Source of the DNA: a virus
Strand: one strand, 5' to 3'
Virus record (IMG/VR): IMGVR_UViG_3300005663_000108
Coordinates: 1 to 40,265 of that record
DNA length: 40,265 nucleotides
This document shows, in pieces, positions 1-40,265 of this stretch. Made by a program: the position numbers and the translations under genes. The notes beneath the pieces were generated by a model. It was not told the DNA's origin and ran no database searches. It saw only the letters and a list, made by a program, of their open reading frames with translations. Each line of letters starts with the position of its first letter. Positions within the stretch are counted from its first letter, which is position 1.

Positions 1-334
1 AGCGCGGACAAAAGTAAAATGTGAATGCTAAGGCTGATGCCGGTGGCTGCTTATGACCGAAAATCTTACATAGAAGGCCAGTGTCAGTTATTTCCCGCAT
101 AAATTTTTCCTCGGCAAGCTCGGCCTCGGCTTTCTCAGTGCAATCAGTTTCAGTGATAAGCTCACTTTCTAGTTTGTCACGTTCGGATTCCATGAGCACC
201 CGGGTTTCTTGTTCGTTGCTCAGCGCCTCTATTGCATCGACAAGCTCGGCCTCAAGCTTAGCGATGCGCTGTTCGGCAAGTTCAAATTCGTGCAATAATT
301 TTGGATACTCGTCCGCCGCACTAAAAGTGCTCAT
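1..334 (-). CDS. Partial small coiled-coil protein with C-terminal CKIFGHK motif (runs off the left edge)
   Basis: The frame is open from an ATG at 334 to the window edge, about 111 codons with no stop seen. The N-terminal two thirds is Glu/Leu-rich (residues about 10-85: repeated LEAEL, KLESEL, EAELAEE), typical of a coiled coil. It is followed by a short LLCKIFGHK segment resembling the N-terminal motif of small prophage proteins of the DUF1660 type. The start is supported by GGAGGAG about 8 nt upstream, and it overlaps the stop of the preceding small gene (ATGA). Function unknown; no catalytic motif is visible. Codon use looks more enterobacterial than in the rest of the window. Confidence 0.6.
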   Translation of the reverse strand, partial: MSTFSAADEYPKLLHEFELAEQRIAKLEAELVDAIEALSNEQETRVLMESERDKLESELITETDCTEKAEAELAEEKFMREITDTGLLCKIFGHKQPPASALAFTFYFCPR

Positions 335-456
335 CGTCTTGCTCCTCCCTCGCCGTCCGATGACTCTTTGCACATAAGGCGCTCACAAATACCATCGACG
401 ACCCGTTCCTGTAGTTCTTTTTCAGTAAAACCAAGCTCTGAAATTTCTATTGTCAT
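331..456 (-). CDS. Small hypothetical protein, 41 aa
   Basis: ATG at 456 is preceded by AGAGGAGAG, a good ribosome binding site, and the stop overlaps the next start (TGA/ATG at 331-334), as in a translationally coupled pair. The product begins MTIEISELGF and is acidic with two cysteines; no family is recognised. The reading frame stays open upstream of this ATG for 19 more codons until an in-frame TAG at 514-516, so it may be the surviving 3' part of a longer gene (see the interrupted frame 331-633). Confidence 0.5.
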   Translation of the reverse strand: MTIEISELGFTEKELQERVVDGICERLMCKESSDGEGGARR

Positions 457-482
457 CTTCTCTCTCCTCTGGTTATCTGTGT

Positions 483-530
483 CCCCAGGGAAGGCGCACG
501 TATTCACGAACCGCTACACCCTCCCTGGGG
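483..530. repeat. Inverted repeat, 9-bp perfect arms
   Basis: CCCCAGGGA at 483-491 pairs perfectly with TCCCTGGGG at 522-530 around a 30-nt loop. It lies between the interrupted frame and its downstream small gene. There is no U-run on either side, so it is not a classical intrinsic terminator. A tRNA fold was tested and does not fit. Confidence 0.5.
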
Positions 531-536
531 TGGTGC

Positions 537-622
537 TTTGGCACGGGCCGGTGTTTAGCTGGCAGGCTACGATGTTCGGATTGCCATCTACACTCCCGGC
601 GCTGCCACGCCGCCGTGCCAAA
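537..622. repeat. Long-range inverted repeat, 10-bp perfect arms
   Basis: TTTGGCACGG at 537-546 pairs with CCGTGCCAAA at 613-622, enclosing 66 GC-rich nt. It sits just after the stop of the last replication-block gene (630-632) and could fold as a transcript-end or processing structure. The same plan (terminal arms around 45-70 nt) is seen in the gaps at 3969-4053 and 12000-12068. Confidence 0.45.
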
Positions 623-629
623 AACTGAT

Positions 630-800
630 TCAACTATCAATTTTTTCCTGCAAGTTTGCTATTCTTAAATTCTTCCTATGCAACAACTCCTGATAACAAG
701 CATGAATTCTCGGTTTACTTGTGGCTACCGTCACCATTCTATATATTTCCTTCTCAGGAACGTTCCGAATTTCCGCTCTGTATCTTTGCTGGCGGGTCAA
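630..800 (-). CDS. Small hypothetical protein, 56 aa, TTG start
   Basis: The TTG at 800 overlaps the helicase stop (TTGA). AAGGAG lies 8 nt upstream, inside the end of the helicase gene, which argues strongly for this otherwise weak start. The product (begins MTRQQRYRAE, ends LQEKIDS) is basic, with no membrane segment and no recognised domain. Its position makes it the last gene of the leftward replication operon. An alternative downstream ATG (residue 22) has no ribosome binding site. Confidence 0.5.
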   Translation of the reverse strand: MTRQQRYRAEIRNVPEKEIYRMVTVATSKPRIHACYQELLHRKNLRIANLQEKIDS

Positions 801-1969
801 TACTCACACTCCTTAAATTCACAATACTTCATTCTACACTCAAGATTTATTGTTCCAACCTTGAGTCCAAACCGGTTCTTGGCATGGTAAAGCCGGATAT
901 CCGTCGTTTCCTCCCCCGGCAATAGCTCTCCGGTTGGAGGATTGAGGGAAATTACGTGGTCCACAAGTTGTACCTTCTCCAGGGACCCCTTCACGTGCCC
1001 CGTCCTTACCACGTCCCCCCCATACCCCATCCGATTAGCCTGGGTACTGACCCATAAGCGGGAAGAGGCACGTAGACCCCACGCCTTAATATCCAGAACC
1101 GTCTCCCCCTCCTCCTCCCACCGGCTCCCCCACCTTCGAGGGGCGCGTATGAGATCAAGCGAATCTAAGATTATTAAATCTACGAGACCCCCGTCCCTTT
1201 CCAACCGGCTTTCTAGTTCTGCTGGAGTTTGACTGTGGGGGGAAGTACAATGTATGTAAAGATTCCCCGCCTTCTTCCTATCAAAGGTTCTAACCCGGAA
1301 GGCCGAATCAAATTTGGAATTCATGGAATGAGCGGGCTGTTCCATGGAAACGAAAAAGGTATTGAACCCATGAATTATGGACTCCACCGCCACATTAATT
1401 AACCAACTCGTCTTACCCACATTCGTTTCACCAATAACGAGTGCTACTTCCCCGGGACAAATACCGCCCATGGCCCCGTCAAGGGTGGGAAGTCCGGTAT
1501 TGATGCCGATACCCCGTCCCTTCCCTACCTTTTTCCTTTTACTAAAGAAACTAAAGGATTCCCCATCCTCTCGTCCGATTTTAACGGGTTCCTTAAGGAG
1601 TTGTTGCGCTTCATCTATCTGCCCTTCTTCCAGCGCTAATTTAGCTTCTGTTATCCGGTTCCGAATTTCAGAAGCCTTACCAAACAAGCTTAAATTTTCC
1701 AAATCAAAGGTAAAAGAACCGTTAGTTTTAGCTATTTGGGCGCTAGGGGAAATGGCCCGCATTTGGGTTAAGGTAAGTACTTCCCCCTTCCTTCGCCATA
1801 GGGTTAGGGACTTTTTCACAATGGGGGCTAAATCCTCATCAAAACATTCTTCAATGATTGAATGAGACATGATAGACATAAATTTTTTATCTGCCATCTT
1901 ACCAACCAAATGTTCTTGGTAACCTCTAAGGAAGACGTTATCCATCGTCAACGTGTCCATCATTTTCAA
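797..1969 (-). CDS. DnaB-type replicative helicase (RecA-fold ATPase)
   Basis: Hexameric 5'-3' replicative helicase that would unwind phage DNA ahead of the family A polymerase. The C-terminal RecA-like domain is clear: GLPTLDGAMGG entry motif, Walker A GETNVGKTS (residues 180-188), a Walker B segment LIILDSLDLI near residue 270, a sensor-like STQANR, and a late GHVKGSLEK stretch. The N-terminal ~140 residues are helical and end in a basic linker (KRKKVGKG); no zinc-binding primase domain is present, so priming must come from elsewhere. The exact start is uncertain: the ATG at 1969 lacks a ribosome binding site, and an ATG at 1945 (MDNVFLRG) next to the upstream stop is an alternative. At 390 aa it is shorter than bacterial DnaB (about 470 aa). 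It is co-transcribed with the nucleotide kinase. Confidence 0.85.
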   Translation of the reverse strand: MKMMDTLTMDNVFLRGYQEHLVGKMADKKFMSIMSHSIIEECFDEDLAPIVKKSLTLWRRKGEVLTLTQMRAISPSAQIAKTNGSFTFDLENLSLFGKASEIRNRITEAKLALEEGQIDEAQQLLKEPVKIGREDGESFSFFSKRKKVGKGRGIGINTGLPTLDGAMGGICPGEVALVIGETNVGKTSWLINVAVESIIHGFNTFFVSMEQPAHSMNSKFDSAFRVRTFDRKKAGNLYIHCTSPHSQTPAELESRLERDGGLVDLIILDSLDLIRAPRRWGSRWEEEGETVLDIKAWGLRASSRLWVSTQANRMGYGGDVVRTGHVKGSLEKVQLVDHVISLNPPTGELLPGEETTDIRLYHAKNRFGLKVGTINLECRMKYCEFKECEY

Positions 1970-2519
1970 ACGTCGTCATAAAAACTCCCCCATTCACCAA
2001 TTTAGTTATAAGTTCTGGTCTTACCTGTTCCCAACTATCCGTTGCACGGGAAGCCAATCTGGTTTCATCTGCTCCCCTTTTGTTAAGTCTAACCTTACGT
2101 ATACTTTCCGTTGCATGAACGAAGACGACGAGATCCTTCATTTCTAAAGGATTGTGAAAGGAAGGTATGAAGTTTAATTGTCTCTCATTTCGGGGGGATG
2201 AATCAATAACTAAGGGACGATTAGCTTCCCTGCTTTGCCTTTCAATTGCATCATATACGAGTTCCGCAACGCGGTCATCGGTTTCTTCAGGAGCATGGGG
2301 GTTCTTCATCGACGAAAATTCCCTTACCCCTATCTCCTTCCTTAAGATTTCCCCTATCCGTAAAACCTGAAATCCTTCCACCTTTTCCAGATAATTAGCA
2401 ATGTGCGTCTTCCCGACTCCCGGTGCCCCCACCAACCACAACCGGATGAAGGGAGCCACATGCTTCGTTTCCCTCCAAGAAAAACTCATGGATTTTTCAC
2501 GCACTAGCGGTAGATTCAT
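1938..2519 (-). CDS. P-loop nucleoside monophosphate kinase-like protein
   Basis: 193 aa with Walker A GAPGVGKTH (residues 31-39) followed by FQVLRIGEILRKE, the arrangement of the adenylate kinase/NMP kinase group, where a phosphate-binding loop precedes the NMP-binding helices. A central LVIDSSPRN resembles the Walker B/NMP-binding strand of adenylate kinase (usual form DG(F/Y)PR), and LNKRGADETRLASRATD resembles an arginine-rich lid. It overlaps the upstream deoxyribosyltransferase-like gene by 23 nt and has AGGAAGGA upstream of ATG 2519. Being two genes after purZ, it may phosphorylate dZMP or another deoxynucleotide; substrate specificity cannot be read from sequence. A repair-type kinase (PNK-like) is the main alternative. 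Confidence 0.6.
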   Translation of the reverse strand: MNLPLVREKSMSFSWRETKHVAPFIRLWLVGAPGVGKTHIANYLEKVEGFQVLRIGEILRKEIGVREFSSMKNPHAPEETDDRVAELVYDAIERQSREANRPLVIDSSPRNERQLNFIPSFHNPLEMKDLVVFVHATESIRKVRLNKRGADETRLASRATDSWEQVRPELITKLVNGGVFMTTFENDGHVDDG

Positions 2520-2955
2520 TCAGTGCATTCCTTCCTATGTTTTCTATAAAATTTTGAATTTCCGTCATTTCATCTTCACCTATCTTTAGATCCCCGCTGA
2601 GGAAAAAGACCGGTAAATGAGCCATATCACGTAAGATTTTTTCAACCCCTTCGGAAGAGTTGCCCTCCGACTGATAAGCTATAATTCCGTGGCAGGTCTC
2701 AGCCATGGCTCTCTCTACCTTAAAAATGGCAATTCTATGGAGGGTATTCCATTCATCAAAAGTCGTTGGATTTATACAAGTATGGCTACCTATAAGCCTC
2801 ACGTGCATTTGATTTGCATAGAAACGAGAAGCTCTCATGTAATTTATTATCATTGTTGTCCAGTTACCAGCCATTTCCAGATTTTTCTCTTGAATTGAAG
2901 TAGACAGACTTCTAACTGGAGAAGCCAACAATAACCTAATTTCATCTACTCTCAT
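2497..2955 (-). CDS. Nucleoside 2-deoxyribosyltransferase-fold (NDT/DUF4406-like) protein
   Basis: 152 aa. The order of motifs fits the NDT superfamily: an N-terminal strand with LLLASPVRS, a mid region with LIGSHTCINPTTFDEW where family members carry an active-site Asp, and a late MAETCHGIIAYQSEGNSSEGVEK followed by LPVFFL. The SEGNSSEGVEK stretch corresponds to the S-G-x-x-x-E glutamate of DUF4406/DUF1937/NDT proteins. Members transfer or hydrolyse the base of (deoxy)nucleosides or nucleotides. The ATG overlaps the purZ stop (ATGA) and has GGGAGGTGAC upstream, so it is translationally coupled to purZ. A role in purine deoxynucleotide turnover is inferred from that coupling. The first in-frame ATG is 2955; the open frame extends slightly further upstream. 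Confidence 0.5.
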   Translation of the reverse strand: MRVDEIRLLLASPVRSLSTSIQEKNLEMAGNWTTMIINYMRASRFYANQMHVRLIGSHTCINPTTFDEWNTLHRIAIFKVERAMAETCHGIIAYQSEGNSSEGVEKILRDMAHLPVFFLSGDLKIGEDEMTEIQNFIENIGRNALNESTASA

Positions 2956-3944
2956 ACCGTCACCTCCCAAAAATCGTTGGGCCCCGGCCCATCCGAAGCT
3001 ATCACTTTAATCCCGGACCGGATGACGTTGGTTTCCAGCCAGTCTTCCCACAACCTCTTTTCCACGTAATCCATAAAATTTATGACCACCACGTCCGGCT
3101 TAATGATGTCCAAAGTCTCCTTATACATCTCTGCCGACCAGGTAAAGACCCGTCGTACACGATTGGTCACCGTGGTTATTTCGGATTTTACCCCTAAGTC
3201 CTCCCAATTAAGTTCCTTTTGATCGTCATATACCGCACCACTCCACCCACAAACCCCATCCTTTTCCCAATTCCCCACCCGGATGGGGTAGGTACGGTAT
3301 ACCCCTACCGTTTCATAAAGGTGGGAAGGGTGTACCCCCCCAAACCTATCTAAGACGGCGGGAACGTTAACGTTCCGACTCGTAGTATAGGGATAAAATT
3401 GTGAATCTATGGACAATCCATACCCCTGTGCAGATTCCCCCAAGACGTGAGCATCTGAATTTAGTAAAAGCTTCCACCTATGATGGTATAAGAAGGTAAA
3501 TTGACTAAGTACTTCGTCCTCTCCGGCTAGTACCGTTCCCCTTTCCCTTCGAATTTTGGAAGCCACGGCAGCTCCCACCCCCTGACCCGTGGAGCTAAGG
3601 TATACCAAATTCTCTTGCTCCCACTCCTTATGATGTGACTTTAAAATCATAGCATTAGGGTGGATGTACACTTCCGCGTCATGCTCCTGTATTTCCTCAC
3701 ATAAACGCACGGGGTCTATGACGGCCCCCGGTCCTATGAAGCAAGGCAATCGATGAAGGCAGGCAACAGGCAATTGCTTTAAGACTATTTTTCCCCGTAA
3801 GGGATGGTAAATGGTATGGCCGGCGTTGGGGCCAAAGTCACAAATTCCAGCCTCAAACTTTCTTTCCCCGTTAAGAAGGTAATCCGCTACCTTCCCCTTA
3901 CCCGTACTGCCGAACTGGCAATCTATTACCATGGTTAGCTTCAT
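2952..3944 (-). CDS. purZ: PurZ: N6-succino-2-amino-2'-deoxyadenylate synthase (Z-genome enzyme)
   Basis: PurA-family ligase expected to condense dGMP with aspartate, the first step to the 2-aminoadenine nucleotide dZTP. Seen: P-loop FGSTGKGK (residues 11-18), where PurA has WGDEGKGK, so the general-base Asp is Ser13 and the next Glu is Thr14; catalytic His in NAGHT (H43); STGQGVG (118-124) where PurA has TTGRGIGP; SAQGYGLSID, YPYTTSRNVN, GVYRTYPIRVGN, EITTVTNRVRR; and INFMDY (D292) at the nucleotide-base loop. At 330 aa it is much shorter than bacterial PurA (about 430) and matches the compact archaeal/phage form. The Asp-to-Ser change is the known signature separating PurZ from PurA. AAGGAAAA lies before ATG 3944. 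Gene order is SSB, purZ, NDT-like, kinase, helicase. Whether ATP/dATP or GTP is the donor is open. Confidence 0.9.
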   Translation of the reverse strand: MKLTMVIDCQFGSTGKGKVADYLLNGERKFEAGICDFGPNAGHTIYHPLRGKIVLKQLPVACLHRLPCFIGPGAVIDPVRLCEEIQEHDAEVYIHPNAMILKSHHKEWEQENLVYLSSTGQGVGAAVASKIRRERGTVLAGEDEVLSQFTFLYHHRWKLLLNSDAHVLGESAQGYGLSIDSQFYPYTTSRNVNVPAVLDRFGGVHPSHLYETVGVYRTYPIRVGNWEKDGVCGWSGAVYDDQKELNWEDLGVKSEITTVTNRVRRVFTWSAEMYKETLDIIKPDVVVINFMDYVEKRLWEDWLETNVIRSGIKVIASDGPGPNDFWEVTV

Positions 3945-3962
3945 ATCTTTTTTCCTTATTTT

Positions 3963-4053
3963 AAAAAACGGGGCTGACCGATATTTGCGGAGGGCCGCAT
4001 CGGCACCGGAGTAAACGGAAGTACCAACACATTTTACCCCATCGGCCAGCCCC
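3963..4053 (-). terminator. Structured terminator/attenuator upstream of purZ
   Basis: On the leftward transcript GGGGCTGGCCGAT (4053-4041) pairs at 12 of 13 positions with ATCGGTCAGCCCC (3982-3970) and is followed at once by GTTTTTT, the layout of an intrinsic terminator. The ~58-nt loop can form its own small hairpin (GCGG/CCGC arms). It lies just ahead of the purZ ribosome binding site, so it could attenuate purZ, thin out SSB-to-purZ readthrough, or be a processing site. No known riboswitch consensus was recognised. Confidence 0.55.
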
Positions 4054-4054
4054 T

Positions 4055-4073
4055 ACCGGGTAGCCCACCCGGT
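4055..4073 (-). other. Perfect hairpin at the SSB stop codon
   Basis: ACCGGGT and ACCCGGT (4055-4061 and 4067-4073) form a 7-bp stem with a 5-nt loop beginning at the TAA of the SSB gene. It adjoins the larger structure at 3963-4053, giving a two-hairpin intergenic element. It may protect the mRNA 3' end or help pausing. Confidence 0.5.
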
Positions 4074-4774
4074 TAAAAGGGTACCGTTACGTCATAGGCT
4101 TCCGCTACTTGCTCAGCGATAACCTTTAAATCTACACTTCCACGATTCGCCTCTTGTTCCTCAAAATTCGTCAACGAACCCTGAGGACTAACGGCGCTTC
4201 TCTTCGGGGAGGGAGTCACTCCATATGTCGTATTCAATCCCGTTCCCGATTTTTGAACGAGAAAATCTACCCCATTCTCCAAAGAGCAGGCATCTGGAAA
4301 CTCTTCCTCATCGAGGATGACGGCTACGAACCTGTCGTACACGGTCTTCGGCCCTCGGAAGATTTGTATCCTCTCTTCCTTATCAGCCTTATCGACGACG
4401 TTAAAGAGATACTGAATGCGGGGACGAAGATGGTCTATCAAGTCCTGATTGGCTTTGTCTAACGACGCCCTAAGTTGACACAACTTACAGTCATGTCCCC
4501 CACAGGAGACGCTACCCCGGATCTCAGGAGTTGGTTGCCAGTGCTGGACGGCCTTATAAAAAAGCTTGGCCCGCCCGTTACGTTCATACGGCAGAAGACG
4601 TAACTTCACCTTCCCGCTATCCGGCCACGTAAAGTAATTCCCACCTCCGGCGTCTCGCATGTCCTGTCTTAAATCGTCGGAGTCCAAATGTATCCCCCCT
4701 GCGGATTGTCGAACTGACTGTTTCTTCTTTGTGCTTTGTCTCTTTGGTTTAGCGTTACTTTTTGCCCTTGGCAT
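4073..4774 (-). CDS. gp32-like single-stranded DNA-binding protein
   Basis: 233 aa. A very basic N-terminal tail (residues 1-23, Lys/Arg/Ser-rich) is followed by an OB-fold-like region. GNYFTWPDSGKVKLRLLPY opens the core and FYKAVQHW precedes a zinc-knuckle-like CGGHDCKLC (C91, H94, C96, C99). Then come a helical DKANQDLIDHLRPR and the strands YLFNVVD and IQIFRGPKTVYDR. This pattern is that of T4 gp32-type and related phage SSBs, which coat single strands during replication and recombination. The gene starts inside the tail of the preceding membrane-peptide gene and is separated from purZ by a structured gap. The C-terminus ends in VTVPF instead of a strongly acidic tail. Confidence 0.75.
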   Translation of the reverse strand: MPRAKSNAKPKRQSTKKKQSVRQSAGGIHLDSDDLRQDMRDAGGGNYFTWPDSGKVKLRLLPYERNGRAKLFYKAVQHWQPTPEIRGSVSCGGHDCKLCQLRASLDKANQDLIDHLRPRIQYLFNVVDKADKEERIQIFRGPKTVYDRFVAVILDEEEFPDACSLENGVDFLVQKSGTGLNTTYGVTPSPKRSAVSPQGSLTNFEEQEANRGSVDLKVIAEQVAEAYDVTVPF

Positions 4775-4895
4775 CTTTACCCCCTCGGTCTAAGCCTTTG
4801 GCTTCTTGTCTTTCCCATAACCACAGTGCTATCGCCATAATCACCAACATTAAAATTAACGTCCAACCCCACACATTGGCCAAAAAATTCATCAT
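4755..4895 (-). CDS. Small single-span membrane protein, 46 aa
   Basis: ATG at 4895 overlaps the stop of the upstream gene (ATGA), with GGAGGGG 7 nt before it. Residues 3-27 (NFLANVWGWTLILMLVIM and on) form one strongly hydrophobic helix, followed by a charged tail rich in Lys, Gly and Asp that would face the cytoplasm. The 3' end overlaps the SSB start by 20 nt. Too short to assign; small membrane peptides in phage replication operons are often of unknown function, and there is nothing to mark this as a holin. Confidence 0.6.
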   Translation of the reverse strand: MMNFLANVWGWTLILMLVIMAIALWLWERQEAKGLDRGGKDAKGKK

Positions 4896-5185
4896 TTCAA
4901 CCCCTCCAAGAATTCGGTTATCTTAACGTATATCTTCTTACCCTCCCTATCGAAAGCCTTCGCTAACAAATCATTCGTAACTACGACTACCTCCTCGAAG
5001 GACGCGGATTCGGGAACGCGAGTCGTAACGGATAAATCATATCTTTGCGACTCGTAATTTCCTATGTTTATCGTCACCCCACAGGATGCCTTAATTTCAA
5101 CAACCCCCTGCTCCACTGTTCTTATTATCTTCACCTTCTTCGCCGCCGACATCTTTGATGGATTTTTGGCTTTCGAGGCCATCAT
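4892..5185 (-). CDS. Conserved phage protein with CGVTINIGNYES motif, 97 aa
   Basis: ATG ATG at 5185/5182 follows the strong site AAGGAGATAA. After a basic N-terminus (KAKNPSKMSAAKKVK), the core reads GVVEIKASCGVTINIGNYESQRYDLSVTT and then an amphipathic helix with KITEFLEGL at the end. Phage proteins with the same strand pattern (CG-TIN-GNYES) commonly lie beside SSB and polymerase genes; their function is not established to my knowledge. It overlaps the preceding gene by 89 nt in another frame, and its stop is coupled to the membrane peptide downstream. Confidence 0.65.
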   Translation of the reverse strand: MMASKAKNPSKMSAAKKVKIIRTVEQGVVEIKASCGVTINIGNYESQRYDLSVTTRVPESASFEEVVVVTNDLLAKAFDREGKKIYVKITEFLEGLK

Positions 5186-5375
5186 TTATCTCCTTCTCAA
5201 GTTCTGCTCGTATATTGTGGAGTTCCACATCGAAGGCCGTCATCAGTGACCTTCTTTTTTCCTGCCCAATTAGCCCCATATTCGCCTGCTCAAAATTAGC
5301 CGTATGAGTTCGCCATAGGATGTGTATGGTAGAAGCTATCGTATGTAACATCTCAAGTTGTCGTTGCGCGTCCAT
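5097..5375 (-). CDS. Hypothetical helical protein, 92 aa
   Basis: ATG at 5375 is preceded by GGGGAGGACC. Residues 1-70 look helical (HTIASTIHILWRTH, VELHNIRAELEKEIND); the last ~25 residues (GGEEGEDNKNSGAGGC) are low complexity and are encoded where the next gene already begins, so the tail is probably shaped by the overlap. No family recognised. Immediately upstream is an ACGTCTACC leader motif shared with early genes, suggesting it begins a transcription or translation unit after the polymerase gene. Confidence 0.55.
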   Translation of the reverse strand: MDAQRQLEMLHTIASTIHILWRTHTANFEQANMGLIGQEKRRSLMTAFDVELHNIRAELEKEINDGLESQKSIKDVGGEEGEDNKNSGAGGC

Positions 5376-5387
5376 GTAGGTCCTCCC

Positions 5388-5495
5388 CTAGGTAGACGTA
5401 TGATGTTTGCCGCCGGATTCATCGCTTATTTTTAGTCTTCTCCGTATCTTTCCGCATCGGTAACATTTTACCACCCACCCTCCCTGATAAGACAT
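5388..5495 (-). CDS. Possible 35-aa zinc-knuckle-like peptide
   Basis: In the 146-nt gap after the polymerase gene an ATG at 5495 opens 35 codons: MSYQGGWVVKCYRCGKIRRR followed by a polar tail. CYRCGK resembles half of a zinc ribbon. The ribosome binding site is weak and there is only one CxxC, so this may be chance. Confidence 0.3.
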   Translation of the reverse strand: MSYQGGWVVKCYRCGKIRRRLKISDESGGKHHTST

Positions 5496-5521
5496 GGCCC
5501 AACTGTGACCCAATAATCCAC

Positions 5522-7807
5522 TTACTTAGCAATACTCGTTCCTACCCTGAGGTCTATCGCCATGGGCACAAAGAACTCAAATCCCGGCATGGGATTCGTC
5601 ATGGCTTCCTTCATAAGTTCCGCCACCTTCTTCACCTCTTCCTTTGGTGAATCCACTACTATTTCATCATGTATTTGCAAAACTATTAACGCCTTCAGTC
5701 CTTCTTTCCTTAAAAGACGATACAAGCGAACTACTGCTGCATTGATAATGTCGGCCCCCCCCCCTTGAATGGGAAAATTCTTTGCCTGATTGGACGCTCT
5801 CCGCTGAGAATTTTGATTCCTTTCCTTAGATATGGGTAAATGACGTTTCCTTCCAAAGAGATTAGTTACATACCCCTTACGTCTTACATCCTGCCCCAAT
5901 TTAGTATGAAACATGGCTATTTGGGGATGGAGTCGGAACCATTCTCCTCGCCATTTTCTTGCTTTGGATTCAGAAAATCCATGTTCATAGGCAAGTCCTC
6001 TGGCGGAAATTCCTGAGGCGAGGCTGAGATTAAGTTGCTTACCATCTTGTCGACTTGATAACTCAAGTTCCTTAGTTGTGTGAGTATGTGGGTCCTGTCC
6101 TTCAAGGATAAGCTTTCGGAACATACGGTCCTTGGAATGTGCAGCACAAATTCGTAATTCAAATTGTTCATAGTCTGCCGCCACAAGTCTGCCTCCTGGG
6201 AATCGAGAAGTAAAACAACTTTTTTCAGCACCCTCCCGTCGGATATTTTGAAGGTTAGGGTTAGATGAGGATAATCTTCCAGTCGCGACGAATCCTTGAT
6301 TAAAAGTGGTGTGTATATAACCGTTTCCATCCGTTTTCTCCTCCAATGCTGACAGTATTCCATTCCTAATGGACGTTATTTCCCGAATTCGAATTATGGG
6401 AAGTAATGACTTTCTCCGTTTAGACAATCTCTCTATCGTTTCCTTGCTTGTACTTGGCTCCCCACCCTTAGTCATCTCTAATACAGGAAGCTTCATTTCT
6501 TCATATAATAACTTTCTTACCTGTTTTGGACTGGACCAGTTGATGTCCCCAAACTTCTTCCTTAAAAAATCGTTCCCCGTTTTGATTTCTTCGTCCATTT
6601 CTTGACATAATTTCTTAAGTTTCCCTCCATTTATCTTTACCCCCGCTTCCTCCATTTTCCATAGAACGAAAGATAAAGGATTAATCACATCCCCAAGTAA
6701 AGATTTTTCGCGATCGTCCAAAACCCCCTCCTGGTACTCGTACAAGAGATACGTATATGCCGTATCAAATCCATTATATGTGCCCACAACGTGTAGGGGT
6801 ACATCGGAAAAGTCACCGTAATCCGGTAAGGAACTCCAGTAGGGATAACCTCTGCAATACCGGAGTAATTGGTCTTCAAGTCGGTGACTCTCATTTTCAT
6901 CGACGAGTCCAGCCCTAAGAAATGTATCGTGATAGTCTGTAATTTTGATTGGTTTCGTCCAACTGAGTTCGAATTTCGCATTATGTACTATCCTCGGTCC
7001 CTTAACCCACCATCGTTTAAGATCTGATTGTTTGGGATTCTCCACCCAATAGGTCAACAATTTCTTCTCCTCCCTCCAAGTGAAGGAAGCCGTTAGTATT
7101 CTTCCCTTCCGGGGGTCTAGCGACGTCGTTTCCAAATCGTACGCCGTTAAAATCTTCGCCGTCTTCTCCAACAGTTCCTCTATCGGACGGACCCATTTTT
7201 TAACTTTTGGGACGTGTGGGTTGCATACGGAAACCGCCCTATCAAAGGATGCTTCAACCTGCGGGAGGAGTCGATGCATCTCAGCCGCTTCTGCAAGGCA
7301 CGGCGCATGCAGAACCCACACGTCCCGTCCGGGGGAGAAGTTTATAATGCCGACATCGTTTATTAATTTCTTCAAAGGACCCACTTTAAACAAATTCCAT
7401 GCCTCCTCCCCGCATAGGAGGAGAACCTTTGGACGTATCTTACTTAAGGTATATAGCAAACGATCGGGATTGGCTTTCCTCCCCTCCTCCTCCAATCCCA
7501 CGTGCCTTCCCTTCCTTTCCACTAAATCCCACCATATATTAAGTTTCTCTAAACTAGGCTGTAAAAGTAACTTCTCCAACAATACCCGCCCAGGGGTATC
7601 CCACTCCCACGCCCCCCATATGGCTAAATCACAGGGTCCAGTCCTTCTCCTTAAAATCTGACAGACATTTTCCTTCGATAATCTTTCGTACCCGTTTCCG
7701 TAATGTTTGACGCGTAATTCCGAGCGAGGCCGCTGTAGCAACGATTGCTCCCCTAGGGGTTCCCATTGCCCGCGCTGTATCTGCGAGATGCTGTAATGTG
7801 GTATCAT
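5522..7807 (-). CDS. Family A DNA polymerase with 3'-5' exonuclease (DpoZ candidate)
   Basis: Replicative polymerase, 761 aa. The exonuclease is present: Exo I YDLETT (D224, E226), Exo II HNAKFE (E280 where Asp is usual), Exo III YNGFD (Y344, D348). Polymerase motif A is ADYEQFELR (D545; usual DYSQIELR). Motif B keeps R586, K590 and N593 but reads NLSLASG where NFGxxYG is usual. Motif C is IHDE (D714, E715). Residues ~50-190 (GAWEWDTPGR, PKVLLLCGEEAWNLF, VLHAPCL) look like a worn uracil-DNA-glycosylase fold, as in some phage PolA fusions. No 5'-3' exonuclease. Sharing a genome with purZ makes it a DpoZ candidate, the PolA group co-occurring with PurZ. The start is doubtful: ATG 7807 lies 179 nt inside the preceding gene, while AAGGAGAAGG near 7650 has no usual start codon in frame after it. 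Confidence 0.9.
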   Translation of the reverse strand: MIPHYSISQIQRGQWEPLGEQSLLQRPRSELRVKHYGNGYERLSKENVCQILRRRTGPCDLAIWGAWEWDTPGRVLLEKLLLQPSLEKLNIWWDLVERKGRHVGLEEEGRKANPDRLLYTLSKIRPKVLLLCGEEAWNLFKVGPLKKLINDVGIINFSPGRDVWVLHAPCLAEAAEMHRLLPQVEASFDRAVSVCNPHVPKVKKWVRPIEELLEKTAKILTAYDLETTSLDPRKGRILTASFTWREEKKLLTYWVENPKQSDLKRWWVKGPRIVHNAKFELSWTKPIKITDYHDTFLRAGLVDENESHRLEDQLLRYCRGYPYWSSLPDYGDFSDVPLHVVGTYNGFDTAYTYLLYEYQEGVLDDREKSLLGDVINPLSFVLWKMEEAGVKINGGKLKKLCQEMDEEIKTGNDFLRKKFGDINWSSPKQVRKLLYEEMKLPVLEMTKGGEPSTSKETIERLSKRRKSLLPIIRIREITSIRNGILSALEEKTDGNGYIHTTFNQGFVATGRLSSSNPNLQNIRREGAEKSCFTSRFPGGRLVAADYEQFELRICAAHSKDRMFRKLILEGQDPHTHTTKELELSSRQDGKQLNLSLASGISARGLAYEHGFSESKARKWRGEWFRLHPQIAMFHTKLGQDVRRKGYVTNLFGRKRHLPISKERNQNSQRRASNQAKNFPIQGGGADIINAAVVRLYRLLRKEGLKALIVLQIHDEIVVDSPKEEVKKVAELMKEAMTNPMPGFEFFVPMAIDLRVGTSIAK

Positions 7808-8165
7808 TAAGTCTCATCTCCCTTAACGGTTCCGATCTAGGCCAATTTTCCCTCACTATAGCATCGACTATAAATTCCCCATGTCTTCTCTTCTCAGTAC
7901 TTTCCTTTCTTAAATAATCTAAAATCGTACTCCTTATTGCCATCTCCACATATCTCTTAAAGGTAGCTGGACGGGAAGGATCAATCCTCCCACCGTCTAT
8001 TACCCTTAAAAATTTAAGAGTCACATAATTCCTCGTCTCATCACTCCGGGTACGCATTAATTTTAACATAAGCATAACTGCCCTACCCCTGGCGTCTTCA
8101 TCTCCCCGGTACGCCCTACTCAGAGCCAAACCAAGTGATTCTTGCCATATAATATCCGTTTTCAT
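7629..8165 (-). CDS. Sigma-70-like (ECF-type) factor or HTH regulator
   Basis: 178 aa from ATG 8165 (a TTG at 8192 would add 9 residues). The N-terminal half has the helical pattern of sigma region 2, including RYVEMAIRSTILDYLRKE, which resembles the core-binding/-10 recognition helix of ECF sigmas (usual end DxxR). The C-terminus has a helix-turn-helix, ATAASLGITRQTLRKRVRKI, like region 4. It could redirect host RNA polymerase to middle or late phage genes; no phage RNA polymerase gene is seen here. It overlaps the nuclease upstream by 50 nt and the annotated polymerase start by 179 nt. Confidence 0.55.
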   Translation of the reverse strand: MKTDIIWQESLGLALSRAYRGDEDARGRAVMLMLKLMRTRSDETRNYVTLKFLRVIDGGRIDPSRPATFKRYVEMAIRSTILDYLRKESTEKRRHGEFIVDAIVRENWPRSEPLREMRLNDTTLQHLADTARAMGTPRGAIVATAASLGITRQTLRKRVRKIIEGKCLSDFKEKDWTL

Positions 8166-8508
8166 CCTTCGGCAGCGTAGAATCAAATACAATTATTGGT
8201 CCTCCATCCTGTTTAATAAGAAGTAACCATCTTCGTTCATCACCACAAGAATTTTTTATTATGGTACGTATCCATTCCTTAACATGCCGACGTTGGATTT
8301 TCTTCCTAAATTTACACTCCACATAAAATTTCCCCGCGTTTATCTTATCTACGGGACCATCCCTACCATTGCAGGGAATGAGATCGCCATTCCATTGCTT
8401 CTCCCCCCCATCAGTCCTTCGCCAATGAAGATGCCCCGTCAATTCAGCCGCGAACTTTTTAGCTTGACGTTCCCATCTAGCACCGGTATTTCGCTCCCTA
8501 CTCCCCAT
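8116..8508 (-). CDS. PD-(D/E)XK nuclease, Holliday-junction-resolvase (Hjc)-like
   Basis: 130 aa with the motif order of Hjc/VRR-type enzymes: N-terminal RNTGARWERQAKKFAAEL (Glu13 on helix 1), WNGDLI (Asp42) and FYVECKFRKK (Glu64-x-Lys66), followed by basic RRHVKEW. These residues form the metal site of PD-(D/E)XK nucleases. Likely role: resolving branched DNA before packaging, equivalent to T7 gp3 or T4 gp49. Its start overlaps the stop of the preceding exonuclease gene by 11 nt. Confidence 0.7.
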   Translation of the reverse strand: MGSRERNTGARWERQAKKFAAELTGHLHWRRTDGGEKQWNGDLIPCNGRDGPVDKINAGKFYVECKFRKKIQRRHVKEWIRTIIKNSCGDERRWLLLIKQDGGPIIVFDSTLPKDENGYYMARITWFGSE

Positions 8509-9370
8509 CCAACATCTCCTCCGTAAGGTAACTTACAGCCCCGGACTTCACCACTTCTGCACAAATCTTTTTATGAGTATGAACCTTCCTTAAAGTAGAA
8601 AATAAAGTCATGTGAGCTCCCATCACATTCGTATAATCATGCCAGCGAAATTCTCCAGTGTCCGGATCGAAATGTAAAACCCCAATCCCTAACTTACCTT
8701 CTGTAAACGCCCAGGCGTCTTCGGCGTATGCATAGGCAGCTAACTGCATGGGGTACTCCGGCTCCCTCACGGCCTTAGAGGTTTTATAATCAACGACGTA
8801 CTCCGTTTCTCCCAAAATACATTTTAAATCATAAGTTCCAGCATAATGATGCTCCACACAAAATACCCTTTGTTCCACCCCCAACACTTCTTTAAAATTT
8901 ACCGCTTTCTGCCACCGGGTAAAACTTTGCCAACACGTATTTACATATTTGGCATTAATTCCTGACTTCACCAGTGGCACTTTCCCATGAAGAAGCCAAT
9001 TCTCCAACACCCTATGGGCGGCTTTCCCCTTGTTAGCCGCCTTTTCCAATTCTTCTGAATGGCGACGCTTAGCTAGCTCAAATACTTCCTTAGGGTCCTT
9101 TATTACCTTCCTTATCTTCCCCGTTTTCGGATTAACAAGCTGATTCAAACAATAATCAGCGGTAAGGTTAGCCGCCCAAAAGACGAGTCCCGGTTTGTCA
9201 AGCTGCCCTATAATTGAGGTAACGGAGGGGACCGAAATTGACTTCTTTTCCCCCGGAAGGACTACACGGTACTGATGATTTCCCTCGGAGAAGCTAATCT
9301 TATATACGTTCTTCCCCTCCTTAACTTCCCACCTTATAGGGCCTTCCTTCTTAGTTGCCGTTGCCATCAT
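8498..9370 (-). CDS. PD-(D/E)XK exonuclease, RecB/Cas4-like
   Basis: 290 aa. Near the N-terminus VPSVTSIIGQLDKP is typical of phage exonucleases of this group. GKAAHRVLE (H119), GTYDLK (D181), VVDYKTSK (D194, K196) and YPMQLAAYA (Q209) give the full RecB-nuclease motif set. No four-cysteine iron-sulfur cluster is seen, unlike Cas4. Likely role: recombination or host DNA degradation, or end processing during replication. The start ATG ATG at 9370 has AAGGAGATAA upstream, the same leader as the gene at 5185. Confidence 0.8.
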   Translation of the reverse strand: MMATATKKEGPIRWEVKEGKNVYKISFSEGNHQYRVVLPGEKKSISVPSVTSIIGQLDKPGLVFWAANLTADYCLNQLVNPKTGKIRKVIKDPKEVFELAKRRHSEELEKAANKGKAAHRVLENWLLHGKVPLVKSGINAKYVNTCWQSFTRWQKAVNFKEVLGVEQRVFCVEHHYAGTYDLKCILGETEYVVDYKTSKAVREPEYPMQLAAYAYAEDAWAFTEGKLGIGVLHFDPDTGEFRWHDYTNVMGAHMTLFSTLRKVHTHKKICAEVVKSGAVSYLTEEMLDGE

Positions 9371-9378
9371 TTATCTCC

Positions 9379-9771
9379 TTACATTAGTCTGCTAATTTGT
9401 TCTATGATGTAAAGACGGGGTGCTACAAGGGCTTTACATAAATTCGGTACAGCGTCTTTACTACATACGACTAGCCCTATTACAGAGAAAAAACAACCAA
9501 ACACTCCAGAGATAATACAAGCAATTCCTTTCGGTGTGGGATCGGTTTGCCAGACATCCTTACTAGTTCCAAAACGGTAAGATAAAGATATCATAATAGA
9601 AGGAACAATAAGGAAGAACGCAAGTTGTAATAAGTTGTTCAGTATCCCATATCTCACAATCTCCTGCGCTAACAACGGAGCCTGTTCTACAGTAAAGCTC
9701 TCCGTTGCTTCTGCCCAATCCAATACCTTTTGCCCAACCGAATTTACCAATTCCTGCGTTTTTTCATCCAT
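9379..9771 (-). CDS. Two-span membrane protein, 130 aa
   Basis: A soluble N-terminal helix (residues 1-40) is followed by membrane segment 1 (about 45-65, LLQLAFFLIVPSIMISL), a polar loop with TSKDVWQTDPTPKG, and membrane segment 2 (about 82-103, IACIISGVFGCFFSVIGLVV). The C-terminal APRLYIIEQISRL resembles the APKLYLIE ending of phage membrane proteins of unknown role. Two spans would suit a holin, but it lies amid nucleases with no endolysin beside it, so lysis is not assigned. It overlaps the SLOG gene upstream by 8 nt. Confidence 0.6.
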   Translation of the reverse strand: MDEKTQELVNSVGQKVLDWAEATESFTVEQAPLLAQEIVRYGILNNLLQLAFFLIVPSIMISLSYRFGTSKDVWQTDPTPKGIACIISGVFGCFFSVIGLVVCSKDAVPNLCKALVAPRLYIIEQISRLM

Positions 9772-10132
9772 TATTCATCTCCTCAGTAACTTCAATTATT
9801 GGAATCTTTTTCTTCTTAGCAATCTTAACCATATGTGCAGTCCCCTTACCCCCAGGGAAAGCAATAACCAAATCAGGACGACCCTCAAGCAGCATAGCGA
9901 AATTACGTATAAAACCTGCCCCTTTACCATATTTATCCCAATCGGCATGATAAGAAGTAACCGATATACCTCTCTCTAAAGCCCATTGCCTCGCCAACTT
10001 GTCTGCACCCTTAGCTCCCCCCTGTATAAGGTGTGAAATTAGATATTGATTAAGAACATGATGTAAAAATTTTTTATTATCAAAATTCCTCCCCCCACAT
10101 ACAAGCACCTTTCCGATGAGAGTTGCCATCAT
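9764..10132 (-). CDS. SLOG-fold protein, YspA/DUF2493 family
   Basis: 122 aa. The whole family pattern is visible: VLVCGGRNF near the N-terminus, LIQGGAKGADKLARQWA, ADWDKYGKGAGFIRN, and LVIAFPGGKGTAHM. This Rossmann-like SLOG domain binds nucleotides or nucleotide-derived ligands; the family is widespread in phages with no settled function. ATG ATG at 10132/10129 overlaps the stop of the zinc-ribbon gene, with GGAGG upstream. In a phage remodelling its purine pool a nucleotide-sensing or nucleotide-processing role is conceivable but unproven. Confidence 0.75.
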   Translation of the reverse strand: MMATLIGKVLVCGGRNFDNKKFLHHVLNQYLISHLIQGGAKGADKLARQWALERGISVTSYHADWDKYGKGAGFIRNFAMLLEGRPDLVIAFPGGKGTAHMVKIAKKKKIPIIEVTEEMNNG

Positions 10133-10341
10133 TCATCCTCCACCCATTCATACTTCGCCATAAATTCTTCATCTTCATCCGCCTCCCCAGGGTCCAACGT
10201 CCATTCGCAATGGGGCCAGGATGAACACCCGTAAAAATGATGCATGGTCCTCCTGTTCTGTTTAAGTTCAATTACCCCCGCAAGGAGGGTGTCACCACAC
10301 TCAGGACAAAGCGACCCCTCAAATGGATAATTTTCACTCAT
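10129..10341 (-). CDS. Small topoisomerase-type zinc-ribbon protein, 70 aa
   Basis: CPECG near residue 12 and GCSSWPHCEW near 40 give two cysteine pairs of a topoisomerase C-terminal zinc finger (FxGCSxxPxC). The remainder is acidic (DEDEEFMAKYEWVEDE). Stand-alone copies occur in phages as small DNA- or protein-binding factors. The ATG at 10341 overlaps the end of the preceding gene; a TTG three codons earlier is possible. Confidence 0.65.
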   Translation of the reverse strand: MSENYPFEGSLCPECGDTLLAGVIELKQNRRTMHHFYGCSSWPHCEWTLDPGEADEDEEFMAKYEWVEDE

Positions 10342-10624
10342 TTTTTTCAATCCCCATCCTTTCCAAAACCCCTATAGTTGAAGTATAATGTATCATCTCT
10401 GATTTTGCCGACCCCCTATTTGCTACTTTCCCCCCTATTGATATCTTAATAATAATCCCTAATTGTACATCTTCTTTTGAAGACTGAACCCAATGCATAA
10501 TAAACATATTCGCTGCACTATTCATGTCCTCACTGTAGCACCCCAACTCCAAACCCCCACTAAGAAAATGAAACCAAATCTTTCCTTTCCTCTCACTTAT
10601 ACCAGTCCTTTCTTCCGTCTCCAT
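10334..10624 (-). CDS. Hypothetical protein, 96 aa
   Basis: ATG at 10624 follows GAGGAT at moderate distance. The product reads KIWFHFLSGGLELGCYSED, FIMHWVQSSKED and IIIKISIGGKVANRGSAK, alternating strands and loops, with no membrane helix and no known motif. It lies in the AT-rich stretch 10.3-11.2 kb. Its start overlaps a start-less repeat of the neighbouring NEAQRKK gene end. Confidence 0.5.
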   Translation of the reverse strand: METEERTGISERKGKIWFHFLSGGLELGCYSEDMNSAANMFIMHWVQSSKEDVQLGIIIKISIGGKVANRGSAKSEMIHYTSTIGVLERMGIEKNE

Positions 10625-10674
10625 TCCTGCAGATCCTCTTTTTTCTTCCGCTGGGCCTCATTCCACTCATCTTT
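10597..10674 (-). pseudogene. Remnant copy of the NEAQRKK gene tail
   Basis: A 25-codon open stretch between stops reads KDEWNEAQRKKKEDLQEWRRKKG but has no start codon. It closely matches the C-terminal DKEWNEAQRKKREEWRGLL of the 55-aa gene at 11173-11340, and the DNA is also similar (GGGCCTCATTCCA in both). It is therefore a truncated duplicate, or a C-terminal extension reached only by a frameshift at the run TTAAAAAGA ending the 168-aa gene. Confidence 0.4.
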
Positions 10675-11173
10675 TTAATCCTATGCTTTCCACTACCTCC
10701 GGCCAAAAAATAGGGGGTGTAAAAGTTATCCTATCTTCATCTATAATCTTTTTAACTAAATTCCAGGTTTCCAATTCTTCAACACTTTCTTTTATATGGT
10801 TCAATATTTCAATTTTCACCTCACACATAGACTTTTGTGTATATAAAAACTCTTTCACACATCTAAGCTGTGATTTAGTTATATTTAAAGGCAGATTCAT
10901 TCCAAGTAAAATTATATCCTTCTCCCCCTTAGACATAGTAGGGTAAGTGACAACTGGTGTTATCTCTTTTATTCTTAAAGGAATCATTAATTTCAGTCTA
11001 CTTCTAACTATTTTACTAGATATAACCAATTTTGGTGTGTCTTCTTTTAATTTTTTAACCATCTTAGTACCTGTTCCATATGGCAACTTTCCCCCCTCCC
11101 TCCACTTTGGATATATTTTATAAAGGGCTATCTCTATTATTTCATCTGATATATCTTTAAGTCTTATACTCAT
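10667..11173 (-). CDS. Hypothetical protein, 168 aa, AT-rich gene
   Basis: ATG at 11173 overlaps the previous stop (TAATG) with GGAGGGGG 11 nt upstream, preferred over the ATG at 11191, which lies inside the preceding gene. The product is basic and mixed alpha/beta: SDEIIEIALYKIYPKW, a central block with SRLKLMIPLRIKEITPVVTYP, and a C-terminal helix ELETWNLVKKIIDEDR. No family recognised. The gene is visibly richer in A+T than its neighbours, suggesting later acquisition. Confidence 0.55.
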   Translation of the reverse strand: MSIRLKDISDEIIEIALYKIYPKWREGGKLPYGTGTKMVKKLKEDTPKLVISSKIVRSRLKLMIPLRIKEITPVVTYPTMSKGEKDIILLGMNLPLNITKSQLRCVKEFLYTQKSMCEVKIEILNHIKESVEELETWNLVKKIIDEDRITFTPPIFWPEVVESIGLKR

Positions 11174-11340
11174 TACAACAACCCCCTCCATTCTTCCCTC
11201 TTCTTTCGTTGGGCCTCATTCCATTCCTTATCCTTAACCACCTTCACATCCCTTACAGCCTGAAATTCCCCCCGTTTCCGGCGGTAACGTACCCATTTCC
11301 CCTTCCGAGCGGCTCGGATTTCACAATTACCTGATCTCAT
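11173..11340 (-). CDS. Small basic protein, 55 aa (NEAQRKK family)
   Basis: ATG at 11340 overlaps the end of the upstream gene and the stop overlaps the next start. Very basic (KGKWVRYRRKRG) with a C-terminal helix KVVKDKEWNEAQRKKREEW. A partial copy of that helix sits 500 bp downstream. Probably nucleic-acid binding by charge alone; no family recognised. Confidence 0.5.
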   Translation of the reverse strand: MRSGNCEIRAARKGKWVRYRRKRGEFQAVRDVKVVKDKEWNEAQRKKREEWRGLL

Positions 11341-11518
11341 CTTTTTCCATTACGTTCTCTTGTACCCATTTTTCATGATCGTTCATAAATTCTTCGAAAG
11401 TTGATTGACCAACATCTTCTTCAATGATGAAGTTGGATAACGTTAAGCTCCCAGCAGTTAATACCATATGAGGTAAAGATAAAGAAGAAGTAAGATCAAG
11501 ATGATAAGGTATACACAT
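11327..11518 (-). CDS. Small acidic hypothetical protein, 63 aa
   Basis: ATG at 11518 overlaps the stop of the HTH gene (TGATG), with GAGGAGAAAG just upstream. It starts with a hydrophobic stretch containing LTSSLSLPHMVLTAGSLTL and ends acidic (DHEKWVQENVMEKDE). It is not a clear membrane helix or signal peptide. Function unknown. Confidence 0.5.
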   Translation of the reverse strand: MCIPYHLDLTSSLSLPHMVLTAGSLTLSNFIIEEDVGQSTFEEFMNDHEKWVQENVMEKDEIR

Positions 11519-11982
11519 CACTTTCTCCTCAAGTAGTCAGCTAGGTCCTGTAAAGCGCGAGACACCGTGGCCTTGCTTACCCCCACCTTCCGCCCCAAAT
11601 CCGTCATGTCCCGGTACGGGTTAAGCCCCAAGACGTACGCCAGTACCCTTTGGCGGGATTCTGCCTGCTGCTGCATCCACAAGTCCAAATCCAACATGGT
11701 TTGGCTGTATCTGGCGGTGATGGTGGAGGACTTATCTTCCAGGGGGAAGGGGGGAAGAGGTTCTTCATAATTCTCAACGAAATGTTGGCGGCATATGTCC
11801 TTACAGACGTTGGCCGTCATGGTAGAAATAAGTCCTTCCGTAAATGGAGTGCCGTTAATCTCCATCTTCCAAATCTTTATTAAAACTAATTGTTTGGCTT
11901 CTACCTGCCAAAGAGGTTTACGTATTTGGGCCCGTATTATTTTTTCACTCAATTCTGCCCATTGCGTAAATTTTAAACCCAT
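11518..11982 (-). CDS. Sigma-70-like/HTH DNA-binding protein, 154 aa
   Basis: The C-terminal ~45 residues, VLAYVLGLNPYRDMTDLGRK followed by VGVSKATVSRALQDLADYLRRK, form a helix-turn-helix in the region-4 style (DLGRKVGVSKATVSRAL). The N-terminal ~75 residues are helical (LWQVEAKQLVLIKIWKMEIN, ISTMTANVCKDICRQHF) as in sigma region 2. With the protein at 7629 this makes two sigma-like proteins in the early operon. ATG 11982 has AAGGAG upstream. It may serve middle or late transcription; an ordinary repressor is the alternative. Confidence 0.5.
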   Translation of the reverse strand: MGLKFTQWAELSEKIIRAQIRKPLWQVEAKQLVLIKIWKMEINGTPFTEGLISTMTANVCKDICRQHFVENYEEPLPPFPLEDKSSTITARYSQTMLDLDLWMQQQAESRQRVLAYVLGLNPYRDMTDLGRKVGVSKATVSRALQDLADYLRRK

Positions 11983-11999
11983 TAGTTCACTCCTTAAAA

Positions 12000-12068
12000 C
12001 TACCCCTGGGGGCTAGCTTCCCTCGGCTACAAAGCGAAGCGCCTATTGGGCATCAACCCCGGGGATAG
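12000..12068 (-). other. Structured intergenic element
   Basis: The gap between the 206-aa gene and the HTH gene is closed by the arms CTACCCCTGGGG (from 12000) and CCCCGGGGATAG (to 12068), with wobble pairs. The transcript can also fold a small inner stem (GGCGCTTCGCTT). No U-run follows. Similar in plan to the elements at 3963-4053 and 537-622. Confidence 0.4.
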
Positions 12069-12075
12069 GTAGCCT

Positions 12076-12378
12076 CTAAGCCTTTGCCAACTTTCGCTTC
12101 TTACCCTTAGCCGTCCCTTTGGCCTTCTTAGGCTTGACCTTCCCGTTGCCGAGGAACTCCTTACGCTGCGCGGGAAGGACGCTTTCGTGAAACTTCACCT
12201 GAAACGCGTCCTGTACCGCGATGTCGATGCGTTTTCCGGTGAAGAGACATTCCACCACCAAACGTTGGTGGTGATGTTTCCGGTCCTTGTCTTCATAGAC
12301 CCGTAGGACCTTCGCTCCAGCGGGAGTCTTATCCCCCACCTTGTACTTCGGTTTAAACTTCTTCGTCTTTGCTGCCAT
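12076..12378 (-). CDS. Possible internal-start product of the QDAFQV gene, 100 aa
   Basis: Within the 206-aa frame, ATG 12378 (MAAKTKKFKPKYKVG) is preceded by AAGAGGAGGT at ideal spacing, stronger than the site of the full-length start. The product would be the basic QDAFQV domain alone, matching the length and domain content of the 116-aa paralogue at 14453. It is either a second product of one gene or evidence that two genes have fused by loss of a stop. Confidence 0.45.
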   Translation of the reverse strand: MAAKTKKFKPKYKVGDKTPAGAKVLRVYEDKDRKHHHQRLVVECLFTGKRIDIAVQDAFQVKFHESVLPAQRKEFLGNGKVKPKKAKGTAKGKKRKLAKA

Positions 12379-12696
12379 TGGTTGGATACCTCCTCTTAGC
12401 TGGTTTATTTGAGCTTTCGTTAACTCAAACCATTTCAACTTCCTCATACCGGAGGGAACCATAATATCCGGTTCCCCCCAAACCCATATAACTTCAAGTT
12501 CAACTTCCGCTCGAACTGACGCCTTTTGAACTACCTCCTCCCGTCCCGTCTTACTGAGGTCTAACCACACTATAGCGTCATCCTTGATGAAGGAAAGAAC
12601 TCCTCCCTCTTCAAGATGACTGTACGGTCCCTTATAGTAGCGGGGCTTCCTCTTTCCCGCTTCCCGAAGGACGTAAGCCATCTGCATTCTTCCCAT
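12076..12696 (-). CDS. QDAFQV-family protein, 206 aa, with N-terminal extension
   Basis: Residues 1-105 form an unrecognised domain (GKRKPRYYKGPYSH, DDAIVWLDLSKTGREEV, VELEVIWVWGEPDIMVP). The rest is a small basic domain with HHHQRLVVECLFTGKRID, AVQDAFQVKFHESVL and a Lys-rich tail KPKKAKGTAKGKKRKL. The same domain is the whole C-terminus of the early protein at 14453. The upstream stop and this ATG overlap (TAATG at 12696). A second, strongly supported ATG lies in frame at 12378. The basic tails suggest nucleic-acid binding; the family is not one I can name. Confidence 0.6.
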   Translation of the reverse strand: MGRMQMAYVLREAGKRKPRYYKGPYSHLEEGGVLSFIKDDAIVWLDLSKTGREEVVQKASVRAEVELEVIWVWGEPDIMVPSGMRKLKWFELTKAQINQLRGGIQPMAAKTKKFKPKYKVGDKTPAGAKVLRVYEDKDRKHHHQRLVVECLFTGKRIDIAVQDAFQVKFHESVLPAQRKEFLGNGKVKPKKAKGTAKGKKRKLAKA

Positions 12697-12869
12697 TAAT
12701 TTCCATTCACCTTCTTCATAGTTGTGGGAAGTCCCATAGCGTTAAATTCTTCCACAAACCATTCACGGTCTTCACGGGAGAGTTCTACATACTCCCTCCT
12801 ACATTGAGGTGCAGTCATCTCAAAGTAGTTCTTAATTCGCAATACTAAACTCATCATTTTCTTCTCCAT
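12696..12869 (-). CDS. Small hypothetical protein, 57 aa
   Basis: ATG at 12869 with GGAGGTG upstream; the stop overlaps the next start. MEKKMMSLVLRIKNYFEM is followed by CRREYVELSREDREWFVEEF and NAMGLPTT, a pattern (L-x-x-EDR-W-VEEFN-MGLPT) seen in small phage proteins of unknown role. Helical, no membrane segment. Confidence 0.55.
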   Translation of the reverse strand: MEKKMMSLVLRIKNYFEMTAPQCRREYVELSREDREWFVEEFNAMGLPTTMKKVNGN

Positions 12870-12883
12870 TTCCGCACCTCCAT

Positions 12884-12923
12884 TCTACCGGGGTAGACGT
12901 TGGACTTCATCTCCCCGTTTCAA
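12884..12923 (-). promoter_or_regulatory. 40-bp repeated leader element, copy A
   Basis: This segment matches 13703-13742 at 32 of 40 positions and includes TCCAACGTCTACC on the leftward strand with a partial palindrome CTACCSSGGTAG beside it. It lies about 15 nt before the ATG at 12869. Being repeated upstream of genes, it is probably a regulatory or operator site; its mode of action is unknown. Confidence 0.5.
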
Positions 12924-12987
12924 CCCTTATTCATACCGTTGAATGAAATATGAATCTGGGGCAAGCGGCGTTACGTCTACCCTTATA

Positions 12988-13046
12988 GGGCAACGGGGAC
13001 CCATAATAGATTCACCAGATGGGTCACGGTGGGGGTTCCGTTGCCC
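12988..13046 (-). other. Two-tier long hairpin in the 12.9-13.1 kb gap
   Basis: Outer arms GGGCAACGG/CCGTTGCCC (12988-12996 and 13038-13046) enclose inner arms GACCCAT/ATGGGTC (12998-13004 and 13019-13025), all perfect. The 5' side of the same gap (13047-13100) is G/C-rich with GACCC/GGGTC pairs. A stable RNA structure between two early genes; no U-run, so processing or stability seems likelier than termination. Confidence 0.55.
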
Positions 13047-13101
13047 GTCCCGCTCATCAGAGGACCCTAGGGGGACCCACTCGCCGCCCCCCGGGGTCTA
13101 A

Positions 13102-13302
13102 TTAAGTTTCTTCCCCATACTCTTCCTTCCATTCACTTATGGCCTCCACCGTCGCTACGCTTACTTCTGTAAGCGCCCTCTTCACGACCTCATAATCCGT
13201 CCGGTGTTTTTCATGGATAAGGTGTTCCTGCAACATTTCTGCCGTCTCAAGGGAGACGTTGATGAACACTCCTTCCAATCCGTCCTGTGATTTGCTAGCC
13301 AT
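13102..13302 (-). CDS. Small hypothetical protein, 66 aa
   Basis: The start at 13302 (MASKSQDG) is chosen because GGGGAAAG lies 5-10 nt upstream; an ATG at 13320 overlapping the previous stop would add six residues. Content: GVFINVSLETAEMLQEHLIH then TDYEVVKRALTEVSVATVEA, which looks like a small ribbon-helix-helix/CopG-type layout (one strand, then two helices). That assignment is weak. Followed by the structured gap 12.9-13.1 kb. Confidence 0.5.
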   Translation of the reverse strand: MASKSQDGLEGVFINVSLETAEMLQEHLIHEKHRTDYEVVKRALTEVSVATVEAISEWKEEYGEET

Positions 13303-13319
13303 AGATCTTTCCCCTTTCA

Positions 13320-13673
13320 TTACTCTGTTTTTTCAGCCTTGTCGATGGCAAGTACAGCCTGTTGTAACTGTCGGACCGGCTCAAACTGCCGAATAGCAAA
13401 ACCAGGTTCTGCGTCTTTCGATATGTCTCGAATTAAATAACCCGTGTCAATCAATTCCATCACCGACTTGAATGCTTCAAGTAGGTCGTCGTGATTGTTA
13501 CACGCCCTCACAATGAACGCTGCGTCGTCACCTGGAAAAACCTCTGTAGTAAAAGGTGCCCCCACAAAGGCTACTCGCCGCTCGCCGTGCATAACGCTAT
13601 ACCTACATGGAAAAATACCATGTGGCTCTGCTGTCCACGGCAACGGTGTGTGTTTTGTTGTCTTATCAACCAT
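13320..13673 (-). CDS. Conserved phage early protein, HTPLPWT...DAAFIVRACNNHDDLL family
   Basis: 117 aa. The opening HTPLPWTAEPHG and the later DDAAFIVRACNNHDDLLEAF are the hallmark of a very common small phage/prophage family of unknown function (usual form HTPGPW ... ANAAFIVRACNSHDDLV). ATG 13673 is preceded by GGGGAAAAGG and lies just after the repeated leader element at 13703-13742. The family is usually an early, non-structural gene. Confidence 0.7.
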   Translation of the reverse strand: MVDKTTKHTPLPWTAEPHGIFPCRYSVMHGERRVAFVGAPFTTEVFPGDDAAFIVRACNNHDDLLEAFKSVMELIDTGYLIRDISKDAEPGFAIRQFEPVRQLQQAVLAIDKAEKTE

Positions 13674-13702
13674 TACCCTTTTCCCCTTCCATCTGTCGTC
13701 CC

Positions 13703-13742
13703 TCTACCTAGGTAGACGTTGGAGTTCCTACTCCGGTTTCAA
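13703..13742 (-). promoter_or_regulatory. 40-bp repeated leader element, copy B
   Basis: 32 of 40 positions match 12884-12923. It contains the perfect 12-bp palindrome CTACCTAGGTAG next to ACGTTGGA. The 13-mer CCTAGGTAGACGT recurs at 5387-5399, also just before a gene start. It overlaps the last codons of the 69-aa gene and precedes the start at 13673. Confidence 0.5.
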
Positions 13743-13937
13743 ATTTTGTTTTTTCCTCCAGTCAGTATCTCTGTTTGAATGAATCTTACCTTCTTTAACT
13801 AGGTATAAAGTAAGCTTACTAACTACCTCTTCTTCGAGGTCGGTGAGTCCGTTATACCCTCTGTCCACCTGGAAAGTGTGGAACTCCTCCATGGCTGTGA
13901 GGATGGTTATCAGCTCCTCGTTTACTAGCTGCAGCAT
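13728..13937 (-). CDS. Small hypothetical protein, 69 aa
   Basis: ATG 13937 with CGGGAGAG upstream. Helical: VNEELITILTAMEEFHTFQV, then LEEEVVSKLTLYLVKEGKI and a basic tail. No family recognised. Its leader (13938-14066) shares GTGCAGA(C/T)..GGGAGA with the leader of the next early gene upstream, so the two may be controlled alike. Confidence 0.5.
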   Translation of the reverse strand: MLQLVNEELITILTAMEEFHTFQVDRGYNGLTDLEEEVVSKLTLYLVKEGKIHSNRDTDWRKKQNLKPE

Positions 13938-14009
13938 CGTTCTCTCCCGTCTGCACCCCCACGTTATGCTAATGATGTAGGTTTAATCTAGTGGGTCCTT
14001 ATTGAGCCA

Positions 14010-14034
14010 CTACATAAGCCCCCTACTCATGTAG
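14010..14034 (-). other. Hairpin in an early leader
   Basis: CTACAT/ATGTAG arms (14010-14015 and 14029-14034) with a 13-nt loop. Adjacent TAGTGG/CCACTA and a second CCTACAT copy (in 13973-13993) can form competing stems. The 129-nt gap 13938-14066 has no other content I can support. Confidence 0.4.
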
Positions 14035-14066
14035 GAAGGACGCATGCCGTTATTTACGTTCTCACG

Positions 14067-14327
14067 CTACGCGAGTGGCGCGGGCCCGTCTTCTCCTAAG
14101 ACGCTCTCAATCTTCCGGTTTATGCCGGGTAGGGCGTCCGCCCAGGACTGGAGAAGCTTTTGATTGGCTTCATACTCTTCGTCTCCTTCCTTACCTTTTG
14201 GAAAGAACTCCCGGTCGTCGTCTACATCAACGACGTAGTCTTCCCACATCGTCTCCAGCATGTCATGAAGCGTACCTAGCTGTCCCCGCGTAAGCGGGAG
14301 GTCGAGTACTTCCTGTTCGTTTGCCAT
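14067..14327 (-). CDS. Small acidic early protein, 86 aa
   Basis: ATG 14327 with GGGGAGAA upstream. Strongly acidic (DYVVDVDDDREFF, EGDEEYEANQKLL), helical, without cysteine or membrane segment. Acidic early phage proteins often act as inhibitors of host DNA- or RNA-binding proteins, but no such family is recognised here. Second gene of the early operon. Confidence 0.5.
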   Translation of the reverse strand: MANEQEVLDLPLTRGQLGTLHDMLETMWEDYVVDVDDDREFFPKGKEGDEEYEANQKLLQSWADALPGINRKIESVLGEDGPAPLA

Positions 14328-14419
14328 GGTTCTCCCCTATCTGCACCCCTACGCTGGGCAGGTGGCGCGGGTTCATTGTGGGCTGAGGCGTTATACCCAG
14401 ACCACCAGTAAGACCCATG

Positions 14420-14439
14420 GTAAGGACCACGAGCCTTAC
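14420..14439 (-). other. Hairpin in an early leader
   Basis: GTAAGG and CCTTAC pair perfectly around an 8-nt loop in the 125-nt gap (14328-14452) between the first two early genes. No U-run. The rest of the gap is G/C-rich with no gene seen. Confidence 0.4.
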
Positions 14440-14452
14440 TTGAGGTTCGGGG

Positions 14453-14803
14453 TTACGACGCGTTGTCGGCTAGCCAGGCTCGGCGTTCCTTGCGGGCGAC
14501 GTCCGGATGGAAGCGCACCTGGAAGGCGTCCTGGGTGGCGATGGTGAACTCACGATTGGTCACCACGCAGCGGACCGTGAGGCGGTGTTGGTGAACGCCG
14601 TAGTCGGGGTCGCAGGTCTGTTTCACCACGGTGCATCCGGCCCGGGTCACGTCGCCCGGCGAGTACTGCACCTTTGGGCCCTTGGCCTTCCCCTCAGTCG
14701 TTGCGGGTTTGGCGCTGGCGGTCTTCTTCCCGCTTGTCTTCGGCTTGCGGCTTCCCTTGGCGGTGTGCTTGGGGGCTTTGGCTTCTGCTGTTGCTTGCGT
14801 CAT
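14453..14803 (-). CDS. First early gene: basic QDAFQV-family protein, 116 aa
   Basis: Residues 1-45 are a Lys/Ala/Thr/Ser-rich disordered tail like histone H1 tails (KAPKHTAKGSRKPKTSGKK). Residues ~50-116 are the QDAFQV domain: YSPGDVTRAGCTVVKQ, HQHRLTVRCVVTNREF, ATQDAFQVRFHPDV, ERRAWLADN. It is a paralogue of the C-terminal half of 12076-12696. TTAAGGAG precedes ATG 14803 and a consensus sigma70 promoter lies 70-100 nt upstream, so it should be among the first proteins made. A nucleic-acid-binding host-takeover factor is plausible but inferred. GC content is higher than elsewhere. Confidence 0.6.
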   Translation of the reverse strand: MTQATAEAKAPKHTAKGSRKPKTSGKKTASAKPATTEGKAKGPKVQYSPGDVTRAGCTVVKQTCDPDYGVHQHRLTVRCVVTNREFTIATQDAFQVRFHPDVARKERRAWLADNAS

Positions 14804-14874
14804 GTTCGCTCCTTAACCGCTGCTGGCTCGGCAGTCGGCGTGTCGGGCCTGGGTCCGTCCCCTGCCACGCCCCC

Positions 14875-14904
14875 ATTATAGCACAGGCGGGGTGTCCGTG
14901 TCAA
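14875..14904 (-). promoter_or_regulatory. Near-consensus host sigma70 promoter for the leftward operon
   Basis: On the minus strand TTGACA (14904-14899), an 18-bp spacer, and TATAAT (14880-14875) preceded by TGC, an extended -10. Both hexamers are perfect. It points at the first leftward early gene and has no competing gene between. Expected to fire at once with host RNA polymerase. Confidence 0.85.
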
Positions 14905-15132
14905 GTGCGGCGTTTGCGGGGACTTGTTTGCTCATCGTAGGGCGCTGGGGCGTCAAGGGCGAGCTAAAGACGAAGCAAGCGGAAGTCACCCCTGCTCCCT
15001 ACCCCTCTATTACACACCACACAACAGTCTACTCCTCCACTGCTGTCCTACCCTGGTCCTACCACAGTAAGCTAGGAGACTAGTACAGGAGGGGAAACAC
15101 AAGAGCACGACGGGACGGGCCAGGAGCAAGGT

Positions 15133-15193
15133 GGGGGGTACTGAGCGAGGGGGGTACCCCCGGCGAAAATACCCGGGGTCTGGCGGGGGGTAC
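15133..15193 (+). repeat. Three GGGGGGTAC repeats
   Basis: GGGGGGTAC occurs at 15133, 15149 and 15185. The middle copy extends to the palindrome GGGGTACCCC (15151-15160), giving an inverted fourth element, with CCCGGGG between. Possible protein-binding or packaging site; no further evidence. Confidence 0.5.
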
Positions 15194-15211
15194 TTTAGAG
15201 AACATACATTT

Positions 15212-15311
15212 AATATGTCTTTAGTCTTAAACCGTTTAGTTACTCAATATGTCTTTAGTCTTAAACCATTTGATTACTTAATGTATTTTTAATCTTAAAT
15301 TTATATTTTAG
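15212..15311 (+). repeat. Tandem 34-bp direct repeats (iteron-like)
   Basis: AATATGTCTTTAGTCTTAAA begins copies at 15212 and 15246, each 34 nt and differing at 4 positions. A diverged third copy starts at 15280 (AATGTATTTTTAATCTTAAA). They are contiguous without spacers, so not CRISPR. Iteron-like origin repeats or binding sites for a late activator are both possible. Confidence 0.75.
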
Positions 15312-15466
15312 AAAAATAAATAATACCTAATTTCCCAATGTATTACGTCGTACCGTACTTAACTAGTCGTAACTCGTTAGACGAGGAAACGAATAGAAAT
15401 TTTATTTCGTCGTTTCGTTTGTCGAAAAACGAGTAAGGACGTTCTAATTAGAAGGAGAATAAAAAA

Positions 15467-15610
15467 ATGAATCCCTACGAAGAAATAATAGATTCCCTTC
15501 CTGGTTCTGATTTCATTTCTGAAATAATTCCCATTTATTACCCAAAGGGAAATCCTTGTTTCCTTGTAGATATTTCCTTTATCTGTCCTCTTCACCCTGA
15601 ATGGAATTAG
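15467..15610 (+). CDS. Small hypothetical protein, 47 aa
   Basis: ATG 15467 has AAGGAG 7-8 nt upstream, and the stop is 7 nt before the small terminase gene, so it opens the rightward operon. MNPYEEIIDSLPGSDF is followed by a Pro/Ile-rich part and CFLVDISFICPLHPEWN. Soluble or weakly hydrophobic; no family recognised. Chosen over an opposite-strand frame (15377-15595) that has only a GTG start and no other support. Confidence 0.6.
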   Translation: MNPYEEIIDSLPGSDFISEIIPIYYPKGNPCFLVDISFICPLHPEWN

Positions 15611-15617
15611 TGTAATA

Positions 15618-16088
15618 ATGTCTTATACTCAATTAGACGACGATGGGACGGTAATTCTTCGTCCCGTTAAGATGAAGTTAACTAAGAAGATCCAAAATAA
15701 GATTCTTCATGCTGTTTATCAAGGTGCTACCATAAGCATCCTATGTAGATACGCCGGGGTAAGTAGGGATACCTTCCGGGGATGGCTGGAGAAGGGAGTT
15801 CAGGATTTACAGGCGGACGATCGTAAGACTGTAGAGGCTGAATTTGCCTTAAGATTTGCTACGATGGAAGCTGAAGCGGCAGAATCTTGGCTGTCCCATA
15901 TAAATGCTGCCGCCCCAGAAGATTGGAGGGCTGCAGCTTGGCTCCTGGAACGGCGTTTCCGTGACGACTATGGTAAGGAGATTAAAGTTAAATCCGACTC
16001 CACAACTCCCATCCTGGTGGTGACGGGAATTCCCGGTCCACCTGGAAGCAATTTAAAGAAGTTAAAACCGTTGGAGGAAGATAAGTAA
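15618..16088 (+). CDS. terS: Terminase small subunit
   Basis: 156 aa, next to the large subunit. Residues ~25-60 (KKIQNKILHAVYQGATISIL then CRYAGVSRDTFRGWLEKG) form the N-terminal helix-turn-helix that recognises the packaging site. The central ETVEAEFALRF-like helices and AEAAESWLSHINAAA form the oligomerisation region, and the C-terminus is a Pro/Gly/Lys-rich tail (TGIPGPPGSNLKKLKP) that would contact TerL. Spacing to terL is 1 nt. The ribosome binding site is weak, so translation is probably coupled to the 47-aa gene. Confidence 0.8.
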   Translation: MSYTQLDDDGTVILRPVKMKLTKKIQNKILHAVYQGATISILCRYAGVSRDTFRGWLEKGVQDLQADDRKTVEAEFALRFATMEAEAAESWLSHINAAAPEDWRAAAWLLERRFRDDYGKEIKVKSDSTTPILVVTGIPGPPGSNLKKLKPLEEDK

Positions 16089-16089
16089 A

Positions 16090-17424
16090 GTGACGACACT
16101 AGTTGATACCGAATATCGCCCTCACGAGTATCAACGAGACATTCATGAAGCGATGATGAACTATCGTTTTTGCGTTCTGGTCTGCCACCGCCGTTTCGGT
16201 AAAACTCTTTGTGCTACTAATTCCCTGGTTGATGCTGCGATTCGTTTTGAGGGGGGCGACGGAAGATTCGCCTATTGTGCTCCTCTCCTCAAACAGGCTA
16301 AGAAGATTTCTTGGGTATATCTTAAGTCTGCCTGCCTACGCATTGAAGGTACGAAGGTTATGGAGGGAGAGCTTGAGATACATCTCCCCAACGGTTCCAC
16401 CATTGCCCTGTATGGCGCCGACAATCCGGAAGGCATGCGTGGCCTTTACTTTGACGGGTTAGTCATAGATGAACCTGCCGACATGAAGCCCTACGTTTGG
16501 GACGAAATCATTCGTCCCGCCCTGGCCGACCGTCAGGGATGGGCAATCTTCATAGGAACTCCCAGGGGCATTAATAAGTTTTATGAAATTTACATTGCTG
16601 CCGTTAAATCTCCTAACTGGTACGCCCGGATCTACCGTATAGATGAAACCGACCTTCCATGGCTGCCCGATGAAGAGATAGAGCTCATGAAGGAAACGAT
16701 GTCGGATTCCGCCATCCGCCAGGAGCTATATTGTGACTTCAATGCTTCTACCGACAATACCCTCCTCACCATCAGCGAAGTCGTTAAATCCATGGAACGT
16801 AAGATTCTTTCCCTTGACGAGATTAAGGGATATCCTAAAATTCTTTCATGTGACCCAGCTAGGGAGGGGAGTGATAAGACTACCATTTACAAACGTCAAG
16901 GTCCTTGGTTGGAAAGAGCCGGTAAATACTCTAAGGAAAACACTTCAGACATCGTTGGCCGTTTAATCAAAATTATGGACGAGTGGATGCCGGATGCGGT
17001 CTTCATAGACAGGGGTGAGGGGGCTGGCATTATTGATCGCCTTCGGGACCTGCGTTACAAGGTATTTGAGGTTAATTTCGGTAGTAAAGCCAATGATGAG
17101 TATTACATGAACCGCCGTGCTGAGATGTGGGACGGAATGGCGACTTGGGTTAAGGAGATTGGCGTCCTCCCAGATCTTCCTGAACTTAAGGTGGATTTAT
17201 GCGCCCCCACCTACAATCATAACAATCCTTTAAATAAGTTTGCCTTGGAGAAGAAGGAGGACATTAAAAGTAGGATTGGTAAATCTCCAGATGACGGGGA
17301 CGCAGTGGCCCTTACCTTTGCCCAACCCGTCCGTCCTAAACAGGAAAACCACCCGGAAGTTCTCCTCCGTAGGGGGGCTGGGAAGAGAAGGAAGAAGGAG
17401 TACGTAGTTCCGTGGCAACGTTAG
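16090..17424 (+). CDS. terL: Terminase large subunit (packaging ATPase-nuclease)
   Basis: 444 aa, GTG start 1 nt after terS. ATPase: CHRRFGKT Walker A (residues 32-39), FDGLVIDEPADM Walker B near 125, FIGTPRG coupling motif. RNase H-like nuclease: SCDPAREG (first Asp), FIDRGEGAG (second), SPDDGDAVAL (third) at the C-terminus. Powers DNA translocation into the procapsid and cuts the concatemer. If the genome contains Z, this nuclease and the packaging site must work on Z-DNA. Confidence 0.95.
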   Translation: MTTLVDTEYRPHEYQRDIHEAMMNYRFCVLVCHRRFGKTLCATNSLVDAAIRFEGGDGRFAYCAPLLKQAKKISWVYLKSACLRIEGTKVMEGELEIHLPNGSTIALYGADNPEGMRGLYFDGLVIDEPADMKPYVWDEIIRPALADRQGWAIFIGTPRGINKFYEIYIAAVKSPNWYARIYRIDETDLPWLPDEEIELMKETMSDSAIRQELYCDFNASTDNTLLTISEVVKSMERKILSLDEIKGYPKILSCDPAREGSDKTTIYKRQGPWLERAGKYSKENTSDIVGRLIKIMDEWMPDAVFIDRGEGAGIIDRLRDLRYKVFEVNFGSKANDEYYMNRRAEMWDGMATWVKEIGVLPDLPELKVDLCAPTYNHNNPLNKFALEKKEDIKSRIGKSPDDGDAVALTFAQPVRPKQENHPEVLLRRGAGKRRKKEYVVPWQR

Positions 17425-17436
17425 GAGATCATTATT

Positions 17437-17652
17437 ATGTGTTTTGGTAGAGCCCCAAAGACTCCAGAGGCACCTCCGCCCACCTTACCTAAGAAGGCTC
17501 CGAGGAGGGTAGATGAAAACATTTTAGCCGCTAGAACCTCCCAGCGCGAATCTGAAGTTTTGCGTCGAGGGATAGCGGGGACCCGTTTATCCGGTCCCAG
17601 CGGTTTTACTGCGCCTGCCGAAACGGCAAATAAGACTTTGCTGGGGGCTTAA
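17437..17652 (+). CDS. Small virion-module protein, 71 aa
   Basis: Pro/Ala/Arg-rich: MCFGRAPKTPEAPPPTLP, then RRGIAGTRLSGPSGF. Its stop overlaps the connector start by 1 nt. Small proteins with a C-x-G-x-PK-P opening are common between terminase and connector in podoviruses; function unknown. Confidence 0.6.
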   Translation: MCFGRAPKTPEAPPPTLPKKAPRRVDENILAARTSQRESEVLRRGIAGTRLSGPSGFTAPAETANKTLLGA

Positions 17653-19355
17653 TGCCCAATCCCTTTGAAACCAGGAGGACTAAACTCAAGAATGAGCGGG
17701 AGTCATGGGTAACTCGTGCCAAGGACATTGCCCTCTATACCGTTCCCCAATATGACCGTTATGACAATCAGGAAAATCGTAACCGTGGGGACATTAATTT
17801 TGATAAAATACTTGACAGTACCGCCACTATGGCGAGTGAGGTCACCGCTTCCGGTTTTATGACCGGCATTACCAATCCCTCAAAGCCGTGGCTTATTCTC
17901 ACTCATCCCGATTTTAGAGTTATGCAGTCTCCGCGCGTTAAGCAGTACTTATATGAAACTACCCGCATCATTCTTGAGACGTATGGTCGTTCCAACCTCT
18001 ACAACACCCTACCCCCCCTCTACCAACAATTGTCCCTTTTCGGCACGGCTGCTTTATTTATGCAGGAGGATAAGGGGGACTTTATACGTTCCTTTAATTT
18101 CGCTCCCGGCGAGTATTACTTAGCCCAGAATGACCTGGGAATCATTGATACCCTATATCGCGATTTTTCCATGACTTACATTCAACTGGTGAATAAGTTT
18201 GGGATAGACAACGTTTCTGAAAAGGTGCGTAGCAACGTTATTCAGGGGAAAAATTTAGACGTATGGATTAACGTTACCCACGCCATAGAGCCCAAAAATA
18301 AGTATCTTAAGGGGGTTGATGAAGAAGTCTCCCCCGAAGCTAAATGGCGTTCAGTTTATTATGAGGCTGGCCGTAGTAGGAGTGAAGTTGGGGGAGACGG
18401 CTACCTTCGAGTGTCCGGCTTCATGGAATTCCCCGTCATGGCTCCCCGCTGGCATACCATTTCTAACGACGTGTATGGTTGGGGCCGTGGCTCCGTTTGC
18501 CTAGGTGACATTAAGCAACTTCAATATCAGACGGAAGAGAAGGCTAAAGCCATAGAGAAGATGGTGAATCCCCCCCTTAAAGCTCCCTCCTCCATGGACT
18601 ATACCGACATTAATAACGTTGCGGGCGGGGTTAGTTTTTATGACGCTAACTCATCGTCGACGGAAGGTTTTCGTACCCTTTATGAAGTGGACATAAAGAT
18701 TGAAGCCCTCCTGGCGGACATCGCCGACATCCGGGATCGCATAAAGCAGTGCTTTTACGTTGATGCCTTTGCCATGATTTCCGAGCTTGACCGTGCTCAA
18801 ATTACCGCTACTGAAATAGTTGAAAGGCGGGATGAGAAGTTGCTTAAGTTGGGGACGGTTTATCATCGTTTAAATGATGAACTTCTTGACCCCATGGTGG
18901 ATCGTACCTTTAACGTTCTTTCCCGTGCGGGACAGCTCCCGGAACCTCCCCCGGAACTTGAAGGGGTAAATTTAAAGGTTGAGTATTTATCCATCCTAGC
19001 TCAGGCCCAAAAGTCCCACGTTTTAGGCAACATCGAAAGAACCATTCAATTTGTGGCTGGTCTAGCGGAAGCTAAGCAGGATCCCTCCGTTTGGGATAAG
19101 CACAATACGGATCAAGCGATTACCGATTATTTTGAAGCGTCGGCAGTCCCCCCCAATCACGTCTTTCCCGATGACGTGGTAGCTAACGTTCGGGGGCAGA
19201 GGGCGAGGATACAGCAGGCCCAACAGGCCGTGGAAATGGCTTCAAAGGGAGCCGAGGCCGCTCGTTCGGCTTCCGACGCTGAGATAAATCAGGAGGGGGA
19301 CACGGTGCTTTCAACGATATCGGAGCAGGTAAGGCAGGCGGCAAATGCCGGGTAA
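17652..19355 (+). CDS. T7-type head-to-tail connector (portal) protein
   Basis: 567 aa. The opening TKLKNERESWVTRAKDIALY, DSTATMASEVTASGFMTGI, NPSKPWLIL and GTAALFMQEDKG, and the mid VYGWGRGSVCLGDIKQLQ, are the conserved blocks of the podovirus head-tail connector family (PF12236 type). It forms the dodecameric ring through which DNA enters and leaves. The C-terminus is helical and Gln/Ala-rich (RIQQAQQAVEMASKGAEA), as in portal barrel tails. It overlaps the next gene by 11 nt. Confidence 0.9.
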   Translation: MPNPFETRRTKLKNERESWVTRAKDIALYTVPQYDRYDNQENRNRGDINFDKILDSTATMASEVTASGFMTGITNPSKPWLILTHPDFRVMQSPRVKQYLYETTRIILETYGRSNLYNTLPPLYQQLSLFGTAALFMQEDKGDFIRSFNFAPGEYYLAQNDLGIIDTLYRDFSMTYIQLVNKFGIDNVSEKVRSNVIQGKNLDVWINVTHAIEPKNKYLKGVDEEVSPEAKWRSVYYEAGRSRSEVGGDGYLRVSGFMEFPVMAPRWHTISNDVYGWGRGSVCLGDIKQLQYQTEEKAKAIEKMVNPPLKAPSSMDYTDINNVAGGVSFYDANSSSTEGFRTLYEVDIKIEALLADIADIRDRIKQCFYVDAFAMISELDRAQITATEIVERRDEKLLKLGTVYHRLNDELLDPMVDRTFNVLSRAGQLPEPPPELEGVNLKVEYLSILAQAQKSHVLGNIERTIQFVAGLAEAKQDPSVWDKHNTDQAITDYFEASAVPPNHVFPDDVVANVRGQRARIQQAQQAVEMASKGAEAARSASDAEINQEGDTVLSTISEQVRQAANAG

Positions 19356-19611
19356 TGAAGCATCTTTGAATGAGATGGCCTTAAGGGACGTTCTTAACTC
19401 GGAATCGGGGAGGCGCGTACTGGCTAGGATACTCAAGGAATGCGACGTGGAAGGGACTTCATACCGCGACGGTTCCGATTCTCATTGGACCGCTTACCGG
19501 GAAGGGCAACGCTCCGTTGGGAGGGTCCTCCGGAAGTGGATGGTTAAGACTAGCGATGTTGGGTATTTGAAGGTAATACAAAGGGAGATTTTAAAAGATG
19601 CCCCCCAATAA
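19345..19611 (+). CDS. Bbp19-like phage protein, 88 aa
   Basis: EMALRDVLNSESGRRVLARI then LKECDV and the later YREGQRSVGRVL match the Bbp19 family named from Bordetella phage BPP-1 (pattern L-DVL-T--GRRVLW-LL, then N-EG-R-VG). It lies between connector and scaffold as in that phage. Role unknown, likely in head assembly. Overlaps both neighbours by 11-14 nt. Confidence 0.75.
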   Translation: MPGNEASLNEMALRDVLNSESGRRVLARILKECDVEGTSYRDGSDSHWTAYREGQRSVGRVLRKWMVKTSDVGYLKVIQREILKDAPQ

Positions 19612-20254
19612 AGACGTAGAGGCGGTTAAGGAAGAAGTTGAAGTTCCTACTGATGAAGAGAAGAAATCGGATGCTGCCGAGGATGAGAAGGCGGTTGATG
19701 AAACGATTGATGAGAAACCTACAGCCCTCGGTGTCAAACCGAAGGATGAGGCAGAGGAAGGACCTGAGGATGAGAAGCAGAAGTACGAAGACTTCACTCT
19801 TCCTGAGGGGGTAACTCTAGATGAGTCTAAACTGGAAAGGGCCATTCCCGTTTTTCAGGAATTGGGTCTTGACCAAGGTAAGGCTCAAAAGGCGGTTGAC
19901 CTCTTTACGGAGATGCAGGCTGCGGACTCTAAAGCTCAGCGTCAAGAATTCCTCGATTTACAGCAGGATTGGCTTAAGCAATTGGACAATCATCCCGATT
20001 TTGGGGGGGATAAGAAGGAGGAAACCCTTGAGATGGCTAATAAGGTTGTTGGTCGGTTCGGGGGTGACGAGCTTAGGACGGTCCTGAACGATACGGGTAT
20101 GGGTAACCATTGGGCGCTCATTATGGCTTTCGCTCGCATAGGGAGGTTGTTAACTGAGGATCAATTGGTTACTGCCGGAAGTAAGGCGGCTGACCATTCG
20201 AAGCCAATGACGGATGGTGAGCTCTTTTACCCGGAACATGAAAAGACTAATTAG
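19598..20254 (+). CDS. Scaffolding-like protein
   Basis: 218 aa, strongly acidic and Glu/Lys-rich over residues 1-65 (EEVEVPTDEEKKSDAAEDEK), then DFTLPEGVTLDE, a helical LDQGKAQKAVDLFTEMQAAD, and FGGDELRTVLNDTGMGNH. This is the usual composition and order of podovirus capsid assembly scaffolds, including the phage minor-scaffold pattern LP-(D/E)-x-x-LDE. It sits immediately before the major capsid gene. It would guide procapsid assembly and leave before or during packaging. Confidence 0.8.
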   Translation: MPPNKDVEAVKEEVEVPTDEEKKSDAAEDEKAVDETIDEKPTALGVKPKDEAEEGPEDEKQKYEDFTLPEGVTLDESKLERAIPVFQELGLDQGKAQKAVDLFTEMQAADSKAQRQEFLDLQQDWLKQLDNHPDFGGDKKEETLEMANKVVGRFGGDELRTVLNDTGMGNHWALIMAFARIGRLLTEDQLVTAGSKAADHSKPMTDGELFYPEHEKTN

Positions 20255-20268
20255 GAAAGGGAAACGAT

Positions 20269-21270
20269 ATGGCGACATTGAACAGTTTCCTTAACCTTGC
20301 AGATTTGTATCGGCGTCAAGACGGGAAGCAGAAGATTGCTCGGATTATTGAGATCCTATCTGAGACTAATCCCATCTTAGCGGATGCTCCAGCGATAGAA
20401 TGTAACGATGGTTCAAGTCATTTGACCACGATGCGTTCGACGCTTCCCGGCGTAAGCTGGAGGATACTAAATAAGGGTGTTGCTGAAACGAAAAGCGCAA
20501 CCACGCAGGTTAGGGATACGACGGGCATCATTGAGGCGCATTCGCGCGTTGATGAGCACCTTGTAGACATCAGTAACGACCCCGGAGCCTTCCGGGCGAG
20601 TGAGGCCCAAGCCTTTCTTGAAGCTATGGCTCAAGAGCACGCGACGGCTCTATTTTATCATAATACGAATACGGACCCGGAGCGTATCCTGGGTCTGGCC
20701 CCGCGTTTTGGTGCCCTTACGGGCGAGGACAATTCCAATCAGATAATTTCTGCTTCAGGTGCCCAATCCGATAATACCTCAATCTGGTTTATCGTTTGGG
20801 GCCCGCAGACGTGTCACTTGATTTACCCCGCTGGAACTACAGCTGGCATGAAGCACACCAATCATGGGCTTCAAAGGGTTGAAGATAGTGACAACAATCC
20901 GTACTATGCCTTCTGTGACCAATACGTATGGCATACGGGGATCAGCGTTAGGGATTGGCGCTACATCGTTCGCATTTGCAACATTGACGTATCCGATCTT
21001 ACGGTGGGTGCAACTGCTGGTGCGAACCTCATCGATCTCATGGTGCAGGCGTACTACCAGCTTCAACAGAGGAAGACCCCCCAAGGTATGGGAGTCATCT
21101 ACTGCAACACTACGATAAAGCGGTTCCTCCATCACCATGCGATGAAGGCTAATTCCAACACCCAATTGTCAATTCGTGAAACGGTTGATGGGATGCCCGT
21201 GGTTATGTTCCTAGACTTTCCAATTCACGAGGTCGATGCAATCACCGACGCTGAAGCGACGGTAACTTAA
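20269..21270 (+). CDS. Major capsid protein (BPP-1-like)
   Basis: 333 aa, right after the scaffold. LNLADLYRRQDGKQKIARII near the N-terminus, EILSETNPILADAPAIECND, and the later HVDE-type VDEHLVDIS and SIWFIVWGPQTCHLIYP fit the BPP-1-type podovirus capsid proteins (HK97 fold). AGGAAAGGGAAACG lies before the ATG and the gene has one of the best ribosome binding sites in the operon, as expected for the most abundant protein. Confidence 0.85.
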   Translation: MATLNSFLNLADLYRRQDGKQKIARIIEILSETNPILADAPAIECNDGSSHLTTMRSTLPGVSWRILNKGVAETKSATTQVRDTTGIIEAHSRVDEHLVDISNDPGAFRASEAQAFLEAMAQEHATALFYHNTNTDPERILGLAPRFGALTGEDNSNQIISASGAQSDNTSIWFIVWGPQTCHLIYPAGTTAGMKHTNHGLQRVEDSDNNPYYAFCDQYVWHTGISVRDWRYIVRICNIDVSDLTVGATAGANLIDLMVQAYYQLQQRKTPQGMGVIYCNTTIKRFLHHHAMKANSNTQLSIRETVDGMPVVMFLDFPIHEVDAITDAEATVT

Positions 21271-21285
21271 GAAAGGAGGTCAAAA

Positions 21286-21732
21286 ATGATACTTGATGCT
21301 GAAGCGTTGTTTAGCGATGACCAGGCGATTACCATCACCGCCGCGTCAACGAATCTGATAGACCTCGGAACGCCGGGTACGCCGATCCGTGCTGCTCAGG
21401 CGCTCACACCGGATTTGGGGGCGGGTGTTTTAAAGCCCATCCTCGTTCAAGTGACTACCGCCTTTACTGCAGCTGGAGCAGGTACGCTTACCGTAGCTCT
21501 CCAGATGGATACGACGGCTGCGTTTGGTAGCCCTACGGCACTTTGGACTTCAGCCGCCATCGGGAAGGCCACACTTGTTGCTGGGTATAAATTTCTCATT
21601 TCCAATATTCCAATTGGAACTCTTGAGCAATTTATTCGGCTTAACTATACGGTAGCTACCGGTCCCATGACGGCGGGTAACATCGTCGCCGGGATCGTTG
21701 CTGCTCGCAACCAAGCCGTAATTGGAGGCTAA
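21286..21732 (+). CDS. Bbp16-like capsid cement protein
   Basis: 148 aa. MILDAEALFSDDQAITITAA then STNLIDLGTPGTP, a long beta-rich middle and IRLNYTVATGPMTAGNIVAG match the Bbp16 capsid cement family, which decorates and stabilises the head. Follows the major capsid gene by 15 nt with AAGGAGG upstream. No catalytic residues. Confidence 0.85.
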   Translation: MILDAEALFSDDQAITITAASTNLIDLGTPGTPIRAAQALTPDLGAGVLKPILVQVTTAFTAAGAGTLTVALQMDTTAAFGSPTALWTSAAIGKATLVAGYKFLISNIPIGTLEQFIRLNYTVATGPMTAGNIVAGIVAARNQAVIGG

Positions 21733-21734
21733 TC

Positions 21735-21962
21735 ATGAAGGTGGTAGCCATTAGGAAGGGATACATTAACGGTAGGCTTTGGGAACCGGATAAGGGAGAC
21801 GAAGGTCCCTTTGAGATTCCAGACGAACCCGTTAATCCGGAAACCGAGATGCCTATGGCTTTCTCTAAGATTTGGATGAAAGTATATGTTCCCCAGGAGA
21901 AGGCCGAGGAGGTAAAGGTCGAAAAGAAAAAGGCCAAGGAGGAAGAGAAGGTTAAGAAGTAA
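21735..21962 (+). CDS. Small virion-module protein with charged tail, 75 aa
   Basis: Residues 1-50 are beta-like (MKVVAIRKGYINGRLWEPDK) and the last 25 are alternating Lys/Glu (KVEKKKAKEEEKVKK). Three nt after the cement gene with GGAGG upstream. Similar small genes sit after the cement gene in related phages; possibly a head accessory. A terminator-like hairpin follows. Confidence 0.55.
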   Translation: MKVVAIRKGYINGRLWEPDKGDEGPFEIPDEPVNPETEMPMAFSKIWMKVYVPQEKAEEVKVEKKKAKEEEKVKK

Positions 21963-21989
21963 GTTTAAGATAAGACCCAACGGTACGGG

Positions 21990-22016
21990 GAGGAGGGGGT
22001 TTCTTACTCCCTCCTC
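21990..22016 (+). terminator. Terminator-like hairpin after the capsid genes
   Basis: GAGGAGGG (21990-21997) and CCCTCCTC (22009-22016) pair perfectly around an 11-nt loop, followed only by TCATTAG rather than a U-run. Placed between head and tail genes, where T7 also has a partial terminator. Termination strength uncertain. Confidence 0.5.
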
Positions 22017-22040
22017 TCATTAGCATTAGGAGGATTAAGA

Positions 22041-22640
22041 ATGGCTGCCATCGTTGACATTTGTAATCGGGCATTATCCCACGTTGGTCGTCCTTCCGTT
22101 TCAGCGGTTTTTCCCTCAGATGGTTCTGCGGAAGCCAATCAATGTAATACGCATTATAATCCCCTTCGTCGGGAACTTCTCCGTTCCGAGGAGTGGAAGT
22201 TCGCTACGACTACGGTTACACTCGGTCTACACGCGGAAGACCCTCCTCCCGGTTGGTCTTACCGCTATGATTATCCGGCGGATTGTTTGAAGGCAATGCG
22301 TATCGTTCATGCTTCCAGGGCTAAAACTGAGCCCCCTATTGAATTTGACATTGAACTTTTAGCGGATGGGTCGGCTAAAACCATTCTTACGGATTTTGAG
22401 GAAGCCTCTTTAGCCTTCATTTGGAATTTAGAAAACCCGGTCCTCTTTGATCCGATTTTTGAAGAAGCCTTTACTTGGAGATTAGGTATGGAGTTGGCCG
22501 TTCCTCTAACCCGCAATGAAAAGATTTACCAGCTTTGCGTTACCGGATATACCATATCTATGAGTAACGCGAAGGTTCAAAATAGGAATGAAGGTATTCC
22601 GGGCAGAAAGCCCCGGGCGGGGGCCATAGCGGCTAGGTAA
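22041..22640 (+). CDS. Tail tubular protein A-like adaptor (T7 gp11 family)
   Basis: 199 aa. IVDICNRALSHVGRPSVSAV, ANQCNTHYNPLRRELLRSEEW and WSYRYDYPADCLKAMRI are the conserved blocks of podovirus gatekeeper/adaptor proteins (ICN-AL---G, YD--R--LLR---W-FA, Y-YP-DCL). It would form the ring below the connector. AGGAGG precedes the ATG. Confidence 0.85.
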   Translation: MAAIVDICNRALSHVGRPSVSAVFPSDGSAEANQCNTHYNPLRRELLRSEEWKFATTTVTLGLHAEDPPPGWSYRYDYPADCLKAMRIVHASRAKTEPPIEFDIELLADGSAKTILTDFEEASLAFIWNLENPVLFDPIFEEAFTWRLGMELAVPLTRNEKIYQLCVTGYTISMSNAKVQNRNEGIPGRKPRAGAIAAR

Positions 22641-22645
22641 TTCAC

Positions 22646-22705
22646 ATGAATAGCAATGAAATTGTTAATCAAGTCTTGACTCCTAATATAATTAGGAGTT
22701 CATGA
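22646..22705 (+). CDS. Possible 19-aa leader peptide before the tail nozzle gene
   Basis: ATG at 22646 opens MNSNEIVNQVLTPNIIRSS, whose TGA (22703-22705) ends 1 nt before the ATG of the nozzle gene. Translating it would pass through and unfold the hairpin that hides the downstream ribosome binding site. Its own ribosome binding site is weak (TAGG), so coupling is a hypothesis. Confidence 0.35.
   Translation: MNSNEIVNQVLTPNIIRSS
22679..22699 (+). promoter_or_regulatory. Hairpin that encloses the ribosome binding site of the tail nozzle gene
   Basis: ACTCCTAAT/ATTAGGAGT form a perfect 9-bp stem with loop ATA. The 3' arm holds AGGAG, the Shine-Dalgarno sequence 8 nt before ATG 22707, so it is paired in the folded mRNA. 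This suggests controlled translation of the tail gene. The embedded TATAAT is unlikely to be a promoter, since no -35 box sits at proper distance. Confidence 0.6.
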
Positions 22706-22706
22706 T

Positions 22707-25700
22707 ATGGCCGATAAATTACAGCCTTCATTTGCAGCGGGGGTTATTACTCCTAAGGCCCATGGCCGGGTAGACTTAGCCAGATTTCAAACGGGACTCC
22801 GAACTTTAGAGAATTATAACGTTATTCCCCACGGAGGGGTGTCCAACCGTCCCGGTACGAAGGTAGTTGGCTATTGTTTGGGGTATACTGACGGTTCAAC
22901 CAAGAGGTCCCGTCTCATAACTTTTGATTATAATTCTGAACAGCAGTATGCTCTCGAATTTGGAGATTTATATTTCCGCATCGTTAAGGATGGAGCGTTC
23001 GTTACGGAAACGGCAGTTACTGTAACGGGTTTAACTCAAGCCAATCCGGGAGTCGTTACCGCTACTGCTCATGGGTTTGCCAATGGGGATTGGGTGTACA
23101 TAACCGACGTGGTGGGAATGACAGAGGTAAATGATCAAACTTACCAGGTGGCTAATCAAGCTGCTAATTCCTTTGAATTAAACGATGTAGATAGTAATAA
23201 CATAAGTACATCTGGTTTTACCGCGTATTCTTCCGGGGGGACGGTTGCCCGAATTAAGACCGTTACGACTACTTATATTGAGGCTGATCTTAAACGTTTA
23301 AAACTTGATCAATCGGCAGATTTGATGACCATTACCCACCCTTCCTATCCCATCCGGGACGTTACACGAGGTGCTTTAGGACATTACGATTTTTCCATAG
23401 CGGATCGTTCTACGACTCCGGGAATTGTAGCTCCGACGGGTTTAGACATTTCGCAGGATTGGCAGGTAGAAATTCAGGGGTTGGTGTTAACTAACAGTAA
23501 CCACGTTCGAATTGAATTTGATGCGGCACAGAACGTGGCGAGCAATTTTTCCGTTGGACAGAGAATTTGGGTGGAAAACGTTGGTGGAACGGTGGAGCTT
23601 AATGGAAAATGGTTTATAATATCTCGAATTGCCGTCGCTTCGCCGGTGTATTGGATGCAAATCATTAACACGAATGGGTCCGATCTCGACGGTACGGGAA
23701 TGACGGCCTACACGTCCGGGGGTAGAGTTTATACGGAGGAGAAACTTAAATACCGCATTTCCTCCCTAGATGATAAGACGGGGGAAGAGAGTTTATCTTC
23801 AGCCGATTTGGTTCTTGACCACGCGCACGATCTTGCGAAACAAGGCATTGATTTATCGTTCGACCCAATTGCGGGGAGTACGCCGGTTCGTACCGCGCCG
23901 GTTGGGGGGTATAACGTTTACAAAAATAAAAACGGAATATTTGGATACATAGGTTCAACGCCTGGAAGTATAAAGAATGACGATTACTTAACCGTAACGG
24001 ATATTACAGTGGCGACGCCGGGCGTTGTTACCACCTTTGCAGTGCACGGTTTTAAAAATGGCGATAAGATTTTCTTTACGGAATCTCTTGGTGTGACGAT
24101 GGTGAATGGGCAGACTTTTATAGCAGCAAATGTGGCAAGTACGACATTTGAATTACGAAATTTTTTAGGTCAGGACGTTACGACTACCGGGACGTTTACT
24201 TCGGATCTTAAAACGATTAGTGATATTACCCAAGACGCATCCGGCGGTGTGGTGACGACATCTGTAGCGCATGGATATTCAAAAGACGACGTAATATATA
24301 TTGCTTTGGTTGTGGGTATGACTGAGGTAAACGATAAATTTTTTGGTGTGGGCACGGTACTTTCGACGACGACATTTGTGCTTACTGATCTTAATGGTAA
24401 GCCGATCGACACGTCGGGATTCACTGCACATGTTCCCGGCGGTGGTCCCCATATCGTTAAACGTGCGATGTGTGGACCTTCACCTTTCTGGTTTCAAGAT
24501 GATAATATTGAGGCGGCATTGAACGACGTATCTCCGCCCAATGAAACGCGTGAACCCTTTTTACTTACTGATGACTTTCCCGGAAGCGTAGCATTCCATG
24601 AGCAGCGGCAATTATTCGCTAGGACGAATAATGGCATTCAAACCATTTGGATGACTCAAATTGGAAATTTGTTTAATTTTAATTTTAGTAAGCCTAGGAA
24701 GACCGGGGATGCAGTTACCATGACTCTTCCCGGCCTTCAAGCTAATGAAATTAGACATCTTCTATCTCAAAATGAATTATTTATTTTTACGTCTGGAGGC
24801 GTTTGGGTTTCATCTAGTGGGGAAGCCTCCTACGTCGTTGAAAACATTCGGAACCGGGTTCAAAGCAAAAATGGGTGTGCGGACATGCCGGAGCCTCTTC
24901 TTGCCAATGATTCCATTTTATACGTTCAGAGTATCGGTTCCTCCATTTGGGATGTACAGTTTGCTTTTGAAACTAATTCCTTCCGTTCCGAGGATAGAAG
25001 TATTTTAGCTGAGCATCTCTTCCGGGGAAAAACTATTACGGATTGGGCTTATACCCACGAACCGGCCCGTACTTTATGGGTTACGGTGGACGATACGACT
25101 CTCGTTTCTATGACGTTCATGCCGGAGCATGATTTATGGGGGTGGTCCATACACAGCACCGAGGGAAATATAGAAAGTGTATGTGCCGTTTCCGAAACGG
25201 ATGGGGATTTTTTATACCTTACTAGTCTCAGGATAATAAATGGAACCACGCGTTTGTTTATTGAAAGAATTCAATCCCGAATTGTGGATGACATAAGGGA
25301 TGCCTTCTTCGTGGATTGCGGCCTTTCCTTAGATGATCCTAAAGTCATTTCAGGAGCCACGAAGGCGGATCCCATAGTTTTAACCGTTACTGCTCACGGT
25401 TTTGTTGAGGGGGATTATGTAGACGTTGCCGGAGTCGGAGGGATGACGGGGATTAATGATCTTAGATTTCGTATGTCCTTAATAGACGCTGATTCCTTCC
25501 GCCTCATAGACGTCAATCCCGTTGTGGGATCAGAATTTGAAATAACGGACATTACTCAGGCTAATCCCGGGGTAGTGACTACTGAAACGTCTCATGGAAT
25601 GTCTAATGGGGACGTTATTCTCATTGAAAATGTAACGGGTATGACTGAGGTTAACGATACCTTCTTTGAGGTGGCCAACGTTGCTTCCAATACCTTTGAA

Positions 25701-26312
25701 CTTCAAGATCTCACCAGTAGTGACGTCAATACGTCCGCTTATGGTGCGTACGTTGACGACGGAAGAGTCATTAGGATGACGACCATTGATGGGACGGGGT
25801 ATACGGCATTTGCCAGTAACGGTGAGGTGCGTAAGGCAGTTTTAGCGGTTACGGGTCTTAACCATCTTGCTGGGCATGAAGTAACCATTTTAGCTGACGG
25901 GGATGTAGACCCCCTACAAACCGTTACCGCTGCGGGGGGAATTACCTTAGCTGACGGTAGACGCGCTTCCCGTATTCACGTGGGACTTCCCTACACTTGT
26001 AAATTTGAAACCTTGGACATTACTGACCCTAAAGGGATTACCTCGGGTCTCCTTAAGAGTATCGATAGGGTCACATTTAATTTTTATCAGACTCGCGGGG
26101 GGTGGAGTGGCCCCGATCCTTCAAATTTAACTGAGTTGTTCCAGAGGGAAGATGAAGACTACGATGAGCCAACAAACTTTCAGGAGGGCGAGAAGACCAT
26201 CACCCTTGAATCTGACTGGAATAGTAATGGGAGGGTTTATCTTGAAACTACGGACCCCCTTCCCATGACGATATTAAGTGTTGCACCGGAGATATCTTTG
26301 GGGGGCATATGA
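22707..26312 (+). CDS. Tail tubular protein B/nozzle with FCCH-like repeats
   Basis: 1201 aa, T7 gp12 position. The N-terminus (LQPSFAAGVITPKAHGRVDL, YNVIPHGGVSNRPGTK) and the central FHEQRQLFARTNNGIQTIW and SSGGVW-type blocks are those of podovirus nozzle proteins. About six insertions of ~60-80 residues (near 107-185, 250-338, 430-501, 504-581, 879-937, 945-1027) carry the pattern GVVT--AHGF-NGD-V-I--V-GMTEVN, often annotated as ubiquitin-activating E1 FCCH-like. They make the protein about 400 aa longer than T7 gp12 (794 aa) and may stud the nozzle surface. Translation may be controlled by the hairpin upstream. Confidence 0.85.
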   Translation: MADKLQPSFAAGVITPKAHGRVDLARFQTGLRTLENYNVIPHGGVSNRPGTKVVGYCLGYTDGSTKRSRLITFDYNSEQQYALEFGDLYFRIVKDGAFVTETAVTVTGLTQANPGVVTATAHGFANGDWVYITDVVGMTEVNDQTYQVANQAANSFELNDVDSNNISTSGFTAYSSGGTVARIKTVTTTYIEADLKRLKLDQSADLMTITHPSYPIRDVTRGALGHYDFSIADRSTTPGIVAPTGLDISQDWQVEIQGLVLTNSNHVRIEFDAAQNVASNFSVGQRIWVENVGGTVELNGKWFIISRIAVASPVYWMQIINTNGSDLDGTGMTAYTSGGRVYTEEKLKYRISSLDDKTGEESLSSADLVLDHAHDLAKQGIDLSFDPIAGSTPVRTAPVGGYNVYKNKNGIFGYIGSTPGSIKNDDYLTVTDITVATPGVVTTFAVHGFKNGDKIFFTESLGVTMVNGQTFIAANVASTTFELRNFLGQDVTTTGTFTSDLKTISDITQDASGGVVTTSVAHGYSKDDVIYIALVVGMTEVNDKFFGVGTVLSTTTFVLTDLNGKPIDTSGFTAHVPGGGPHIVKRAMCGPSPFWFQDDNIEAALNDVSPPNETREPFLLTDDFPGSVAFHEQRQLFARTNNGIQTIWMTQIGNLFNFNFSKPRKTGDAVTMTLPGLQANEIRHLLSQNELFIFTSGGVWVSSSGEASYVVENIRNRVQSKNGCADMPEPLLANDSILYVQSIGSSIWDVQFAFETNSFRSEDRSILAEHLFRGKTITDWAYTHEPARTLWVTVDDTTLVSMTFMPEHDLWGWSIHSTEGNIESVCAVSETDGDFLYLTSLRIINGTTRLFIERIQSRIVDDIRDAFFVDCGLSLDDPKVISGATKADPIVLTVTAHGFVEGDYVDVAGVGGMTGINDLRFRMSLIDADSFRLIDVNPVVGSEFEITDITQANPGVVTTETSHGMSNGDVILIENVTGMTEVNDTFFEVANVASNTFELQDLTSSDVNTSAYGAYVDDGRVIRMTTIDGTGYTAFASNGEVRKAVLAVTGLNHLAGHEVTILADGDVDPLQTVTAAGGITLADGRRASRIHVGLPYTCKFETLDITDPKGITSGLLKSIDRVTFNFYQTRGGWSGPDPSNLTELFQREDEDYDEPTNFQEGEKTITLESDWNSNGRVYLETTDPLPMTILSVAPEISLGGI

Positions 26313-26812
26313 TCGTCTTAAAACAACAAAATATTCGTATCGTTAGCGAAGTTCAGGATGAAGTTATACAATGGATTTCCAGGAATATGAGAGAGCTTGA
26401 TGCTGAGGCCATAGAGGTGGCTACGGGGCAGGACGTGGAACTTATCCTTCGTCTTTCCCTTAAAAGTTCCCCCATTCGAGCGTGGGCGTTTGAGAAGAGA
26501 GAAAAGATGCCCCTTTGCGTTTTCGGCGTATGTACGATTCCCGGCCATCCGGGGGAGGGAATTCCTTGGATGTTGGGGTCAGATTACCTCCACAAATATC
26601 CCGTATCTTTGTACCGTTTATCCCGATTATACATTGGGCAAATGAAGGATAAATTTAGATATCTTGAGAATTGGGTGTATGCCAAGGATGAAGTTAGTGT
26701 CAAATATCTCGAACATTTTGGTTTTACCCTGAAGGTTCCCGTTCCCTGGGGTATAGAGGGGAAATTATTTCATAAATTTTATTGGAGTGTTAGTGAATGT
26801 GTGAACCCATAA
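26309..26812 (+). CDS. T7 gp13-like internal virion protein A (GNAT-like)
   Basis: 167 aa, overlapping the nozzle stop (ATGA). MRELDAEAIEVATGQDVELI, WAFEKREKMPLCVFGV and a late YLEHFGFTLKVPVPWG give the pattern of the small DUF2833/gp13 group, which has an acetyltransferase-like fold. In T7, gp13 is needed for virion formation though it may not stay in the particle. Catalytic activity is doubtful. Confidence 0.75.
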   Translation: MIVLKQQNIRIVSEVQDEVIQWISRNMRELDAEAIEVATGQDVELILRLSLKSSPIRAWAFEKREKMPLCVFGVCTIPGHPGEGIPWMLGSDYLHKYPVSLYRLSRLYIGQMKDKFRYLENWVYAKDEVSVKYLEHFGFTLKVPVPWGIEGKLFHKFYWSVSECVNP

Positions 26813-27336
26813 CCATAATGGCGGCTGCCGGTTTAGCTATGTCTGCGGCTGGGAGTGGTGTAGCTGCGTATGGTCAAATCCGTGCCGGTCAGGCTGCTAA
26901 AGCACAAGCTGAATTTCAGGCGGATGTAGCTAGAAATAACGCCATTACCTTTAGGGCGGCTGCTGACGACACTTATGATCGGGGGGAGGAATTTGAGACT
27001 CAATTTCGTCTTCAGGCAGAGGACCTTAAGGGGCAACAACGCGCAGCTTTTGCATCAAACGGTATCTTGTTGGGGGAAGGGACGGCCCTCACGGTACTTG
27101 AAGATACCGCCCAACTTACGGAGTTGGACGCTCTTACCATTCGAAATAACGTTGAGAGACAAGCTGTGGGACTTCTTAGTCAGGGCAATTCCTTTTTAGC
27201 CCAATCTGCTCTATTTTCAAATGTAGCTGCGTCCGCTTCCGGGGCTGCGAGATTAGGCGCCTTTTCCACCCTCTTAGGCGGGGAGGCCAATACAGCCTTT
27301 CAAACTGTTGCATTTAAACAGTCAGGGGTATTTTAA
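26797..27336 (+). CDS. Internal virion protein B-like (T7 gp14 family)
   Basis: 179 aa. N-terminal Gly/Ala-rich hydrophobic stretch (IMAAAGLAMSAAGSGVAAYG, residues 6-25) then a long helix (QAAKAQAEFQADVARNNAIT) and RAAFASNGILLGEGTALTVL. This is the virion core protein pattern of gp14, thought to insert in the outer membrane on ejection. It overlaps the previous gene by 16 nt and the next by 1 nt. Confidence 0.8.
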   Translation: MCEPITIMAAAGLAMSAAGSGVAAYGQIRAGQAAKAQAEFQADVARNNAITFRAAADDTYDRGEEFETQFRLQAEDLKGQQRAAFASNGILLGEGTALTVLEDTAQLTELDALTIRNNVERQAVGLLSQGNSFLAQSALFSNVAASASGAARLGAFSTLLGGEANTAFQTVAFKQSGVF

Positions 27337-29222
27337 TGCCGGTAGTTCCTAAAAAAGGTGTTGGGGAGGTAAGGTCAATTGCTCAACCTACTCCCGTATC
27401 TGGCCTGAGCGCTCCTATAGCTGCTTTCGGTGGGGCGGAAGCTCAATCTTTACAAAGGTTTGGATCGGTGGTGGGGGATATTGGTGGTGCTGCATCGGAT
27501 TTGGCAATTCGAAGGCAGAATGACCAAAATGCTTTAGACGTTTTAAATGCTTTAAGTTCGGGAGTTGCGGAAACGGACGTTTTTCTTAAGACGGGTGATG
27601 ACCCCATTTATGGTAGGAAGGGGGGGGATGCCAGAGATATTTCAAATGAGGCGTCACAATTCTTTGACGAAGTGGGGGGCCGCTTATCGGGAGAGCTTAA
27701 TCCCAACGCTCAGAATGCCTTTTCTCTCCAATGGACTAATTTTACGCGCCGCCAGTTGTCCAACATATCCGGATATCAGTTGGATCAAATAGAGTTTGAA
27801 AAAAAGGTAACTCTTGACAGGAGGATGGAATCTCTTAAAAATGAAGTGCTGGCTGATCCCTTCGATTCTTCAACCTTTAATTCTGCTCTACTTCAGGGAA
27901 ATGGGGCGATTCGGGCCTTAATACAGAATGAGCAGTTGGCTAACGATATGTTTGAAGATTTTCGTTCCGATCTCATTCTTTCCAACGCAGCCGTTTTGGG
28001 GTCTACTAGTCCGGAAATTGCTTTAAGTTTTCTTGATCAGTTGGGAACGGTTAATAATCGTGTGGACCAGGTACAGGTTTCTAAACTACGCGTTCAACTT
28101 TTGGACGATTTGGAGAATAAAAACGCCTTTGAGTTGGCCGATATGGCTGCGGGAATTGGGGGGATTGAAGCTCAAGCCGATTTTGTGGATGAGCAAACTG
28201 ACGTTCGCGGTGGAGGATTTACCGTTGATGAAGCGAGGAAGGCCATAACCATCCTCGGGGATCGCGCTCGGAGGGAAGGAATTTCGGATGTAACGGAAAG
28301 GGAAAATAGGCTTAAAATTACCCTTAAGTACGTAAATGATGGAGGAAGAATTGAAGATTTGTCCCTTGAGGAAAAGGCGCAACTCAGGTTTGATAAAAAT
28401 TTGGAATTCATTATTGAATACGAAGGAAAGTTAGTTAGGGGCGAAATGCCGGGTCCGGGAAATACGGGGGTATTTTTAGACTTATTGAAACTTAGTGGTT
28501 CTCCAGACATTGAGGATATTAACAATTTCATTGGTACTCCCATTGAGATTTTACACGCCCAAGGGGTATTATCCGAATCCCAAGCTGAAAAATTAATCAA
28601 AGAACAAAATAAGGCTAGGCAAAATTTAGACGCATTTAAGAAGGACCAGCACGGAATCCGTTCCGAGGCTAAAGTTTTAGAACTCGTTCTTAATGCAGCT
28701 AAGCTGGGGGATAAGGACGTCAAGAACGTGGATGACCTAAGGAGGTCCACCCTTCTTCAGGCTGAGCTTGAGGGACTTAAGGAGGAATTTAGAATTCAAA
28801 ACGGCAGACCACCTACCTCAGATGAACTACAATCTCTCGGATTGGGTTTGTTAACAAAGATAGAGATCCCGAGGTTTAATAAGCAAACTCGAAAATTGTC
28901 GGAAGAATTTGTGGAGAGGGAATTTTTTACTCTCAACCTTACCGGGGAGAGACAAAACATCCCGCGTGCCGTAGCCGGGATCATAGCTGATGGGCTTACT
29001 TTAGTTGATGAGGAGCCTACCCCTGAAAACATACGTGTTCTTGCTCAGGGGGCGTTGGAGAGGGGAATCTTCCTAAATAAACTTTTAACTGCGCAGGATT
29101 ACGCGGACATTTGGCGGGAGATAGTCCCTGAAGAGGAGTCGGTACTTTTGAGAACTCAACGGGAAAAGTTTTTAGCTAATCCCAATCAGATCCGGGGGTT
29201 TTCCTTGGGGGGTAGGCGGTAA
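27336..29222 (+). CDS. Internal virion/ejection protein (T7 gp15-like position)
   Basis: 628 aa, mainly helical, with VSGLSAPIAAFGGAEAQSLQ near the N-terminus, followed by AIRRQNDQNALDVLNALSSG and repeated long helices throughout. No catalytic motif. Gene order and helical make-up place it as the periplasmic ejection-tunnel protein. Similarity to T7 gp15 itself is too low to see by eye. Starts with the last base of the upstream stop (TAATG). Confidence 0.65.
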   Translation: MPVVPKKGVGEVRSIAQPTPVSGLSAPIAAFGGAEAQSLQRFGSVVGDIGGAASDLAIRRQNDQNALDVLNALSSGVAETDVFLKTGDDPIYGRKGGDARDISNEASQFFDEVGGRLSGELNPNAQNAFSLQWTNFTRRQLSNISGYQLDQIEFEKKVTLDRRMESLKNEVLADPFDSSTFNSALLQGNGAIRALIQNEQLANDMFEDFRSDLILSNAAVLGSTSPEIALSFLDQLGTVNNRVDQVQVSKLRVQLLDDLENKNAFELADMAAGIGGIEAQADFVDEQTDVRGGGFTVDEARKAITILGDRARREGISDVTERENRLKITLKYVNDGGRIEDLSLEEKAQLRFDKNLEFIIEYEGKLVRGEMPGPGNTGVFLDLLKLSGSPDIEDINNFIGTPIEILHAQGVLSESQAEKLIKEQNKARQNLDAFKKDQHGIRSEAKVLELVLNAAKLGDKDVKNVDDLRRSTLLQAELEGLKEEFRIQNGRPPTSDELQSLGLGLLTKIEIPRFNKQTRKLSEEFVEREFFTLNLTGERQNIPRAVAGIIADGLTLVDEEPTPENIRVLAQGALERGIFLNKLLTAQDYADIWREIVPEEESVLLRTQREKFLANPNQIRGFSLGGRR

Positions 29223-29223
29223 T

Positions 29224-32200
29224 ATGCCCGAAAAACGATTATTCAACATTGACCCACTGTTGGAAGGGGTAGAAGAGGAGGAAAGTATTCCCCTTATTCC
29301 GACGAATACCATTGCACCACCGCTACAAGTGCTTGAACCTGAGGAACAACCGCCCATTCCTTCGGTGGGTCAACGTATACAGGGTAGGCAGAGGGAAACT
29401 TTTCGCCAGTCACTCTTATCCACTTCCATCATTCCCGTTGACGATCCTAATTTCGAGGTATCTCAACAAACCGGTTTCTCTATGGAAGCCTTAAAGGACA
29501 ATCCGGAAGCGGCGGAGAGGATTAAACAGTCTCTTGACATTACGGATGAGGAGATCGATGATTTACACCGGTTGGCCCCCTTATTCGTTGAACGGTTTCT
29601 TTCCGATCCCAATTTTGCGGCTGCAACCCGCGATGAAATAGAACACGTTTCCGCCTTTGAGCAAAATTTGGAAGATTTGAAAGATTATTTAGGAGACATT
29701 GGGGTTGCTGCTGGTTTAGGAGTAGATAATTATAAGCAGGCTTGGGATGGAGCGGTATGGATGTCCCAGGTTTTAGCTGGGGGGGAGATATCTCCAGAGA
29801 GGATGCAGGAAATTCTTGACCGGGAGGAAGTAATACGCCGTAAGGATGAGGAAATTGAGGAGAGGGGATTTATAACCGGCATTCCCTTGGCGGTAGCTGA
29901 ACAGGGGGTTAATCTCGTCACTAGCGTTCTTGCCATGTTTGCCGGTAGGGCGGTTGGCCGGGGAGTAGGAGCGGGAATTGGTGCTTTGGGGGCTACCCCC
30001 GTTACCGTGGCCGGGGTGAGCGCTACGGGTTCCGCCATTGGCGAAAGGGGGATGCTCTTCCTACACGCAGCTATGCTTGAGGGGGGGCACGCCATGGTAG
30101 ATTACGCTACCATGACGGATGAAGACGGGAATTCCATTACTCCTGAGGATGCTGCCGCCTTTGCTTTGATGACGGGAGGGTTGGCAGGAATGGTGGAGGC
30201 AGCTACCTTCCCCATCGTAGCTAAGGTTCTTCCAGGTGGTCGTACCTTCCTGCTTAGGGAGGCACAGAGGACCGCCGTTCGTAAACTCCTTGCTAATAAG
30301 ACTTCCCGCGAGTTGGTTTTGAGGGCATTTAGGGATTTGGGGGTGGCTGCCAGCGTTGAAGCTATTCAAGAGGGTCTTCAAGAGTTTATTCAAATCTTTA
30401 CGGGGGAATTGGGTAAGTATTCTTCCCCGGACGCCTTTGAGGGACAAGGGCTTGATGACATTTTAAGAAAATTTATCTTTACGGACGAGGAAGGGAATTT
30501 TAAAGCTTTAGCCCAAATATGGCAGGCCATGAGGACGGGTGTCCAGGTAGGATTGGGGGCGGGTGGTCCCGCTACCACGGTACGGGTGGTTAAGGCTGTG
30601 AAGACCGATGGACGGGGACCGTCCATTGAAAGTGCTTTGCCGGATGAGCCAACGATTACACCAATTGATGAGACGGTCGATCCAAACACGGGCCGTCCTC
30701 TAGGTGAGGAGGAATTTATAAATGTCGAGATCGAAGAAGGAGAGGAAGCGGCGGAGGGAGTTGCGAGAGAGGTCGAAGTTCCGATCTCCGAAAGTCCTGA
30801 AGACACTGCCGACGCCCAAATCCTCATGCAGGGAGTTGAAGAATCCAACGCCATCGAAAGGGAGCAAAGATTCTTCGACTACATTGGTGAGTTCGCAAAG
30901 GGGGCTAAATCAATTAAGCGTACCCCCCAAGAAATGGCTGAATACGTTGAGGAAACGGCTGAAGAATTTTTGGGTAACCAATCATTAAGATTTATACGGG
31001 TTGATGCCCAAACCTTATCCAAACATATAAATGAAAATCCGGATGCCTTAGACGATTTTAGGAAGGTCCTTCCGGATTTGGAGGTACGAGTCAACCAGGC
31101 GCTGAGGGTGGATGGTGACGTTCTCTTTCCCCTTGGGGAATACGTCGTTTACGTTGGGGGAACGGATAGTCATGGAAAGCTCAAGGAACATCTTAAGCTC
31201 CGAGCGGGAGCTACCACCGCGTTTGAAGCGGCCTTTCATGAAGATAATCTTAAGGAAGAAGCCGCCCGCCTCATGGAGAATCAGGTTTTAACCCAGCAGG
31301 ACCGGGAGGATTTTGAGAGAATTCACGCGGACTTAACCGAAAAATACCGGGCAGAACTGGAGGAAACGGGGAGGGTGGGTAGTAGCCAAGTTATTATCGA
31401 CCAGGCGGGTCTTGCAGCCCGTGCCGTCATTAACCTTTCCATAGCGTCTGGCAAACCCCTTGAGGAGGTGGCCCCCCCTGGGGTATTTGCTGGCCGGAGG
31501 GAGGGGAGGCGTGCCTTCATTGAGATCGAAGGGGGGGAGAGGCCCGTTGGGGGGATTGTTACCCAACCTAGACCTCTTGGTCGGTCTTTTGCAGACCGTG
31601 AAATATTTTTAAATTCTCTTGCTGTTGCAGTGGGAGGGGGGGAACTCGTCCCTATACATAAGGCTTTTTCTAGTGAACTAATTTCTGCTTTAAAAAATTC
31701 GACATTATTTGAATCTTTAAAGCAGGATCTTCCTTCTCTTCCCTCTGAATTAGGTGAAATTACTGATGAAAGGCTTAGAGAAACAATCCAAGAAGTACTT
31801 AAGGAGCAAATGGAAAGAGGAGCAGAGGTAGAAACTAGATTTAGTAAGAAAGTTAAATTTTTAGGTGAGCATACTGATTTAGAATTTGATGTGGACAGTA
31901 TTGCTCCTAGGATGACTGAGGAAGAGGCGAAGGATCTTGGTGGTCGTGCTAGACCTCTTACTCCTGGTAGCTTTCCTTCTTCACCGGAAGCTATTAGTGG
32001 GAAACCTGATATATTAGATCAGCCCGATATGTCTCGTAGGGGATTTCTTAAAATTCTTGGAGCAGCAACGGCAGCGATATCTGTTGGACCGGTAACGGTT
32101 AGTAAGGAAATTATTTCTCTTAAAGCTAAGGAGGTTATTGGAATAACCGGTTCTGCCATGCGAAACAGTCATTTTTGGCGTAAGTTAGTTTTTGAACAAG

Positions 32201-35200
32201 GTACTTTTGCTTTAGAGATGTTAAAAGACTTTAATTTTGACGTTGACGTTGCAGAAACTTTTGAGGAAATAAAAGAGGAAAAAGAAGGATTAAAGACGTT
32301 AGCAGAAACTTTAATTAATACGGGGGATATTGAGCCAGAACTATGGAAGACGGGAGACGGGTCGGAGATCGGATGGAATTCACAGGAGCAAGCTTTTGAT
32401 ACCTTCGATTCAGGGGGGAAATTTATTGGACAATTTGAAAACGCTCAGGATGCCTTTCGTTCCGTAGGTGCGGAGGCACCCTCAAATGTGTTGAAGGAAT
32501 TAGAGGAAGAAGTTAAGCCACCTTCAGAAAAAATTGAGATTAAAGAATTACCGGTTACTACTCGTAGGGGCTTTTTACCTCAACTTTCAAAGATTTTTTC
32601 TAAGGAATTGGTTGATGTTCTAGGTAATCCTAAATTATTGGGTAATTTAGTTAAGGAGCTTTCGAAGATTGGGGTAGATTCTACTGAAGAACAAGTGGAG
32701 GAAACTGCTACCCTCTTTTTGGAAGAAGAATTCTTAGAAGAGCAGATAGAGGGGGAAGGGGGGGTTATACGGCAGCCTGAGATGAATCGTCGTACTTTCC
32801 TTAAATCTCTAGGGATTATAGCTGGATCGATAGCCGTTGTAGGCAAAGAGGTAACGAAAGCCGTTACTCCATCTTTAACTGATTTGGAATTAATTCAATT
32901 AAGTCCCGAGGAAATTCCTAACTTTGGAAGAATGACCCAAGCTGAAGGATTTATTGATACTTTTGCGGGGATGGATGAAATTCCTAAAGAAATTAAAATT
33001 AAGGTTGCGGGTAGCGTAAAGAAGTTTAATGAGAGATTCGAAGAAGATGAATTTGATGAATTGTTTGAGGAATTCTATGAGGAACATCCAATCGAAGGAT
33101 TTACGGTTGAAGGATCAGAAGAGGATAGTCTTGTAATTATTAAAGAACCCATTACAAAGAAATTCTTTTTTCAAGTAGGGGAAGAACCTCCCGGATTGTC
33201 TAGAGATGATGCTGATATGCTTCGACAGGTTAGTTTTGAGGATGCCCCTACAACTTTAGAAAGGGTTGTAGATTTACTTAGAGACGTGAATCCCACTCTT
33301 TTTGAGAAAGTAATTTCGGAGGTTGATAATAAAACTTCCTCAGTAAAACAACTTAATAATAATGCCTCTAAGTTACAACGTGATATTAATATATTAGATG
33401 ATGAAATTCGATCGGCTAAATTTGAAGATGAAAAGAAGAGGTTAATTAAACAAAAACAGTCTATAATGAAACGCAGAGATAGTATATTAGATGCACTAGA
33501 TACTCTTAGGGCTCCTCCAAAAGAAATAGGTTTTAAATCTGCTACTCCTCAAATTCAATTACCTAAAATTTTTTCTCAAGAACTTTTAAACGTCGTGTCT
33601 TCTCCGGAGCTTCTTTCTAAACTTACAGATGAAGTAATTGCTTTAGGTGAGAAGGTTACTAGTGAGCAGATAGAGGGGGCTTCCCGTCTTCTTCTTGAGC
33701 AACAATTGCCGGAAGGGGCCGAACCTGAAGGTGGAATTGAAGTATTGGACCAATTAGAACCGGTTCAGGTTCCTACCTTTTATTCTGCCGTCCTTCGTGC
33801 CGTGGAGTTATCCTCCCTCCCTAAAGGGACCCCTGAACAGTGGATGGGTATCATTCGAAAGGCCCCCAACGTTAAGAAGGAAGAATTGGAATTCGTAGAT
33901 GTAGAGGGATTTCTTGGGGGGAGGGAGAGCGTTACCCGTGGGGAACTCCAGGAATTCATTAGTAAGCATAACGTGAAGATTGAAACAGTTAATTCCGTCG
34001 AAAGAGGAGAGTTTGATAGAGAGCATTTTGTTCTTAATGAGATTGATTTTTCTATAAGTAATAATCTTAGAGTGGAAATTCGTGATAGATTTGAAGTTAT
34101 TTGGGAAAGGGATCATCCGGATAAAATATTGTCCGCTGATGTAATAAGGGAAAGAAATGAATGGGTTGAAGAGCGAATAACCGAAAATCCTCCTCGTGTA
34201 TGGTCTACTAATTTGGGGTTTGAGATACAGTTTTCTCCTTTAGGTTCAGAGGAGTATAGTATTTCTGGTCCAGATGCGGGATATATAGCTTCCTATACTA
34301 CTTTTGAAGATGCTGAGGAAGCAATTTTTGAAATAGAACGAGGTGGGGGATTTGCTGAACAGACCGTGGATGGGGGTACGAATTACGTTGAACGTCTCCT
34401 GAAATGGTCTAACGCTCCTGAGGGGGTCATCTATAATGAAGAACATTTCGCCGGACATGAAAACGTAATAGGATATTTCCGGGGCAAAACTCGTCAATTC
34501 GATGACGTTTCAGCCTTCATTATAGATGAAATGCAGAGTGGGTGGCATCAACAGGGGCGGGATAAAGGGTATATAACTCTACCCCAACCGGAGGTAATCA
34601 AGCGAAAAAGGGAACTCAATAGGGAGGCTGCAATATTAAGAAAGAATCTTGCAGATAGAATTGGGGAAGTCATAACTTCTTTAGATATCTATAATTTAAA
34701 TCTTCTTGATTTTGTGTTAAATCTTAAACAATACGCTGTAGCTAACGGATTTGAGGTTTCTATTAAGGAAAGACTTGATCCTTCAGATTTTGCGCTTCGA
34801 TTTACGGGGCCTGATTCTATCTCTTGGATGGAATTTATTACAGCTTCTTCGGACTTCAGTGATAAAGATTCTAATTCCAGGCGAGAAGCAATAACATCAC
34901 ATCTTGTACGAAGTAGTGATGCAGAATATCTTAGCTTAATAAAAAAGTTGAATAAGAATCGTTCTGATGTTATTTTTTCAGGAATCTCAAATGTTCCCTT
35001 TAAAAACAACTGGCATGAGCTTCTTCTTAAGCAAGCCATTCGTGATGTGGTGGAGGGGGGGCATGACGCAATTGGATGGTCTCCGTCAAGAATAATTTAT
35101 AAAAGGTATGGAGGTGCTAATTTTAGTTCAATTTCTAAAATTGAATGGGAACGAGACGATGAATCTCAAACGGTTAGATTGGTTGGGCAACCTAGTCATC

Positions 35201-38200
35201 ATAATTTACCTCCCATGGAATTTACTAATATTCCAATTAAAGAGATGGAAGAGTTTATAGGAGCAAGGGGAGTTGCTTCTGATGCTTTAATTCAAGAAAT
35301 TACGGAAGGAAAGAAGGTTAGTGGAATTCTTACTAAAAAGGATGAAAGCAGCGCACTAGGCTTTCTTTTGGCTAAACCTTTTATACACAATCTGTACGAC
35401 AAAAAAGCCGTTCAATACATGCGTAAGATTGGCAAGAAGCACGGGGTTACGGTAGAAAAGCGTGTGGATGATGATGGAAACGAGTGGTGGTTTATGCCCA
35501 TCCCAGACTCTCTTAAGGACGTAGTTCTACGTAAGGGACAGCCACTTTTTCAGGAAGAGGACGGCTCTACTTCCGGGGAAAGTCGGGGATTTTTCTCTCC
35601 TGATGAAAACGTTATTGGACTTACGAGTAAAGCGAATTTTTCAACCTTTATGCATGAAATGGCTCACTGGTATCTTCACACTCTTAACCGTCTATCCCAA
35701 GACCCAGGAGTTCCCGATGTTGTAAGACAAGACCTAGAAGTAGCTTTCCGATGGATGGGGATTACCTCTTTTGATGAGGTTACTCGCGAACATCATGAGA
35801 TGTACGCCGATGGATTTCTTAAGTTTCTACAGGAGGGGTCTTCTCCCACCCTTGAACGTAGGATGCAGGCGGTATTTCACCGTTTCCGTAGGTGGTTATC
35901 CTCCATTTATAAGGAAGGGCAATTGCCGGAACTTAATGATGAAATCCGGGGACATTTTGACCGCATGCTGGCTACGGACGAGGAAATTGCCCAGGCCCGT
36001 GCATCTTCGGGATTCCAACCCGCTTTTGCTTCTGCTAGGGAGATGGGGGTAACGGAACAGGAATTTAATGATTATCTAGATAATGCTGACATGATGGCGT
36101 CAGAAGCGAAACGGCGATTAGATGGGGATGAGCTTCGTAGACAAAAAGGAAAGAAAACTAAGGGATATCGTAACCGTTTTGCCGTTGAAAAACGGCGAAT
36201 TGTAGAAGGAATGAAGAAGCTTCCCGTCCATCAGGCTAAGCAATTCCTCATGCATGGAACTTTGCCTGATGGAAATAAATCCTCCGGAATTCATAAGTTA
36301 GATCATAATAAGGTAATAGAGTTATTTAAGGACAATAAAGATTTAATTAGATTTCCCGGTGGTCCGCATACCATTACCGTCCGGGATGGAACGGGACTTG
36401 ACCCTGAATGGGCCGCTCAGCTTTTCGGATTTGCAGGAGGATTTGAGCTACTTAAAGCGGTATTTGCCCACACCAATGAGAAGGTAAATGTGGAAGCCAC
36501 AAAGATGGCCGGGCTTAATCTTGAGAAAAAGGGGAACATAGCCCCTGAGGTTGATGATAAAACTACTCGCGCTAACGAAGCTGTTCAAAATCATCATCTA
36601 GAAAACGTTCTTCTAGCCGAATTGGAAGCGGCTGAAAGGAAAACTGGAAAGAGGACCATTCCCGTTCGCCGTTTAAAGATTTTTGCTGAGGGGTTCATTA
36701 ACGATACCCCCGTGGGGAAGATTCGTCCCGAAGAACATCTTCGGGAGGGGAGAAAACAGGCCAACCTAGGAATTTCCGCTGCTAGGCGGGGAGATATGGA
36801 AGCCCTAGCGGAAGCTCGCCGCCGTCAGCTTATGTCTCTTTACCTCTACCGTGCCGCTAGGGACAAAACTAAACGTTTGTCTAAAATGGTTACGGATTTA
36901 AAGAGGATAAATAAATCTAACTCCCGTAAGGCCATCGGCGTTGAAGCTATGGAACAGATCGACGACATCATGTTTCGTTTTACCCTGACTCAACGCCGTC
37001 CTCAGGTGACGGCTAAAACTCAAACCCTTGATGAATACTTGGATACGGTATACCCCGTACGGGTAGACCCAGCGGATATAGAGGGACAGGTACATTATAA
37101 ATCTCTTCCCTTTGGTAAATTCGAGGCCTTATACGAATCCATTATGTCGTTGGCTCACGTTGGACGTGACCAGCAAAAGATATTGAAGGAAGGTGAAAAG
37201 ATTGAGCAGGCCCTCTTTGCAGCGGAGCTTAAGGATGTTTTAGAAGAGAATATTCCAGTTTCAGAAGGAAAGATAGAGTTAGACGATCCCTTCTTAAAAC
37301 CTGTGTCCGATACCATACTATCCCTTCATGCCTTAATACGCCGGATGTCCCATTTGGCTAAAGTAATGGACGGATTCAAGGCCAACGGTTTTGTCTTTAG
37401 GAATTACATACTTCCTGCCGCTAAGGGGAGTGATGATTATTTTTCCCGTATGCGGGACATTACGGATAAGGTTGCTAAGTTATATGAGAGGTATGAAGGT
37501 CGTGACCTTAGACGGAAGATCCCCATTAAGAATGAAGAATTTTCCCTTCGTAAAGAGAAGATGTTGGCCATCGTTCTTAACATGGGTAATGAGGAGAACC
37601 TTGATCGTCTTTTGGAAATGGAACAGTACCATAACCACATTAGTGCAAAATCCCTTGAGAACATAAAGAATTCCCTTGAGAAGAAAGACATGGATTTTAT
37701 TCAAGGAATATGGGACCTCATGGAGTTCCAATGGGATGACGTGGTTGCCTTGGAGAGGCGAACGACGGGGAGGACCCCTAAGAGAGTGCAACCGACTGCC
37801 ATAGTAACTCTTTGGGGTACTTACCGTGGTGGGTATTATCCCATCGTTTATGACCCCCGGAAGGTATCGAAGGAGGAAAAGAGAAAGGCTCGCCGTAATC
37901 TTACCGCTGAAGAATTTCTTAAACAAAGACAAGGATACGCTTTCGCCATGACTAGCCGGGGGCATACCCTCCCCCGCAAATCGTCTGCCGGTCAAATTCT
38001 TAATCTAGACATGGCCTCCGTCATCAGTAGGCATTTTGACGACGTTATTCTTGATATTACTCATCGTGAAATCATCATGAATTTTAATAAGATGATGCAG
38101 AACAATGAAATTTCCGGTACTATGCAGAAGCACCTAGGGAATGCAGCGTATCGATCAACCTTTGTTAATTGGGTTGATCGTATGGCGCAATCGGACGACA

Positions 38201-39303
38201 TTCAGAGAGATGCATTTCAAAAGATGGTAGGGCGTTTTAGACGGGGTATAGCTGCCGCCACTATGGGATTCAAATGGACCACCATTATTCAACAACCCGT
38301 AGGGATAACCCAATCCGTTGTTACCATCGGCCCCACTGCAATTTGGAACGGTATGGGGCAGATTTATCGAGCCATTGAACAGGATCCCGTCACCATGTCG
38401 GGAATTCGTCAACTTCTCAAGGACGTTACGGAACTTTCCCCCTTCATGAATAATCGCACCCACCGGGTAAACCGGGAAATTGATGAGCTATTCCGTAACC
38501 GTACTAAATTTCAAACTCCCTCTAAGATCGTTAATAGAACTCTCTCCTGGGTGGAAGTTAATATGTTTATGCCGTTGGCTAAACTTCAATACGTGGTTGA
38601 CTTAATCACTTGGCTTGGTGAATTTAATAAACATCAAATCGCGGGGGAAGACGTAGAAACGTCAAAAGCTTTAGCCGATAGAGCCGTTAAGGAATCTCAA
38701 AGTAGTGGAGCGAGAGTTGATTTATCCGCCTTTGAAACGGGACCGGAAACGGTGAAGATATTTAGTACCTTTGCCAATTTCTTTGGTTCTACCTACAATC
38801 TTACTGCTGACTCCATAACGAGAGCCAAATTATCTGAAGATAAATTTGCCTTCGCCCATCTTTTAGGAGATTTCCTTCTTCTTTACACCTTACCTGCCGT
38901 ACTGGTCGAAGCTATCCTTCTGCGGGGTATCGGTGAACCCGATGAGCCGGAAGAATGGGCCGCATGGGCGGCTAAGGCCCAATTTCGTTATATGGCCGGG
39001 ACGATACCCGTCTTAAGGGATATTTCTGGATATCTTGAGTATGAGGATTCCGCCCCCGCCGGATTGGCTACGAAGGAAATTGCGCAATTCGGCCAAGAGG
39101 CGTACGAGGCTATAGCAGGATTAACACGTGGGGATTTATCTGAATTTGATATGACCCTTCTTAAAAAGTCCCTAATGGTTGAATCCATTGTGGGATTTAG
39201 ATTCCCCGCAGCGCAGATTAATACGACGATTAATCAGGCAGAGAAGATGATGGATGGTGAAATTAAAAATCCTTACCTTCTCTTATTGAGAACTGAGGAA
39301 TAA
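29224..39303 (+). CDS. Giant polyvalent ejection-type protein with zincin domain, 3359 aa
   Basis: Position of T7 gp16, but a composite large polyvalent protein. Seen: hydrophobic Gly/Ala-rich segments near 215-280 and 305-340; three FS-x-EL modules (about 806-862, 1121-1172, 1447-1499); twin-Arg motifs SRRGFLK (937-943), NRRTFLK (1188-1194) and RRGFLP (1114-1119); the polyvalent block with PEQWMGIIRKAPNVKKEELE (~1516-1590) and FIIDEMQSGWHQQGRDKGY (to ~1783); zinc-peptidase HEMAH (2144-2148) with later EHHEMYADGF; and an LPD38-like C-terminus with membrane-like VLVEAILL near 3230. The HExxH part follows ENVIGLTSKANFSTFMHEMA, as in other phage polyvalent proteins. Likely ejected into the host to open the envelope and act on host targets. 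Residues ~800-2050 are encoded by notably A+T-rich DNA. Confidence 0.8.
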   Translation: MPEKRLFNIDPLLEGVEEEESIPLIPTNTIAPPLQVLEPEEQPPIPSVGQRIQGRQRETFRQSLLSTSIIPVDDPNFEVSQQTGFSMEALKDNPEAAERIKQSLDITDEEIDDLHRLAPLFVERFLSDPNFAAATRDEIEHVSAFEQNLEDLKDYLGDIGVAAGLGVDNYKQAWDGAVWMSQVLAGGEISPERMQEILDREEVIRRKDEEIEERGFITGIPLAVAEQGVNLVTSVLAMFAGRAVGRGVGAGIGALGATPVTVAGVSATGSAIGERGMLFLHAAMLEGGHAMVDYATMTDEDGNSITPEDAAAFALMTGGLAGMVEAATFPIVAKVLPGGRTFLLREAQRTAVRKLLANKTSRELVLRAFRDLGVAASVEAIQEGLQEFIQIFTGELGKYSSPDAFEGQGLDDILRKFIFTDEEGNFKALAQIWQAMRTGVQVGLGAGGPATTVRVVKAVKTDGRGPSIESALPDEPTITPIDETVDPNTGRPLGEEEFINVEIEEGEEAAEGVAREVEVPISESPEDTADAQILMQGVEESNAIEREQRFFDYIGEFAKGAKSIKRTPQEMAEYVEETAEEFLGNQSLRFIRVDAQTLSKHINENPDALDDFRKVLPDLEVRVNQALRVDGDVLFPLGEYVVYVGGTDSHGKLKEHLKLRAGATTAFEAAFHEDNLKEEAARLMENQVLTQQDREDFERIHADLTEKYRAELEETGRVGSSQVIIDQAGLAARAVINLSIASGKPLEEVAPPGVFAGRREGRRAFIEIEGGERPVGGIVTQPRPLGRSFADREIFLNSLAVAVGGGELVPIHKAFSSELISALKNSTLFESLKQDLPSLPSELGEITDERLRETIQEVLKEQMERGAEVETRFSKKVKFLGEHTDLEFDVDSIAPRMTEEEAKDLGGRARPLTPGSFPSSPEAISGKPDILDQPDMSRRGFLKILGAATAAISVGPVTVSKEIISLKAKEVIGITGSAMRNSHFWRKLVFEQGTFALEMLKDFNFDVDVAETFEEIKEEKEGLKTLAETLINTGDIEPELWKTGDGSEIGWNSQEQAFDTFDSGGKFIGQFENAQDAFRSVGAEAPSNVLKELEEEVKPPSEKIEIKELPVTTRRGFLPQLSKIFSKELVDVLGNPKLLGNLVKELSKIGVDSTEEQVEETATLFLEEEFLEEQIEGEGGVIRQPEMNRRTFLKSLGIIAGSIAVVGKEVTKAVTPSLTDLELIQLSPEEIPNFGRMTQAEGFIDTFAGMDEIPKEIKIKVAGSVKKFNERFEEDEFDELFEEFYEEHPIEGFTVEGSEEDSLVIIKEPITKKFFFQVGEEPPGLSRDDADMLRQVSFEDAPTTLERVVDLLRDVNPTLFEKVISEVDNKTSSVKQLNNNASKLQRDINILDDEIRSAKFEDEKKRLIKQKQSIMKRRDSILDALDTLRAPPKEIGFKSATPQIQLPKIFSQELLNVVSSPELLSKLTDEVIALGEKVTSEQIEGASRLLLEQQLPEGAEPEGGIEVLDQLEPVQVPTFYSAVLRAVELSSLPKGTPEQWMGIIRKAPNVKKEELEFVDVEGFLGGRESVTRGELQEFISKHNVKIETVNSVERGEFDREHFVLNEIDFSISNNLRVEIRDRFEVIWERDHPDKILSADVIRERNEWVEERITENPPRVWSTNLGFEIQFSPLGSEEYSISGPDAGYIASYTTFEDAEEAIFEIERGGGFAEQTVDGGTNYVERLLKWSNAPEGVIYNEEHFAGHENVIGYFRGKTRQFDDVSAFIIDEMQSGWHQQGRDKGYITLPQPEVIKRKRELNREAAILRKNLADRIGEVITSLDIYNLNLLDFVLNLKQYAVANGFEVSIKERLDPSDFALRFTGPDSISWMEFITASSDFSDKDSNSRREAITSHLVRSSDAEYLSLIKKLNKNRSDVIFSGISNVPFKNNWHELLLKQAIRDVVEGGHDAIGWSPSRIIYKRYGGANFSSISKIEWERDDESQTVRLVGQPSHHNLPPMEFTNIPIKEMEEFIGARGVASDALIQEITEGKKVSGILTKKDESSALGFLLAKPFIHNLYDKKAVQYMRKIGKKHGVTVEKRVDDDGNEWWFMPIPDSLKDVVLRKGQPLFQEEDGSTSGESRGFFSPDENVIGLTSKANFSTFMHEMAHWYLHTLNRLSQDPGVPDVVRQDLEVAFRWMGITSFDEVTREHHEMYADGFLKFLQEGSSPTLERRMQAVFHRFRRWLSSIYKEGQLPELNDEIRGHFDRMLATDEEIAQARASSGFQPAFASAREMGVTEQEFNDYLDNADMMASEAKRRLDGDELRRQKGKKTKGYRNRFAVEKRRIVEGMKKLPVHQAKQFLMHGTLPDGNKSSGIHKLDHNKVIELFKDNKDLIRFPGGPHTITVRDGTGLDPEWAAQLFGFAGGFELLKAVFAHTNEKVNVEATKMAGLNLEKKGNIAPEVDDKTTRANEAVQNHHLENVLLAELEAAERKTGKRTIPVRRLKIFAEGFINDTPVGKIRPEEHLREGRKQANLGISAARRGDMEALAEARRRQLMSLYLYRAARDKTKRLSKMVTDLKRINKSNSRKAIGVEAMEQIDDIMFRFTLTQRRPQVTAKTQTLDEYLDTVYPVRVDPADIEGQVHYKSLPFGKFEALYESIMSLAHVGRDQQKILKEGEKIEQALFAAELKDVLEENIPVSEGKIELDDPFLKPVSDTILSLHALIRRMSHLAKVMDGFKANGFVFRNYILPAAKGSDDYFSRMRDITDKVAKLYERYEGRDLRRKIPIKNEEFSLRKEKMLAIVLNMGNEENLDRLLEMEQYHNHISAKSLENIKNSLEKKDMDFIQGIWDLMEFQWDDVVALERRTTGRTPKRVQPTAIVTLWGTYRGGYYPIVYDPRKVSKEEKRKARRNLTAEEFLKQRQGYAFAMTSRGHTLPRKSSAGQILNLDMASVISRHFDDVILDITHREIIMNFNKMMQNNEISGTMQKHLGNAAYRSTFVNWVDRMAQSDDIQRDAFQKMVGRFRRGIAAATMGFKWTTIIQQPVGITQSVVTIGPTAIWNGMGQIYRAIEQDPVTMSGIRQLLKDVTELSPFMNNRTHRVNREIDELFRNRTKFQTPSKIVNRTLSWVEVNMFMPLAKLQYVVDLITWLGEFNKHQIAGEDVETSKALADRAVKESQSSGARVDLSAFETGPETVKIFSTFANFFGSTYNLTADSITRAKLSEDKFAFAHLLGDFLLLYTLPAVLVEAILLRGIGEPDEPEEWAAWAAKAQFRYMAGTIPVLRDISGYLEYEDSAPAGLATKEIAQFGQEAYEAIAGLTRGDLSEFDMTLLKKSLMVESIVGFRFPAAQINTTINQAEKMMDGEIKNPYLLLLRTEE

Positions 39304-39307
39304 CGTT

Positions 39308-40265
39308 ATGCCGTTAAGTTCAACTACTACGAAAACAGCGATTTTTGCGGGGAACGGCTCTACTACCTCCTTTTCCTATGGTTTCATTGCTGACGCTGAA
39401 GGTGACGTTGAAATTATTCTCATCACCAATTCTACCCGTGCCGAGGTAATTCAAACTATTGTTACTCACTACACCCTAACTGGGATTGGTAACGTTCTTG
39501 GTGGTAAGTTTAACATGGTTACGGCACCAACTTCTTCCCAAAGCGTTATGGCCCGGAGGAAACCCACCCTCACTCAGGGAACCAATCTAATCACCCAGGG
39601 GGCGTATAGTGCGGATACTCATGAAGATATCGTTAATAAAAACGTTCAAATTTCTCAGTACATCGATGAAATCTTAGGACGGGGGGTTACCGTTGCCATT
39701 GGTGGGACTCTTGGTTCCGGCTTAGAACTTCCCGAACCCGTAGCAAGTAACGTTCTTGGTTGGAATGCTGCGGCCACCGCCATCGTAAATTATACCAACG
39801 CCGCCGTTGGGATTCCCAATACCCATGTGGATAATGTTTTAATTAAAACAGATGGAACCAATTCGGGGGACTACCAGGTTACTGGGCTTGTCGTATCCGA
39901 CGGTAATAACATTAGTGGAATTAATTCCCTCTTCTTAGATGAGCAAGCTGCTGCCGACGCTGACGTAGTGGGTGATGGACAAGTATGGGTTAGAAATGAT
40001 GCACCCAATACCCTTATGTTCACAGACGACGCTGGAACTGACCACGTAGTTTCAGGCGCTACGGCTTTGAATGGTTTAGGTACAGTAGACACTATCCCAC
40101 TTTGGACGCCGAATGGGAATACGTTGGGGAATTCGGCGCTTACTCAATCGGGATCTGATTTGACTGGTGCAGGGAACTTGACTTTGCGAGGAACTGCGTT
40201 GTTATTAAGTAGCAGCACGGGAGCTGGAGTAAATAGTTTAGCTGTTGTTAATACTGATGCAATAA
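39308..40265 (+). CDS. Tail fibre, N-terminal part (runs off the right edge)
   Basis: ATG 39308 is 4 nt after the giant gene; 319 codons are open to the window end. The N-terminus TTTKTAIFAGNGSTTSFSYG with DAEGDVEIILITNSTRAEVI and the hydrophobic YTLTGIGNVLGG are the T7-type fibre attachment domain (pattern N-G-TT-F---F, then VYI----T-L-DYT-TG). Then comes a VNKNVQISQYIDEILGRGV helix and beta-rich repeats (LGTVDTIPLWTPNGNTLG, SALTQSGSDLTGAGNLTLRG). The receptor-binding tip is not in the window. Confidence 0.85.
   Translation, partial: MPLSSTTTKTAIFAGNGSTTSFSYGFIADAEGDVEIILITNSTRAEVIQTIVTHYTLTGIGNVLGGKFNMVTAPTSSQSVMARRKPTLTQGTNLITQGAYSADTHEDIVNKNVQISQYIDEILGRGVTVAIGGTLGSGLELPEPVASNVLGWNAAATAIVNYTNAAVGIPNTHVDNVLIKTDGTNSGDYQVTGLVVSDGNNISGINSLFLDEQAAADADVVGDGQVWVRNDAPNTLMFTDDAGTDHVVSGATALNGLGTVDTIPLWTPNGNTLGNSALTQSGSDLTGAGNLTLRGTALLLSSSTGAGVNSLAVVNTDAI

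Follow-up and report, generated by a model that had tools for sequence, protein, structure and literature searches.

A gene of the PurA superfamily, situated among the replication genes of an uncultured phage, raises the question of whether this phage builds its genome from 2-aminoadenine (Z). The window analysed is the 40,265-base virus record IMGVR_UViG_3300005663_000108, a metagenomic contig; reading frames continue past both of its ends, and genes may therefore be missing. Its early half lies on the minus strand and comprises, in order of transcription, a sigma-like gene, a PolA-family DNA polymerase gene, two small genes, a gp32-like single-strand DNA binding protein (SSB) gene, the purZ gene, a 152-aa gene, an adenylate-kinase-like gene and the gene of a DnaB-like replicative helicase (797–1969, minus strand; PHROG 19, 4e-40). 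A placement of purZ among replication genes is also found in other Z phages; here, the contig extends only 2.95 kb downstream of the gene. The early region also encodes a YspA/cpYpsA-related SLOG-family protein, possibly a nucleotide-ligand protein (9764–10132, minus strand; PF10686, 2.8e-17). The plus-strand half comprises the terminase, portal, capsid, tail tube and internal virion proteins and the start of a tail fibre, and a 3,359-aa protein of the virion region (29224–39303, plus strand) has weak Pfam matches only (LPD22 and an internal TAT-like stretch).

The first-pass annotation held that a short-tailed virion sets this phage apart from the phiVC8 model, which proved wrong, as phiVC8 is itself a podovirus. 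Podoviruses with PurZ include phiVC8, ZP6 and vB_OspP_OH. The portal protein matches those of ZP6 (4e-40) and phiVC8 (1e-24), and the tail-tube proteins match both phages as well (tube A against phiVC8, 6e-14); because of this homology, the virion type is not distinctive.

Identity of the purZ product

The purZ gene (2952–3944, minus strand) starts with ATG, is preceded by a purine-rich AAGGA and encodes a protein of 330 residues, annotated here as a 2-amino-2′-deoxyadenylosuccinate (dSMP) synthetase. The translation, which reads MKLTMVIDCQFGSTGKGK...GPNAGHT, agrees with the earlier description of a PurA-superfamily protein in which Ser13 occupies the position of the PurA aspartate (WGDEGKG) and His43 is kept. 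The match is far beyond chance. PF00709 scores 99 bits (cut-off 27), PHROG 1211 (2-amino adenylosuccinate synthetase) matches with 3e-61, and a phmmer search of the PDB retrieves the PurZ of phiVC8 (2e-44) and S-2L (1e-43), PurZ0 (1e-18) and an archaeal PurA (4e-18). Position 13 is Ser in 92 of 92 PurZ and PurZ0 rows of the comparison set and Asp in all five PurA rows; since some archaeal homologues also have Ser or Gly at this position (PMC12884076), Ser13 by itself is no proof of PurZ. Among NCBIfam models, that of PurZ is the best of all (226 bits), ahead of the best PurA model (133 bits). The score lies below the curated cut-off of the PurZ model NF038379 (300 bits), which is an annotation threshold rather than a biochemical feature.

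In a tree of 59 sequences, the protein falls inside the phage PurZ clade (support 100/99), in a subset with phiVC8 and S-2L (98/84) and apart from PurZ0 (100/97) and PurA, although its branch is long (1.38). The phylogeny that had been proposed as a check thus groups it with phage PurZ and not with genuine PurA. The ligand pocket was compared at 30 positions drawn from the published S-2L structure (PMC8342488), and 25 of them agree, including Ser13, Asn40, Arg133, Gln173, Arg222, Val223 and the TTVT loop Thr257–Thr260; the position of Val223 serves to exclude the 2′-OH (PMC8342488). Two positions of the dGMP pocket differ from S-2L, and Asp292 is present where the S-2L enzyme has the ATP-binding Gln308. 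The AlphaFold model (pLDDT 91) has the PurA-superfamily fold and matches both PurZ and PurA structures, with the PurZ structures of phiVC8 and S-2L as the top Foldseek matches (TM 0.88–0.90).

The protein resembles the PurZ of phiVC8 (PDB entries 6FM1 and 6FKO) and S-2L (7ODX) in fold, in the replacement of Asp by Ser, in the dGMP pocket, in the Val that excludes the 2′-OH and in the Asp loop, at about 35% identity. It differs from them in its long separate branch and shorter C-terminus, and neither DatZ nor MazZ follows this purZ within the contig. As the tree and the pocket outweigh the sub-cut-off NF038379 score, we class the protein as a divergent PurZ. The assignment to PurZ rather than PurA, based on sequence, pocket residues, tree and predicted structure, upholds the identity first given to the gene.

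Single-protein queries of viral contigs with PurZ, PolA, the 152-aa protein and the terminase each gave no match or one weak match. Relatives of PurZ were retrieved by an alignment query, and an alignment query for PolA was unsuccessful.

The DNA polymerase and its O-helix

The PolA-family polymerase (5522–7807, minus strand; PF00476, 1.3e-82) has a 3′–5′ exonuclease domain and an N-terminal extension. Its motif B, or O-helix, reads RQDGKQLNLSLASG, placing Leu at the position of Escherichia coli F762 and Ser at that of Y766. Of 69 purZ-linked polymerases, among them the present one, 68 have lost the Tyr766 equivalent (Phe 39, Thr 26, Ser 2, Met 1 and Tyr 1). A control set of 16, made up of E. 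coli Pol I plus 15 sequences taken from phage records, has Tyr in 15 cases and Leu in one. In larger control sets, Tyr is found in all 79 readable T7-like sequences, Cobavirus-like polymerases have Leu 53 times and Tyr 23 times, and siphoviral polymerases have Tyr 79 times and Phe once, the siphoviral set being biased because one search pattern contained the Tyr.

The idea that loss of Tyr766 marks Z phages without exception was considered and discarded, given the Leu of Cobavirus-like phages in which no purZ is visible, the Phe of one siphoviral contig and the Tyr of one purZ contig (L045). The Cobavirus-like group with Leu and no purZ seen includes L119/L127 (Roseobacter phage CRP-4) and relatives. 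The change from Tyr to Phe has been reported as the one mutation common to both clades of the Z-phage polymerase DpoZ (PMC8599892), and the present data extend this substitution to Thr and Ser. The Y766S variant of E. coli Pol I has a more open active site and reduced fidelity (PMC3121766).

This polymerase resembles DpoZ-1 and DpoZ-2 in the loss of the Tyr766 equivalent and has Leu at F762, as does the DpoZ of phiVC8. Unlike them, it has Ser instead of Phe at Y766, lacks an insertion in helix O and lies far under the cut-offs of the NCBIfam DpoZ models (106.9 bits for a cut-off of 500, and 16.1 bits for one of 350), being better matched by Pol I models. In a tree built with the O-helix columns removed, it forms one branch (94/97) with its counterpart from L093, the genome nearest in gene order, close to T5-like and SPO1-like polymerases. 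The best tree sets this branch apart from both DpoZ-1 and DpoZ-2, which suggests a third origin of a DpoZ-type polymerase; we word this as a suggestion because forced grouping with either DpoZ-2 (AU p 0.17) or DpoZ-1 (AU p 0.066) is not rejected. A proven third origin is not established by these values, nor by a sign test, which lacked power.

Genes and RNA leader around purZ

The SSB gene (4073–4774, minus strand; PF08804, 1.9e-12; L093 homologue, 6e-7) immediately precedes purZ, an arrangement shared with L093. The 128-nt gap between the two genes contains a 93-nt element (3962–4054, minus strand) composed of a 13-bp stem enclosing an inner hairpin, followed by GUUUUUU. Its predicted fold has an energy of −45.2 kcal/mol (z = −4.7; none of 200 shuffles as good), and for two further gaps in this run of genes the predicted folding does not exceed chance. 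Possible roles of the element are those of a terminator, an attenuator or a ligand-sensing leader of purZ. A search of Rfam gave no family match and there were no relatives for covariation, so that a riboswitch was not retained as an assignment.

The 152-aa gene (2497–2955, minus strand) is preceded by a GGGAGG ribosome site, and its start codon overlaps the stop codon of purZ (ATGA); because of this arrangement it is very likely real and coupled to purZ. Its product has no match in the PDB, Pfam, PHROGs, NCBIfam or phages. By eye it resembles enzymes of the NDT/DNPH1 fold (LxASPVR ... NPxxFDEWNTLH ... ERAMAETCHGIIAYQSEGNSSEGVE) and shares several DmtZ/DNPH1-like blocks, a resemblance below significance. 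A test against the DmtZ/NDT superfamily gave no significant match, the Tyr and Asn of the Tyr-Asn/Asp-Glu triad are not evident, and the AlphaFold model is unusable (pLDDT 47).

The next gene (1938–2519, minus strand) encodes an adenylate-kinase-like P-loop NMP kinase of 193 residues (AAA_17, 1.5e-14; TIGR01351 adk, 3.5e-9) with the motifs GAPGVGKT, IGEILR and DSSPRNERQ, the latter two of which we take to be the NMP-binding arginine motifs of adenylate kinases. In the comparison locus L009, the gene directly after purZ encodes a kinase of this type. NMP-kinase-like P-loop genes also lie beside or overlap purZ in L017 (9349–9939 and 7878–8567) and L042 (5565–6158 and 4163–4792). The protein is a candidate dZMP kinase that may belong to the Z pathway; T7 also encodes a nucleotide kinase, and has no Z DNA.

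These two genes might form an alternative pool-editing module, which would add to the Z-DNA reading rather than compete with it. The 152-aa protein would be DmtZ-like, hydrolysing dAMP and transferring the deoxyribose phosphate to the Z base, and the kinase would act on dZMP, a combination that we regard as rather unlikely. The module would fit the overlaps of these genes with purZ or with one another within a single operon, the good ribosome site, the purZ-adjacent kinase-like genes of L009 and L017/L042, and the DmtZ/DNPH1-like blocks; the sub-significant DmtZ comparison, the catalytic Tyr and Asn that are not evident, the low-confidence model and the kinase of T7 argue against it.

Profile searches found none of DatZ, MazZ, MazZ-2 and DutZ in the contig, which is open at both ends and covers 2.95 kb downstream of purZ. 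Among viral contigs in which 3 kb or more of DNA follows purZ, 62 of 66 also encode DatZ and/or MazZ. The purZ–mazZ–datZ cluster of phiVC8, ZP6, OH, BUCT555 and Bm1 likewise has purZ near a DNA polymerase and other replication genes, in phiVC8 and ZP6 within podoviruses whose portal and tail tube are homologous to those described here, but the 152-aa gene and the NMP kinase gene occupy the mazZ and datZ places in this phage. In Arthrobacter and Gordonia phages, the PurZ0/DmtZ/DutZ set (PMC12884076) does without DatZ and MazZ, neither of which is seen in the present contig; this phage differs in having PurZ rather than PurZ0, no DutZ in the contig and no demonstrable DmtZ homologue.

L093 (JAJDAO010000104.1) is a 47-kb contig from a Deltaproteobacteria metagenome-assembled genome. 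It has the same order of PolA, NIGNYES protein, gp32 SSB and purZ, and a DnaB homologue lies farther along; its PurZ is 42% identical and its PolA has Thr at Tyr766. The NIGNYES protein, named after its motif, has 97 residues in this phage (4892–5185, minus strand) and a counterpart in the same place in L093 (phmmer E 0.005 among 9,835 ORFs). The whole 47 kb of L093 is without DatZ and DutZ and has weak MazG-like ORFs only. In contrast to this phage, its PolA is fused to a UDG domain, purZ is followed at a short distance by an RNR gene, and the kinase and the 152-aa gene were not found. The viral contigs L045, L062 and L048/L049 (83–146 kb) also encode PurZ (QFGSTGKG), with no DatZ or MazZ within the available DNA; they perhaps represent another way of using Z, and the L045 PolA keeps Tyr766.

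Probable 2-aminoadenine in the phage genome

The tree, the pocket residues and the predicted structure all mark the protein as a PurZ, from which a Z genome would most probably follow, and on sequence and modelled structure this phage is likely to have one. The fuller reading, that of a podovirus-like phage making 2-aminoadenine DNA by means of PurZ, the kinase and a PolA without Tyr766, is probable. It starts from what is seen in the contig, namely PurZ family membership, pocket residues, gene order and the polymerase substitution. By homology to characterised enzymes, PurZ would join aspartate and dGMP, with ATP, to give dSMP, which host adenylosuccinate lyase (PurB) would convert to dZMP. 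An NMP kinase, either the adenylate-kinase-like phage protein or that of the host, would raise dZMP toward dZTP, completed by host NDK, and the phage PolA, with its O-helix Tyr replaced by Ser, would insert Z opposite T and may prefer it. Replacement of A by Z may be complete and may protect the DNA from restriction.

Several observations count against a Z genome: the long PurZ branch, the sub-cut-off score, Asp292 and the two differences in the dGMP pocket, together with DatZ, MazZ and DutZ not being in the contig, a PolA below the DpoZ models and avoidance of GATC. The GATC sites number 88 against 154 expected, and avoidance is stronger in phiVC8 (3 against 135), although its DNA is known to carry Z, and in T7 (6 against 141). 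Avoidance of palindromes was tried as a signature of Z. Six-base palindromes containing A or T have an observed-to-expected ratio of 0.91, which resembles Z phages; this was rejected as evidence because non-Z siphoviruses look alike, and the test of restriction-site avoidance had no power.

PurZ could instead be active with Z replacing A only partly, or could mainly deplete or poison host pools, as might be reasoned for a phage without a dATPase and a dedicated DpoZ; we consider this quite improbable. DatZ, MazZ and DutZ are missing from the contig, DatZ and MazZ are missing from all 47 kb of L093 save for its MazG-like ORFs, and the Pol I models outscore the DpoZ models on PolA, all of which would suit partial replacement. 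Weighing against it, both ends of the contig are open and little of it lies downstream of purZ, PolA has the Tyr766 loss typical of Z-phage polymerases, and E. coli expressing the S-2L Z-cluster without DpoZ already had much Z in its DNA (PMC8342488). That the enzyme is PurA-like and acts on IMP, supplying adenine nucleotides during infection, is highly improbable, for its PF00709 membership, long branch and pocket differences are set against Ser13, Val223, a nested position in the PurZ clade and PurZ models and structures that outscore every PurA.

Beyond the preferred reading of a Z genome made through PurZ, the locus could represent a third, independently evolved Z-DNA system, an unlikely though conceivable idea. 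Such a system would pair PurZ with a Pol I-type polymerase opened through the loss of its O-helix Tyr, with Ser at that position here and Thr in L093. Instead of DatZ and MazZ it would use a dZMP kinase encoded by the phage together with a new type of nucleotide-editing enzyme, perhaps under the control of the structured purZ leader.

The PurZ/Z-DNA strategy is already known, and it is in its polymerase and accessory genes that this phage differs from the Z phages studied so far. It adds a deep lineage to the phages assigned to Z DNA, with an accessory set unlike both the purZ–mazZ–datZ and the PurZ0–DutZ–DmtZ sets. The question of what makes a Pol I prefer Z becomes easier to test, as the O-helix Tyr has given way to Phe, Thr, Ser or Met in nearly all purZ-linked polymerases and most phage Pol I controls keep it.
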